Shown: in pieces, positions 1 to 52,022 of the stretch
Position numbering within the stretch: position 1 is the stretch's first letter
Layout of the letters: every line of letters starts with the position of its first letter
Position numbers and translations under genes: made by a program
Notes under the pieces: model-generated
What the model saw: only the letters and a program-made list of their open reading frames with translations
Databases searched by the model: none
Told to the model about the DNA's origin: nothing
Assembly (NCBI GenBank): GCA_030431755.1
Contig: JAUIIK010000020.1
Location: 1-52,022 of the forward strand
From: Chloroflexia bacterium
Lineage (GTDB): Bacteria > Chloroflexota > Chloroflexia > Thermomicrobiales > CFX8
Length of the DNA: 52,022 nt
Direction of reading: 5' to 3'

Positions 1-269
1 TGCCAGGGCATGCCGTTGGCGAGCCCGGTCGTGTGGAGCTCCGCGCCGATGAGCGTCGTGAACCCGGCGCTGCGCAGGCCGGTTGTATCGGTGATCTGGT
101 AATCCCACTCCGGCGAGAAGTGATCGGTCAGGGCGATGAAGTCGTAGCCCTGGCTGCGGTAGAGCTGGACGACCTCCTCCGGCGCGTAGAGCCCGTCGGA
201 TGCGTTCGAGTGGGTGTGGAGATTGCCCCGATAGAAGCGGCCGGGCTTTGTGAATGGAAGTTGCTGCAT
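1..269 (-). CDS. PHP-domain metal-dependent phosphoesterase, N-terminal part (cut by window edge)
   Basis: The gene runs off the left edge, so only the first 89 residues are visible. The start is the ATG at 269-267. Residues 12-26 read FYRGNLHTHSNASDG, and the HTHSNASDG stretch is the first metal-binding motif of the PHP (polymerase and histidinol phosphatase) superfamily. It is followed by YDFIALTDHFS, the second PHP motif with its Asp-His pair. Members hydrolyse phosphoesters with a di- or trinuclear metal centre; the substrate cannot be told from this fragment. It lies about 90 bases downstream of a small unknown gene on the same strand and probably belongs to the same transcription unit as the cupin gene. 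The family call is secure, the function is not. Confidence 0.85.
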   Translation of the reverse strand, partial: MQQLPFTKPGRFYRGNLHTHSNASDGLYAPEEVVQLYRSQGYDFIALTDHFSPEWDYQITDTTGLRSAGFTTLIGAELHTTGLANGMPW

Positions 270-359
270 GGGTTGATGGCGCTTTCACGTAACTGACGGC
301 GGGCCAGCCAACTACGGCCCGCCGTCACGTTATCGTGTTGCGGTCAGATGCGGCAAGCC

Positions 360-671
360 CTACCGATACGCGATGGACGCCACCGCATCCGCGCCGCTGA
401 GCGTGATGCTCAACGGCTGCGTGATGAATGCAGGCGCTGCCGGCACGAAGCGCGCGGTGCCGCCCGGCTCGGCCCGGAGCGTCAACAACACGCTGTCACT
501 GCTCTGAGTAGCGAGCGACACAGCTGCGTGGCCCGCGTCACCGGCGATCAGCTCAACCTGGAATAGCGTCAGCGGTTGGACGGAGAACTCGCCGCTGGCG
601 CTGACGATTGCGATCTCCGGGCAATCCGCCGAATGGCGCGCCGCCCGGCGACGGACACGGATCTCAGCCAT
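360..671 (-). CDS. Small hypothetical protein, 103 residues
   Basis: I do not recognise this protein. The reading frame is open much further upstream, but the credible start is the ATG at 671-669, which overlaps the last codons and stop of the cupin gene by eight bases, a typical translational coupling. The first dozen residues are basic and arginine-rich. The rest alternates short hydrophobic strands with turns, suggesting a small beta-sandwich or barrel. It has no cysteine-rich motif, signal peptide or membrane segment. The order cupin, this gene, PHP phosphoesterase on one strand suggests an operon and perhaps an accessory role for this protein. That it is a gene rests on the coupling and the absence of a better frame. 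Confidence 0.55.
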   Translation of the reverse strand: MAEIRVRRRAARHSADCPEIAIVSASGEFSVQPLTLFQVELIAGDAGHAAVSLATQSSDSVLLTLRAEPGGTARFVPAAPAFITQPLSITLSGADAVASIAYR

Positions 672-1227
672 TGAGCGCGATCTCCTCGGCCACCCCGCGT
701 TCGGGATCGAAGTACAGGCGCGGCAGCTGCATGACATTCCGCCCAAAGAGGACGAACTCATAGGCGGTCTCGCCGTCATGTCCTTGCTGGGCGTGGATGT
801 CTTGTGGCGGTGGCGGCAGAAGCGCCACATCTCCGGGACCGAGGATGCGCTCTTCGACAAGTTCGACGCTCGCCGCGCCGTCACCGTCGCCCGTGTCATT
901 CCTGCGCCAGACCTGGTAACGATCCGATCCCTGGTAGACGCCGATGACGCCCCATGCGCCATGGCTGTGAATCGGCGTCAGTTCCTCAGGTCCGAAACTT
1001 GCGCGCACGAGCGTAAGTCCGCTCTCGTCCTCATAGAGCGGCGCTGACTGGCGCCGGTCATGGATGTTCCCTTGCGGCTCTTGCTGGTCGATGACTTCGT
1101 CACGATGGTCGATCAACCAGCGCATCTCGTCGCCAATTCGTTCGAAACCGGCGGGCGACTCGCCGTCCTCGCGCAGAATTGTCTTGACTCGTTCGATGAA
1201 TGTCGTGATCACGGAGTTCTCGCTCAT
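664..1227 (-). CDS. Cysteine-dioxygenase-like cupin protein
   Basis: This 187-residue protein belongs to the double-stranded beta-helix (cupin) group that includes type I cysteine dioxygenase. The first cupin motif is visible in TPIHSHGAWGVIGVYQGSD (His-x-His and a downstream Gly-rich turn). The second is in DIHAQQGHDGETAYEFVLFG, where DIH gives the third iron-ligand His. Known relatives use mononuclear Fe(II) to oxidise thiols such as cysteine or 3-mercaptopropionate; the actual substrate here is not readable. The ATG at 1227 is preferred over one nine codons upstream because AAAGGA lies seven bases before it. It is the first gene of a likely three-gene unit running to the PHP protein. Confidence 0.8.
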   Translation of the reverse strand: MSENSVITTFIERVKTILREDGESPAGFERIGDEMRWLIDHRDEVIDQQEPQGNIHDRRQSAPLYEDESGLTLVRASFGPEELTPIHSHGAWGVIGVYQGSDRYQVWRRNDTGDGDGAASVELVEERILGPGDVALLPPPPQDIHAQQGHDGETAYEFVLFGRNVMQLPRLYFDPERGVAEEIALNG

Positions 1228-1595
1228 GGCTGGATCCTTTCGATGGCCTGACAACTCGCTTCTCCCGCGAGAACCGGGCGCGCAAGCAGACGTGCCGAAG
1301 CGCCGCCGGCTCGTGTCTGTTCTTCTATCTGGGCAATGTGGAACGGCCTGACGCAGGAAGCTCGGTTGGCGTCAGGCGCCTGGTCAGGCGCAGATGCGTG
1401 GCCAATGGGCGAAGAGATCGTTCATCGACGGGCAGCATCGGACGGAATCAAGACGCTGATTGCGTTGGGTGAGTAGTCCGCCCTCGGTCAACTGGTTCGC
1501 TCCCGTTCCGTGGTAGTCCGTCTTATCGGTCTAACGTGTCTCGTCGTGGTGCTATTCCCTGACTCACGGCGCGGGCGAACGGCGATCTACAAAAG
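1228..1595. other. Intergenic region upstream of the cupin gene
   Basis: About 370 bases without a credible gene; the short frames here have no ribosome site or protein-like composition. It must hold the promoter for the cupin operon. One imperfect hairpin is visible: GCCTGACGC at 1347-1355 pairs with GCGTCAGGC at 1370-1378 across a 14-base loop. It has no T-run and lies about 120 bases before the cupin start, so it could be a leader structure or an operator, but nothing recognisable as a riboswitch. Confidence 0.5.
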
Positions 1596-1623
1596 GAGAG
1601 CCTCAGCGTACGCTGAGGCTCTC
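1596..1623 (-). terminator. Rho-independent terminator of the aconitase gene
   Basis: A perfect 28-base palindrome centred at 1609/1610, with AGCCTCAGCG and its complement as the core. Read on the minus strand it is followed by CCTTTTG, and it begins 32 bases past the aconitase stop codon, so it fits an intrinsic terminator for that gene. Confidence 0.8.
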
Positions 1624-1654
1624 GGCGATCAAGCTTGTTCCGCGAGTCGATTCC

Positions 1655-4474
1655 CTAGGCGGCGGCCAGCCGGCGCAAGACCATCGGCAAGATGCCGCCG
1701 TGGCGGATGTATTCCCACTCGACAGCGGTGTCGACGCGCGTCTGTACCTGGAACGAGATCTCCGCGCCGCCGGGATGCTTCGCGACGACGTCGAGGATCT
1801 GGCCCGGTTCGATGCCGCCGGCGATGCCGGTGATGTCGAAGCTCTCGCTGCCATCCAGGCCCAGCTCCTTGCGACCTTCACCGGGCATGAACTGGAGTGG
1901 GATGACGCCCATCATGATCAGGTTGCTGCGGTGAATGCGCTCGTAGCTCTCGGCGATCGTCGCCTTGATGCCAAGCAGCGCCGGGCCTTTGGCGGCCCAG
2001 TCACGTGAGCTACCCGTGCCGTACTCCTTGCCGGCCAGGACGATCAGCGGCGTGCCGTCTGATTTGTAGCGGTCGGACGCCTCGAAGATCGACATCTCCT
2101 CGTTGGTCGGGATGTAGCGCGTCCACCAGCCCTCGCGGCTCGGCGTCAGCTCGTTGCGGAGGCGGATGTTGGCGAACGTGCCGCGCATCATCACCTCGTG
2201 GTTGCCGCGCCGCGCGCCGTAGGAGTTGAAGTCGCGCCGCTGGACATCGTTGAGGATGAGGTAGTCGCCAGCCGGGCTCTCCAGCGGGATCGAGCCGGCG
2301 GGCGAGATGTGGTCGGTCGTGATCGAGTCCGCAACCTTGAGGAGCACTCGCGCGCCGGTGATGTCGCCGGGATCGGTCGCTTCGAGTCCGAGGTTCTCGA
2401 AGAAGGGTGGCTCCTTGACGTAGGTCGATTCCGCGTCCCAGTCGTAGAGCTGGCCGGTCGGCGTCTCCATCGACTTCCAGTTCTCGTCGCCCTCGAAGAC
2501 ATGGGCGTAGTTGTCGGCGAAGACGTTGGCGGTGACGGCGCTGTTGACGACGTCGCGAACCTCGTCCTGGCTCGGCCAGATGTCGCTCAGGTAGACCGGC
2601 GCGCCCTCTTTGTCGGCTCCCAACGGCTCGGTCGTCAGGTCGATGTCGACGGTCCCGGCCAGGGCGTAAGCGATGACCAGCGGCGGCGAGGCCAGGAAGC
2701 TGGCCTGGACCTGGGCATGGATGCGGCCCTCGAAATTGCGGTTGCCGCTGAGGACCGACGCAACGACGAGGTTGTGCTCGTCAACGGCCTTGCCGACCTC
2801 CTCGACGAGCGGGCCACTGTTGCCGATACAGGTCGTGCAACCGTAGCCGACCGTGTGGAAGCCGAGCGCTTCGAGATATTGGGTCAATCCGGCGTTCTCG
2901 TAGTAGTCGGTGACAGCTCTCGAACCGGGCGCAAGGCTCGTCTTGACCGCCGGGTTGACTTCGAGCCCGCGCTCGACGGCCTTCTTCGCCAGGAGTCCGG
3001 CAGCCAGCATCACGGATGGGTTCGATGTATTCGTGCAGCTTGTGATCGCCGCGATGACGACCGAGCCGTGGCCGAGCTGCATGCCGTCGCCGATGTCGTG
3101 CAGTGGCATGCGGGTGATGTGGCGCTCAACACGCTGGTTGACGACTTCCGAGGGGCCGGGATGCTCGTCCTGGGCCGGCATTGGATCGCTGGCCGGGAAG
3201 GACTCTTCAATTACTTCGTCGACGGATGCTTCCTCATCCTGCGCCTCTTCCGCAATGACGCCGATCTGGTCGCCGAAGGTGCCGAAGAGTGCGCCACTAA
3301 TCCCGGTGAGCGGCACACGATCCTGTGGCCGGCGCGGCCCGGCGACGCTGGGGACGATCGAGGCGAGGTCAAGCTCCAACAGCTCGTCGTAGGCCGGTTC
3401 GAGCGACTCGTCGGTGCGGAACATGCCCTGGGCTTTGTAGTAGCGCTCGACGAGATCGATCTGCTCTTCCGAGCGGCCGGTCAGGCGCAGGTAGTTCAGT
3501 GTTTCATCGTCGACCGGGAAGAGTCCGGCGGTCGCGCCATACTCAGGCGACATGTTGCCGATCGTGGCGCGGTCCGGCACTGGCAGGTTGCTCAGCCCGG
3601 AGCCGAAGTACTCGACGAATTTGCCGACGACGCCGTGCTCGCGCAGCATCTGTGTGACAGTCAGGACAAGGTCGGTCGCCGTTGCCCCTTCCGGCATCTC
3701 GTTGATCAGGCGGACACCGACGACCTTCGGCGAGAGCATGTAGATCGGTTGGCCGAGCATCGCGCCTTCGGCTTCGATGCCGCCGACACCCCAGGCCAGG
3801 ACGCCGACGCCATTGACCATCGGCGTATGCGAATCGGTACCGACACAGGTGTCGGGGAAGGCGACCATCTCGCCGTTGATCTCGCGCACATCGACGACAC
3901 GCGAGAGATATTCGAGGTTCACCTGGTGGCAGATGCCGGTGCCGGGCGGCACGATGCTCAGGCCGTTCAGTGCCTGTTGCGCCCACCGCAGCAGCGCGTA
4001 ACGCTCGCCGTTGCGTTCGTACTCGCGTTCGACATTCAGCGAGTAGGCGAGTTTCGAGGCGAACATGTCGACCTGCACCGAGTGGTCGATGACGAGATCG
4101 GCCGGCAGCAGCGGATTGACCTTTGCCGGATCGCCGCCAAGCCGCTCCATCGCCGAGCGCATCGCCGCGAAATCGACGACGGCCGGGACGCCGGTCAGGT
4201 CCTGAAGCAGGACGCGGGTTGGCAAGTACGGTAGTTCGGAGTCGATCTCGCTGGCCGGTTTCCAGCCGGCAAGTGCCTCGACGTGAGCTGCCTCGAAGCC
4301 GTCGTTACCGACGTTGCGCAGCACGTTTTCGAGGATGATCTTGACGGTCATCGGCATACGCTCGATGTCGCCGAAGTCCGAGAGCGCGTCGAGCCGGTAG
4401 ATCGTTGCCGATCCGCCGGCATATTCGAGCGTGTCGCGTGCGTTGAAAGGATCGTTGGTCGTCGTAGCGGTCAT
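1655..4474 (-). CDS. acnA: Aconitate hydratase A
   Basis: Aconitase isomerises citrate to isocitrate through cis-aconitate in the TCA cycle, in the cytoplasm, using a [4Fe-4S] cluster. The 939-residue length fits AcnA/IRP-type enzymes. The cluster cysteines are in TSCTNTSNPS and GYGCTTCIGNSG; substrate-binding stretches such as GTDSHTPMVNGVGVLAWGVGG, QDRVPL and GSSRDWAAKGP are intact. Between the QDRVPL region and the first cysteine motif it carries an acidic insert of about 40 residues containing EESFPASDP; from memory, actinobacterial aconitases have a very similar insert. The ATG at 4474 follows AGGGAG at a good distance. The gene stands alone with its own terminator and is divergent from an ECF sigma gene. 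Confidence 0.97.
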   Translation of the reverse strand: MTATTTNDPFNARDTLEYAGGSATIYRLDALSDFGDIERMPMTVKIILENVLRNVGNDGFEAAHVEALAGWKPASEIDSELPYLPTRVLLQDLTGVPAVVDFAAMRSAMERLGGDPAKVNPLLPADLVIDHSVQVDMFASKLAYSLNVEREYERNGERYALLRWAQQALNGLSIVPPGTGICHQVNLEYLSRVVDVREINGEMVAFPDTCVGTDSHTPMVNGVGVLAWGVGGIEAEGAMLGQPIYMLSPKVVGVRLINEMPEGATATDLVLTVTQMLREHGVVGKFVEYFGSGLSNLPVPDRATIGNMSPEYGATAGLFPVDDETLNYLRLTGRSEEQIDLVERYYKAQGMFRTDESLEPAYDELLELDLASIVPSVAGPRRPQDRVPLTGISGALFGTFGDQIGVIAEEAQDEEASVDEVIEESFPASDPMPAQDEHPGPSEVVNQRVERHITRMPLHDIGDGMQLGHGSVVIAAITSCTNTSNPSVMLAAGLLAKKAVERGLEVNPAVKTSLAPGSRAVTDYYENAGLTQYLEALGFHTVGYGCTTCIGNSGPLVEEVGKAVDEHNLVVASVLSGNRNFEGRIHAQVQASFLASPPLVIAYALAGTVDIDLTTEPLGADKEGAPVYLSDIWPSQDEVRDVVNSAVTANVFADNYAHVFEGDENWKSMETPTGQLYDWDAESTYVKEPPFFENLGLEATDPGDITGARVLLKVADSITTDHISPAGSIPLESPAGDYLILNDVQRRDFNSYGARRGNHEVMMRGTFANIRLRNELTPSREGWWTRYIPTNEEMSIFEASDRYKSDGTPLIVLAGKEYGTGSSRDWAAKGPALLGIKATIAESYERIHRSNLIMMGVIPLQFMPGEGRKELGLDGSESFDITGIAGGIEPGQILDVVAKHPGGAEISFQVQTRVDTAVEWEYIRHGGILPMVLRRLAAA

Positions 4475-4669
4475 CTGGTTACTCCCTGCCCGTTTCCATC
4501 ATCTGGATGGGAACGCAATCACTCCACCCAAGCTTAGCGCGAATCGGCATCCCGGCGTGGCGCGTCTAGTAAGGAATCTCGATAGAAACCGAGCGTGTCG
4601 ACAGTGCAAGTGGGACGGTAGCAGCCGCCGGAGCGTATATATGGCAGAGACGATGGCCTGAGGAGTGGC
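4475..4669. promoter_or_regulatory. Divergent promoter region, acnA and sigma factor gene
   Basis: These 195 bases separate the start codons of aconitase (minus) and the ECF sigma gene (plus), so both promoters must lie here. A TATATA stretch occurs near 4635 on the sigma-gene side and GAGGAG lies just before the sigma ATG. ECF sigma factors often drive their own promoter, which would also sit here. I cannot assign -35 and -10 boxes with confidence. Confidence 0.45.
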
Positions 4670-5254
4670 ATGACGAACGATGCCAGCCTGATAGAAAGAG
4701 CGCGCTTCGGGGACGACGATGCCTTCGCCGATCTCGTCGAGCGCTATCAAGCGCTGGCATTTCGGGCTGCCTATCTCATTACCGGAAATGCCCAGGAGGC
4801 CGAAGACGCGACCCAGGAAGGTTTGATACGAGCCCACGCAGCGCTGGGCCGGTTTCGCATCGGTGAGCCATTTCGGCCCTGGCTGCTGCGAATCGTGACG
4901 AATGCCGCAAGGGACCGCAAACGATCAAGCAACCGCAACATGCGCCTCGCAATGAAGCTCGACCAATTCGAGAGGCAGCAACCGACGAACCCGTCACCGG
5001 AAGGTGAGGCCGTCGCCGCTGAACGAAACGCAGCGGTCGCCGGATTGTTGAACGAACTGCCCGAGTCCGACCGCATCGTACTGACCTATCGCTATTTTTT
5101 GGATCTGCGGGTGACTGAGATCGCCGCGATTCTGGATGTTCCTCCCAGCACGGTCCGCAGCCGGCTCCTAAGGGCCCGCAACCGACTGCGAACGCGTCTT
5201 GAAACCAGGGAACATAAGCCAGCCATCGATCGCGACCGGAAGCGAGACTCCTGA
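4670..5254 (+). CDS. RNA polymerase ECF sigma factor
   Basis: This 194-residue protein has the two-domain layout of group 4 (ECF) sigma factors. Region 2 covers about residues 12-85, with FADLVERYQALAFRAAYLITG and the DATQEGLIRAH stretch that meets core polymerase and the -10 element. Region 4 covers about 125-180, with LPESDRIVLTYRYFLDLRV and a helix-turn-helix in VTEIAAILDVPPSTVRSRL that reads the -35 element. The tail is strongly basic. A GAGGAG ribosome site precedes the ATG. Its stop codon overlaps the start of the next gene (TGATG), which encodes a membrane protein that is the likely anti-sigma partner. It would redirect RNA polymerase when that partner senses an outside signal. Confidence 0.93.
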   Translation: MTNDASLIERARFGDDDAFADLVERYQALAFRAAYLITGNAQEAEDATQEGLIRAHAALGRFRIGEPFRPWLLRIVTNAARDRKRSSNRNMRLAMKLDQFERQQPTNPSPEGEAVAAERNAAVAGLLNELPESDRIVLTYRYFLDLRVTEIAAILDVPPSTVRSRLLRARNRLRTRLETREHKPAIDRDRKRDS

Positions 5255-7080
5255 TGACGAACCACGGCCGACTGAGCGACAACGATCTCGACGCGCTGAT
5301 CCGTGGCCTTGGAGAGCATGTTGATTATCCACCGACGCCGGACTTCGCTGTTTCCTGGAGAAGTAGTGGCATACAGGCAGAGTCAACGATGGGGCGTAGG
5401 TCTCGTGCGACCAACTTGGCTGCGCCGGAGACAACTACCTCGGAACCCGGCGCGACACAGTGGTTGGAGCCTGCGCAACAGGGCAGCGAATGGCGTCAGG
5501 CTGCACGGTTGATTGTTGCCGGAATTGCTGCATTGGTGGTCGGTGTGTTGATCGTGTTAGTGCTCCGCGAGATGCGAAGCAGTTCGCCGGAGATAGACCG
5601 CGCAGGTTCGAGCGAGCTGCGGGAGGTATTCATATCGACGTTTAGCACGTCAACAGGCGCGAATGAGTCTTTCAGCTTCCTGCTTGTGCGCGATGCGAGG
5701 TCGCTTAAGGAGGTCTTTACTGTTGAGGTTGATCTTGGAGGCTGGTTCACCGTCTCGCCGGATGGAGCACACATTTACGCGTCTGGTGATCACTACTTGT
5801 CAGCTATCGATTCTGCTACTGGGGGAACCGTCTGGGAGAAGCCATTAGCGGATCGCAGGTTGCGCGAGTTCGGCATCCCTGGTTTGGCAACTCCGGCAAT
5901 GTCACCGGACGGTACACGGCTGTATCTCTACAGCACGGAGTCCGGATTCTCGTACCGGATCGAAGAACTCGACGCCGCAACCGGCGAGCCGCTCCGAACA
6001 TCCGACGTGTTCGACCACCAGTGCAACAGCAGGATCTATCCGTCACCGGACGGCAAAGCGCTCTACCTCCCCTGTCATAACGACAGCGTCGATGTGATTG
6101 ATATCGAGACGCTGCAGCCGCAACCGCCACTGGATCTTGAACCTGTTGAAGTCGCGCAGACCGTCAGCGGGCACGCTCTCTATGTGCTGTCCAGCGACGG
6201 CGAAATAGCGACGATCGATACGAACGCACAGCAAGTCGTTGCGCGGGCGCAGTTGCTGGACCTACCCGCAGGAGATGCATTCCCGATCATCGCCTACATG
6301 GCGCTGTCGAACGATGACGCGACGCTGGCGGTGGCGTTGACCGACGACGTTGTTCGTGGTCCGACGTTCACCTACGAATACCGCCTGTATGAGGTCGGTA
6401 GCTGGCAGGAGGTCGGCCGTGTGTCGCCTGGGAGTCCGATCGTAGCGGGTGGCCTGACGCCGGATCACACGGGAGGATTTCTCATTGTGGAACAAGATGA
6501 GGGTGCGGCTCTACGTCTGGATCGCGACGGCCTCGAATCCCTGGTGTATGACCTTGACGACGGACGCGACGCAAACTACCAGCGCACGGTGGCGGCGACG
6601 ATCGCCGCTGCCGCGGAAGCTGACGCGTCCTGCCCGGTGACGCCTCAAACGGCCAATCAGGAGATTCGGGAGAGATACGAGTTCGGTGATTTCCGCACCG
6701 TTGAAGTGGCCGACATGTATCTCAATTTCTGGGGCACGTCGTATGATGGCGAGTCGGTTGGCTATACCGCGATGATGTCTCACCCGAATGGCTATGAGGA
6801 AGGTGGCTGGTACTACATCACACTTCAGTTCGTCGTTCCTGACCTGGATAGGTCCGTTGTGGTTTCCGGCTTCCGCCTCGACACGGCAGGCGACCTTCGG
6901 TTTGGCGACAGTAATAATCCAGCGAGCAGCGTCGAACTCTGGCCGTCGCCGGGTATGGAAACGATAGGTCTGGGAGCGCTTCGCCGGACGGATGCGCGGG
7001 TGACAGGTTCAGGCTGCTTCGGGATAGCCGTCCAATGGGATGATAATGATGAAACGGTCGTCTTCGAGGTTGTCGACTAG
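5254..7080 (+). CDS. Membrane-anchored anti-sigma-like protein with outer beta-propeller
   Basis: Translation is coupled to the sigma gene by a TGATG overlap. The 608-residue protein has an 84-residue cytoplasmic part opening with LSDNDLDALIRGLGEHVDYPPTPDF, one membrane segment at about 85-105, and about 500 residues outside. The outside part has at least four WD40/YVTN-type blades marked by VSPDGAHIYAS, SPDGTRLYLYS, SPDGKALYLPC and LSNDDATLAVAL. After about residue 440 a second, unidentified beta-rich domain begins; it contains two cysteines that might form a disulphide. The cytoplasmic part lacks the zinc-binding His-Cys-Cys motif of ZAS anti-sigma factors. The role as anti-sigma factor is inferred from coupling and topology; the propeller may be the sensor. 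Confidence 0.75.
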   Translation: MTNHGRLSDNDLDALIRGLGEHVDYPPTPDFAVSWRSSGIQAESTMGRRSRATNLAAPETTTSEPGATQWLEPAQQGSEWRQAARLIVAGIAALVVGVLIVLVLREMRSSSPEIDRAGSSELREVFISTFSTSTGANESFSFLLVRDARSLKEVFTVEVDLGGWFTVSPDGAHIYASGDHYLSAIDSATGGTVWEKPLADRRLREFGIPGLATPAMSPDGTRLYLYSTESGFSYRIEELDAATGEPLRTSDVFDHQCNSRIYPSPDGKALYLPCHNDSVDVIDIETLQPQPPLDLEPVEVAQTVSGHALYVLSSDGEIATIDTNAQQVVARAQLLDLPAGDAFPIIAYMALSNDDATLAVALTDDVVRGPTFTYEYRLYEVGSWQEVGRVSPGSPIVAGGLTPDHTGGFLIVEQDEGAALRLDRDGLESLVYDLDDGRDANYQRTVAATIAAAAEADASCPVTPQTANQEIRERYEFGDFRTVEVADMYLNFWGTSYDGESVGYTAMMSHPNGYEEGGWYYITLQFVVPDLDRSVVVSGFRLDTAGDLRFGDSNNPASSVELWPSPGMETIGLGALRRTDARVTGSGCFGIAVQWDDNDETVVFEVVD

Positions 7081-7086
7081 TCTTCG

Positions 7087-8769
7087 CTAGACGATGAAGT
7101 AGCGCTGGGCGAGGGGCAGGCGTTCGGCGGGTTGGAACTCGACGAGCTCGCCGTCGATGGTGACGTCGAGGCTCTCGGGGTCGACGCGGACGTCGGGGCT
7201 GGACGTGTTGAGGTGCAGCGCGGATTTGAATGTGCTGCGGACGTTGCCGACGGCGACCGGGCGGCGCTGGAGGTGGCCGCCTTGCGGGATGCCGCCCGCC
7301 GCCGATTCGGAGACGAAGTTGACGCTGAGGCGCGCGGGCGCAAGGCCCATACCGCCCCACATCGGGCGGTAGACGAGCGGCTGGCTGCCGCGCGTCGAGC
7401 CGTCGCCGTCGCCGACCTGGGCCGCCGCCACGAAGCCGCCTTTGATGACCGCGAACGGTTTGACCGCGAAGAAAGCCGGCGGCCAGAGGACGATGTCGGC
7501 CAGCTTGCCCGGTTCCAGGCTGCCGACCTCGTGGTCGAGACCGTGGGCTATCGCGGGGTTGATCGTGTATTTGGCGATGTAGCGCAGGATGCGGTCGTTG
7601 TCGTCGCCCGCGCCGCTCTCCTCATCGTAGCCGCCACCACGAATCGCCTTCATATGGTGCGCCATCTGCCAGGTACGGGAGATGACCTGGCCAATCCGGC
7701 CCATGCCCTGGGAGTCTGACGAGACGATGGCGATTGCTCCGAGGTCGTGCAGGACATCCTCGGCGGCGATGGTCGAAATGCGGATGCGGTCCTGGGCGGC
7801 TTTGACATCTTCGGGGATCGAGCGGTCCATGCCGTGGACGATCATGATCATGTCGAATTGCTCGGCGACCGAGTTGATCGAGTAGGGCAGCGTCGGGTTG
7901 GTCGAGGAGCCGATGATGTTCGGGACGGAGCAGATCTCGATCAGGTTCGGCGCGTGACCGCCACCGGAACCCTCGACGTGGAAGGCGTGGATCGAGCGGC
8001 CATTGATGGCCGAGACGGTCTCGGTCAACGCCCCTGCTTCGTTGATACCGTCGGTGTGCATCGCGACCTGGCCGCCGTACTGATCGGCGATGGTCAGGCA
8101 GGCGTCGATGACGGCCGGGAATGCGCCAACGTCCTCGTGGATCTTCAAACCCGACGCGCCCGACTCGAAATTGGCAGCGAGTTGGTCGCGGTCGCTCGAT
8201 CCACGCGCCAGGACACCGAGATTGATCGGGATCTCCTCGAAGGCTTCAAAGACATGCAGCATGTTTGCCAGCGGATTGACGCCGAGGTCGAACACGCCGC
8301 CGCTGCCCTGGCCGACCAGCGTCGTCACGCCGCTGTAGAGCGCCGTCGCGGCGAGGCTGGTCGATGACAGATGCACGTGGCTATCGACTCCGCCCGCGGT
8401 TGCGATCATGCCGTTGGCGGGCACGACGCCGGTGGCCGGGCCGATGACGAGCTCGATGTTATCGGTGACGTCCGGGTTGCCAGCTCGGCCGATGCCGACG
8501 ATGCGGCCGTCCTTGATGCCGATGTTGCTCTTGAAGATGCCGAGCACTGGATCGATGACGATGGCGTTGACGATGACGAGGTCAAGCTGGCTGGGTGACG
8601 AGCGGCCAAAGAGCATCCCGTCGCGTAACGGCCGCCCAAAGCCCCCGGTTGGCTCGAAGCCGGGCAACGAATCATCGCGCTCGATGCGGGCAAAGAGGTT
8701 CGTGTCTGCCAACCGAACGCGGTCTCCAGTAGTTGGGCCGAAGAGCCGGTTGTATTCGCGGCGTTCCAC
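7087..8769 (-). CDS. ureC: Urease subunit alpha, divergent
   Basis: The alpha subunit carries the dinickel site that hydrolyses urea to ammonia and carbamate. All nickel ligands can be placed: His131 and His133 (SHVH), the carbamylated Lys209 (GLKIHED), His264 (FHVEG), His272 (GGGHAP) and Asp352 (SSDSQ); substrate His238 and flap His312 are also present. The flap cysteine is Val311, and the usual PQQ after HxH and the ATTCTPGPWY loop are missing, making it about as long as normal (560 residues) but clearly divergent. The GTG start lies one base after the ureB stop. It ends six bases from the convergent anti-sigma gene. No ureD, E, F or G lies in the window. Confidence 0.88.
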   Translation of the reverse strand: MERREYNRLFGPTTGDRVRLADTNLFARIERDDSLPGFEPTGGFGRPLRDGMLFGRSSPSQLDLVIVNAIVIDPVLGIFKSNIGIKDGRIVGIGRAGNPDVTDNIELVIGPATGVVPANGMIATAGGVDSHVHLSSTSLAATALYSGVTTLVGQGSGGVFDLGVNPLANMLHVFEAFEEIPINLGVLARGSSDRDQLAANFESGASGLKIHEDVGAFPAVIDACLTIADQYGGQVAMHTDGINEAGALTETVSAINGRSIHAFHVEGSGGGHAPNLIEICSVPNIIGSSTNPTLPYSINSVAEQFDMIMIVHGMDRSIPEDVKAAQDRIRISTIAAEDVLHDLGAIAIVSSDSQGMGRIGQVISRTWQMAHHMKAIRGGGYDEESGAGDDNDRILRYIAKYTINPAIAHGLDHEVGSLEPGKLADIVLWPPAFFAVKPFAVIKGGFVAAAQVGDGDGSTRGSQPLVYRPMWGGMGLAPARLSVNFVSESAAGGIPQGGHLQRRPVAVGNVRSTFKSALHLNTSSPDVRVDPESLDVTIDGELVEFQPAERLPLAQRYFIV

Positions 8770-8770
8770 G

Positions 8771-9148
8771 CTACGTGTCCTCCGGCTGGTGCATGAAACC
8801 GCGCTTCACGAGCCAGGCGACGGCGACGTCGATATCCGTCTCGTCGAGCGGGCCGTCGACCGCGCCCTGGAAGCCCCGGACAACGCGCCGGCCGGTTATC
8901 GGGACGAGCGCGATGGTCCGCGTCTCGCCCGGCTCGAAGCGCACCGCCCCTTTGGCGTGGGTCGCCAGGCGCATGCCGAAGGCCTTACGGCGGTCGAAGC
9001 GCAGACGCGGGTTCGCCTCGAAGATATGGAAGTGGGCTGTCAGGTGGATTGGCAGAGCGCCGGTGTTCGTCACACTGAGCTCGCTAACCGGGAGCCCGGC
9101 GTTGATCTCGACCGGAGCCTGGGCCGGGACGATCTCACCGGGGATCAC
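8771..9148 (-). CDS. ureB: Urease subunit beta
   Basis: This 125-residue protein matches the urease beta subunit. It starts with MIPGEIVP, the near-universal opening of the family, and has [15 protein letters not shown] and [15 protein letters not shown] in the expected places. The beta subunit is structural, packing against alpha and gamma in the trimeric holoenzyme. The GTG start overlaps the TGA of ureA (GTGA), and the stop lies one base before ureC, so the three subunits should be made in equal amounts from one message. A C-terminal tail of about 20 residues beyond the normal MGPL-type end includes a short acidic and charged segment, longer than in many ureases. Confidence 0.93.
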
Positions 9149-9456
9149 TGGTCTCCGCCGATCGGATTGTGGACCGTGACCAGTCGTGCGCCATCGGGAA
9201 AGAGGGCGTCGACGCTGAGCGCCGGGATCATCTCGGCCACGCCTTCCATGACGTCGTCGCGACTGAGAACGCGTAGCGCGTGGGCGACGACCTCGAGATG
9301 CGTTTTGCCGGCGCGCGCTTCCTCAAAGATCTCATCGGTGATGATCGCGACGGCTTCGGCGTGGTTTAGAAGCAGTCCGCGTGCCTGACGTTTGCGGGCC
9401 AGCTCAGCTGCCGTGAATACCAGCAGGCGGTCGGTTTCCTTCGGGGTCAACGCCAT
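9145..9456 (-). CDS. ureA: Urease subunit gamma
   Basis: This 103-residue protein is a standard urease gamma subunit: [18 protein letters not shown] at the start, [18 protein letters not shown] in the middle, and [14 protein letters not shown] plus [12 protein letters not shown] near the end. It is structural and binds the alpha-beta unit. Two ATG codons occur in tandem; the second (9456) has the better spacing to GAGGA, five bases away. The frame continues upstream, but that longer version has no urease similarity. The first 53 bases overlap, in another frame, the end of the upstream lipoprotein gene, which is an unusually long overlap and implies co-transcription. Confidence 0.95.
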
Positions 9457-10405
9457 CATCGTCCTCTTCCGCCTCAATGTCGAGCAGATCGGGTCGTACC
9501 GGGATCTCGTGGCCCGGCGCGGCGCGGTGCCAAAAGCGCTCGACGATCTGACGCACTTGCGCGGCGACCCATGCGCCCTCTCGCGTGATTGTCGTGCGGC
9601 GCGGGAAGTGCCCGGCCGCGCCCGAGATCGAGTGCGCCAGCCGAGGTCTGCGGACGAGCACCAGGCCGACCAGGATGGCCAGCACGACCGCCCCAATAGC
9701 GGAGGCGACACCGGCGATAATGAATAGCGCTGCCCGGCTGGGCGCGCCGGCGCTAGCGGCCGTGCGCGTGGAAATCGTCTCGTCAGGCTCGATCTCCCAA
9801 CGCAGGGTTCCGGGGGCGACCTCTGCGCCGGTGGAGTCGATCAGGTCGCCCGGCACCGACACCTGGTAGCTGATGGCGACGTCTTCTTCAAGCTCGTCGC
9901 GCGGTACACCCTCGGCGGCGTCCATCGACGCGACCGAATCATAGAGCAGCCCGCCGTCGATGCTCATGTCAAGGACGAAATTCGTGCCGCCAACGGCCGC
10001 GCCTTCTTGCTGAAAATAGCCGCTGAACGGGGCGCTGATGCCGGGACTCTCGTTGATACCGGTGGCGTTGAGCAGGCTGTTGAGCGCCGCGCCGGCGTCT
10101 TCGCCATCCGGTCGCTCGATTGAGACGCGCAGGATGACCTCGTCGTCGGTGACGATCTGGCTGGCGTCGAGACCCGCATCAGCGGCGTTCGTTGCGATCT
10201 CGTCCCAGGCGGCTGTCTCGCCGGCCTCCTCAGCTGCCTCGTACTCGGCGCGGGGAACGACGACGGACAGCGCGTGGACGGCCGAGCCGTCGCGTTGAAA
10301 GTCGGAGGTGAACTCAACCTGGACGCAAGCGGAACTCGCGAGCACGATTACTAGCAATGCGAGTGTCGGCAGGCCACGGAGCTTGAGCTGTCGAATCGCC
10401 TCCAC
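9404..10405 (-). CDS. LppM-like lipoprotein with C-terminal membrane anchor
   Basis: The 333-residue product starts at a GTG (10405) with GGAGGGA eight bases ahead. It has a lipoprotein signal peptide ([16 protein letters not shown], acylated Cys27) and a domain opening [21 protein letters not shown] like that of LppM/DUF3153 proteins. A second membrane segment spans about residues 226-251 and is followed by a basic, then acidic cytoplasmic tail of about 80 residues. The bulk therefore lies outside the membrane with both ends anchored. It overlaps ureA by 53 bases. Function unknown; in mycobacteria LppM has been linked to surface lipid handling, which need not apply here. The urease link may be only positional. 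Confidence 0.65.
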
Positions 10406-10512
10406 TCGCTTCGTCCCTCCCCCAGGACTACAACGAACGCTGGCACGGTCGGACCGCAGCCTACTATATTCCATAGTGAGTGCGGGGGCGCAAGCGCTTG
10501 GAGTCGGGAGAT

Positions 10513-11142
10513 ATGTCAAGCATGTATGAGATCGTCGAACCAATGCCGTCGGCGTTGACGGTCATCCAGGCGGGCCTGGACCGTGCCGATGCCGAACGTA
10601 TCGAATGCGCCTATCGCTTTGCGGCTCACGCGCACGACGGACAAACCCGTGACGAAGGGACGCCGTTCATCGAACATCCGGTGCGAGTGGCGCTCGTGCT
10701 CTGGCAGGAGCTTGGTTCGCGGGATGTCGATCTACTGGTCGCGGCGTTGCTTCACGACACCATCGAAGATAGCCCCGAGGTTGACGATGCATTGGTAGCC
10801 TCCGCCTTTGGCGAACGGGTTGCACGTCTCGTCCTCGATGTCACAAAAGAGCCAGTCCCGGCCGCGCAACGCGCAGCACGCGATCGTGCCTACATTGACC
10901 GGCTGCGGACGCTCGACGCGGACGCGCGGCTCCTGAAGCTCGCCGACCGGATCGACAACCTGCGCTCCGTTGTCGGCTCCGGCGACCGCGACAAAGCCTT
11001 GCGCTATCTCACGGTCTCGCGGGCGGAGTTTGTGCCATTGGCGCTGATGACCGACCATGCGGCGCTGCAGCTCGTCACCGCGGCCTGTGACGCGATCGCG
11101 GCAGCGCTGGGTCCTGTAGCCGAGGAGGCGTCGGGCCTATGA
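10513..11142 (+). CDS. HD-domain hydrolase, SpoT/MESH1-like
   Basis: This 209-residue single-domain protein resembles the (p)ppGpp hydrolase domain of RelA/SpoT proteins and the small MESH1-type hydrolases. The metal-binding HD pair is His81-Asp82 in ALLHDTIEDSP; the first histidines are in AAHAHDGQ (39 and 41), and KLADRIDNL at 142-150 matches the last conserved motif (KLADRxxN). There is no synthetase domain. It would remove the stringent-response alarmone, or act on NADPH as MESH1 can. The ATG at 10513 is two bases from GGGAG; ATG 10522 is an alternative. It overlaps the end of the histidine kinase gene tail to tail by six bases. Confidence 0.8.
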   Translation: MSSMYEIVEPMPSALTVIQAGLDRADAERIECAYRFAAHAHDGQTRDEGTPFIEHPVRVALVLWQELGSRDVDLLVAALLHDTIEDSPEVDDALVASAFGERVARLVLDVTKEPVPAAQRAARDRAYIDRLRTLDADARLLKLADRIDNLRSVVGSGDRDKALRYLTVSRAEFVPLALMTDHAALQLVTAACDAIAAALGPVAEEASGL

Positions 11143-12627
11143 GCGGATGCCCGGCGCGGGTTGTCCGGTCGGGACGTGTCCAGGTTCCCGGAGTGTGTCC
11201 CGCACTCTTGCACGCGCATCCGGGCTTGCCAGCGGCAGGCGCACCGTAAAGGTTGCGCCGTGGCCAGGCACGCTATCAGCTGAGATCGAGCCACCGTGCG
11301 TCTCCGTGATCCAACGGGCGATGGCCAGCCCGAGCCCGGTCCCGCCGGACGAGCGCGCTCGCGCGCCGTCGGTCCGATAGAAGCGGTCGAAGATGCGCTC
11401 GCGGTGTTCCGGCGCGAATCCGGGCCCGTTGTCGGCCACAGTGATGACGGCGGTCTTGCCGGTTGTAACGACGCTGAGCTCAACGGTGCTGCCGGGCGGC
11501 GTGTGGATGCGGGCGTTGTCGAGCAGGATCAGGATCAGCTGGCGGATCTGGTCGGCATTGCCCATGACGAGCGCTTCAGCGTCGCTGATATTCACCTGCA
11601 AGTCATGATCCTGTGCGAGCGGACGGTGAATGCGCACTGCCTCGGTCGCCGCGATGGCGAGATCGATCTCCTCGCGCATCTCCGGCGACCAGCCGACGTC
11701 TGCCCGGGCCAGCGTCAGGAGGTCGGCGACGAGCCGGCTCATACGGTCGGTTTCGCTGCCGATGTCATCCAGGCTCTCGGTGAGCAGTTCGAGGTCGATG
11801 CGATCCTCGCGCACCATCGTCTGGAGGATATCGGTGTTGCCGCGCAATGCGGTCAGGGGTGTCCTCAGCTCGTGGGAGGCGTCTGCGACGAACTGACGAT
11901 GCGAGTCGAAGGCGACCTCCAGGCGGTCGAGCATCGCGTTGAAGGTCTCCGAGAGCCGTTCGACTTCATCATTGGTTTGTGGCGAGGCGATACGTTGGGA
12001 GAGGTCGCTCGCGCCTCCGATGGCGCGGGCTGAAGCGGCCATCCTTCGGAGCGGTCGCAGCGCGGCGTCGGCGACCATCCAGGCGGCGCCGGCGGCCAGG
12101 ATCGTGCCTAGCAGCGACCCTGCAACGAGAATCGTCGTCAACTGCTTCATCGTCTGTTGCAATGGCTCGCGTGACTCGGCCACCTGGATGAAGGCGAACA
12201 GCTCACCACTTGGGACGAAGACGGGCGCGGAATAGACGCGCAGTTCGCTGTCTGCGACTTCGTCGTTGTAGTAGTGGGCTTTGCGATCCCGGTTGGATTC
12301 GAGGATTGCTTCGGTAACCGGGATCTTCTGGTCTGCGAGGTTCTCTGTACTACTGACGACCTGGTAGTTGGTATTGAGGACCTGGATGTAGAGCCCTGGC
12401 GACGCGAACGGTTCAGGGTTCTCGAGGGCGTCGACGAACCTACCGCTTTCGATGTCGACGTAGATCTCCTGGTCTTGGAGCAGGCGATTGTAGACCGACG
12501 ACACGCGCTGATCCATCTCGTTCTGGAGATTGCGCTGCATCATGTAATGGATGCCGAGCGAAAGCAGGATGAAGATGCCCAGCATGATCGCGGCGGCCCA
12601 GATGGTGAAGCGGAGACGGATAGACAT
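11137..12627 (-). CDS. Two-component sensor histidine kinase
   Basis: A 496-residue membrane kinase with TM1 at about 8-28, an outer sensor domain to about 160, TM2 at about 163-186 and HAMP at about 187-240. The dimerisation helix has the phospho-accepting His252 in ADASHELRTPLTALRGN. The ATP-binding domain shows the N box (LILLDNARIH), G1 (VADNGPGFA), F (IFDRFYRTDG) and G2 (GGTGLGLAIAR). It phosphorylates the response regulator encoded 20 bases upstream. The outer domain is of the small PAS-like (Cache) size, ligand unknown. It is the last gene of the cinA / M16 / regulator / kinase unit. Confidence 0.95.
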   Translation of the reverse strand: MSIRLRFTIWAAAIMLGIFILLSLGIHYMMQRNLQNEMDQRVSSVYNRLLQDQEIYVDIESGRFVDALENPEPFASPGLYIQVLNTNYQVVSSTENLADQKIPVTEAILESNRDRKAHYYNDEVADSELRVYSAPVFVPSGELFAFIQVAESREPLQQTMKQLTTILVAGSLLGTILAAGAAWMVADAALRPLRRMAASARAIGGASDLSQRIASPQTNDEVERLSETFNAMLDRLEVAFDSHRQFVADASHELRTPLTALRGNTDILQTMVREDRIDLELLTESLDDIGSETDRMSRLVADLLTLARADVGWSPEMREEIDLAIAATEAVRIHRPLAQDHDLQVNISDAEALVMGNADQIRQLILILLDNARIHTPPGSTVELSVVTTGKTAVITVADNGPGFAPEHRERIFDRFYRTDGARARSSGGTGLGLAIARWITETHGGSISADSVPGHGATFTVRLPLASPDARARVRDTLREPGHVPTGQPAPGIRS

Positions 12628-12647
12628 GCTGCTCCTGCCCCTGGCGC

Positions 12648-13379
12648 CTATGCGGTCTCGTCGCTGGCCGGGCGGAGGGCGTAGCCCGCGCCGCGCACAG
12701 TGGCGAGAATGCGCGGCTCGCCGCCGGCCTCGAGATGCCGCCGCAGGCTGGAAATGTACACCTCGAGGACATTCGATTCACCGGGGAAGTCGTAGCCCCA
12801 GACGCGGTCCATGATCGTGTCCCGCGAGAGCACCTGGTTCGGGTTACGGATGAAGAGCTGGAGCAAGTCGAACTCGCGCGTCGTTAGCTCGATCTGGCGG
12901 TCGTTGCGGTAGGCGAAGCGCGTGCCGGTATCGAGCCGCAGATCGCCGGCTCGGAGGACTTCGGATTCCTGGCCTGGCGGGTTGTCGCGCTCCTGCCGCC
13001 GGAGCAGCGCCCTGATGCGCGCCAGCAGCTCGGGGAAGGCGAAAGGTTTGACGAGATAGTCGTCAGCGCCGGCGTCGAGGCCGGCGACCCGGTCCTGGAC
13101 CTCGTCGCGGGCCGTCAGCATCAGGATCGGCACATCGCCGCCACGCCCAGACGGCTCCCGGCGCAGGGTGCGACAGACGTCGATGCCGTTGGTGCCCGGC
13201 AGCATGATGTCGAGGACGATCAGCGCTGGCTCGTGCTCGAAGAAGGCGTCGATCCCGCCTCCGCCGGTGGCTTCAACATGCACGCCGTAGCCTTCGAGGC
13301 GCAAACCTCGGCGGAGCATCGAACTGATCGCGGGATCGTCTTCAACGACGAGGATCGTAGGTGTCTCGGCAGCTTCCAT
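12648..13379 (-). CDS. OmpR/PhoB-family response regulator
   Basis: This 243-residue regulator has a receiver domain (about 7-125) with acidic pair Glu13-Asp14-Asp15, phospho-acceptor Asp57 in IVLDIMLPG, and the conserved Thr and Lys in LTARD and LVKPFAFPEL. It is followed by a winged-helix DNA-binding domain (about 145-238) with LTTREFDLLQLFIRNPNQVLSR and RVWGYDF, the typical OmpR signature. It should bind direct repeats near genes controlled by the kinase encoded next to it. Its start lies 11 bases after the M16 peptidase stop, so kinase and regulator are probably expressed with cinA and the peptidase. Target genes cannot be inferred. Confidence 0.96.
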   Translation of the reverse strand: MEAAETPTILVVEDDPAISSMLRRGLRLEGYGVHVEATGGGGIDAFFEHEPALIVLDIMLPGTNGIDVCRTLRREPSGRGGDVPILMLTARDEVQDRVAGLDAGADDYLVKPFAFPELLARIRALLRRQERDNPPGQESEVLRAGDLRLDTGTRFAYRNDRQIELTTREFDLLQLFIRNPNQVLSRDTIMDRVWGYDFPGESNVLEVYISSLRRHLEAGGEPRILATVRGAGYALRPASDETA

Positions 13380-13390
13380 GGGCGCTCGTC

Positions 13391-14683
13391 TTACAGCGTC
13401 AGCAGCGACTCGAATCGATCTTGATTGTCATACGGGCCAATTAATACCAAGTTAAGATGCTCGGTCGAGTAGATCTCGCGGGCGAGCTCCAGGAGGTCCT
13501 CGGCGTTGACGCTGTCGATCAGGTTCATGACCTCGCGCGGTGTCTTGATCTCGCCGAAGGTCAGCTCCTGACCGCCGATCCAGGAGGCGACGGCGCGGGA
13601 GTCCTCCAGGCCCATGACGATGCGGCCTTTGCTCAGCTCCTTGTTGCGTGTGAGCTCCTCGGGCGGGACGATCTCGTCGCGCAGATTGCGCAGTTCGCCG
13701 ACGATGGCGGTAATCGTCTCGTCGACGCGCTCCAGGTCGGTGCCGGCGTAGACGACGCCCTGTCCGGCGTCGGTGTACTGTCGAAAGTAGCCGTAGACGG
13801 CGTATACCAGACCCCGCCGCTCGCGGATCTCCTGAAACAGGCGCGAGCTCATGCCGGAGGAGAGCACTGAGTCGATCATCGCCTGGGCATAGCGCCGAGG
13901 ATCGGTGTAGGCGATGGCCGGGTGACCGATGCAGAGATGCGCTTGCTCGGTCATGCGGTTGACAAGCCGGACGCGCGGGCCGTCGTCGCACACTTTCGCG
14001 GACTGGATCGAACCGTTCGACCCCGGCGCCATATCGCCGAAGGCTTTGTCGGCCATCTCGACGAGCCAGTCGTGGTCCACCCGTCCGGCAGCTGCGATGA
14101 CGAGCTGATCGGGCGTGTAGTGCTCGTTGAGGAAGTGGCGCATGTCGCCGGAGCTGACGCCGCCGACGGTCAGCTCGCTGCCGAGAATCGACCGGCCAAC
14201 CGGCTGGCCGCGCCAGACGAGCTCATCGACCAGATCGTGAACGAGATCGTCGGGCGTGTCGTTGACACCACGGATCTCCTCGATGACGACGAAGCGTTCC
14301 TTTTCGATCTCGTGTTCGGGGAACGTCGAATGGCGCACGACATCGGCCAGTACGTCGAAGGCGCGGTCGAGATGGGCGGCGGGCACCTTGGCCCAGTAGT
14401 TCGTGCTCTCGCGACCGGTCGCCGCGTTGATGATCCCGCCGACTTCTTCGATCTCCATCGTGATCATGACCGGGTCGGGCCGCCGCTCGGTGCCTTTGAA
14501 GAGCATGTGCTCAATGAAGTGGGCGATGCCGGCCTGCTCGTCGACCTCATGCCGGGAGCCAGAACCAAAAAGGAAGCTGATGCTAGCGGAGTGGACGTGA
14601 TTCATGCGGCTTGTAACCACCCGCAACCCGTTGTCGAGGGTTGTCTTCCGGTAGAACTCCCGCTGCCTAGTGCTACTCATCAT
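13391..14683 (-). CDS. M16-family zinc peptidase (processing-peptidase type)
   Basis: This 430-residue protein is a single-copy M16 peptidase of the mitochondrial-processing-peptidase/PqqL group. The inverted zinc motif HFIEH is at residues 55-59 (Glu58 catalytic), followed by the distal Glu in the helix around EIEKERFVVIEEI. The second, non-catalytic half contains the usual RGLVYAVYGYF segment. Family members cut small peptides in a closing chamber. Two ATGs in tandem open the gene, both overlapping the end of cinA; the second (14680) is better spaced from AGGG. In many Gram-positive genomes a similar peptidase follows polynucleotide phosphorylase; here it sits between cinA and a two-component pair instead. 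Confidence 0.9.
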   Translation of the reverse strand: MMSSTRQREFYRKTTLDNGLRVVTSRMNHVHSASISFLFGSGSRHEVDEQAGIAHFIEHMLFKGTERRPDPVMITMEIEEVGGIINAATGRESTNYWAKVPAAHLDRAFDVLADVVRHSTFPEHEIEKERFVVIEEIRGVNDTPDDLVHDLVDELVWRGQPVGRSILGSELTVGGVSSGDMRHFLNEHYTPDQLVIAAAGRVDHDWLVEMADKAFGDMAPGSNGSIQSAKVCDDGPRVRLVNRMTEQAHLCIGHPAIAYTDPRRYAQAMIDSVLSSGMSSRLFQEIRERRGLVYAVYGYFRQYTDAGQGVVYAGTDLERVDETITAIVGELRNLRDEIVPPEELTRNKELSKGRIVMGLEDSRAVASWIGGQELTFGEIKTPREVMNLIDSVNAEDLLELAREIYSTEHLNLVLIGPYDNQDRFESLLTL

Positions 14684-15197
14684 GATGCCCTAACTCGCCA
14701 CCGTCCCCTGCCACGCTGGCCCCAATAGCCAGTCGTAGCGCTGCGTATGCCGTTTGTTCGATATTCTCGAGCCGGTCGCCGGCAAGCCGGAGTTCCCGTA
14801 CATCGGTTTCTCCAGGTGTCGCGACGGCGATATAGATCAGTCCGACCGGCTTACGGCGGGTCGCGCCACCCGGTCCGGCGATGCCGGTGGTTGCGATGCC
14901 GAGGTCGGCGTTTAGCGCCCGCCGCGCGCCGCCAGCCATCTCAGCCGCCGTTTCGCGGCTGACCGCGCCAACGGACGCCAGCGTTTTCTCCTGGACGCCC
15001 AGCAGGTTGCGTTTTGCCTCGTTGGAGTAGGCGATGACACCGCCCTGGTAGTAATCGGAGGAACCGGCGATCATTGTGATGATGTGACCGACAAGACCGG
15101 CCGAGCAGGACTCCGCTGTCGCGCAGGTCCAGCCACGCGCTCGTAGCGCCGTCGCAATTTCGTTGGATAGACTCAACTCACGTGCCTGATCCGGCAA
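14673..15197 (-). CDS. pncC: CinA C-terminal-domain protein, nicotinamide-nucleotide amidase
   Basis: At 174 residues this is a stand-alone CinA C-terminal domain. The family (PncC) deamidates nicotinamide mononucleotide to nicotinate mononucleotide, recycling pyridine nucleotides made by DNA ligase. Signature stretches are ATAESCSAGLVGH near residue 26, YYQGGVIAYSNEAKRNLLGV, and ATTGIAGPGGATRRKPVGL. The N-terminal CinA/molybdopterin-like domain is absent, as is common. It is the first gene of the cinA / M16 / response regulator / kinase unit and overlaps the peptidase gene by 11 bases. The 230-base gap ahead of it holds its promoter and that of the divergent ridA gene. Confidence 0.93.
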   Translation of the reverse strand: MPDQARELSLSNEIATALRARGWTCATAESCSAGLVGHIITMIAGSSDYYQGGVIAYSNEAKRNLLGVQEKTLASVGAVSRETAAEMAGGARRALNADLGIATTGIAGPGGATRRKPVGLIYIAVATPGETDVRELRLAGDRLENIEQTAYAALRLAIGASVAGDGGELGHHDE

Positions 15198-15429
15198 GCT
15201 TCTTCTTCCCGCGCTCAGATCCCTGTTTGCAGTCCTAAGACGTCCCAGCGTCTCTGCATAGATGTATCCTACGCCATTTGCGGCGTGGTTATGTCCGTCT
15301 GGCTGGATTCGATGAGCGTGTCACCGGTCCGGAGACCGGCGGCTGGCCGGATCAGGCGACGCGCGACGGTCGGCCGTACTAAGATCGCGGGAGGTCAAGA
15401 CGTATACGCGCAATTGGAGGGATTACCCC

Positions 15430-15879
15430 ATGTCGCACGAAGCAAAAGTCGCGGAGCTCGGGCTCGAGCTGCCGGCGGTTCCCGCGCCAGCCGGCAACTA
15501 TGTGCATGCTGTCCGCACCGGCAACCTGCTCTACCTGGCCGGCAAAGGCCCGATAGACGGGGACGCGCGAGGCAAGGTCGGCACGGATGTCTCGGTTGAA
15601 GACGCCTACCAGCATGCCCGGCAGGTTGGTTTGACGCTGATGGCGGTCATGAAGCAGGAGCTGGGCAGCCTGGACAACGTGAAGCAGATCGTCAAGGTGC
15701 TCGGCATGGTCAATGCCGCGGCGGACTTCGGCCAGCAGCCGGCGGTCATCAACGGCTGCTCGGATCTCTTTGTCGAAGCCTTCGGCGACGCTGGCCGCCA
15801 CGCTCGCTCGGCTGTCGGTATGGGCTCGCTTCCGAACCAGATCACCGTCGAGATCGAGGTCATCGTCGAGGTCGAGTAG
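15430..15879 (+). CDS. RidA/YjgF-family protein
   Basis: This 149-residue protein belongs to the RidA superfamily, whose founders hydrolyse reactive enamine and imine intermediates released by PLP enzymes. The fold is recognisable from GNLLYLAGKGPIDGDARGKVG and from the C-terminal RSAVGMGSLPNQITVEIEVIVEV. The strict RidA arginine (normally in an R-x-[CV] motif) falls where ARSAVGMGSLP is seen, so an Arg is present, but the protein looks like the atypical RutC/DUF1486-like branch rather than true RidA; deaminase activity is therefore uncertain. TTGGAGGG lies eight bases before the ATG. It stands alone, divergent from cinA and followed by a strong terminator. Confidence 0.88.
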   Translation: MSHEAKVAELGLELPAVPAPAGNYVHAVRTGNLLYLAGKGPIDGDARGKVGTDVSVEDAYQHARQVGLTLMAVMKQELGSLDNVKQIVKVLGMVNAAADFGQQPAVINGCSDLFVEAFGDAGRHARSAVGMGSLPNQITVEIEVIVEVE

Positions 15880-15901
15880 CTACCATACCGCCCTCAATGA
15901 C

Positions 15902-15935
15902 AACATCCCCCGGCTGGCGTCAGCCGGGGGATGTT
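15902..15935. terminator. Bidirectional intrinsic terminator
   Basis: A perfect inverted repeat with 15-base arms (AACATCCCCCGGCTG and its complement) and a four-base GCGT loop lies between the ridA gene and the convergent 317-residue gene. The outer A and T residues give a short T-run on both strands (ATGTTTT on plus), so it can end transcription from both sides. Confidence 0.88.
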
Positions 15936-15950
15936 TTGATGACCCGAGCG

Positions 15951-16904
15951 TCATGTGGCGGATGGGCTGCCGTCATCCGCGCCGCTGGTCAGTCCGTTGG
16001 CGATGTCGAGTGCCTCAGCAATAAGTTGCTCGTCGGTCGTTAGACCGGCGGTGAACGGGATCTCCCGCCGCGCAAGCGTGTCAAGTACATCGACGAGTCG
16101 CGAGCTTGCGTCGTCCGCGTCGGCAAGCATCGTCGAGAGGTCCGTGATTTCGAAGTTGCTACCCGAGGTCTCGGCTCGGTCCGCGAGCAGCGCTCCGGTG
16201 TCGAACGACGCGTCGACGATGCGGTTGATTGTCTCGAAGCCCTCGCGGGTGATTCGCATCGGGATGAGTGGCGTGCTGAGGGTCGCTTCACCGGCGAGGA
16301 AGCGCTGCCGCAGGGCACCGACGCGATCAGGGTCGAGAAGTAGCCGGCCGAGGTCCGTGTCCGCGGCTAGCCTGTCGAGTTCTGCTGCGTCGGTGCGAAG
16401 CTGCTGAAGCTCCCTGACGCCCTGCAAAATCCCGATGACTGCGCCAACGATCTGGGCGATTGTCAGGAAGCCTGTTGCGATGTTGCGGACACAGATGTCG
16501 CCGCTATCGAGAACTTCGAATGGAGCGCTGTCAGGCAACTCCAGCAACGTAACGCCGCCGGCCTGGACGATGCGTTTCGTGATGTAGGTGCAGGTGAAGT
16601 CCTCATAGAATGTGTTCTCATCGCAGCCCCGGAACTCCTGGCTCTGCAGAACATCGCGTTGCGAGCTGAAGATCGGGTACCTGATTTGTGTCTCGCGCCC
16701 GGCGACGCCTGTGGGCCCCAGGTTCAAGAAGTCCTGGCGTTTTCCGGCCGGGATCGAAAGTGCCGGGAGGTTTGCGCGGTTGTCCTGGAAGAATCTGCTC
16801 CTGAAGTCCGTCGGGCGGCTGGGTGTGTCGCTGTCGTACATGTAGAACAAGACCAGTGTCCCAACGCGCGTGGCGGATGGATTTCTTACTTGCTGGCAGG
16901 CCAT
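15951..16904 (-). CDS. Unknown four-cysteine protein, paralogue B (317 residues)
   Basis: I recognise no family. It is clearly homologous along its length to the 307-residue protein encoded just upstream. Shared features: M-x-C at the very start (Cys3), RPT-x-F, a DFL-x-x-GP stretch, YPIF, then NTFYEDFTCTYITKR, and near the end LLLDPDRV, PLIPMRITREGF and AEALDIANGLT. Cys3, Cys94, Cys105 and Cys138 are conserved with the same 10- and 32-residue spacings after Cys94 as in the paralogue, which suggests a metal site or disulphides. A hydrophobic stretch spans about 144-162. No signal peptide. The start is well supported by AAAGGAGAACCA ahead of it, and the gene ends at a bidirectional terminator. 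Confidence 0.7.
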   Translation of the reverse strand: MACQQVRNPSATRVGTLVLFYMYDSDTPSRPTDFRSRFFQDNRANLPALSIPAGKRQDFLNLGPTGVAGRETQIRYPIFSSQRDVLQSQEFRGCDENTFYEDFTCTYITKRIVQAGGVTLLELPDSAPFEVLDSGDICVRNIATGFLTIAQIVGAVIGILQGVRELQQLRTDAAELDRLAADTDLGRLLLDPDRVGALRQRFLAGEATLSTPLIPMRITREGFETINRIVDASFDTGALLADRAETSGSNFEITDLSTMLADADDASSRLVDVLDTLARREIPFTAGLTTDEQLIAEALDIANGLTSGADDGSPSAT

Positions 16905-17015
16905 GGTGGTTCTCCTTTGTGCTCTGCTTCAAAATGTCTGATATCTGTAAACGAAGATCGCGCGATGTTCAGGCGCCGGAGTGGCTCCTGGCCATCCTTT
17001 GTGCGTGCCTGTGCG

Positions 17016-17939
17016 TCAGGCGTCGGGTTCCCCGCGGCTGCCTGTCTGCGCTGTCAGCTCCCGGGCGATATCCAGCGCTTCGGTCACGAGTAGCTCGTCC
17101 GACGTGAACTCCGTGGCAGCCGGGATCGCTCGGCTCGAGAGCTCTCCGAGGACGTCGAGGAGCATCGGGCTGACACTTTCGGCGTCCGTGAGTTTCGCCA
17201 TCAACACGGAGATCGAGGTAGCTTGTCCCGGCTCGATCTCAAGGTCGGGCAAGCTCGCCGAATCGTCTCCAGCGCGACTGATCACGACGCGGTTGATGAG
17301 ATCCAGCCCTTCCGGGGTCAGGCGCATCGGGACGAGCGGTGGCGCGGCTGTGCGTTCTCCTGCATCGAGGGTGCTGAGGAGCTCTTCAACACGGTCTGGG
17401 TTGAGCAGCAGCTCGCGAAACTCTTGACGTACACCGAGGCTGCGGACGGCATCGTCGACGTTCAGCTCTGGAGCTTGCTGCACGACGAAGCCAAAGGTTC
17501 TGGCAATGTCCATGAGAAAGCGGAAGATGTAGCGGTTGCAAAAAGCTCCGACTTCCGTTGTTGGCAGGGCCGGCAAGTCGCGATAGTTGAAGAGTGTAAC
17601 GGTCGACGCGACGATTGAGCGTTTTCGGACATAGGTGCAGGTGCTGAACTCGAAGAAGGTGTTTGTCGAACAGTCTCGGAAATCTTCATCGGCCAGTTCA
17701 TCGGCCTGTTTATAGAATATCGGGTAGTCGACAACCATTTGAGCGCCAGCTTGCGCCCTCGGACCAATCTGCAGGAAGTCCTGGGGAATCCTCGCCCCGA
17801 GTGGCAGGGCATTCCCCGGGATAACCTGGCTCGTGAACGATGTCGGCCGATTATTGCCTGGCCCCGGTGGATACGAATAGGTCACTCGCAGTGTTCCCAG
17901 ACTGCTATAGAAGGAATTGAGCTTCTTGGCGCAGAGCAT
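17016..17939 (-). CDS. Unknown four-cysteine protein, paralogue A (307 residues)
   Basis: Tandem paralogue of the next gene downstream. Corresponding landmarks are MLC at the start (Cys3), RPTSFTSQ, QDFLQIGPRA, DYPIF, NTFFEFSTCTYVRKR, LLLNPDRV, PLVPMRLTPEGL and TEALDIARELT. Cysteines are at 3, 90, 101 and 134. The N-terminal 115 residues look beta-rich, the C-terminal half alpha-helical. It has no signal peptide and no recognisable enzyme motif. Even the leader is shared: AAAGGAGAACCA precedes both start codons, so the duplication included the translation signals. A 76-base gap separates its stop from the paralogue's leader, so both are probably co-transcribed. Function unknown. Confidence 0.7.
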   Translation of the reverse strand: MLCAKKLNSFYSSLGTLRVTYSYPPGPGNNRPTSFTSQVIPGNALPLGARIPQDFLQIGPRAQAGAQMVVDYPIFYKQADELADEDFRDCSTNTFFEFSTCTYVRKRSIVASTVTLFNYRDLPALPTTEVGAFCNRYIFRFLMDIARTFGFVVQQAPELNVDDAVRSLGVRQEFRELLLNPDRVEELLSTLDAGERTAAPPLVPMRLTPEGLDLINRVVISRAGDDSASLPDLEIEPGQATSISVLMAKLTDAESVSPMLLDVLGELSSRAIPAATEFTSDELLVTEALDIARELTAQTGSRGEPDA

Positions 17940-18086
17940 GTTGGTTCTCCTTTACGCTCTGGTTCGGTTGTTCGATACCCGCACACTAAGGCTCGGAATT
18001 GCTCAGTCACCAGCTCGAAAGCTGACCACATTCTGATCGCTTAGCGTAGACATGAGATAGATCTGAAGATGTCTAAAATGAAATAA

Positions 18087-18114
18087 CCCCTCTGTCAAGC
18101 AATTGACAGAGGGG
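18087..18114 (-). terminator. Intrinsic terminator of the 230-residue gene
   Basis: CCCCTCTGTCAA pairs perfectly with TTGACAGAGGGG across a four-base loop. On the minus strand the stem is followed by TTATTTCATTTT. It starts 35 bases past the stop of the 230-residue gene and ahead of the four-cysteine pair, so these are separate transcription units. Confidence 0.88.
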
Positions 18115-18148
18115 ATAGCGAGGTGATTGGGGCGAGCAGCAGGAGTGG

Positions 18149-18841
18149 TTAGGCTCGACGCCTGGCGATACCGGCGTCGGCGGACGAACCACCCTGATAG
18201 TCGCCTGGCGCGCCCGGCCGGGTGTAGCGGACATAGCGGTCGAATGCCGCGGCATAGTTGTCGGCGGCATCGTCGCTGACGTTGGAGCCGAGCGCCTCGA
18301 AGATATTGTCGATGAGTTTCAGCAGCGTGTCGACGCCGTCTAGCACCGCACCGAGGAACGGGATGTCCGGCAGGAACCGCAACGTCTTCTTGATGACTTC
18401 AAGGACGCCGGGGATGCCGCTGAGCAGGCTGTTGGTGTTCAATGCCTGGTTATCAAGAAGCCCGCGCGTCTCGTCGATCATCGCTTCGACTCCCGTGGCT
18501 TTCAGATATTGGATCGCCCGGTTCTGGTCTTCGCTCGATCCGGCCCGGAACTCCGGCGCCAGCAGGTCGTAGAGCCCGGTGGCCATGCCGGGCAAGCGCC
18601 GCGTGTAGATCTGCGCCAGCTGCACGCGCTCTTGCTCGCCCATACCCTCAAGGAATCCGATGGTCCGCTGCCCAACGGCGGTCAGGAGGCCGGCGAACTT
18701 GTCAAAGAGCTGCTGCATGTAGGCGTTAGCGTCGTCAGGGTTCAACGTGTCTGCCGGATCGACGCTCCCCGAACTGCCGGAGCCACTCGTAGTGGTTTTG
18801 TCATCATTGTCTGCGCTACGGTCATTGGCTTGCCGTGGCAT
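18149..18841 (-). CDS. Unknown helical protein, 230 residues
   Basis: I recognise no family. The first 35 residues are a low-complexity, Asp/Ser/Thr/Gly-rich segment, probably disordered. The rest looks wholly alpha-helical, with LFDKFAGLLTAVGQRTIGFL, a charged middle, and a hydrophobic amphipathic stretch at about 155-185 (IPFLGAVLDGVDTLLKLIDN). The end is basic (GIARRRA). There is no signal peptide or classical transmembrane helix, though the amphipathic segment could contact a membrane or a partner. It has its own terminator. It stands between a STAND ATPase gene and the four-cysteine pair, all on one strand, which suggests but does not prove a shared job. Confidence 0.65.
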   Translation of the reverse strand: MPRQANDRSADNDDKTTTSGSGSSGSVDPADTLNPDDANAYMQQLFDKFAGLLTAVGQRTIGFLEGMGEQERVQLAQIYTRRLPGMATGLYDLLAPEFRAGSSEDQNRAIQYLKATGVEAMIDETRGLLDNQALNTNSLLSGIPGVLEVIKKTLRFLPDIPFLGAVLDGVDTLLKLIDNIFEALGSNVSDDAADNYAAAFDRYVRYTRPGAPGDYQGGSSADAGIARRRA

Positions 18842-19065
18842 ATCTGTGATCCCTTCAATGTCGTGTCGATTGCGGGAGCCGTGCCATGGCGCATCGTGAC
18901 GTGCCCGGGTTGATGCGCGTTGGCCGGCTCGTGATCCGGACCAATCGCAGTCCCTACGACGCTTTCCTTACGTTGGATTCATTGCTTACGGGAGCGCTCA
19001 AAGTTGCGAGCGCGAGATTGGGAGTTACCGGTTGCATGTTGAGTTAACCCTTGGAGCAGATGTGG

Positions 19066-21159
19066 CTAGATCGAAGTGGCAACGGTTTCGCCGATTTCGA
19101 GCTGCCAGAGGAGCTCGGTCAGGTGGTCGATGCCTTCGCCGAGGTGGCGGCGGTAGGTGCTGAAGGGCAGATCCAGCAGCTCGGCAGCTTGCTCCTGGGT
19201 CGGGGCCGGCTGGATGTATGTGCGGTAGAGGGCGCGGTAGCCGCGCGCCGTGCGCGGGTCGGCTTCGAGCTGCTCGGATGTCGTGGTGATCAGCGCTTCA
19301 AGGCTGGCTGCGCGCAACGCATTCTCGGCGTCTTCGCCGACGCGGTCGACGATCAGCCGCGAGCGCAATAGCGGGTTTTCGACGAGCTGGTCTGGACGGT
19401 GGAGGTTGCGTAGGGCGGCGCGGACGGCGTCGAAGAAGTCTGGTTGGCTCAGCACGAGGAGCGCGGGCTTCGGGGCGGCCGGCGGCGTCGGCTCCAGGCT
19501 CATCTCGCGGTCGGCCAGCAGCTGGAGCCAGGGCATCGGCGGCCGGGCGCGCCAGTCGTGGCTGTAGACGCCGTAGCGCCTGCCGTCGACCTCGAAGTCT
19601 GCTTCCGGCGTCCGCGTGAGATCACCATAGGCGAAGAATGGCGCCCAGAACTCGGAGTCGGCACAGGGGAAGTAGGTATAGGCCAGCCCCGGCGTCGAGA
19701 GATAGTGGCGCGCCGCGTTGAGGAAGACGAGACTCTGGACCGGTGTAACGGACTGGTACTCGGCGGCGTCCATCCAGAACCGGAACAATGTCGCCACCTC
19801 TCCCGGTCGTAGCGGCGCCGTTTGTTCGAGGTGCGCGGCCGCTTGGGCGGTCGCCGGGTCGGCCTCGAGATCCTGCGGCGAGACAGCATGCAGGGGCACG
19901 AGCGACATGAAGCCCTGGACCTGCTCTTCCTCGCGAAAGACGACGGTCTGCTCCGGGTGCCGCTCGAACCAGTAAGCGGCAAGACGCGCCGATTCCGCCC
20001 CCTCGTGACGGCGCACCATTTCAAGCAGCGTTGTGAGGTCGTCGACACGCAGCGCGTCGGCGGTCATTGCGCCGGTCGCCTGCCAGTCGAAGAAGGGTTT
20101 GACGACTGGGTTGTCGCGATGGAGAAAGAGCAGGTCGAGCAGCACCTGCTGCTGGACGGCGACCGATGACGAGTAGAACTGCCGGTAGTAATAGTGCCGG
20201 GCGCGTTCGTGGAACGTCGCGAAGCGATCAGGGTTGCGCCAACGGAGTTCGGCTGAGAGGGCGTCGCGGGCCAGGTCGTGCGGACGCGCCCCGTCGCGGT
20301 CCAGCTCGATGCAGGAGAGACTCACGAGCCACTCGAACACGTCGCGGACATCTTCGACGCCGAGGATCGCCGCCAGCAGTGGCTCGGTCAGCGAGCGCAC
20401 GATCGAGGCAGCTTCGAGCGCTTCGCGCTGGGCGGGCTCGGAGGCTTCGCTGGTCAGCCGTTCCAGGAGCGCCTGGATGATGTTGATCGCCGATTCAGGA
20501 TCAAAGGTCGCGTCGGGTTGCTGGGCGCAGATATCGGCCGCCAAAGCCAGCGCCAGCGGATGGCCGTGGGTAAAGCCCAACACTGCGTCGAACTGGCTCT
20601 GCGGAACCTGCAGACGGTTGAGCAGCACCCGGCCATTCTCGGGCGTGAAGTTCCGGAGCGGCATCGCGTGGATGAGCCGCTGTAAGCCCGGCCGGCTGCG
20701 CCACTCCAGCTGCGGTCCTTCTCGCCCGGCCAGCACGAGGATGACCTGGTCCGAAAGGCTTGGGAGGAGCACCCTGCGCAGCCAACCGTCCAGCGGCCGA
20801 AGTAGCTCATACGTGTCGATAATGAGCACGTAGCGGTCGGTGATGCCCGCCAAGCTGTCGAGGAGCGTGGTTGCATCGCCGCCGACATGGTCGGAGAGGG
20901 CGCTGATGAGGGCCAGCGGCGACGGCTCAATGTGCCGGCCATCAATGAAGCGGCAGGCGACGTCATGTTGTCCGCTGAGATACTGGAACTCGCGCAACAG
21001 CGTCGTCTTGCCGACGCCGCCCGGCCCGTGGACGAAAACTACCTGTTTGTCCGGGCTGTCCGCTTGAAGCAGGGACTCGAACAGGCGACGCTCATCGTCA
21101 CGCCCGACGAAGATGTCATGCTCCCATGCAGCCATGCGGTCACGGATTGTTCCGCTCAT
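19066..21159 (-). CDS. STAND/AAA-type ATPase with C-terminal helix-turn-helix-like tail
   Basis: This 697-residue protein starts with FVGRDDERRLF, a typical entry to AAA/STAND ATPases. Walker A is GPGGVGKTT (46-54 region), Walker B LIIDTYELL with Asp115, sensor 1 LVLAGREGP, and GHPLALALAADI matches the GxP motif of STAND proteins. A winged-helix and a long helical part follow. The last 45 residues (QEQAAELLDLPFSTYRRHL) look like a region-4-type helix-turn-helix. Such proteins couple signal sensing to nucleotide-driven switching, as in MalT-type regulators or defence NTPases; no effector enzyme is visible. It lies upstream of the unknown 230-residue and four-cysteine genes on the same strand. 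Confidence 0.8.
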   Translation of the reverse strand: MSGTIRDRMAAWEHDIFVGRDDERRLFESLLQADSPDKQVVFVHGPGGVGKTTLLREFQYLSGQHDVACRFIDGRHIEPSPLALISALSDHVGGDATTLLDSLAGITDRYVLIIDTYELLRPLDGWLRRVLLPSLSDQVILVLAGREGPQLEWRSRPGLQRLIHAMPLRNFTPENGRVLLNRLQVPQSQFDAVLGFTHGHPLALALAADICAQQPDATFDPESAINIIQALLERLTSEASEPAQREALEAASIVRSLTEPLLAAILGVEDVRDVFEWLVSLSCIELDRDGARPHDLARDALSAELRWRNPDRFATFHERARHYYYRQFYSSSVAVQQQVLLDLLFLHRDNPVVKPFFDWQATGAMTADALRVDDLTTLLEMVRRHEGAESARLAAYWFERHPEQTVVFREEEQVQGFMSLVPLHAVSPQDLEADPATAQAAAHLEQTAPLRPGEVATLFRFWMDAAEYQSVTPVQSLVFLNAARHYLSTPGLAYTYFPCADSEFWAPFFAYGDLTRTPEADFEVDGRRYGVYSHDWRARPPMPWLQLLADREMSLEPTPPAAPKPALLVLSQPDFFDAVRAALRNLHRPDQLVENPLLRSRLIVDRVGEDAENALRAASLEALITTTSEQLEADPRTARGYRALYRTYIQPAPTQEQAAELLDLPFSTYRRHLGEGIDHLTELLWQLEIGETVATSI

Positions 21160-21291
21160 CGGTCCGACATCCTCCGGGTCGCCTTATAGCGGCGACGGTT
21201 GCTTACGCGGTGTCTCCTGCCACAGTCTAGCACCGTTTTTTGCCGGAAGAATCGTCAAAATGGTTGTGTCAGGTCGACGTCAGGAGCTCGG

Positions 21292-22269
21292 CTAGCTACG
21301 TAGTCGCGGCAGCACCTGCGCGCCCAGGAGCGCGATGGCCGCCAGCGGGTCCGGCCCGAGCGGCGGGCCAAAGCTGAGGTGGCGCGCGCCGAGGGTGATG
21401 AGCGCCTGCAAGCGCTCGACGAGTGTGCCCGGATCGCCGACGATGCCGATCTTGAGCATTTCCGGGGTGACGAGCGAGCGGGCGAGCGCAGGATCACGTT
21501 GGCGTTGCAGCGCGTCCTCGATTGCGTCCAGACGGGCCGGGTCCAGTCCGAGCCGGTCGCGCAGGTAGCCGCTCAGCGCGTGCCCGTAGTAGGCGATCTT
21601 GTCCCGCATGACTTCTTCGGCCGCCGCGCCATCCGGGGAGACGGAGCACCAGATACAGGCAGCCAGGTCGAAGTCGTCGGGCGACCTCCCGGTACGGGCT
21701 AAACCCTCCTCGACGAGCGGCCGCACCGTTTGCAGATGTTCTGGCGGAAAGAGAAGCGGCAACGCGCCATCCGCCAGCTCGCCGGCCAGCCGCAGCATCC
21801 GCGGGCTGGTTGCGCCGAGATAGATCGGGATGTCGTTGGCGACCGGCAGCCGCAGATAGGCTTCGTCCTGCCAACCCGCGACAGGCTCACCGCGCAGGCA
21901 GCGCCGGAGGTCGCCGATGACCTGCCGCATACGCGTGAGAGGCCGCTCGTGCGGGATGCCGACCCAGCCGAGAAAGTCTGGCGCGCCAGCAGCGATGCCG
22001 AGATTGAAGCGCCCGTCGCTCAGTTCATTGAGTGTCCCCGCCGTCATGGCGATCTCGGCGGGATGCAGCGTGTAGGGATTCAACACGCAGGTGCCGATCT
22101 CGATGCGCGTGGTCGCGAGCGCGCAGGCCGCGAGAATGACGGCGGAGTCACGCAGGAAGAGGTCATGGCTCACCCAGAACTGGTCGAACCCGGCATCTTC
22201 GGCGGCTTGCGCCAGGTCCGGGTAGCTGGCGACCGGCAGGTCGTTGTTGAGGCGGATGCTAAAGCGCAC
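21292..22269 (-). CDS. LLM-class (F420- or flavin-dependent) oxidoreductase
   Basis: A 325-residue luciferase-like monooxygenase of the F420-dependent type. Signs are GFDQFWVSHDLFLRDSAVIL, GTCVLNPYTLHPAEIAM, FNLGIAAGAPDFLGWVG and IPIYLGATSPRMLRLAGELADG, the last typical of tetrahydromethanopterin-reductase-like members. The cofactor cannot be read with certainty. The start is a GTG overlapping the stop of the upstream RidA-like gene (TAGTG), not the ATG 49 codons earlier, which adds a non-homologous arginine-rich lead. The pairing of an LLM oxidoreductase with a RidA-like protein recalls pyrimidine or amine catabolic units such as RutA/RutC, but the other members are missing. Confidence 0.9.
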   Translation of the reverse strand: MRFSIRLNNDLPVASYPDLAQAAEDAGFDQFWVSHDLFLRDSAVILAACALATTRIEIGTCVLNPYTLHPAEIAMTAGTLNELSDGRFNLGIAAGAPDFLGWVGIPHERPLTRMRQVIGDLRRCLRGEPVAGWQDEAYLRLPVANDIPIYLGATSPRMLRLAGELADGALPLLFPPEHLQTVRPLVEEGLARTGRSPDDFDLAACIWCSVSPDGAAAEEVMRDKIAYYGHALSGYLRDRLGLDPARLDAIEDALQRQRDPALARSLVTPEMLKIGIVGDPGTLVERLQALITLGARHLSFGPPLGPDPLAAIALLGAQVLPRLRS

Positions 22270-22670
22270 TAGGCCACCGTTTCTGCCGGGAGGATGGCGT
22301 CGGCTTCGATCTCGACGAGGTATTCGTCGCCCACTAGCCTGCTTACCTCGACCAGTGTATTGGCCGGGCGGATGTCGCCGAAATAGCGCCCATGGACGCG
22401 CCCGATGGCCTCCCAATCATCCGCGTTCGTGACGTAGATGCGGGTGCGGACGACGTTGGCCAGGGTTGCGCCCGCCTCGTGAAGAGCGCGTTCGATCTTC
22501 TGGATAACATAGTCCGTCTGGGCTGCCGGATCGCCCACGCCGACGGGGTTGCCGTCATCGTCCGTCGCGGTCGTTCCGGAAACGGAGACAAAGCGGTCGA
22601 TGCGCAGGGCGCGCGAGAAGCCAACGGCGTGCTCCCACTCGGTGCCGGACGATATGCGCTGGTAGGTCAT
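22269..22670 (-). CDS. RidA/YjgF-family protein
   Basis: This 133-residue protein has the RidA trimer fold: RISSGTEWEHAVGFSRALRIDRFVSVSGTT-type opening, AAQTDYVIQKIERAL, VVRTRIYVTNADDWEAIGRVHGRYF, and a C-terminal VEVSRLVGDEYLVEIEADAIL. In the canonical family the last segment holds an Arg that binds the carboxylate of the imine; here VEVSRLV places an Arg in that region. It likely removes reactive enamines or imines, or a related intermediate, from the LLM enzyme encoded downstream with overlapping stop and start. GAGGGG precedes the ATG at 22670. The longer frame upstream is rejected for lack of family similarity. Confidence 0.88.
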   Translation of the reverse strand: MTYQRISSGTEWEHAVGFSRALRIDRFVSVSGTTATDDDGNPVGVGDPAAQTDYVIQKIERALHEAGATLANVVRTRIYVTNADDWEAIGRVHGRYFGDIRPANTLVEVSRLVGDEYLVEIEADAILPAETVA

Positions 22671-22801
22671 GATGATTCCCCTCGTTGGTGCCACTGATCC
22701 GGCGGCATTGTAAGGTAGCGTGACTGATAGAGGATAAGCGCTGGCCCAGCCATTGCGGCTGCGGGACGTACCTGGACCGGCGCGGGGCGAAAGGACCGGC
22801 C

Positions 22802-22987
22802 ATGCTCTACCTGCTTGCGATCTTGCTGCCGCCGCTCGCGGTCTTGCTGACCGGGCGGCCATTTCAGGCGTTGCTCAATGTGCCGCTGACGCTCATCTTC
22901 TGGATTCCTGGCGTGCTCCATGCGATTCTGGTTGTCAACGAGCACAAGGCGAATCAGCGTGCGCAGAAGTACGGCTACCGTGACTAA
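22802..22987 (+). CDS. YqaE/Pmp3-family small membrane protein
   Basis: A 61-residue protein with two hydrophobic helices (LLAILLPPLAVLLTG at about 4-18 and LTLIFWIPGVLHAILVV at about 29-46) separated by a short loop, and a polar charged end. LPPLAVLLTG and WIPGVLHAI are the family signature of YqaE/Pmp3 proteolipids. In other organisms they affect membrane potential and respond to salt or cold. AAAGGA stands seven bases before the ATG. It lies 20 bases ahead of the DUF389 membrane gene on the same strand, so the two are probably co-transcribed. Confidence 0.9.
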   Translation: MLYLLAILLPPLAVLLTGRPFQALLNVPLTLIFWIPGVLHAILVVNEHKANQRAQKYGYRD

Positions 22988-23007
22988 CACCGTGATCGGG
23001 GTGGGGG

Positions 23008-24069
23008 ATGAACGCTTCAGGGGGTCCTGAGCGCGAGCGTCAGGACGACGATAGTCAGTCGATCTTCGCGGCCGGCGCGTTGTGGAGCTACGTGCGCTCG
23101 CTGCGTGGCGAGCTCACGCCGGCCGAGCGGCGCGAGGTGCTGGCGCAACTCTTCTATGATGGCATCCAACGCGTCCCGTACCTCTACCGCTTCTTTACGC
23201 TTCTGAGCCTGTCGGTCGCGATTGCTTCGTTCGGGTTGTTGACCGATTCGACGGCGGTCGTGATCGGGGCGATGCTCGTCGCGCCGTTGATGACGCCGAT
23301 TCAGGCGACGGCCGCTTCGCTGGTGATGGGTTGGGAGAAGCGCCAGCTGCAGTCGATGTTGCTCGTTGGCATCGCCGCGAGCTGGTGTGTCGCGCTTTCG
23401 TTTGGGTTTGGCTTGCTTGCGCCGGACCGGGGCGTGTTGCCGGCTGAGATCATCTCGCGGACCTCGCCGACGTTGCTGGATCTGGGCATCGCCCTGGCGG
23501 CCGGCGCGGCTGGCGCGTACACGCTTGTGCGGAAGGAGTCTTCGGCCATTCCGGGCGTGGCTGTCGCGGTCGCGCTGGTGCCGCCGTTGGCCGTTGTAGG
23601 TCTGACGCTGGAGAACAACGAGCCGCATTTGGCCGCGGGCGCGCTGCTCCTCTTTGTGACGAACTTCGTGGCGATCATCTTCGCGGCGTCGCTGATCTTG
23701 CTGATCACCGGCTTCGCGCCGCAGGCGTTGCTCCAACGCAACTGGCGGCTCGTTCGGCGGGGCGTTATCACAAGCATCGTCGGCGTCATCATCATTTCGA
23801 TACCGCTGGCGATTCACACTACGCAGGTGATCGACGAAGCACGCGCGGACCACGCTGTTGAGCATGCCGTCAACATCTGGCGGGACGACGACTCGAGTTT
23901 CGATGTGAGCGACGTGCGTGTGGATGGCGATGACATTGAGATCGATCTCGTTGGTCCCGGTGAGCCGCCACGCATTAACGACCTTACCCAGCTCATCGCA
24001 GACGAGCTGGGTAAGGATGTCGTCGTCAATGTGCGCTGGATTCAGCGCAACGAGACGTTGCTTGACTAG
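23008..24069 (+). CDS. DUF389 (TIGR00341-type) membrane protein
   Basis: A 353-residue membrane protein of the DUF389 family. After a charged cytoplasmic start it has about six or seven membrane helices between residues 65 and 275, including LSLSVAIASFGLLTDSTAVVIGAMLVAPLMTPI, with the invariant GAMLVAPLMTPI signature of the family. It ends in an acidic soluble domain (about 280-353). The function is unknown; family members have been linked to hydrophobic substrate or lipid handling without proof. GGGGTGGGGG precedes the ATG. The stop TAG shares the palindrome CTAG with the stop of the convergent receiver gene. A perfect 13-base inverted repeat lies in the last 90 bases of the gene. Confidence 0.9.
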   Translation: MNASGGPERERQDDDSQSIFAAGALWSYVRSLRGELTPAERREVLAQLFYDGIQRVPYLYRFFTLLSLSVAIASFGLLTDSTAVVIGAMLVAPLMTPIQATAASLVMGWEKRQLQSMLLVGIAASWCVALSFGFGLLAPDRGVLPAEIISRTSPTLLDLGIALAAGAAGAYTLVRKESSAIPGVAVAVALVPPLAVVGLTLENNEPHLAAGALLLFVTNFVAIIFAASLILLITGFAPQALLQRNWRLVRRGVITSIVGVIIISIPLAIHTTQVIDEARADHAVEHAVNIWRDDDSSFDVSDVRVDGDDIEIDLVGPGEPPRINDLTQLIADELGKDVVVNVRWIQRNETLLD

Positions 24070-24428
24070 GCGTAGCGGCCGACGGTGCTGAGCAGTTCCG
24101 TTTCGTCGAACGGCTTGGTGATGTACTCCGTCGCGCCCTGCTTCATGCCCCAGAAGCGGTCCGACGCCTGATCCTTCGAGGTGACCATGATGATCGGGGT
24201 CTCCTTGAAGCGGTTGTCCTTGCGGAGCTGGCGGCAGAACTGGAAGCCGTTCTTGTCCGGCATGATGATGTCCAGCAGCATCAGATCGTAGTCGTGCCGG
24301 TCCAGGTGGGTCATCGCTTCAGTGCTGTTGTGGGCAATATCGACGCTGTACCCGGACTGCATCAGGGGGCGGGCCATGGCCTGCTGCTCGATCGGGCTGT
24401 CATCAACAACGAGAACGCGCTTGGTCAT
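24066..24428 (-). CDS. Single-domain response regulator (CheY-like)
   Basis: This 120-residue protein is a receiver domain alone. The acidic pocket is Asp9-Asp10 in VLVVDDSP, the phospho-acceptor is Asp53 in DLMLLDIIMPDKNG, and the conserved Thr or Ser and Lys are in IIMVTSKDQ and YITKPFDETEL. It has no output domain, so it must act through a partner as CheY, PilH or phosphorelay proteins do. No kinase is adjacent; the XRE-PAS gene, divergent from it across 136 bases, is the only regulatory neighbour. It shares its last bases with the end of the DUF389 gene. Confidence 0.94.
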   Translation of the reverse strand: MTKRVLVVDDSPIEQQAMARPLMQSGYSVDIAHNSTEAMTHLDRHDYDLMLLDIIMPDKNGFQFCRQLRKDNRFKETPIIMVTSKDQASDRFWGMKQGATEYITKPFDETELLSTVGRYA

Positions 24429-24564
24429 TAGATCCCTCTTTCCAGGTCAATCGCTGTGCGACTGTGCTAACTCTGTACTAACTAGAGTCTATGTCTGTAT
24501 GACCTGGGTCGGCAAGGACCAAAAGTACCAGGCACGATGGGTACCGGCGCGATATTCTCTATAC
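24429..24564. promoter_or_regulatory. Divergent promoter region, receiver and XRE-PAS genes
   Basis: Between the two start codons. TATTCT at 24553-24558 lies seven bases before the XRE-PAS ATG and has the shape of a -10 box, which would put the transcription start at or next to the start codon; no ribosome site precedes that ATG. This suggests a leaderless transcript. No convincing -35 box is visible. On the receiver side AAAGAGGGATC precedes the ATG. Confidence 0.4.
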
Positions 24565-25227
24565 ATGAGGACTCTACGCGAGTGGCGTGCCGCCAGACTG
24601 CTGACTATCCGCGATCTCGCGGCCAAAGCCAACGTCGCCAACCAGACCATTGTGCAGATCGAGCACGGACGCATCTCGCCCCGCCTGAGCACGATGCGGC
24701 GGCTCTCCGAGGCGCTCGACGTCGGCCCGGCGGAGATCAGCGAGTTCAACGATGCCATCCGGCGCTCGGGAGAGCCCGCCGAGACCTCCGAGCCTGCGCT
24801 GGAGGACGAGACAGAGGAACAGGCCGGAGCGCCACACCGGCTACAGCCCCTGCTGGATGTGTTGCCCGACGATCCCTTGCAGGGCATTTCGAGCGAGCTC
24901 TGTTTCGGCTTCATCCTCGACAAGCATGGCGACGTGCTCTACCTCAGCCCGTCCCACACCCGTGTCCTCGGCGACGACGTCGAGTGGACTATTGGCGGCG
25001 ACATCTTCGACATCTTCATCCAGTATGTCCACCCCGACGACCAGTACGACATGATGCGTCTGATCCATCACGTCCTGGTGACGCCCGGCGCCATCGACGA
25101 GAGCGGTTACCGGGTGCGGCTGGCGGATGGCGAGTGGAAAGACATGCGCCTGCACGCCACCAATCTCCTGGACAACCCCGCCGTCGAGGGTGTCTTCCTC
25201 GTCTCCAGTCCAATCGCGCACGACTGA
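24565..25227 (+). CDS. XRE-family regulator with PAS-like C-terminal domain
   Basis: A 220-residue protein. Residues 3-58 are an XRE/Cro helix-turn-helix (LREWRAARLLTIRDLAAKA, IVQIEHGRISPRLSTMRRL), then an acidic linker of about 30 residues, then a PAS-type sensor at about 105-215 with GFILDKHGDVLYLSPSHTRVLG, a PAS core opening, and HPDDQYDMM plus LVTPGAIDESGYRVRLADGEWKD, a PAC-like end. It likely binds DNA according to a small ligand or redox state. The ATG at 24565 is chosen because the upstream extension is not protein-like. No Shine-Dalgarno is seen. It could regulate the divergent receiver gene or itself. Confidence 0.82.
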   Translation: MRTLREWRAARLLTIRDLAAKANVANQTIVQIEHGRISPRLSTMRRLSEALDVGPAEISEFNDAIRRSGEPAETSEPALEDETEEQAGAPHRLQPLLDVLPDDPLQGISSELCFGFILDKHGDVLYLSPSHTRVLGDDVEWTIGGDIFDIFIQYVHPDDQYDMMRLIHHVLVTPGAIDESGYRVRLADGEWKDMRLHATNLLDNPAVEGVFLVSSPIAHD

Positions 25228-25290
25228 GCGCCCGGACGCCGCGCGCAGATCGGCGCTTGATCGCTCGAACGCAAGCTACCAACGTCAACT

Positions 25291-25366
25291 CGTAGGGGTG
25301 GAGTTCATCTCCACCCGGTTTTGACTTCGAACCCCGAGCCGGGTGGAGATGAACTCCACCCCTACG
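25291..25366. repeat. Nested GTAGGG palindrome between convergent genes
   Basis: Two perfect 28-base arms (25291-25318 and 25339-25366) flank a 20-base spacer. Each arm begins CGTAGGGGTGG and itself contains a small hairpin (GGTGGAG and CTCCACC around five bases), so the element can form one long stem or two short ones. It lies between the XRE-PAS gene and the convergent CocE gene, where it could stop transcription from both sides. The outer GTAGGG motif is shared with 37858-37932. Confidence 0.9.
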
Positions 25367-25404
25367 AATCTGGTTGGGACTCAGTCACCAATGCGGCTTG
25401 CTGT

Positions 25405-27414
25405 CTAGACATTGTCCCGTGGGATCCGGGCGCTGTGCGAGCGGGAACGAACCCGGACGCCGTCTTCGTAGGCTTCGACCAGCGTCGTCAGATGGAAATG
25501 GTCGTGGTCAGCGCTCAGGGTGCTGCTGGTTGTGACGCGCACATCCCAGTCGCCCCGCCGGGCGTGCCAGGCGTTGTCGACGGTGTTCGTCGCCGATAGC
25601 GGGTTGCCGTCGATGATCGACCACTGGACGCTGCCGGCTGTCTCGATGGTTAGCTCTTCGGCCACCAGCCGGCGCGCCTGCTGCCCGTCGATTGATATCT
25701 CCTGGCTGCCGGTGACTGGGTCGGAGGTGATCTGCCAGCTGCGCGTTGGCGGCTTGATTTCTTTGATGTCAAGCGCCTGTGCTGTTTCGGCTGGCGCGAA
25801 CTCGATCGCCGGAGCGTCCTCCTCTGCCTGGCTGTAGAGCGGCAGCGTAAGCCGGCAGCCGTCGAGCGCCAGCGTCGCCGTCTCTGGCGAGGGCCAGGCC
25901 CAGGGCCAGTAGGCGGTGGACAACGCGAGTCGCAGCCGGTGGCCGGCCGACAGCGACCAGGCGATGGCGTTGAGCCGGAGACGGATGTCGTAAGCGCGGC
26001 CAGGTTCAAGCGGCTCGGGATGCTCGTGGCTGTCGCGGTGGGTCAAATTCAAGAGACCGCGGGTGATCAAGGTCGAGCGGCCATCTGGCCAGACATCGCA
26101 TAGCCGCGCGACGAGCAGCGCCTGCGGCGTGTCAGAGGTGATGCTCGCGCCCAGTTCCGGGAAACCCAGGATCTCGACCGTCTCAGCGAACGGCGCGGTG
26201 TCGAAGGTGACGCAGAGGGCGTCTTCTTGCCGCTGGTCGCCGGGGAAGTCGCCGTCCGCGCCATACGGGCACCACTGCCCCGCGAGTTTGCCGTGCAGCA
26301 GGGAGCCGGTGACGCTGATGCTTGCTATGGAGTCGCTTGCACGCTCCAATGCGCCGCCCGAGGCGGGATAGAGCGCAAGCGGATCGCCGGACAGCGGCCA
26401 GTTGGACTCGGCTATCCACCGGCCCGGCCACTCCGCGTAGTTTGGCGCGGGTTCGAGCGCGTCCGGTATCCAGACCCGCAGGTCGGGGTCGTCTTCAACG
26501 CCGGTGTCGATGCCTTTGAGCCAGCGATCCCACCAGCGCTGGCATTCCTGGAGGAACCCGATCTGTGGGCCGGGCGTGGCGATCTCGGGATAGGCATGGG
26601 CCCAGGGGCCGAGCAAGCCCTTGTGCGGGCCGTCGAGATGTTCGAGCATCCGCGGGACGGCGTTGGAGTAGCCGTCGGACCAGCCGCCAACGGCGAGGAC
26701 CGGGCACTCGACCGCCGCGTAGTCTTCACAGATCGAGCCATGCTGCCAGAACTCGTCGCGCCGCTGATGGGTCATCCAGGCGTCGATCCAGGGCGGCGTC
26801 TCGTCGATGCGCTTGAACCATGTATCGCGCCAGCCCTCGCCAACGACCCAGGGCAGTGGCGGCTTGGCGTTATAGAGCAGCATCGTCGAGGCCCAGGCGA
26901 GCTGGTCGGAGGCGTTCAGGCAGCCGCCGACGTAGTGCACGTCGTCGGCGTAGCGGTCGTCGGTCGAGCAGAGGCTGATGACCGCCTTGAGCTCCGGCGG
27001 GCGGCGGGCTGCAATCTGGAGACCGTTGAAGCCGCCCCAGGAGATGCCGATGATCCCGACGCCGCCGTCGCACCACGGCTGGGCGGCGAGCCATTGCAGG
27101 ATCTCCAGCGCGTCATCCTGCTCTTGCTTCAGGTATTCGTCGTACAGGATGCCGTCGGAGTTGCCGCTGCCGCGCATATCGACCCGCACCGCCGCGTAGC
27201 CGTGGCCGGCGAAGTAGGGCTGCTGGAGCGTGTCGCGCTCGACGGTGCCGTCGGTCAGCCGGTAGGGCAGGTATTCGAGGATCGCCGGAACCGGCTCCGC
27301 TTCGGCCCCCTCGGGCAGCCAGATCCGCACTGCCAGCCGCGTGCCGTCTGCTAGCGTGATCCAAGTGTGGTCGATTCGTTTGACTGCGTGGGGAAAATCC
27401 GTTCTCACTGTCAC
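25405..27414 (-). CDS. CocE/NonD-family alpha/beta hydrolase (X-Pro peptidase-like)
   Basis: A 669-residue hydrolase. The N-terminal alpha/beta-hydrolase domain shows LEYLPYRLTD, VRVDMRGSGNSDG and the nucleophile Ser125 in GIIGISWGGFNGL; the acid is in GGWSDGYSN and the histidine in LLGPWAHAYPE. The C-terminal half is the jelly-roll of X-Pro dipeptidyl-peptidase and cocaine-esterase proteins (RAYDIRLRLNAIAWSLSAGH-RLRLALSTAYWPWAWP). These enzymes cleave esters or Xaa-Pro peptides; the substrate is open. No signal peptide is seen. The GTG at 27414 is two bases after the stop of the methyltransferase gene, so the two are coupled. Confidence 0.9.
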   Translation of the reverse strand: MTVRTDFPHAVKRIDHTWITLADGTRLAVRIWLPEGAEAEPVPAILEYLPYRLTDGTVERDTLQQPYFAGHGYAAVRVDMRGSGNSDGILYDEYLKQEQDDALEILQWLAAQPWCDGGVGIIGISWGGFNGLQIAARRPPELKAVISLCSTDDRYADDVHYVGGCLNASDQLAWASTMLLYNAKPPLPWVVGEGWRDTWFKRIDETPPWIDAWMTHQRRDEFWQHGSICEDYAAVECPVLAVGGWSDGYSNAVPRMLEHLDGPHKGLLGPWAHAYPEIATPGPQIGFLQECQRWWDRWLKGIDTGVEDDPDLRVWIPDALEPAPNYAEWPGRWIAESNWPLSGDPLALYPASGGALERASDSIASISVTGSLLHGKLAGQWCPYGADGDFPGDQRQEDALCVTFDTAPFAETVEILGFPELGASITSDTPQALLVARLCDVWPDGRSTLITRGLLNLTHRDSHEHPEPLEPGRAYDIRLRLNAIAWSLSAGHRLRLALSTAYWPWAWPSPETATLALDGCRLTLPLYSQAEEDAPAIEFAPAETAQALDIKEIKPPTRSWQITSDPVTGSQEISIDGQQARRLVAEELTIETAGSVQWSIIDGNPLSATNTVDNAWHARRGDWDVRVTTSSTLSADHDHFHLTTLVEAYEDGVRVRSRSHSARIPRDNV

Positions 27415-27416
27415 GG

Positions 27417-28061
27417 CTATGCGCTCGCTTCCGGTTTACGGGCTGTCCACCAGACAAATGTCGCCGGGCCGTGGCCCTCGTTGATCGTCTCGACGCGCTG
27501 GCTCAGGATCTCGAAGCCCGCCTTGTGGACGAGTTGCCTCGTCGTCTCAGGGCCGGGGTGCGACCAGACCATCGGTGCGCCGAGCCAATCTTCCTCGTAA
27601 CCGCGATAGGTGGCGTTCGCGCCGGAGTTGAAGGCGAAGATCCCGCCTGGCGCAAGCCAGCTCAGAACATTTCGGAAGAGCGGCGCGTGCTGTTCAAATG
27701 GGAGGTGCACAATCGAGAACAGCGCGACGATGCCGGCGAACCCGCTGTCCGGGAACTCCAGAGCGGTCATGTCGCTCTGGACGAAGGTTGCGCTCGGTGC
27801 GGCTCGACCGGCGCGGGCGAGCTGTTCGGCGGAGATGTCGACGCCGGTGTAGTCGAAGCGCTGGCTCAGGAGGCGGGCGGTTGGCTCGCCGTTGCCGCAG
27901 CCGAGCTCGAGCACCCGGCTCGCTGGCGGCAGTGAATCCAGCAGGAGCCGTGTCACACGCTCGCGCTCGGGCGAGTAGATCCTGGCGGCCCAGGTCGCGT
28001 AGAGGTCCGCGATCTGGTCGTAGCCGGATGCGACGATGCCGGCGAAATCTTCGAAGTTCAT
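27417..28061 (-). CDS. Class I SAM-dependent methyltransferase
   Basis: This 214-residue protein has motif I in VLELGCGNGEPTARLL, the acidic ribose-binding residue in YTGVDISAEQL, motif II-like SATFVQSDMTALEFPDSGF, and IVHLPFEQHAPLF ahead of LAPGGIFAF. It is a class I Rossmann methyltransferase of the UbiE/SmtA-like kind; the acceptor is unknown. Residues about 10-25 (GYDQIADLYATWAA) resemble the lid helix of ubiquinone-type methyltransferases. The ATG at 28061 begins the conserved region; the upstream extension is not protein-like. It is coupled to the CocE gene and divergent from the MFS pair. Confidence 0.9.
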   Translation of the reverse strand: MNFEDFAGIVASGYDQIADLYATWAARIYSPERERVTRLLLDSLPPASRVLELGCGNGEPTARLLSQRFDYTGVDISAEQLARAGRAAPSATFVQSDMTALEFPDSGFAGIVALFSIVHLPFEQHAPLFRNVLSWLAPGGIFAFNSGANATYRGYEEDWLGAPMVWSHPGPETTRQLVHKAGFEILSQRVETINEGHGPATFVWWTARKPEASA

Positions 28062-28134
28062 CCCATGTCTTCCGTTCCGATATGACGCTATCATCCACTG
28101 TATTCGACTTTGCCGCTCGTTGGAACGGTGATCC

Positions 28135-29406
28135 ATGGATCTACTGGGTTTCTCGCGCAGCCTGCCCACTGGCGAAGCGCGCCGCGGTTTCTTCCTGCTG
28201 ATGATCATGTCGGCGGCATTCGGCATGGCGCTGTCGGTCCAGGACAACGTCGTCTCGAACTACTTCGGCGATGTCCTCGGCCTCGAAGGCCCGCAGTTCG
28301 GCTACATCACCGCGATTCGCGAAGTGCCCGGCTTCCTGCTGATTTTCCTGACGGCGCTCTTCTACAAGATGTCGATACCCCGTCTGACGGCGATGATGCT
28401 GATCTTGCTTGCTGCCGGGATGATGCTCTTCACCTTCTCCAGCTCGTTCTGGACGGTCGCGCCCTGGGTCGTTATCACCTCGATGGGCTATCACACGGTC
28501 TTGCAGACGCAGTATGCGCTCGGGCTGAGTGTGACGACCGAGAACCGCGCTGGCGCGGTGCTTGGCCGGCTCACGGCGGTGAACAATGCCGGCGCGCTCG
28601 TCGCGATGGGCACGGTCTTCGTGATCTTCTGGGTCGCGCCGGACGCATTTCGCCCGACCTTCGTCCTGGCCGGACTGATGGCGCTCGTAGCCGCCGCCGC
28701 GGTCTACGGGCTGCCGAACCTCCACGACGGCGTCAAGCAGGAGGTCGTCCCTGAGCGTCCGAAGATGGTCGTCCGGCGACCGTATCGCTATTACTACTAC
28801 CTGCACCTGCTCGACGGCGCGCGGATGCAGATCTTCTTCTCGTTCGGCCTCTACGTGCTGGTCGTGATCTACGGGATGGAGGTCTGGGAGGTCTCGCTGG
28901 TGCTCGTCGCGACGAAGCTCGTGGCGATGCTGACCGGTCCCTGGATCGGCAACATGATCGATGAGCATGGCGAGAAGCCGCTCCTCGGCGCGCTCAACAT
29001 CATCTACATCTTCGCGCTCGCCGGCTACGCCTTGATCGACAATGTCTACGTCGCCTCCGGCATCTTTCTGGTCTACTCCGTGATCTTCCCGCTCTCTGGC
29101 GTTGGTTCCGCGACCTATCTTCGCAAGGTGGCGGTGCGCGATGAGATTGCGCCGACGTTGGCGATGGGCGTCACGCTCAGCCACGCGGCGGCGATCATCG
29201 TGCCGGTCGCGACGGGCTTCATCCTCAACTACGTCGGCTACCAGGTTCCCTTCCTGATCGCCTGCGTCTTCGCCACCTTCACGATCTTCGTGACGCGCAA
29301 GCTCGACCCGCGCACCCAGCGCTCGCCGGCGCGCATCGCTGAAGATGAGCGCATCCACGGCCGGCTCGTGACCAGTGAGCCAGCGATCGAACCGGCGGAC
29401 GGCTAG
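28135..29406 (+). CDS. MFS transporter, tandem copy 1
   Basis: A 423-residue, 12-helix major-facilitator carrier. The first helix region reads GFFLLMIMSAAFGMALSVQDN, and internal conserved stretches are GYITAIREVPGFLLIFLTAL and GVGSATYLRKVAVRDEIAP. The charged TM2-3 loop and its usual D-R-x-G-R/K form are weak. The cytoplasmic middle loop holds ERPKMVVRRPYRYYYYLHLL. The end has RSPARIAEDERI, shared with copy 2. The substrate is unknown. It starts from ATG at 28135 without a strong ribosome site. It is a tandem duplicate of the next gene: both share the two cited segments and most of the loop. Confidence 0.88.
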   Translation: MDLLGFSRSLPTGEARRGFFLLMIMSAAFGMALSVQDNVVSNYFGDVLGLEGPQFGYITAIREVPGFLLIFLTALFYKMSIPRLTAMMLILLAAGMMLFTFSSSFWTVAPWVVITSMGYHTVLQTQYALGLSVTTENRAGAVLGRLTAVNNAGALVAMGTVFVIFWVAPDAFRPTFVLAGLMALVAAAAVYGLPNLHDGVKQEVVPERPKMVVRRPYRYYYYLHLLDGARMQIFFSFGLYVLVVIYGMEVWEVSLVLVATKLVAMLTGPWIGNMIDEHGEKPLLGALNIIYIFALAGYALIDNVYVASGIFLVYSVIFPLSGVGSATYLRKVAVRDEIAPTLAMGVTLSHAAAIIVPVATGFILNYVGYQVPFLIACVFATFTIFVTRKLDPRTQRSPARIAEDERIHGRLVTSEPAIEPADG

Positions 29407-29489
29407 CGGCAGGCGAGCTGCGTGCCAGTTCAGGTGGCTTCGAGTATGATTCCCGGATTCAGCGATGATTAAGCGTCGCTTCACGGAAT

Positions 29490-30767
29490 GTGGCGGTGGA
29501 GATGTTCGGATATCGCAATCTGCAGACTGAAGAAGCGCGGCGCGGCTTCTGGCTTCTGCTCATCGCTACCCTGTCAATCGGGATGGCGATGGCGATTCAG
29601 CAGAACATCGTCACCAATTACTTCCGCGATGACCTGGGCCTCGAAGGTTCGCAGTTCGGCTACATCACGGCCATTCGTGAGATTCCCGGTTTTCTCCTGA
29701 TCTTCGTCACCGCGCTCTTCTACCGGCTCTCGCTTCCGAAGCTCACGGCGCTGGCGTTCGTGGTCCTCGCCGTAGGCTATGGCTTCTTTGGTCTGTCAGT
29801 GTCGATGTGGTCGGTGGCGCCGTGGGTCATTATCTCGTCGATGGGCTACCACACGATCCACCAGACCAAGTTCGCGCTCGGCATGAGCCTGACGACTGAA
29901 TCGAACTCCGGCAAGATCCTCGGCGCGTTCACCGCGCTCAACAATGTCGGCGCCCTCTTCGCGATGGTGCTGGTCATGGTCATCTTCTATTTCGAGTGGA
30001 TCTCCTTCCGGCCGATGTTTGTCATTGCCGGGGCGATTGCGCTGATCGGGGCAGTCGCCATATTCGGCTTCCCGAATCTCCGCGATGGTGAGAAAGATGA
30101 GGTGGTCGCCGACCGTCCGAAGATGGTCTATCGCAAACCGTACCGTTTCTATTACTACCTCAATCTCCTTGATGGCGGTCGGCAACAGATCTTCTTCTCG
30201 TTCGGGCTCTTCGTGCTGGTCGATGCCTACGGGATGTCGGTCTGGGAGATTAGCGCGCTGCTGATCGGTGTGCGCCTGATTGGCATCGTGTCGAGCACCT
30301 GGATTGGCGGTTTGATCGACCGCCACGGTGAGCGGGCGATGCTTGGCTTCGTCAACTTCGGCTACATCTTCGCGCTGGCCGGCTATGCGCTGGTCCAGAA
30401 CGTCTATCTGGCTGCTGCCTGTTACCTGGTCTATTCGTTCATCATGCCGCTCTCCGGGATGGGCTCGGCGACCTATCTCCGCAAGGTCGCGATTCGTGAC
30501 GAGATCGCGCCGTCGCTGGCGATGGGCGTGACGTTGCAGCATGCCGCCGCTATCGTCGTGCCGATCTCCGCCGGGTTCATCCTCAACTACGTCGGCTACC
30601 AGGTGCCGTTCCTGATCGCCTGTATCTTCTCCAGCTTCACGATTCTGGTGACCCGCCGGCTCGATCCGGCGACGCAGCGCTCGCCCGCCCGCATCGCCGA
30701 GGACGAGCGCATCCGTGCCAGTGTCGCGCCATCCTCCGGGCTCGTTGTCGATCCTGCGGACGGCTAG
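29490..30767 (+). CDS. MFS transporter, tandem copy 2
   Basis: A 425-residue 12-helix carrier closely related to copy 1: ARRGFWLLLIATLSIGMAMA, GSQFGYITAIREIPGFLLI, YHTIHQTKFALGMSL, MGSATYLRKVAIRDEIAPSL and VSAGFILNYVGYQVPFLI-type segments all have equivalents. The start may be the GTG at 29490 or the ATG at 29502, which aligns better with copy 1; GGTGGAG is next to the ATG. The 83-base gap to copy 1 suggests one transcript. Two diverged copies side by side may differ in substrate, or may form a hetero-pair. The gene converges on a phosphodiesterase gene with an inverted-repeat element between. Confidence 0.88.
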   Translation: MAVEMFGYRNLQTEEARRGFWLLLIATLSIGMAMAIQQNIVTNYFRDDLGLEGSQFGYITAIREIPGFLLIFVTALFYRLSLPKLTALAFVVLAVGYGFFGLSVSMWSVAPWVIISSMGYHTIHQTKFALGMSLTTESNSGKILGAFTALNNVGALFAMVLVMVIFYFEWISFRPMFVIAGAIALIGAVAIFGFPNLRDGEKDEVVADRPKMVYRKPYRFYYYLNLLDGGRQQIFFSFGLFVLVDAYGMSVWEISALLIGVRLIGIVSSTWIGGLIDRHGERAMLGFVNFGYIFALAGYALVQNVYLAAACYLVYSFIMPLSGMGSATYLRKVAIRDEIAPSLAMGVTLQHAAAIVVPISAGFILNYVGYQVPFLIACIFSSFTILVTRRLDPATQRSPARIAEDERIRASVAPSSGLVVDPADG

Positions 30768-30774
30768 ACCAGAC

Positions 30775-31111
30775 TGCATCAAGTTCGGCGTCGGACAGGC
30801 GGACCGCGCCCGCCTTCTCCGCCGCACGCCTCCAACCAACGTCCCTGACACACGTCCCGCTTCGAACATGGCATCCCGAGGAAGGTTTTGCGCCCGAGGG
30901 ATCTCCGACCGCCTGCGCCGCCCTCCGCGGAGGACAGTCCCGGTCGCGACAGTCCGGTTGTTCACCTTCTGTCGCCCCCGACAGGTGGCACGCGCGCGGC
31001 AAGATCCCTCGTGCCTCGGGATGACCATGTTGATGCTGTGGCGTGTCCTGTAAGGGGTCGTAGGCCAGCGGACAACGGACACCTGCCGACACGACGCCTT
31101 AACTTGATGCA
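30775..31111. repeat. Inverted-repeat element between convergent genes
   Basis: A 337-base non-coding element. Outer arms TGCATCAAGTT (30775-30785) and AACTTGATGCA (31101-31111) match perfectly, and pairing continues imperfectly inward for about 20 more bases. An inner inverted repeat is formed by CATCCCGAGG plus CGAGGGATCT at 30872-30904 (with 13 extra bases between) and the uninterrupted complement at 31002-31023. The same inner sequence recurs at 44134-44278. It has no credible gene. Together with 30768-31199 as a whole it fills the gap between the MFS pair and the phosphodiesterase. Confidence 0.75.
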
Positions 31112-31199
31112 TGAAGAGTGACTTAGACTCCACCACTACGCTGCCGTGCGCAATCTCCTCACGGGCCGTGTCCCAGCGTTGTGTAGCCGAGGCTCGGGT

Positions 31200-33245
31200 C
31201 TAGCTCGCCGAACCCTGGGCCGAGCTGATCCAGCCTTTGAGTACCCGATGCAGATGGCCCGCGCCGATGATCGGATCGGCGACATCGTCGTGGACCAGCT
31301 CGACTGGATGTAGCACGAACGGTTCAATCTGGGTGCCGCCCAGGCCCCCGTGGCTGCCGACCAGCTCCTCGAAGGCCGCCACCTCGCCGGTTTCCGGGTC
31401 GTACATGCTCATTACCAGAATGTCCGGCGCGTTGTCGAATGCGTTCTCGCGCCTAAGGTGGCGCGCCGCGTTCGGACCGTAGGGTTGCAGTGGGTTTTCG
31501 CCAACGAAGTAATCGTGATCGAGGTAGTAGATGCCCTCGGAACTGAGGACGACCGCGCCGTCCTGCTCCGAGCGCATCACGATGAAGCCGACGCCGGGAT
31601 GGGCGTTGAGCTCTGCCAGCAGCATTGGAAACTGAGCGCTGATCGTTTCGAGCGTCAGCCGCTCCGGCCACTCGGGGAATGAGATCAAACCGAGGTTGCC
31701 GGAGGCGAGGACCACGGCTCGGTTCGTGGTGCTGGCGACCGTCTGTTGAGCGCGCTGTTCGTCGGGCTCCAGATTGACCGTGCCGGCGTCGGATTCCAGT
31801 CTGTCACGTAGGAGCCGGCGTGTGAGGCGGGACGAACGGTTGTCCCGTTGAATGGCCTCGCTGAGCGCCGCGCTCAACCCGCTGTAGCCTTCGTCCGCCA
31901 GATCAAGCGTCGTCACGTCGACATCACCGGTGCAGCGGTCGACGAGTTCGCCGAGCGTTTCGCCGTAGCGCTGGCGGAAGGTGGCGCCCTGGCTCTGGCC
32001 GTGATCGGAGAGCACGATCAGGTGGTAGGGGCGTGGCGTTTGTTCGGCGACACGTGCGAGCCGCGCGATCATCTGGTCGAGCCGCCTGAGCACCTTGAAG
32101 GAGTCCGAGCGGTCAATCCCCGAATGGTGGGCGACCTCGTCATAGGCGAAGAAGGTGCAGTAGACCGCAGGAACCCCACGCAACATGTCGGAGGCAACCA
32201 TGAATGCGCCGGCTTCCTGGAGGAACACATTGGTGCCGCCGCGCACCAGGGAGTATTCCAGGCTGCGATGGATGCGTGGTTCGATCTGCTTGAAGCGCTG
32301 GCGCTGCGCCTGGAAGATCTCGCGGATGACTTCGGCGACGAAGAGCCCGAGGGTGCGGGCGAGCATGTAGGGGTTGCTGAAGTAGGCGAAGTAGCTCGTC
32401 TGACCGCCGCCACTGCCACTCCCGATGCGGCTGAAAGTGGCGACGCAGTCCGGGGCGTCGCCGGAAAAGACGTTGAAGCGGCTACTGCCGCCGCCTGCAA
32501 GCAAACCGTCACCGGTGGAGAGTCGCGCTTCTAGGTCGCGCGCGGTGGCCATCTTGCTCGACACCATCAGCTTCCCGGCGGGCTTGTCCCACCAGCGAAA
32601 GGCCGGGATTCCCGTGTTGTCGCCGAGTAGGATACCCGCCTGGCTTGACGAGGTTTGCGACGAAAGATCCGGCTCCCAGCTGGTTAGCTTGTGGTGACCG
32701 TCATTTAGCCAGCGCGCAAGTGTCGGCATGTCGCCGCGTGCGATAGCGCGTTCGAGGATTGGCCGTGCCAGCCCGTCGATCTCGATGAAGATGAAGCCGG
32801 CTGTTTGCAAGTGGCGCGTGCTGCGGTAGCGCTGGACGAGCGGTTTGACGACGAAGCGGGAATAGGCGGCATCCTCGTCGAGTGCGAAGAGCGCGCCGAA
32901 GAGTGTGCTGGTAAAGGTCAGGACCAGGGCGACGAGGATCGACTCGACGAAGTCGTTGATGAAGACGCTGTTCGGGTCGAGCGCGTCGACGATCTCGGCG
33001 CTGATCCGCACCGCTACGGCGATCAGGAAGAAGCTTGCGACTGGAAAGAGCAGCGGGTGGAAGCGGGAGGCGATGCGATAGATCGTCGGCCAGGTAAGGG
33101 TAACGACCACGATCACCGTCAGGGCAGTCAGGATCGCTGCCCAGAGAGAGCTCACCGCGAGGCCGGGCACGATGCTCGAGAGTAGAAACAGCACCAGCCC
33201 CTGGCTCAGCCCAACGAAGATGACCCAGAGGACAAGTCGTCTCAC
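31200..33245 (-). CDS. Membrane-anchored alkaline-phosphatase-superfamily phosphodiesterase
   Basis: A 681-residue protein in two parts. Residues 1-125 hold four membrane helices (LFLLSSIVPGLAVSSLWAAI and others) resembling phage-holin-like or four-helix membrane domains. Residues about 150-670 are an alkaline-phosphatase-superfamily domain of the nucleotide pyrophosphatase/phosphodiesterase type: metal-binding IEIDGLARPIL, a Ser/Thr nucleophile region near DLSSQTSSSQAG, DEVAHHSG, LSDHGQSQGATF and GSHGGLGG. Known relatives hydrolyse phosphodiesters or phosphonates. The catalytic domain may face either side; its side depends on the helix count. The start ATG is at 33245; a 45-base gap leads to the tartronate-semialdehyde reductase gene, so co-transcription is possible. 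Confidence 0.85.
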   Translation of the reverse strand: MRRLVLWVIFVGLSQGLVLFLLSSIVPGLAVSSLWAAILTALTVIVVVTLTWPTIYRIASRFHPLLFPVASFFLIAVAVRISAEIVDALDPNSVFINDFVESILVALVLTFTSTLFGALFALDEDAAYSRFVVKPLVQRYRSTRHLQTAGFIFIEIDGLARPILERAIARGDMPTLARWLNDGHHKLTSWEPDLSSQTSSSQAGILLGDNTGIPAFRWWDKPAGKLMVSSKMATARDLEARLSTGDGLLAGGGSSRFNVFSGDAPDCVATFSRIGSGSGGGQTSYFAYFSNPYMLARTLGLFVAEVIREIFQAQRQRFKQIEPRIHRSLEYSLVRGGTNVFLQEAGAFMVASDMLRGVPAVYCTFFAYDEVAHHSGIDRSDSFKVLRRLDQMIARLARVAEQTPRPYHLIVLSDHGQSQGATFRQRYGETLGELVDRCTGDVDVTTLDLADEGYSGLSAALSEAIQRDNRSSRLTRRLLRDRLESDAGTVNLEPDEQRAQQTVASTTNRAVVLASGNLGLISFPEWPERLTLETISAQFPMLLAELNAHPGVGFIVMRSEQDGAVVLSSEGIYYLDHDYFVGENPLQPYGPNAARHLRRENAFDNAPDILVMSMYDPETGEVAAFEELVGSHGGLGGTQIEPFVLHPVELVHDDVADPIIGAGHLHRVLKGWISSAQGSAS

Positions 33246-33290
33246 GTGTCCGCTGCCCCGTCATTGCGCTCGGGCCACCGCCCCGCGCCG

Positions 33291-34196
33291 CTAGCGGTCG
33301 GCGACCTTGAAGCCCGCCATTGTCTCGATCGCCGTGATCAGGGCGGAGTGGTCGAGGTCTCCGCGGCCGTTCGCGGCCAGCGCGTCATAGAGCTGGGAGA
33401 CGAGCGCTGTCACCGGTAGCGCAACGCCGAACTCCTTGCCGGTGTCCATGATGATGCCGAGGTCTTTGCGGTGCAGATCGATCCGGAAACCGGGATCGAA
33501 CTTACCCTCGATCATCGTCGGGCCGCGTAGCTCCATGACCCGGCTGGCGGCCAGTCCGCCATTGAGCACCTGGATGATCTTCTCAGGATCGACGCCCGCC
33601 TTCGCGCCGAGGACAAGGGCTTCGCTGGCGGCGGCGTAGTTGACGGCGACCGCGATCTGGTTGCAAGCCTTGACAGTCTGGCCGGCGCCGGCATCGCCGC
33701 AGTGAGTGACGGTGCCGCCAAGCACCTCGAAGATCGGCATCGCCCGCTCGAAGTCCGCGGCGGTCCCGCCGACCATAATGCTCAGCGTGCCGGCAATCGC
33801 GCCCTGGTCGCCGCCGCTGACCGGGGCATCGAGAGCGCTCGCTCCGCGTTCTTCGAGGGCGGCGTTGACGGCAATTGCGGTGGCTGGCGCAATCGTGCTC
33901 ATGTCGATCAGTAGATCGCCGGCGCTCATCGCTTCGATCAGACCGTCACCGTCAACGCCGTAGAAGACGTCGTTGACCTCCGGCGAGTCCGGCAGCATCG
34001 TGACGACGACCGAGACAGCCTCGCCGACCTCCTTGGGGCTGCCGGCCGCGGTAACACCGTCGAACTCACCGTCCAGACGGTCGACGACCGCGCGGCTGCG
34101 GTTGTGGATGACGAGCTCATAGCCCGCGTTGAGCAAGTTCTTGGCCATGGGCTCGCCCATGATGCCGAGTCCGATGAATCCGATCTTCTCTGCCAT
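33291..34196 (-). CDS. garR: 2-hydroxy-3-oxopropionate (tartronate semialdehyde) reductase
   Basis: A 301-residue NAD(P)-dependent reductase of the beta-hydroxyacid dehydrogenase family. It opens with the Rossmann motif IGFIGLGIMGEPMAKNLL; the substrate-binding ALDAPVSGGDQGAIAG and the catalytic Lys in TVKACNQIAVA are present, as is the late DLHRKDLGI motif. The family call is firm; tartronate semialdehyde as substrate is supported by its neighbour, hydroxypyruvate isomerase, whose product it reduces to D-glycerate. AGGAG precedes the ATG at 34196. The glyoxylate carboligase normally found with these two genes is not in the window. Confidence 0.9.
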   Translation of the reverse strand: MAEKIGFIGLGIMGEPMAKNLLNAGYELVIHNRSRAVVDRLDGEFDGVTAAGSPKEVGEAVSVVVTMLPDSPEVNDVFYGVDGDGLIEAMSAGDLLIDMSTIAPATAIAVNAALEERGASALDAPVSGGDQGAIAGTLSIMVGGTAADFERAMPIFEVLGGTVTHCGDAGAGQTVKACNQIAVAVNYAAASEALVLGAKAGVDPEKIIQVLNGGLAASRVMELRGPTMIEGKFDPGFRIDLHRKDLGIIMDTGKEFGVALPVTALVSQLYDALAANGRGDLDHSALITAIETMAGFKVADR

Positions 34197-34243
34197 GCTG
34201 GCTCCTATCTTGTAGTGATTGCCGTCGATCAAGTGCGTGTGGA

Positions 34244-35035
34244 TTATCCGAGTGTGAGCAGGCCCGCTGCTTTCATCTCGTCGAGCGCAGTCGTCGTATC
34301 GGGCGCCGGGACGAATTCGAGGCTGACATAGCCGTCGTAGCCGGCGGCGTCGATTTCGTCCAGGACGTACCTGTAGTTGATCTCGCCGGTGCCCGGCTGG
34401 TTGCGTGCCGGACTGTCGGCGATCTGAATGTGGGCGATCCGGTCACGATGTTCGCGTATGGTCGCGACGAGGTTCCCGGCCATGCGTTGCTCGTGGTAGA
34501 CGTCGAACTGGAGGTGGAGGTTCGGATGCCCGACCTCGTCGATGAGATCAAGTCCATCTTGCGCGGTCGCGATCAGGAAGCCGGGAGTGTCGATGGTGTT
34601 CAACGGCTCGACCAGCAGCAGCACGCCGGCCTCGGCAGCTACCCCCGCAGCGAAACGCAGGTTCTCGACCAGCGTCTGGCGTTGTTCGTCCTGCGGTGTC
34701 CCGCCGAGCCACTTCCCCACGAGACAGTTGAGCTGCGGCGTGCTGTAGCGTCCTGCGAGGTCGACCGCCATCTGCGCGCCGGCGCGAAATTCCTCGACCC
34801 TCTGCGGGGCATTGGCGATGCCGCGCTCCCCAGCGGCGAAGTCGCCGACCGGGACGTTGAAGAGGATCATCCTGAGGTTGTGGTCCTGGAGCGCCTGTTC
34901 GATAGCGTCCACGTCGTCGTCATATGGGAAGAGCAGTTCCACGGCGTCGAAACCGGCTGCGCGCGCGGCGGCAAAGCGCTCGACGACCGGTAGATCCGCG
35001 AACAGCATCGTCAGGTTGGCGGCAAACTTTGGCAT
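34244..35035 (-). CDS. hyi: Hydroxypyruvate isomerase
   Basis: A 263-residue TIM-barrel isomerase of the Hyi/IolE group. Metal ligands are visible in LLVEPLNTIDTPG, HLQFDVYHEQ and SLEFVPAPDT, with HIQIADSPARNQPGTGEINY around the substrate site. Hyi interconverts hydroxypyruvate and tartronate semialdehyde in glyoxylate metabolism. The ATG at 35035 is chosen over one two codons earlier because AGGGG lies eight bases before it. It is 47 bases ahead of garR on the same strand; the pair forms a hydroxypyruvate-to-glycerate route. Confidence 0.9.
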   Translation of the reverse strand: MPKFAANLTMLFADLPVVERFAAARAAGFDAVELLFPYDDDVDAIEQALQDHNLRMILFNVPVGDFAAGERGIANAPQRVEEFRAGAQMAVDLAGRYSTPQLNCLVGKWLGGTPQDEQRQTLVENLRFAAGVAAEAGVLLLVEPLNTIDTPGFLIATAQDGLDLIDEVGHPNLHLQFDVYHEQRMAGNLVATIREHRDRIAHIQIADSPARNQPGTGEINYRYVLDEIDAAGYDGYVSLEFVPAPDTTTALDEMKAAGLLTLG

Positions 35036-35125
35036 GTGCATATCCCCTGCGTTTCAGCGTCAAGGGACCATGCTAGTCGGCACATGCTGGAGCGGTCAAT
35101 CGAATGCAGGCGAGTGCTGGCAGAT

Positions 35126-36283
35126 CTAGGCGATCAGGCTTTCGGCTTCCGCTTCGCGGTAGACGCCGACCGTGGCGAGGTATTCGTCACACGGGTCGTC
35201 GGGGTCATGGGCCATCCGATTGGCGACGTGGACTGCCGCGAGCGTGTCGAAGCCTGTCTGGGACACGGTCTCAGGGTGATGGTGGTAGGCGGCGGCTTCG
35301 ATGACCGGGTATGGCAGCCCCCAGGTATGCAGCAGATAGGCGCCAACTTCGGCATGGGTGACGCCGAAGCCATACTCGCGCTCTATCGTCGTCGCCGGGC
35401 GCTGGCAGCGTTCAGCCTCCGACTCGACAAGTTCCAGGAAGCCCGGTTCGAGCGTGATGAAGACGAGCTTCCCGACATCGTGCAGCAATCCGGCCAGGTA
35501 GCATTCGTCCGCGAGGATGCGGTTCGACGCCATGCTCGACGCGATGCGAGCCGTCTCCAGCGAATGCTGCTGAATGCGTTCGATCTGGAGCGCGCTGCGC
35601 CGGTTGGTTCGCTGCGCTGCGCGGTAGACGGAGACCGAGGTCGCGAGATTCCGCACCATGACGAAGCCAAGAAGAGATACGGCCTCGGCAATGCTCGTGA
35701 TCTCGCGGCGTAGACCGAAGGCGGCCGAGTTGACCACCCGCAGCACCTCGCCTGCGAGCGCCGGGTCTTCGCCGATGATGCTGGCGACCGTTGCGGCGTC
35801 GGAGCGATCATCGACCAGCGCCTGGTTGAGTTTCCGAAAGACCGTCGGAGCCGGCGGCAGCGACTCGATGCGCTGGACTAGCGTCTTGAGCTCGTTGTTG
35901 CGAATGAGCGCTGAGACGTCGATCGAGCGTTCAACGAGATTGGCGACGCTCTCAATCGGGGTGTCGTTTGGCAGCACGCCAAGCGACGACTTGAGAGTCT
36001 GGAGCTTTTCGTTCGAGCGGCGGTCGTTCGTCATGACGAGCCGCGCCGGCTCCGGGCGCTCCGCGCAGAGGTAGTCCAGAAACGTGAGGCGGTCGTCGTT
36101 GGGCGACTCGACCTCGGTGATAACGGCGTCGAACTGCTCGTTCGCAAGCGCGCGTTCGGCGTCCTTCGGGTCCGAGACGGCGGTTCCGTCCCATTCCGGC
36201 CTGGTGGCCCGGAGATCGAGCAACCGTTGAAGGCCGCTCCTGCGCTCGCCAAGAATCAGAATTCGCTGCATACGTGTGTCCAC
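35126..36283 (-). CDS. HDOD-domain signalling protein with receiver-like start
   Basis: A 385-residue protein. The first 110 residues resemble a degenerate receiver domain (ILILGERRSGLQRLLDLRA, FDAVITEVESP) that lacks the normal phospho-Asp environment. An HDOD domain spans about 135-340, with SLPPAPTVFRKLNQALVD, GEDPALAGEVLRVVNSAAFG, AGLLHDVGKLVF and VTHAEVGAYLLHTWGLP, the HD-like features of the family. HDOD proteins act in signalling, often linked to c-di-GMP, and many lack hydrolase activity. The start at the GTG (36283) is uncertain; an ATG is four codons later (36271). It precedes the isomerase gene by 90 bases on the same strand. Confidence 0.88.
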   Translation of the reverse strand: MDTRMQRILILGERRSGLQRLLDLRATRPEWDGTAVSDPKDAERALANEQFDAVITEVESPNDDRLTFLDYLCAERPEPARLVMTNDRRSNEKLQTLKSSLGVLPNDTPIESVANLVERSIDVSALIRNNELKTLVQRIESLPPAPTVFRKLNQALVDDRSDAATVASIIGEDPALAGEVLRVVNSAAFGLRREITSIAEAVSLLGFVMVRNLATSVSVYRAAQRTNRRSALQIERIQQHSLETARIASSMASNRILADECYLAGLLHDVGKLVFITLEPGFLELVESEAERCQRPATTIEREYGFGVTHAEVGAYLLHTWGLPYPVIEAAAYHHHPETVSQTGFDTLAAVHVANRMAHDPDDPCDEYLATVGVYREAEAESLIA

Positions 36284-36391
36284 ACCCCCAACGGTCTGTC
36301 ACCACCGGCAAACGCCAACCAGCGGCTGCTTTTATCATCGGCAGCCGGGGCGGAGACTTAAGGCGTGGGACCAGGATGACGATGGTCCCGC

Positions 36392-36865
36392 TCAGGCTTG
36401 CGCGTTGAGCCAGTCCAGCACTTCCTGACCGTGCGTTTCAGCTTCGCCAACCTGCCAGATTTGCGCGATGCGGCCGTCCGCGTCGATGGCGAAGGTCACG
36501 CGGTCGATGCCGGTGAATGTGCGCTCGCCGCGAGTTTTCTCGGTCCAGACGCCGTAGGCTTGCGAGACTGCGGTATCGGTGTCGGCAAGCAGCGGGAAGT
36601 TGAGCCCGTACTTCTCAGCGAACGCCCGGTGGCTCTCGACGCCGTCGGCACTCACACCGTAGATCTGCGCGCCTTGTGCCTGGATCTCGCCGTTCAGATC
36701 TCGAAAGCCACAGGCCTCCTTGGTGCAGCCGGGGGTGTCGTCTTTCGGGTAGAAGTAGAGAATCGTCGTCTTGCCGCGCTGGTCGTCGAGGTTGACGGTG
36801 TTGCCCTCGCCATCCTGCAACGAGAATCCGGGCGCTTGATCGCCGATGGCTGGTAGTCCGCTCAT
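36392..36865 (-). CDS. bcp: Bcp-type peroxiredoxin
   Basis: A 157-residue thiol peroxidase. The peroxidatic Cys47 lies in YPKDDTPGCTKEACGFRD, and Cys52, five residues on, is the usual resolving cysteine of alpha2-type Bcp proteins. GVSADGVESHRAFAEKYGLNF and DTAVSQAYGVW are family-typical. It reduces hydroperoxides with thioredoxin. The ATG at 36865 begins the conserved domain; the longer frame upstream is rejected. A weak hairpin (GGGACCA and TGGTCCC at 36367-36389) just after the stop lacks a T-run, so termination there is only possible. Divergent from the PIG-L deacetylase gene. Confidence 0.95.
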   Translation of the reverse strand: MSGLPAIGDQAPGFSLQDGEGNTVNLDDQRGKTTILYFYPKDDTPGCTKEACGFRDLNGEIQAQGAQIYGVSADGVESHRAFAEKYGLNFPLLADTDTAVSQAYGVWTEKTRGERTFTGIDRVTFAIDADGRIAQIWQVGEAETHGQEVLDWLNAQA

Positions 36866-36944
36866 GAGGTTGCCTTTCGAGGTTAAGCATCTGCAAATTC
36901 GCCGCCTCATGTTAGACTCCCCGCCGGTTAGAGAGGAATAGCCT

Positions 36945-37811
36945 GTGCCAAGAAAGATCCTTGCATTCTTCGCCCACCCCGATGACGAGGCGTTCGGAAC
37001 CGGCGGAACGCTCGCCCGGTATGCCGCGCAAGGCGACACCGTGAAGCTTGTCTGCGCTACCGGCGGCGAGTCCGGCGTAAACCGCATTGACGAGACTGAT
37101 CTCGAACGGCTCGGCGAGCTGCGTACCGAGGAATTGCGCCGGGCCTGCGCCCAGCTCGGCATCGAGCCGCCAATCTTCCTGGGATACCGCGATTCTGGCA
37201 TGGCTGGGACACCGGAGAACGACCACGCCGAATCACTCCACAGCGCGGACCTCGATGATGTCGCAACCAAGATTCGGGCGCTCATCGAAGCCGAGCAACC
37301 GGACGCGGTCGTTACCTTCGAACGCTTCGGCTGGTACGGGCATCCCGATCACATCAAGGTCTACGAAGCTGTGCGTGCGGCTGTCGAACCACTGGATGGC
37401 CCGCCGCTCTATTGCGCCGCGTTCCCTGCTGAAGCTGCGCGGTACTCCGCCCAGGTGATCGAGCAGGCCGGCGAAGAAGTTCCGGCGATGTTCAATAATC
37501 CGGACCGCTTGCGCTACAGCCTCGACATGATCCCGATCGTCGTCGATACCAGTGATCTGGCTGACGTCAAGATCGCCGCGTTGAACGAGCATCGCACCCA
37601 GATGGGGCCCGATGGCATCGAGGGGCGCTGGCCGGCGGAGGTGCTGAAGGTCCGGACCGACCGCGAGTACTTCATTCCGGTCGCCAACCACGACGCGCTG
37701 CCGGGCGAGATCTTGCCGTTCGAGCGGGCGGGCGGCCTCTTCGGCGAACCGCCGCCGGAACCGCTCGTGCCCTACCCGATCATCCCCGCGCCGGAGACCG
37801 AGGCCGAGTAG
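36945..37811 (+). CDS. PIG-L/LmbE-family deacetylase
   Basis: A 288-residue zinc-dependent N-acetyl deacetylase. The family signature AHPDDEAFG is at residues 10-18 and the second, metal- and base-supplying motif is WYGHPDHIKVYEAV. Relatives include MshB, BshB, LmbE and the GPI deacetylase; they remove acetyl groups from N-acetylglucosaminyl compounds or act on thiol-glycoside conjugates (Mca). The acceptor here is unknown, and no thiol-glycoside synthesis genes are nearby. AGAGGA lies about seven bases before the GTG start. It converges on the serine hydrolase gene with a palindrome between. Confidence 0.88.
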   Translation: MPRKILAFFAHPDDEAFGTGGTLARYAAQGDTVKLVCATGGESGVNRIDETDLERLGELRTEELRRACAQLGIEPPIFLGYRDSGMAGTPENDHAESLHSADLDDVATKIRALIEAEQPDAVVTFERFGWYGHPDHIKVYEAVRAAVEPLDGPPLYCAAFPAEAARYSAQVIEQAGEEVPAMFNNPDRLRYSLDMIPIVVDTSDLADVKIAALNEHRTQMGPDGIEGRWPAEVLKVRTDREYFIPVANHDALPGEILPFERAGGLFGEPPPEPLVPYPIIPAPETEAE

Positions 37812-37857
37812 CGCCCACAGGTCAAACCTCGGAAGGCCATGACGCTGCCAGATCGGT

Positions 37858-37932
37858 GTAGGGCCGGGGCTCGTCCCCGGCCACGTATCGCAAGAGACCC
37901 GCACAGCGGCCGGGGACGAGCCCCGGCCCTAC
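37858..37932. repeat. Nested GTAGGG palindrome between convergent genes
   Basis: Perfect 25-base arms (37858-37882 and 37908-37932) with a 25-base spacer. Each arm starts GTAGGG and holds a GGCCGGGG / CCCCGGCC hairpin around CTCGT. The design equals that at 25291-25366, but the inner hairpin sequence differs. It sits between the PIG-L gene and the convergent serine hydrolase gene. Confidence 0.92.
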
Positions 37933-37973
37933 GGGAATCACCGCACATCTCCGCGCAACATGGCACGTAGGTG

Positions 37974-39386
37974 TTAGACGGAGCGCTGGATTGGGATGTC
38001 GTAGGCCACGCGCTCGGAAATGCCTTCGGCGACTTTCACGCTGGTCGCGACACCGTCAGGCCCGATGCTGAAGACGACCTTTTCGCCGATCGGGCCGCTG
38101 CCGGGACCGTCGATTGTGAAGGTATGGTCGCCGGCAGGTTCCAGCGTCACCCACTCTGCCTTCGGGTTTGGCGAACGGGGCGCGAAGAGCCGCAGCTTTC
38201 CGTCGACAAACTGTATCTGCGTGTCGGACCAGAGCGAGCGATAAGGGCCCTCGTAGCCACTCCAGGCGGGGTCCGGCGCGTCGCCCGGTTCATCAGCGGC
38301 TGCGGCCACGATGGCCGGGGCTACCCAGCTGAACACGCGGTCGGAGATGAATTGCGGCTGGCCGTCGAGCGAGTTGGTGAAGACGATGACGCCGACGCGT
38401 TCTTTGGGGCTGATGCGGGTGCTGGTGAGATAGCCGGGGTAGCCGCCGCCGTGACCGATCAGGTCGCGCTCCGGCGTGTGCTCGATGCCGAAGCCGATGC
38501 CCCAGCCACTCTTCCAGTCCGGCTGAATCCACTGGAGCCGCTGCATCTCTTTGAGCGTGTTGGCGGCGAGGACTTCGTCTGCCCCGTCGTCGAGCAGCCG
38601 GAACTGCCAGGCGATGAACTTGGCCATGTCGGCCACGGTTGACGACAGCCCGGTTGCGGCGGCCATGCCGACGGCGTCGACGAAGGGGAACGTACCCTGC
38701 GTGCCGTCGGGCATCCGGCAGCCGTAGCCCGTCGCCAGCCGCGCGCGATCGGCGTCCGGAAAGACGACGCTCGTGCTGGTCATATCGAGCGGCGTGAGGA
38801 TGTGCTCTTGCACGTAGTCGGCGTAGGACTGCTCGGAGACCGCAGCGACGACTTCACCGGCGATCGTCAGCGCCAGATTCGAGTACTTCCAGCGTGTCTC
38901 GGTCGGATAGATCGTCTGCTGCCCGGGCAGCCGCTCGCGGACCGTTGCGAGGTCTGGAAAATCGAATTCTTGCCAGTAGTTCGAGCCGGCCTCACGCGGC
39001 AGGCCCGAGGTATGGGTCAGGAGATGGCGGATCGTGATCGGGCGCGCCTCGCCGAACTCATTGGCGATGTTGAACCAGGACAGGTGCTTCTCGACCGGAT
39101 CGTCCAGCTGGAGGTTGCCGGCGTCGCGCTGCTGCATGACCGAGATCGCCGTGAAGAGCTTGGAGTGCGATGCGATCCTGAAGATCGTGTCAGCATCGGC
39201 CGGCGTGTCCCGTTCGACATCCGCGCGCCCGAAGCCGGCGGCGAAGATCAGTTCCTGATCGTGGACGACGCCGACGACGGTTCCAGGCAGGCCTTCATAG
39301 GCCATCTTCGCCTGCAACCAGCTGGCGAAGAGGTTCAGGTTCGCTACAACGTCGGGGTGTGTGGCGATGGCGCTCGTTGCCGTCAT
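37974..39386 (-). CDS. Class C beta-lactamase-like serine hydrolase
   Basis: A 470-residue serine hydrolase of the class C beta-lactamase / penicillin-binding family. The nucleophile Ser73 and Lys76 are in FRIASHSKLFTA; the Tyr168 motif is WKYSNLALTIAG; the third box is IGHGGGYPGYLT. HLLTHTSGLP, found in most members, precedes Tyr168. The C-terminal 120 residues form a beta-rich lipocalin-like tail (WSGYEGPYRSLWSDTQIQF) common in esterase or D-aminopeptidase-type members. No signal peptide is visible, so it is probably cytoplasmic and an esterase or peptidase rather than a resistance enzyme. AAAGGAG precedes the ATG at eight bases. Confidence 0.9.
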   Translation of the reverse strand: MTATSAIATHPDVVANLNLFASWLQAKMAYEGLPGTVVGVVHDQELIFAAGFGRADVERDTPADADTIFRIASHSKLFTAISVMQQRDAGNLQLDDPVEKHLSWFNIANEFGEARPITIRHLLTHTSGLPREAGSNYWQEFDFPDLATVRERLPGQQTIYPTETRWKYSNLALTIAGEVVAAVSEQSYADYVQEHILTPLDMTSTSVVFPDADRARLATGYGCRMPDGTQGTFPFVDAVGMAAATGLSSTVADMAKFIAWQFRLLDDGADEVLAANTLKEMQRLQWIQPDWKSGWGIGFGIEHTPERDLIGHGGGYPGYLTSTRISPKERVGVIVFTNSLDGQPQFISDRVFSWVAPAIVAAAADEPGDAPDPAWSGYEGPYRSLWSDTQIQFVDGKLRLFAPRSPNPKAEWVTLEPAGDHTFTIDGPGSGPIGEKVVFSIGPDGVATSVKVAEGISERVAYDIPIQRSV

Positions 39387-39489
39387 GGGGTTGCTCCTTT
39401 GTGCTGCTCCAGTGACAGCGGCTGCGACTCGCCCCTGTCAGATCTCTCAATAGCATGGACACACAGGCCGGGCAACGCCGAGCGGCGTG

Positions 39490-40158
39490 TTAGTAGCTGT
39501 AGGTCGCGATGCCGCGGCCGGTGGCGTCGCGCAGGTAGGCGGTGTCGCCGTCGTTGTTCCAGATCGCGCTGCAGCGGCCCCAGTAGAGGATCTCGGCAGT
39601 GTCGACGCCGCTGCAGATGTGGACGATCACCGCCGCGCCCGGTTGCAGCACGAAGGGCGGGAAGATGTAGATGTGCTCGGCGATGTCCGAGAGCGACCAG
39701 CCGGTCATATCGACCGCCGCATCGCCGCCGTTGTAGATCGTGACCGTTTCGCCGTCGCCATCGCGCCCGACGGCCGGGTCGTTGTCGATGGCGGTGATAA
39801 AGACGACGCCCTCAGTCACTGTCGGGGTCGGCGGGACTGGCGTCTCCGTCGCGGTGGGTGTTGGTTCCGGTGTTGCGGTAGCGGTCGAGGTGGAGGTTGG
39901 GGCGAGTGTTGACGTTGAGGTTGCCGTAGCTGTCGGCGCGGTCGTAGCCGATGTGGTGGCGGTAGCAGGTGTCTTCGCAGTTGCTGTTGGCCCGACGGTA
40001 TCCGTCGGCGCTACCGTGGCCGTCTCTGCGGCGGCTGGTTCGGTCGGTGTCCGCAGCTCAAGCGTTGGCGCCGGATCCGACCCGCTACAGGCGGCGCATA
40101 CTGCAATAGTGATCGGAATGAGAAGCAGGCTTACCCGGCGCTTGCTCCCCGGGCGCAT
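39490..40158 (-). CDS. Lipoprotein with lamin-tail domain
   Basis: A 222-residue secreted lipoprotein: basic start, hydrophobic SLLLIPITIAV and the lipobox VCAAC with Cys24. Residues about 28-115 are a Thr/Ala/Pro-rich linker, probably flexible and spanning the cell surface. The last 100 residues form a lamin-tail domain (LTD): FITAIDNDPAVGRDGDGETVTIYN, MTGWSLSDIAEHIYIFPPF and NNDGDTAYLRDATG. LTD proteins in bacteria are secreted and often bind or display other parts. The ATG at 40158 is preferred to the upstream TTG. It follows the 155-residue gene by 13 bases, so they are an operon. Confidence 0.88.
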   Translation of the reverse strand: MRPGSKRRVSLLLIPITIAVCAACSGSDPAPTLELRTPTEPAAAETATVAPTDTVGPTATAKTPATATTSATTAPTATATSTSTLAPTSTSTATATPEPTPTATETPVPPTPTVTEGVVFITAIDNDPAVGRDGDGETVTIYNGGDAAVDMTGWSLSDIAEHIYIFPPFVLQPGAAVIVHICSGVDTAEILYWGRCSAIWNNDGDTAYLRDATGRGIATYSY

Positions 40159-40171
40159 GGTTGGCCGCAAT

Positions 40172-40639
40172 CTACCGCTTCGGGTTCGGTGTCACGTCGA
40201 TGATCGAGCCGTCGTGACCGCTGAATGGGCCAACGCGGCGAGCCAGGATGCCGAGCCCCAGCGCAAAGGCGCTGCTGACGCCGATCAGCCCGAGCTTACG
40301 GCCGATGCCCGCGCCGGTCGAGGGTGCTTCGGGTTGCGGGAGCTCCGTGGCCGGGCCGTTCTGCCAGGCGGTCATGTTGCGCATCGTAATGCGCCGGACA
40401 AACGGGACGCTGACGTCAATCTCAAGTTCGGAGAGGTGGATCGCCTCGGTGTGTTCCGGGATGCGGGCCGCCGGCCGCGCTTGCTCGCGCGCCTGGAGCC
40501 GCTGGGTGGCGATGCGCTCCGCCGCCCGGATGACATCCGGGGCAACCGTGGCCAGCAGGCGGGAGACCGTCGAGTTGGGCGCGGCCGCCCGGCTCAGTGA
40601 GCGTTGGCCGGAAACGAGCGCTGGCAATTGTCGAGCCAT
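40172..40639 (-). CDS. Hypothetical protein with one membrane segment, 155 residues
   Basis: I recognise no family. Residues 1-60 are basic and Arg/Ala-rich; 60-95 carry a short beta-like stretch (SELEIDVSVPFVRRITMRN); one membrane segment follows at about 117-137 (LGLIGVSSAFALGLGILA), then a short charged end. It stands 13 bases ahead of the lamin-tail lipoprotein gene and about 98 bases after an XRE regulator on the same strand. The ATG has only a distant AAGGA, so translation may be weak. It may help anchor the lipoprotein's partner, but this is only from position. Confidence 0.55.
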   Translation of the reverse strand: MARQLPALVSGQRSLSRAAAPNSTVSRLLATVAPDVIRAAERIATQRLQAREQARPAARIPEHTEAIHLSELEIDVSVPFVRRITMRNMTAWQNGPATELPQPEAPSTGAGIGRKLGLIGVSSAFALGLGILARRVGPFSGHDGSIIDVTPNPKR

Positions 40640-40737
40640 AAGAGGTACATCCTTCTCCGTGGTGCATGCGCCGAGCGCCCGATGAACGAAAATCGATCCT
40701 ATCCCAGCGATGCACTCCCGGCAAGCCTGCGGGCGAG

Positions 40738-41097
40738 CTAGTGGGTGTCGCGGTACTCCAGGAAGGCGATGAACTGCTCGACCTCGGTGCGCCGGGCCGC
40801 GCTCATGCGCTGGAGTTGGCTGAAGACGTTGCTCAACCCGGCCGGTTCGGGGTCGAGCTTGTCAACGATGAGCAGCAGGATGCCGGCCAGGTCCATGCCG
40901 AAGCAGGCCGCAACACGGCCCAACATGTCCACGCTCGGCGTTGATTCGCCGCGCTCGACGGCGTAGAGACTGGTGTGCGCGACATCACCGACCTGCTCGG
41001 CGAACTCGCGGAGTGACCAGTTCTCTTTGGACCGTAGTTCGGCGAAGACCGCGCCGGCCGCCCGGCGGTAGCGTGCCTCGTAGTCGGGGCTGTTCAT
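40738..41097 (-). CDS. XRE-family DNA-binding regulator
   Basis: A 119-residue protein with a Cro/XRE helix-turn-helix at about 18-70: SLREFAEQVGDVAHTSLYAVERGESTPS-type sequence, with ERGESTPSVDMLGRVAACFG as the family signature. The C-terminal part is helical (FSQLQRMSAARRTEVEQFI) and may dimerise. It likely binds a palindrome near its own start in the 123-base gap shared with the divergent DUF4392 gene, and could also control the 155-residue and lipoprotein genes downstream. GGGAGGTG precedes the ATG at about 11 bases. Confidence 0.9.
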   Translation of the reverse strand: MNSPDYEARYRRAAGAVFAELRSKENWSLREFAEQVGDVAHTSLYAVERGESTPSVDMLGRVAACFGMDLAGILLLIVDKLDPEPAGLSNVFSQLQRMSAARRTEVEQFIAFLEYRDTH

Positions 41098-41220
41098 AGC
41101 CAGCTAACACCTCCCGGTAGAGGATACGCTGCCCCGCCTTTGCGCGTCTATTGCCCGGAGCGGCGAACGCGGCTAGCCTGAGGCTGCAACAGATGACACT
41201 GATGGTGAAGGGGAACTGCG

Positions 41221-42222
41221 GTGCCGCAGATAATCGGTGACAACATCGACAGGCTATGCGCTATCGAGATGCGGACGGCGGAGGTCGACGGCGGCATCCC
41301 GCGTGGGGTGCTCCAGCCGCTCTTCGCCGCGGCCCGCGAGCGCGCCGGTGCGCCGATGAGCTACCTGGCCGCGCAAGGGCTGCTCGACAACGTCGCGTCC
41401 GGCGACCGGGTGTTGATCCTCTGCGGCTCCGGCTCGCCGCCCTACCTGCCCTATGGCGAGACTGACGGGCCGCTCGGCGGGGCCGCCGTTGCCAGGGCGC
41501 TCGACCTGGGGCTGGGCGCGAAGCCGGTCTTGATCTGTGAGGCGCACATGATGGGGCCGAATCGCGCCGCCTTCGCCGCCGCCGGTCTCGAAGTCCACCT
41601 GGAGGAGATCTTCGCGGTCCGGCCGCACAGCGCGCTGGCTGTCGCCTTTCCTTACGGTATGGACCGCCGGGCCGAGATCGAGGCGCTCTTCGACGATCAG
41701 CAGCCGTCCGCGGTCGTCTTCGTCGAGCGCACCGGACCGAACGCCGAAGGCATCTTTCACTCAATCACCGGCACGGCGAAGAAGCCGGACGAAGTGCTTG
41801 CCAACCACCTCTTTGCGGAGATCGCCCGCGAGCGCGGCATCTTCACGATCGGTGTCGGCGATGGCGGCAACGAAGTCGGCTTCGGCAACATCCACGAACA
41901 CGCGCGGGCAATTCAGCCTGCCTCACACGCGATCACCGTGACGGAGACCGATGTCCTCGTCTGCGCGGCGATCTCGAACTGGGGCGGCTACGGCATCGCC
42001 GCGATGCTCGGCTACCTGCTCGGTAACCCGGACCTCGTCCAGGACAAGGACATCGAATACCGGATGCTGTCGTGGGCGGTGAAGCGCGGCGCGTCCGACG
42101 GGCTCTACACCAGCCCGACGATGTTCGTCGACGGCACCTCCTGGCAGACGCAGCAGGCGCTTGTCACGATGCTGCGCGAGATCGTTGCCAACGGTCTCAA
42201 GGAGGTCCGGCGGGCATTCTAG
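41221..42222 (+). CDS. DUF4392 / D-glutamate-cyclase-like protein
   Basis: A 333-residue protein of the DUF4392 group, related to the C-terminal domain of mammalian D-glutamate cyclase. LILCGSGSPPYLPYGETDGPLGG, VFVERTGPNAEGIFHSITG and GVGDGGNEVGFGNIHE are the conserved stretches. The mammalian enzyme converts D-glutamate to 5-oxoproline; activity here is inferred. AAGGGGAA stands before the GTG start. The TAG stop is formed by the CTAG end of the element at 42219-42537, so the original C-terminus may have been different by a few residues. A few metabolic genes for D-amino acids nearby (M55 peptidase) are compatible with this role. Confidence 0.83.
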   Translation: MPQIIGDNIDRLCAIEMRTAEVDGGIPRGVLQPLFAAARERAGAPMSYLAAQGLLDNVASGDRVLILCGSGSPPYLPYGETDGPLGGAAVARALDLGLGAKPVLICEAHMMGPNRAAFAAAGLEVHLEEIFAVRPHSALAVAFPYGMDRRAEIEALFDDQQPSAVVFVERTGPNAEGIFHSITGTAKKPDEVLANHLFAEIARERGIFTIGVGDGGNEVGFGNIHEHARAIQPASHAITVTETDVLVCAAISNWGGYGIAAMLGYLLGNPDLVQDKDIEYRMLSWAVKRGASDGLYTSPTMFVDGTSWQTQQALVTMLREIVANGLKEVRRAF

Positions 42223-42537
42223 TGTTCTGCGACACTTGATGTGGTCGACAATCTGAGGCTTCCAGGATGACTCCGTAATGCTGGTTCATCCTGTTCGTGG
42301 CAGCATTTTCGTGACATTGGTAGGTGCGTGGACCCAGGGGGTGCCCCTCACTCTTGCGCTTCGATCCATGCGTACGTTCGCGGGCTCCAGCAACCGGGCG
42401 TGATGAATCACGCCCCTACATTGGTCACGACGCTCTCATCGCAAAGCAGTATAAGCCTCAAGTTTGTCGTTTCGTTGCGGTTGAGTTGCCTGGCAAGGTG
42501 GGACGGGACCTTCACTTCATGAGTAACAGCGCACTAG
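42219..42537. mobile_element. MITE-like element, copy 1 (IS630-type ends)
   Basis: Both ends are CTAG, with imperfect terminal inverted repeats (CTAGTGTTCTGCGAC and, reversed, CTAGTGCGCTGTTAC). It shares 55 bases at the left end and 69 at the right with copy 2 at 44525-44746, at about 84% identity by hand count, while the middles differ. CTAG targets with duplicated TA are typical of IS630/Tc1 elements. No transposase is encoded. The left end supplies the stop codon of the DUF4392 gene. Confidence 0.7.
42396..42415. repeat. Single hairpin of the GTAGGG family inside the MITE
   Basis: GGGCGTGAT and ATCACGCCC flank two bases, and the hairpin is followed by CTAC, as in the right arms of the GTAGGG palindromes. 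It lies in the middle of copy 1, absent from copy 2, so it was probably gained by an insertion inside the element. The remaining non-coding bases up to 42802 show nothing else I can name. Confidence 0.7.
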
Positions 42538-42802
42538 CGCCGCGCCGATCATGCTCCACGGGCACGCGGGATGAACATGCTGGAGCCACCTTGTTGCCTG
42601 TGTTAGGCTACCGCCAGTCTGCGCCTAGGGTTCCGCCGAGCTCCCGCTGAGGATGAATCAGGGAGGCCGGGCCAGGACCGAGCGGCGCCACGATCCCGGC
42701 TGTTTTCCACGGATCGCGCAACTGACGGCATAAAAGGCCTGAGGTCTCTATTCGCCTCCCCGGTATTCCGGCGGAGCTAGATGAGAACCTTAGGGACTGC
42801 CG

Positions 42803-43993
42803 GTGCATATTGCCGCACGTTTGACGCGCATGCGCGAGACGCTCACCCGTAACAAGCTGCTTGTCAGCACCTCGGTGGTGCATCTATCGAACGACGCCTG
42901 TTTCGCGCTGCTCTATCCGCTCCTGCCATTCATCGCCGACGATCTCGACCTCAGCCTGACCGAGGTCGGGCTATTGAAAGCGAGCTTCTCCGGCGCATCG
43001 AGTGTCTTCCAGATCCCGACAGCCTCCCTCGGGGCACGCTACGGCGAACAGCTCGTGCTGCTGCTCGGGAATGCCTGGGTCGGCGCGGGCATGGTCGCGA
43101 TGGGCCTGGCTGGCGGCTTCGTGGCACTGCTGCTGTTGACGACACTGGCCGGGCTTGGCGGCAACGCCCAGCACCCGCTCGGCGCGGCGTTGATTTCACG
43201 GTCCTCCGAGGGGCCGCGGCTGGCGACGGCGATGGGCACGCTCAACTTTGCCGGCGATCTCGGGAAGCTGATCGGTCCGTTCGTGGCCGGGATCGTCGCC
43301 ATCCGCTTTGGCTGGCAGGCGGCGCTAGCAGCGGTCGGGATTCCGACGCTGCTGCTCTCGCTGGCGTTCCTCGTGCGTCGGCGGGAAGTTGACCCGGCGG
43401 ACTCGGGACCGGATTCGGAAGGAAGCGGCGGCGCAGCGCCACTGCGGGACTGGCGCTTTCGTTTCGTCCTGCTCGCTGGCGGGCTGGACAACGCCACCCG
43501 TGGCGCGGCCCTAACCTTCCTGCCATTCGTGCTGGCCGACAAGGGGCTGGACGCGGCCGACGTCAGCGCGCTCTACGCCGTGATCTTCGCGGCCGGCGCG
43601 GCTGGAAAGTTTGGGTGCGGTTGGGTCAGCGACCGCTGGAGTCTGCTGGCGGTGATCGTCATCACCGAGAGCGTCACGGCCGCGACGCTCGTCGCGATGC
43701 TCGGCGCCAGCGTCTGGCTGGTCGTGCCGCTGGCGGTCGCCTTCGGCTTTGCGCTGAACGGCACATCGTCGGCGCTCAACGTCGCCGTCGCCCGGCTTGT
43801 GCCGTCCGCGCGCCGGGCCAGCGGCTACGGCATCTACTTCACCGTCGCGCTCGCCAGCAGCGCCGGCGCGCCGCTGGCCTACGGCGTCCTCGGCGACGCC
43901 ACTGGTCTGACCACCGTCTTCACCGTGATGGCCGCGGCCACACTGCTCGTGCTGCCGGTCGTATTGCCGATGCGCGCGGCGCTACGGACCTAA
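42803..43993 (+). CDS. MFS transporter
   Basis: A 396-residue 12-helix carrier. Helix 1 reads VVHLSNDACFALLYPLLPF, the helix 2-3 region is ASFSGASSVFQIPTASLGARYGEQLVLL, and GLGGNAQHPLGAALISR with MGTLNFAGDLGKLIGPFVAG resembles fosmidomycin-resistance (Fsr) type exporters, where a similar histidine-proline motif occurs. The substrate is unknown. The GTG at 42803 has TTAGGGA about six bases ahead; the ATG at 42830 is the alternative. It is alone, 580 bases after the DUF4392 gene, and converges on nitrilase across a repeat-rich gap. Confidence 0.88.
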   Translation: MHIAARLTRMRETLTRNKLLVSTSVVHLSNDACFALLYPLLPFIADDLDLSLTEVGLLKASFSGASSVFQIPTASLGARYGEQLVLLLGNAWVGAGMVAMGLAGGFVALLLLTTLAGLGGNAQHPLGAALISRSSEGPRLATAMGTLNFAGDLGKLIGPFVAGIVAIRFGWQAALAAVGIPTLLLSLAFLVRRREVDPADSGPDSEGSGGAAPLRDWRFRFVLLAGGLDNATRGAALTFLPFVLADKGLDAADVSALYAVIFAAGAAGKFGCGWVSDRWSLLAVIVITESVTAATLVAMLGASVWLVVPLAVAFGFALNGTSSALNVAVARLVPSARRASGYGIYFTVALASSAGAPLAYGVLGDATGLTTVFTVMAAATLLVLPVVLPMRAALRT

Positions 43994-44133
43994 CCCGGCT
44001 GCGACGACTGCTGCGTTTCGGGTAGGGGGAGATGAATCCACCTTTCATGTAGCAAGGTAAGCCGTTCGCTTCCGAGGAGCCCAACGTCTGCTGGCACGCA
44101 AAACCAGGCTGCAGACGCCAGGGCAACAACCGT

Positions 44134-44278
44134 GGCATCCCGACGCAGGAGGGATCTTGTCGCGAGCGTGTCACATGTCAGCGAGACGGGATACTGGCAA
44201 CAGCGACTGAGCGGCGAGACACCACTGCCTCGGAGCACCAGACCTGCGTTCGAAGATCCCTCGTGCCTCGGGATGCCA
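44134..44278. repeat. Second copy of the CATCCCGAGG inverted repeat
   Basis: GGCATCCCGACGCAGGAGGG plus ATCTTG at 44134-44159 pairs with its near-complement at 44252-44278. The same sequence forms the inner repeat of the 30775-31111 element, and TGATGCAT recurs near the right boundary of both (around 44370). The inner spacers differ. It has no gene. Confidence 0.72.
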
Positions 44279-44440
44279 AGTGCGTTGCTGGATCGCTTTA
44301 GGCGTGGACCTGTTGATGTCGCGGCACGGAGCAAGCAGACTCGATGCTCGCCCTCTGGCGCTCAACATGATGCATTTAAGGGCAGAGATGCGCTCGCCTA
44401 GTCCACCTCACGAGGATTAACGCTCAATCATTGCCATTAC

Positions 44441-44781
44441 GTCATCCTGAGCGCAGGTCGGGTATCCGTGGAGCTGGTGGTAGTCGAAGGGTCTCGTGGC
44501 CACTCCAAAGCCACGCCGGGGCAACTAGTGGTCTGTGACACATGATTTGATCGACATACTGCGGCTTCCCGGATGACTCAACACGCATCAAGCTTGTCAT
44601 TTCGACCAGCGGGAGAAATCTCAGTCTGACGCCGCTCTGGCGCAAAACTGAGATTTCTCGCTCCTCTCGAAATGACAGTTTCGTTACGGTTGAGTTGCCT
44701 GGTGAGGTCGGACAATCCCATCACGTCATAAGTAACAGAGCACTAGATCCTTCAGCTGCACTCCGTTTCGCTCAGGATGAC
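44441..44781. repeat. GTCATCCTGAGCG inverted repeat, with a MITE inside
   Basis: GTCATCCTGAGCG at 44441-44453 and its exact complement at 44769-44781 form outer arms. Between them, GAAGGGTCT and GATCCTTC-type segments continue the pairing loosely, and MITE copy 2 lies between. The whole 43994-44892 stretch has no credible gene and is made largely of repeats. Confidence 0.7.
44525..44746. mobile_element. MITE-like element, copy 2 (IS630-type ends)
   Basis: The 222-base counterpart of 42219-42537, with CTAG at both ends. Ends match as CTAGTGGTCTGTGAC against reversed CTAGTGCTCTGTTAC. Its middle holds a different inverted repeat: TGTCATTTCGA and GAGAAATCTCAGT at 44595-44625 pair with 44647-44677. 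No coding potential. Confidence 0.7.
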
Positions 44782-44892
44782 ATCCTCGCGGATGCCGAAT
44801 CGGCGTGGGACACCGACGTGCCATGAGTGAGGTGAATCACGTGAGATGCACTCCATCCCTACGCAAATGGAGCGTGGGCCACGCGGTTTCTC

Positions 44893-45915
44893 TCAGTCGT
44901 CCAGCGACGCTTCGGCGTAGGCCGGGCGGCGTTCTTCGGCCACGGCCTGACCGTTCGTGGGATTGGGCGTCGCTTCGGGGCCTGCGCCGCTAGAAACGGT
45001 TACCGGCTCGTTCTTGCGCTCGTTGACCGATAGGTTGAAGACATCCGGGCGGGCGTAGTGGCCGACGGCGTCGAAGTCGTACTTGGCGCGGGCGATGTCG
45101 TCGAGGTCCAGGTCGGCATAGAGGATCGTCTCGCCGTCGTAGTCGGGGCCGGCCAGGACTTCACCGAGTGGGGAGATGATGCACGAGCCGCCCCGGCTCA
45201 TGACCGTGGCCGGGTCATCGGCGCCGAGCGCGTCGTAGTCCTCCGGGTAGTCGCTGCGAAGCGCGTACTGGTTGCAGGAGAGGACAAAGCATGCGCCCTC
45301 GCGGGCGATGTGCTGCATTGACGCGAACCAGCTATCGCGCTGGTCGGCGGTTGGCGCGCAGTAGAGCTGGATGCCCTTGGCATACATCGCCGTTCGCAGC
45401 AGCGGCATGTAGTTCTCCCAGCAGATGACGGCGCCGATGTTGCCGATCTCCGTCTCGTAGACCGGCAAGGTCGAGCCGTCGCCGTAGCCCCAGACGAGCC
45501 GCTCGGCGGCAGTCGGCATCAGCTTGCGATGCTTCCCGAGATATGCGCCGCTATCGTCGAAGAAGAGAATCGTGCAATAGAGCGTTCCGCCGTCGCGTTC
45601 GATGACGCCGACGACGAGGTGCAGGCCGTTGTCCCTGGCCGCCTGGCCGATGCGGTCGACCGCTGGACCGGGCACATCAATCGAAGAGCGCCAATAGCGT
45701 AGGTAGTCGTCGCGACCCTCCGGCGTCCGCGAGCCGACGGCCGCGCCGAAGGTCAGGCCGCGCGGGTAGGCTGAGATGAAGGCTTCCGGGAAGACCGCTA
45801 GTTGCGCGCCACCCGCGGCAGCGTCGGACGCCAAACGCTCTAGCTTGGCGAGCGATGCTTCGAGCTCGAAGGCGACCGGCGCGGCCTGAACGACCGCTGC
45901 GCGAAGTGTGGACAT
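44893..45915 (-). CDS. Nitrilase-family carbon-nitrogen hydrolase
   Basis: A 340-residue nitrilase with the full Glu-Lys-Cys triad: Glu44 in [10 protein letters not shown], Lys131 in [13 protein letters not shown] and Cys165 in [22 protein letters not shown] is typical of true nitrilases (nitrile to acid plus ammonia) rather than amidases. AGGAG precedes the ATG by about seven bases. The last 40 residues after the catalytic fold are low-complexity (Pro, Ala, Glu) and may be a tail altered by nearby repeats. It lies 62 bases after the FmdB-type gene on the same strand; FmdB proteins accompany amide hydrolases in other bacteria. Confidence 0.93.
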
Positions 45916-45976
45916 GTGGCGCTCCTAGTCATGGTTGACGAACTCGGGTAGTTCAGCATTCAGTCTAGCCGCATGG

Positions 45977-46234
45977 TTATTGGAAGGGGTCGCCCTTGCC
46001 CCGGCCGTGGAAGCCGCGGCCGGGCGCGTGCGAGTGGCCGTAGGCTCCGTGGCTGTGCCAGATCGGCCGGTTGTCGTTAGGGTCCGCTTTGAACATGAAC
46101 TTTGGCGGGGTGAAGACGCGCCGGGATGGGCTGCCGCAGAAGGGGCAGGAGTGGGGATCGCTGGACTCCGCCATCGGTCGTTCGACGTCGTAGTGCGTCT
46201 CGCAATGCTTGCATTCGTACTCGTAGCGTGGCAC
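45977..46234 (-). CDS. FmdB-type zinc-ribbon protein
   Basis: An 85-residue protein that opens with MPRYEYECKHCETHYDV, the classic FmdB start, followed by a second pair in CPFCGSPSRRVFTPPKFMF. The four cysteines bind zinc. The tail is rich in His and Gly (HSHGAYGHSHAPGRGFHGRG), perhaps a metal-binding extension. FmdB was described as a regulator of formamidase expression; here the nitrilase gene follows 62 bases on. The GTG start at 46234 has GGAGGAGGA upstream. Confidence 0.93.
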   Translation of the reverse strand: MPRYEYECKHCETHYDVERPMAESSDPHSCPFCGSPSRRVFTPPKFMFKADPNDNRPIWHSHGAYGHSHAPGRGFHGRGKGDPFQ

Positions 46235-46361
46235 TGGTTCGCAAATCCTCCTCCCTCACGGCCCTATCCTAACTGATCGCTAATCGACCGATAGCGGACC
46301 GGTTACCTACTTCCCATAACGTGAGACCAGCGGTACTCGCGCCGGAGGAAGGCGATTGTGG

Positions 46362-47198
46362 ATGAACAGTGTCGTGAGCTGGACAGCTGAACGCGGCGAA
46401 CTCTCGCTCCCTGAATTGCGCCGCCGGGCGTTGGCGCGTATCGCCGACGCACGCCTGGCGGGACATGGCACGGGCCATGCGCGGGAGATCAACCTCCACG
46501 CCGTCCAGCGCTTCATCGACGGCGACCCACACTGCGCCTGGAACTTCGAGGATAGCGCCGCGTTCGCCTTTGACGATGTGCTCGTGATGATCGCAAGCAT
46601 CACCGGCTGCTCGGTCGATCCGGCCATGGAGGCGGGCGACGGCTATATCTCGCCACACAAGACGCTCGACGGCATCGAGGAGGCCGCCGCCCGGATCGCG
46701 GCCGTCGCGCGCGGCGGCGGCAGGATATTGCTGGCAACCGGCCATCCCGGAGCGCTGTTGAGCTACTACAACGGCATCGCCGATCTAATCGGACTTTGGG
46801 GCGGGCGCGTGATACACCCCGCCCGCGGCGATGCCGTCCCGCCGCGCTATTTCATCGACTACGTCGGCAACGTCGCGGTGATGACCGACTACGCCAGCCT
46901 GCCGCACACGCACGGGCACGAGGCGATGGATGTGCTGCTTACCGGGGCTGACGCCATAGACCTGGTGATTGCCGATCACGGCTATGCCGGGGCGGCGATC
47001 AAGGCTGGGCTGCCGGTCATCTCGGTCATGGATACGAATGATCCGGCGCTGGCCGTCTGGAAGTACGCCGGCGCCGATGTCACGATCATCCCGATCGACG
47101 ACAACCGGCCCTTCAGCGCCTACGACCCGGTCGTTGATCTGCTGCGCGAGTTCGGCTCCCGGTCGTTGCCCCCTGGCGCGGGGTTGCGGCTCAGATAA
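46362..47198 (+). CDS. Phosphatase-like (PF15698-type) protein
   Basis: A 278-residue protein resembling the Phosphatase family common in actinobacteria. GRILLATGHPGALLSYYNGIADL and VIHPARGDAVPPRYFIDYVGNVAV, then LVIADHGYAGAAIKAGLPVI and SVMDTNDPALAV are the main conserved stretches; DTNDPAL and IADHG may hold catalytic or metal-binding residues. The activity in this family is poorly tested. The ATG at 46362 has GGAGGAAGG nine bases ahead, better than the TTG two codons earlier. It overlaps the end of the convergent M55 peptidase gene by eight bases. Confidence 0.72.
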   Translation: MNSVVSWTAERGELSLPELRRRALARIADARLAGHGTGHAREINLHAVQRFIDGDPHCAWNFEDSAAFAFDDVLVMIASITGCSVDPAMEAGDGYISPHKTLDGIEEAAARIAAVARGGGRILLATGHPGALLSYYNGIADLIGLWGGRVIHPARGDAVPPRYFIDYVGNVAVMTDYASLPHTHGHEAMDVLLTGADAIDLVIADHGYAGAAIKAGLPVISVMDTNDPALAVWKYAGADVTIIPIDDNRPFSAYDPVVDLLREFGSRSLPPGAGLRLR

Positions 47199-48084
47199 GC
47201 CACTCCGCTTCATTCGCGTTGGCCCAGGCTTCCAATAGCTCCCTGCGCCGGGCCGGTTCAGTGCGCGGCGAGAATAGCTCGCTGAATGACGCGAACATCG
47301 CGCCGGCGAGGGCCGGTTCTGCGTCGTACCACCAGTCCGTCGCCGACTTCGCCAGAACCGCTGGACTCGTGCGACGCAGCTCGAACTGCCCGTCGACCCG
47401 ATCCGCCAACCAGGGTGGCAGGCTGATGGCGAAGACGAAGCGTTCGGGGATCGCTGCCGGAGCCCGCTCTCCGGCATGTTCGGCAGACCAGGCAGCGAAT
47501 GCCTGAATCGCCGCGAAGCTCTCCTCGGGGCTATAGAGCGGGGTCGCTTCCCGGCGGTTTTCCGCCTTCTTGACCGCCAGAAATGGCGTGCCCTCAACTG
47601 CGCCGTCAAGCTGGCGGCCGAGCGCTTCGTCGCCGGTGACGCCGAGCAACGGCAGTCCGCTGCGCCAGGCGTTGACATGCACCTCGGTCACTGGCTTGCC
47701 GTCGACCGACACTCGCATGTCCAATCCATTCGTATGGCTCATGAAGCCGTCCGGTGTGCCGCAGCGCGCGTGCCAGCCAAGCTGGAAGCATGCGTCATGC
47801 TCCCTGGCGAGCGCGTCGTTCTTCAGGAACTGATCGGCGCTTGCCCACTCGACGTTTTCCGGCATGCGGTCCAGGTCGACGATGGGATCATCCGGTGGAC
47901 CGTGCAATACGCAGATCGTGGCATGCGTGGCCCCTCCGGTGAACAGCCCCTCGACCGCCGCGAGCGTGTCAAGCGTCGTCGCCTCTTTGCCGGACTCCCA
48001 ATACTCGGAGTATTCCGGCCATAACTCCCTGAAGCTGGCAATCTGTGAAATGCCTTCCATATCAACCAGGAGCAGAACTCGCAC
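47191..48084 (-). CDS. dppA: M55-family D-aminopeptidase (DppA-like)
   Basis: A 297-residue protein of the DppA family, zinc-dependent D-stereospecific aminopeptidases that release D-alanine from D-Ala-D-Ala or similar. The opening VRVLLLVDMEGIS aligns with the DppA start and has the first zinc ligands (Asp8, Glu10). The GWHARCGTPDGFMSHTNGL and VTEVHVNAWRSGLPLLGVTG stretches follow, with ligand His residues. The GTG at 48084 is chosen by this alignment; the ATG at 48102 would lie back to back with the neighbouring start. The C-terminal 70 residues extend beyond short family members. Confidence 0.87.
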   Translation of the reverse strand: MRVLLLVDMEGISQIASFRELWPEYSEYWESGKEATTLDTLAAVEGLFTGGATHATICVLHGPPDDPIVDLDRMPENVEWASADQFLKNDALAREHDACFQLGWHARCGTPDGFMSHTNGLDMRVSVDGKPVTEVHVNAWRSGLPLLGVTGDEALGRQLDGAVEGTPFLAVKKAENRREATPLYSPEESFAAIQAFAAWSAEHAGERAPAAIPERFVFAISLPPWLADRVDGQFELRRTSPAVLAKSATDWWYDAEPALAGAMFASFSELFSPRTEPARRRELLEAWANANEAEWLI

Positions 48085-48102
48085 AGACAAGGGGCCTTTC
48101 AT

Positions 48103-49209
48103 TTGTGCTACACAATCACAGCGGTACGTGTCTGGGAACAGCGGAACGGAGAGTCCATCATAGACGCGAATGAGCGCCTGGCGCTGGCCGCGTGGTTCAG
48201 GCGCTTTGCGGAGCGTGAGTGTGGCACATCCCCGCTCTACCGGACGCTTGCCCTGGCAATGGCCGGAGATGCCGAGCTGCTAGGGGTCGCAGCCACGGCC
48301 CGGCATGGCCCGGTTCCGAATCTCATGCTCGCCGCCGTCCATGACCAGTTGCTCCAGGGACATGGTCAGGAGCTTGCCACGTACTACCAAACTGTCGTTG
48401 GCGATGCCGCGATGCCCCCAAATGACGCTCCGCCGGTGTTCCGCGCATTTGTCCTCGCGCATACGGCCGCCCTTGAACCGGCGCTGTCGAGCCGGTTGGT
48501 GCAAACGAACGAGGTCCGCCGGGCGGCGGTTCTGAACCTCGCTCTGCGGCAACTGCACGCGCAGCACGCGACGCCTGGTCTGGCATTGATCGAGGTTGGC
48601 GCGAGCGCCGGGCTGCTGCTAGCGACTGACCGCTATGGCTACCACATTGGCACGGATGCGTTCGCGGCTCCGGAAGAGGACGCATTCGTGATCGAGTTGG
48701 AGCGCCGCGGCGAGCGAGCGATTCCTGGCGGTCCCCTGCCCGAGATCGTCGAGCGCATCGGACTTGATCTCGTGACGCTCGATCTGAACGACGAAGCAGA
48801 CAGCCGCTGGCTCCGGGCCCTGATCTGGGGCGACCAACCCGAACGGATGCGCCGGCTCGCATCGGCAATTGAAACCGCGTCTACTGCGCCACTACGAATG
48901 ATCGAAGGCGACGCCAACGAAGTCCTGCCGGGGCTCCTGGAGGCGCTACCGGCCCGGTTGCCCGCCGCGGTCTTCCACAGCCACGTGCTGAACCAGTTCA
49001 CACCCGAGGCCCGCGACCGGTTCGATGAGATACTGCGGGCCGCGTCGCGGGAGCGTGCTGTCTACCGGATCTCGATGGAGGGCGCTGCGCCCGAACCACA
49101 CCCCCTTTGCAAGCTCATGGTCTACCGGGCAGGCGACATGGCCGAGTCAACCGTCATTGCCCGCTACGATGCCCACGGTAGCTGGGTCGAGTGGCTAGCA
49201 GCGCCGTAG
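48103..49209 (+). CDS. DUF2332-family protein
   Basis: A 368-residue protein of the DUF2332 family, found mainly in actinobacteria, of unknown function. Key stretches are HTAALEPALSSRLVQTNEVRRA, GLALIEVGASAGLLLATDRYG (resembling a methyltransferase motif I) and VFHSHVLNQFTPEAR. The Asn/Gly-rich motif I may point to a Rossmann fold. The frame's first codon is GTG at 48103; no other good start is seen in frame, but the lack of a ribosome site and the adjacent divergent start make the exact start doubtful. It converges on the DUF983 gene with a six-base gap. Confidence 0.85.
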   Translation: MCYTITAVRVWEQRNGESIIDANERLALAAWFRRFAERECGTSPLYRTLALAMAGDAELLGVAATARHGPVPNLMLAAVHDQLLQGHGQELATYYQTVVGDAAMPPNDAPPVFRAFVLAHTAALEPALSSRLVQTNEVRRAAVLNLALRQLHAQHATPGLALIEVGASAGLLLATDRYGYHIGTDAFAAPEEDAFVIELERRGERAIPGGPLPEIVERIGLDLVTLDLNDEADSRWLRALIWGDQPERMRRLASAIETASTAPLRMIEGDANEVLPGLLEALPARLPAAVFHSHVLNQFTPEARDRFDEILRAASRERAVYRISMEGAAPEPHPLCKLMVYRAGDMAESTVIARYDAHGSWVEWLAAP

Positions 49210-49215
49210 CCCGCG

Positions 49216-49584
49216 TTACTGCATCTCCTCGGGCTCGATCTGGTTGAACCAGCCGAGGTCGATTGCCAGCCAGATGGTCTTGGTGAGCGGGTAGAAGATG
49301 GCCGGAAAGAGCAGGTTGACGCCGACGGCGGTGAAGATCAGCGGGTTGACTGGCAGCGTCGGCCAGGTCCAGATCGCAACAACGGCGATGAGCAAGACCG
49401 TCAGGAGCTCGGCGACGACAATGTTCACCGTCATCGCGCCCACGTAGTAGCCCTCCTCTCGCACCAGGTCCAACCCGCAGCGCGGACACGCGTCCTTCAT
49501 CGCGAAGAAGCCTTTGAAGATCTTCCATTCGCCGCAGCGCGGGCAACGTCGAGTAAGCCCGCGCATCAACAATCGTTCTTTCAT
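49216..49584 (-). CDS. DUF983-family membrane protein
   Basis: A 122-residue protein with an N-terminal zinc-ribbon (TRRCPRCGEWKIFKGFFAMK and CPRCGLDLV) and two membrane helices (VVAELLTVLLIAVVAIWTW and LIFTAVGVNLLFPAIFYPL) joined by a short outer loop. This is the DUF983 layout. The four cysteines likely bind zinc on the inner face. It may aid cytochrome oxidase or membrane complexes as such proteins often lie near them, but no such gene is here. The ATG at 49584 was chosen; ATG 49566 also fits. Confidence 0.87.
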   Translation of the reverse strand: MKERLLMRGLTRRCPRCGEWKIFKGFFAMKDACPRCGLDLVREEGYYVGAMTVNIVVAELLTVLLIAVVAIWTWPTLPVNPLIFTAVGVNLLFPAIFYPLTKTIWLAIDLGWFNQIEPEEMQ

Positions 49585-49675
49585 CGAGTCCAGTGCGCTC
49601 CAACTAGCTACCCAGGCCAATGCCTTCGCCTATGATTCCAGATATCGAACCGCTGTGGGGAAACGTAGGACGAAG

Positions 49676-50875
49676 ATGACCGACCATATCGGGCAGGCGC
49701 TCGATAGACATCTCAATCAGGATCTGCTCGTTGAGCTGATGCAGCGCTTTGCGCGCGTGCCGACCGCGGTCCCGCCCGGCCACGAGACGCTGATGGCGCC
49801 GGACGACCCGAAGCTTGTGCACTATGTCCAGCAGGTTGTGCGGCCGCAGCTCGAAGCATGTGAAGGACTCGCGCTGCTCGACGCGCCCGTGAATAATCTG
49901 GTCGCGGCAATGGGCAGTGGAGATACTGCGAACTCGCTGCTGCTCATGAACTATACGCCGACGCAGCACAACAACTTGATGGATGATCCCTTCTCCGGGA
50001 AGCTGGCCAGCGCCGCCGCCTACGGCCGCGATGAGCCGGCAGTCTTCGGCCAGGGCATCAGCCAGAACAAGGTCCATCAGGCGGTCATGGCGGCCGTGCT
50101 GCGGATGTTGGCGGCGGCGGGTATCGAACTCCGTGGCCGGCTCTACTGGGCGGTTAACAACGAAGGCCGCAGCAGCCACGCCTGTTCCGACGCCATCCTC
50201 GATGCGCTGCCGGCGCTGCCCAGTTTCGGGATCATCCAGATCGGCACCGGCCTCGATCTCTCGCTCGGCAACCGGGGCCGGGTCGACGTCGTCGTGCATG
50301 TGCGCGGGCGGGCCGCGCACTCCAGCGAGCCGGAACAGGCAGCCAACGCTATCGAGGGCGCAAGCGAGGTGATCCAGCGGCTCAAGAGCCTGATATGGAC
50401 CGACGAGCATGACCGGCTCGGCGGCCGCCACGCCGTCGTCTACAAAGCGCGCTACGCCCCGCTCGCGCCGCATACGCTGCCCTCCGACGCCTGGCTGACC
50501 ATCGACCGCCGGCTGCTGCCGGGCGATGATCCAGCTGCTGCTGTCCGGGAGATCGAGGAAGTGATCGGCGATCTGTCGCCCTTTGAGTACACCGTGGAAC
50601 CAGACGTGATGATGCTGCCGGCGGTCGTCGATCCGAGCCTCGGCTGGGTCGCCGCGCTCGAACGCGCCCACCAGGCCGAGTTGGGAGAGTCACCGGCGCA
50701 GCTCTGGGGGCGTGGCAGCTTCGACGCCGGTGGCCCCTGCGCCCGTGGCGTGCCGACGGTAATGTACGGCGCGAGCGGCGGGGATGGCTTGCTCGGCGCG
50801 GATTTCGTCACCGTCTCCGATGCCGTCAGCGAAGCCCGCATCCTGGCGCGGTTGATCTTGGAGGAACTGGCATGA
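49676..50875 (+). CDS. M20-fold protein with most metal ligands lost
   Basis: A 399-residue protein with the M20 peptidase layout: a split alpha/beta domain around an insert with the dimerisation His in HVRGRAAHSSEPEQAANAIEG, and a late SFDAGG stretch. Compared with known M20 enzymes, the metal-site residues are replaced: the GHxD position reads NYTPTQ (residues 92-97), the bridging Asp of the DDKG motif reads SQNK (129-132), the Glu-Glu pair reads NNEG (161-164), and the C-terminal His is missing. TAGGA stands six bases before the ATG. Its stop overlaps the LLM gene (ATGA). It may act as a binding protein, or use another chemistry. Confidence 0.8.
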   Translation: MTDHIGQALDRHLNQDLLVELMQRFARVPTAVPPGHETLMAPDDPKLVHYVQQVVRPQLEACEGLALLDAPVNNLVAAMGSGDTANSLLLMNYTPTQHNNLMDDPFSGKLASAAAYGRDEPAVFGQGISQNKVHQAVMAAVLRMLAAAGIELRGRLYWAVNNEGRSSHACSDAILDALPALPSFGIIQIGTGLDLSLGNRGRVDVVVHVRGRAAHSSEPEQAANAIEGASEVIQRLKSLIWTDEHDRLGGRHAVVYKARYAPLAPHTLPSDAWLTIDRRLLPGDDPAAAVREIEEVIGDLSPFEYTVEPDVMMLPAVVDPSLGWVAALERAHQAELGESPAQLWGRGSFDAGGPCARGVPTVMYGASGGDGLLGADFVTVSDAVSEARILARLILEELA

Positions 50876-51873
50876 GCTACGCGCTTGGATTGAGCCTGCC
50901 GAACCGTGGCGCGCTCTTTGGCTACCCGGTTGACGAGCTGCTGGATGCCGCCGAGCTGGCCGAGGAGACTGGCGTCTTCAATTCCGTCTGGGTTGGTGAC
51001 AACTACCTGTCGAAGCCGCGTCTGGAAGCGCTGGTGACGTTGGCGGCGATTGCCGGGCGCACGCGGCGGGTGCGGCTTGGCACGATCTGCCTGGCCAGCT
51101 TCAACCTGCGGAACCCGCTCGAGCTGGCGATCCAGTGGGCGAGCCTCGATGTGCTATCGAAGGGCCGGACCGATCTCTATGTCTGTCTCGGCGCGGCCGC
51201 CAGCAACGGGCCGCAGTTCGCCGCCGAGCTCGACGCGTTCGAGCGGCGCTCGGTCGACCGTGTGCCCCGGATGGTCGAAGGTGTCGAGCTGCTGCGGCGC
51301 TTCTGGACGGAGACGGCGGTTAGCCACGCTGGCGAGTTCTATCGCTTTGAAGAGATCAACGCCCTGCCGAAGCCTGTCCAGCAACCGATGCCGATCGGCA
51401 TCGCGGTCAACCCCGGCCACCCGGCCCACGGCAAGGCGCTCGACCCGGCTGTCGAGGAGCGCGCATTGCGCCGCGTCGGCCGCATCGCCAACGGCTGGCA
51501 GACTGACGCGACGCCGGTCGAGGTCTTTAGTGAGAGATGGGAGCGCATCCAGAGCTACGCGGAGGAATACGGGCGCGGCGGCGAGGTGCGCCAGTCATGC
51601 CTGCACCTGATGGTCAACATCAACGAGGATGAGGAACGCGCCCGGCGGGAGTCGGTCGATTTCCTCGACCGCTACTATGGCGTCGGGGCGATACCCGAGG
51701 AGGCCGTCAACCTGTGGTTGGCAGTCGGCTCTCCGGCCACGGTCGCCGAGAAGATCGCGGCCTACATCGAAGCCGGCTGCACCGACCCAGTGCTCCGCTT
51801 CTGCACCCCCGACCAACGCGGCCAGATCGAACGTTGCGCTAGCGAGGTCGTGCCGCTGTTGCCGTCGTGGTAA
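50872..51873 (+). CDS. LLM-class (F420-dependent) oxidoreductase
   Basis: A 333-residue luciferase-like oxidoreductase. LGLSLPNRGALFGYPVDELL, GVFNSVWVGDNYLSKPRLEAL, RVRLGTICLASFNLRNPLELAIQW and MVEGVELLRRFWTE fit the F420-dependent methylene-H4MPT-reductase-like branch, where the early Trp-Val-Gly-Asp segment contacts the cofactor. Substrate unknown. The ATG overlaps the stop of the M20-like gene (ATGA), so the two are co-translated and probably act in one pathway. The gene ends 17 bases from the convergent glycogen phosphorylase. Confidence 0.92.
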   Translation: MSYALGLSLPNRGALFGYPVDELLDAAELAEETGVFNSVWVGDNYLSKPRLEALVTLAAIAGRTRRVRLGTICLASFNLRNPLELAIQWASLDVLSKGRTDLYVCLGAAASNGPQFAAELDAFERRSVDRVPRMVEGVELLRRFWTETAVSHAGEFYRFEEINALPKPVQQPMPIGIAVNPGHPAHGKALDPAVEERALRRVGRIANGWQTDATPVEVFSERWERIQSYAEEYGRGGEVRQSCLHLMVNINEDEERARRESVDFLDRYYGVGAIPEEAVNLWLAVGSPATVAEKIAAYIEAGCTDPVLRFCTPDQRGQIERCASEVVPLLPSW

Positions 51874-51889
51874 TAAGCGCGATCTCGGC

Positions 51890-52022
51890 TCAGGCGCGGG
51901 AAGCATTCTCCGTTGCCGCCGGTAGGTAGTAGTCGCGGGCGTACTGCGCGACCATGCGGACGCCGCTGAACTCTGGCGCGGCGCAGCGGATCGAGGCTTT
52001 TATGCGTCTGATCCACTCAACC
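51890..52022 (-). CDS. glgP: Alpha-glucan phosphorylase, C-terminal end (cut by window edge)
   Basis: Only the last 43 codons are visible. They read RIKASIRCAAPEFSGVRMVAQYARDYYLPAA near the end in pieces such as FSGVRMVAQYARDYYLPAA, which matches the C-terminus of the shorter alpha-glucan phosphorylases (DUF3417 type) that release glucose-1-phosphate from glycogen or maltodextrins. The stop is TGA at 51892-51890. The rest of the gene lies to the right of the window. The call rests on this tail alone. Confidence 0.8.
   Translation of the reverse strand, partial: VEWIRRIKASIRCAAPEFSGVRMVAQYARDYYLPAATENASRA

Follow-up and report, generated by a model that had tools for sequence, protein, structure and literature searches.

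The M20-like gene and its overlap with an oxidoreductase gene

The window, the whole 52,022-nucleotide stretch of DNA that we analyzed, is contig C191 of a 5.1-Mb draft genome whose relatives lie within the Chloroflexota. Close to its end, an intact open reading frame encodes an M20-like protein, with the sequence AGGA at positions 49667 to 49670, 5' of the ATG. The stop codon of this frame shares four bases with the start of a gene for an LLM-class (luciferase-like) oxidoreductase (Table 1). An earlier note on this DNA had described both the well-formed frame without stops and the four-base overlap, and both descriptions were correct. A divergent DUF983 gene (49219 to 49620) lies directly upstream, and 149 bases remain between the end of the LLM gene and the end of the window. 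Elsewhere in the window, genes for a D-glutamate cyclase-like protein and an M55 D-aminopeptidase (41221 to 42219 and 47194 to 48102) possibly concern D-amino acid metabolism.

Table 1. Features of the M20-like/LLM locus (positions in the window; residue columns in carboxypeptidase G2 [CPG2] numbering)
Feature	Position	Strand	Remarks
M20-like ORF (P0001), metal-ligand-less M20-fold protein, 399 aa	49676..50875	+	PF07687 1.8e-13; PF01546 subthreshold; Foldseek DapE/CPG2
Y93 codon	49952..49954	+	CPG2 His112 column, zinc 1 ligand; Y in 11/11
Q130 codon	50063..50065	+	Bridging Asp141 column; Q in 8/8 core, E in 3/3 cousins
G164-R165 codons	50165..50170	+	Glu175 (general base) and Glu176 (zinc 2 ligand) columns; alignment uncertain by one residue
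I189 codon	50240..50242	+	Glu200 column, zinc 1 ligand; variable in family
H215 codon	50318..50320	+	Dimerization-domain histidine, retained
L372 codon	50789..50791	+	His385 column, zinc 2 ligand; varies in core, His in 3/3 cousins
ATGA, M20-like stop/LLM start overlap, 4 bases	50872..50875	+	Same overlap in L037, L033, and L038, two gene orders
LLM-class (luciferase-like) oxidoreductase (P0002), 333 aa	50872..51873	+	PF00296 1.7e-41; TIGR03619 below cutoff

The protein keeps an M20 fold

Pfam searches matched the M20 dimerization domain (PF07687; E value, 1.8e-13) in the M20-like protein, and PF01546 scored 24.1 bits, marginally under the curated cutoff of 24.6; the gene is absent from the 39 places in its own genome that match PF01546. 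A profile of the family detected DapE (7uoi; 5.8e-25) and CPG2 (1cg2; 1.3e-15) in the PDB. An AlphaFold2 model built from an alignment of six sequences, the window protein and related loci, had a mean pLDDT of 72.9 and a pTM of 0.77, and Foldseek matched this model to DapE (5vo3; E value, 1.3e-20; TM, 0.74/0.77) and to CPG2 (1cg2; 2.0e-20). The domain match and the Foldseek matches show an M20 catalytic-domain fold with an inserted dimerization domain, which bears out the claim of the earlier note that the fold landmarks are kept and supplies the comparison of a predicted structure with M20 enzymes that it had proposed. The model is weakest (pLDDT of <50) at residues 94 to 105, 107 to 112, 163 to 165, and 370 to 374, which are the former ligand loops. 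A scan of viral contigs with canonical M20 proteins gave a few rows, used only for deepening the structure alignment, and a scan of viral contigs with the M20-like family gave no match.

Replacement of the dizinc ligands and, in the preferred alignment, of the general base

We compared metal-site residues in an alignment that takes in 13 canonical M20 enzymes, all of which keep H112, D114, D141, E175, E176, and H385. In DapE and CPG2, the first zinc is bound by H112 and E200, the second by E176 and H385, and D141 bridges the two. ArgE binds its metals through a homologous set made up of a bridging Asp, two His, and two Glu, the candidate general acid/base being the first Glu of the pair, and the DapE equivalent of H385 belongs to the second zinc site (PMC4320195). 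The window protein has Y93 at the H112 column, P95 at D114, Q130 at D141, G164 at E175, R165 at E176, I189 at E200, and L372 at H385, so that all five dizinc ligands (His, bridging Asp, Glu, Glu/Asp, and His) are replaced. This agrees with the earlier note, which had reported the first His and Asp, the bridging Asp, the next Glu, and the last His as changed. The earlier note had also reported that one Glu of the EE pair was changed; that change is real, but our preferred alignment changes both, with E163 at the D174 position. In this alignment, the general-base column E175 holds Gly (G164) in all 11 core and cousin proteins. An alternative alignment, slipped by one residue at the GRSSH loop, places E163 at the E175 column and G164 at the E176 column; the second-zinc Glu is lost either way. 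In the window protein, no other His, Asp, or Glu residue stands at any ligand column of the alignment, an outcome on which the earlier note had made its reading depend.

Within the substrate cleft, R279, H215, and D350 are retained, H215 being the dimer-domain histidine that the earlier note had listed as kept, and H266 takes the place of the usual Asn in 11/11 core and cousin proteins. The protein is thus like DapE, ArgE, and CPG2 (M20, clan MH) in its fold, dimerization domain, dimer-domain His, DRR Arg, and TDG-type Asp but differs from these canonical enzymes in the five zinc ligands, in the general base (by the preferred alignment), and in an insertion of about eight residues, ending in DEP, that precedes the GxG loop. 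Although its descent is from the M20 fold, it fails the metal-site test that defines the peptidases; it should therefore not be classed with the M20 metallopeptidases and is best called a member of a metal-ligand-less M20-fold subfamily.

A conserved core and three cousins with part of the metal site

Seven orthologues (L031, L032, L033, L035, L036, L018, and L037) with 46 to 63% identity were found in three Chloroflexota classes; with the window protein, they make up a core of eight members. The Y, Q, G, and R at the H112, D141, E175, and E176 columns are invariant in 8/8 core members, and the E200 and H385 columns vary. The family-wide check of the NYTPTQ and SQNK positions that the earlier note had proposed showed Y93, Q97, H98, N100, Q130, and K132 to be likewise invariant in all eight. 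Altogether, 92 of the 399 residues do not vary among the core members, and they are enriched close to the former active site (34/84 positions at most four residues from former active-site positions versus 58/315 elsewhere; odds ratio, 3.0; P = 6e-5). In each pair that we compared, third codon positions diverged the most, about twofold for the window's closest orthologues. These two patterns point to constraint on the M20-like family, stronger around the old cleft. The idea that the protein is maintained for a purpose therefore holds up, with orthologues in three classes sharing the same changes.

Three distant cousins (L034, L038, and a Roseovarius/Roseivivax plasmid type, L039) have Tyr at H112, no Asp at D114, Gly at E175, Leu or Ile at E200, and Glu at D141 but keep E176 and H385. 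In a tree, the core forms one clade (100/100), and the core and the cousins group together versus the canonical enzymes (100/100). Given the zinc assignment of H112/E200 versus E176/H385 in DapE and CPG2, the cousins look as if they were stripped of the first zinc site alone. From the distribution of ligands across core and cousins, we infer a stepwise loss of metal, in which the cousins were deprived of the base and the first-zinc ligands and the core of the second-zinc ligands as well. The plasmid genes (L039, 7974 to 9146, and L040) are annotated as M20 metallopeptidase or metallo-hydrolase; they keep the second-zinc set but have neither the first-zinc ligands nor the general base, and their neighbors are genes for xanthine dehydrogenase, asparaginase, and a TRAP transporter.

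Recurrent linkage to an LLM oxidoreductase

The window oxidoreductase belongs to the LLM class by its match to PF00296 (Bac_luciferase; 143 bits versus a cutoff of 27.9), and its score against TIGR03619, the F420-dependent LLM model, is 119.6 bits versus a cutoff of 166.9. An orthologous LLM gene adjoins the M20-like gene in six genomes (the window's, L031, L018, L033, L037, and the cousin L038), with 46 to 57% identity to the window LLM and 61 to 66% for two fragments in L033. The ATGA overlap is present in four of the six, and the LLM gene comes first in L033 and L038, so that coupling occurs in both gene orders. The L033 LLM gene (5571 to 6673) is split over two reading frames by a frameshift or an assembly error. 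In a tree that omits this frameshifted gene, five of the linked LLMs fall in one 100/100 clade, which also takes in L042, a paralogue from the same genome that is not linked. L035 and L036 have a different LLM gene, divergent to the M20-like gene, and these two LLMs are 70% identical to each other. We saw no LLM gene beside L032, which lies on a 5.9-kb contig, or beside L034.

Among 400 sampled Chloroflexota genomes, 5 carry the M20-like gene and 20 carry LLM homologues (E values up to 1e-50); both occur in 3 genomes and are always adjacent there, and the other 17 of the 20 have LLM homologues without an M20-like gene. With 33 places in the window's genome matching the LLM protein, a chance LLM neighbor would be uncommon, not absurd. 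The link is real, its weight being carried by repeated orthology and coupling, and the partnership with the oxidoreductase that the earlier note had offered as a possibility gains from it. The M20-like family is usually encoded with one LLM clade and is often translationally coupled to it.

The F420 synthesis gene cofH, a single marker, was not found in five carriers (G000, G001, G025, G054, and G216; 97, 94, 92, 85, and 96% complete) and scored over the cutoff in G223, G307, and G504. Since cofH was missing from the five carriers, FMN is the likelier LLM cofactor, and an F420-dependent enzyme is disfavored. The other M20-like loci have catabolic and transport neighbors, among them an ABC transporter with an NMT1-like binding protein, amidase, xanthine dehydrogenase, isochorismatase, UbiD, and FAA hydrolase, and no common substrate emerges from these genes. 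In genomes without the M20-like gene, the LLM homologues have amidohydrolases, glyoxalase-type proteins, or a Rieske-domain protein as neighbors, and this company of other enzymes favors an enzymatic role for the M20-like protein. The glyoxalase-type pairing is itself recurrent, with LLM homologues of this same group close to such a gene in several genomes, at L105, L106, L107, and L112 (PF13468 in L105; a similar protein start in the others).

Possible function of the M20-like protein

The alignments define a small conserved M20-fold family without the dizinc ligands and, in the preferred alignment, without the general base, several of them replaced by the fixed residues Y93, Q130, G164, and R165. 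In the explanation that we favor, and for which we see about an even chance, the old zinc pocket would have become a metal-free, cationic, hydrogen-bonding pocket for an anionic intermediate. Such a pocket might hold a small molecule such as a carboxylate-bearing substrate or product, which the protein would process or hand over in one catabolic step shared with the LLM oxygenase, probably an FMN enzyme. The protein would then act as a metal-independent catabolic enzyme or as a binding subunit. The observations would be equally compatible with binding alone or with a scaffold. A more daring form of this proposal, which we hold only tentatively and think rather doubtful, is that the dizinc center was dismantled stepwise and rebuilt as a Tyr/Gln/Arg/His pocket that carries out new metal-independent chemistry on an intermediate of the LLM flavin oxygenase within the same complex.

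It is unlikely that the protein is a pseudoenzyme without chemistry of its own, which dimerizes and stabilizes or regulates the LLM enzyme. Complex partners typically show the kind of ATGA coupling that recurs here in both gene orders, and pseudopeptidases of other metallopeptidase families act via protein contacts (PMC11266112). However, the invariant residues concentrate around the old active-site cleft, and the 17 genomes with LLM homologues alone indicate that this LLM group does not need the M20-like protein. Equally improbable, or slightly more so, is a displaced and perhaps mononuclear metal site made up of the new conserved residues H98, D119/E120, E163, and H168, with which the protein would still be a metallohydrolase. 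All of them are fixed in 8/8 core members, and the cousins, with their second-zinc ligands, lack H98, D119-E120, and E163, so that these residues appear together with the loss of the ligands. None of the candidate residues stands at a canonical ligand column, though, R165 at the E176 column would disfavor a metal there, and the general base is lost in the preferred alignment.

Carriers are few in the Chloroflexota sample (5 of 400 genomes), and the assemblies are mostly drafts, which would suit a decaying or misassembled gene or an alignment artifact. We consider this reading very improbable and rejected it, as eight separately assembled genomes, belonging to three classes, have intact open reading frames with the same replacements and third codon positions vary most. 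The strict conservation of the protein and of its replacement residues in several Chloroflexota lineages, usually beside the LLM gene, speaks against decay of the gene and makes it probable that the protein was repurposed as a metal-free enzyme or a ligand binder.

Relation to known systems

We found no description of a metal-less M20 family in the open-access literature. The cysteine-salvage clusters of Bacillus subtilis (YxeK; ScmP and YtnL) also combine an LLM flavoenzyme and an M20-family protein in one pathway, but M20 proteins of the ScmP/YtnL type are metal-dependent deacetylases (PMC12757645), whereas the metal site is gone here. Like the inactive homologues of other metallopeptidases, the M20-like protein keeps a metallopeptidase fold and has lost the metal site; it differs in that ligands are replaced by specific, fixed residues. 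A review of pseudopeptidases gives no M20 example in its text (PMC11266112).

The default annotation of an M20 protein is metallopeptidase, a label that the plasmid cousin also has, and a conserved subfamily without ligands shows that such labels can mislead. Proteins with two zinc sites, with ligands for one, and with none would form a natural series for studying the passage from a metalloenzyme to a metal-free protein. If the core protein is an enzyme, it would represent new chemistry on a very common fold, and with its LLM partner it may mark a catabolic step, as yet unknown, in Chloroflexota.

Some lineages of this phylum are thought to oxidize resistant organic matter. The locus shares phylum and enzyme class with the expansions of FMNO (LLM) paralogues in SAR202/Chloroflexota, in the description of which M20 or peptidase partners are not mentioned (PMC6946804). 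In the window's genome, both families are strongly expanded, PF01546 with its 39 places and LLM with its 33 in 5.1 Mb. One further LLM homologue of this genome (L043/L062; C141, 47268 to 48011) has an in-frame TAG within the matched stretch.
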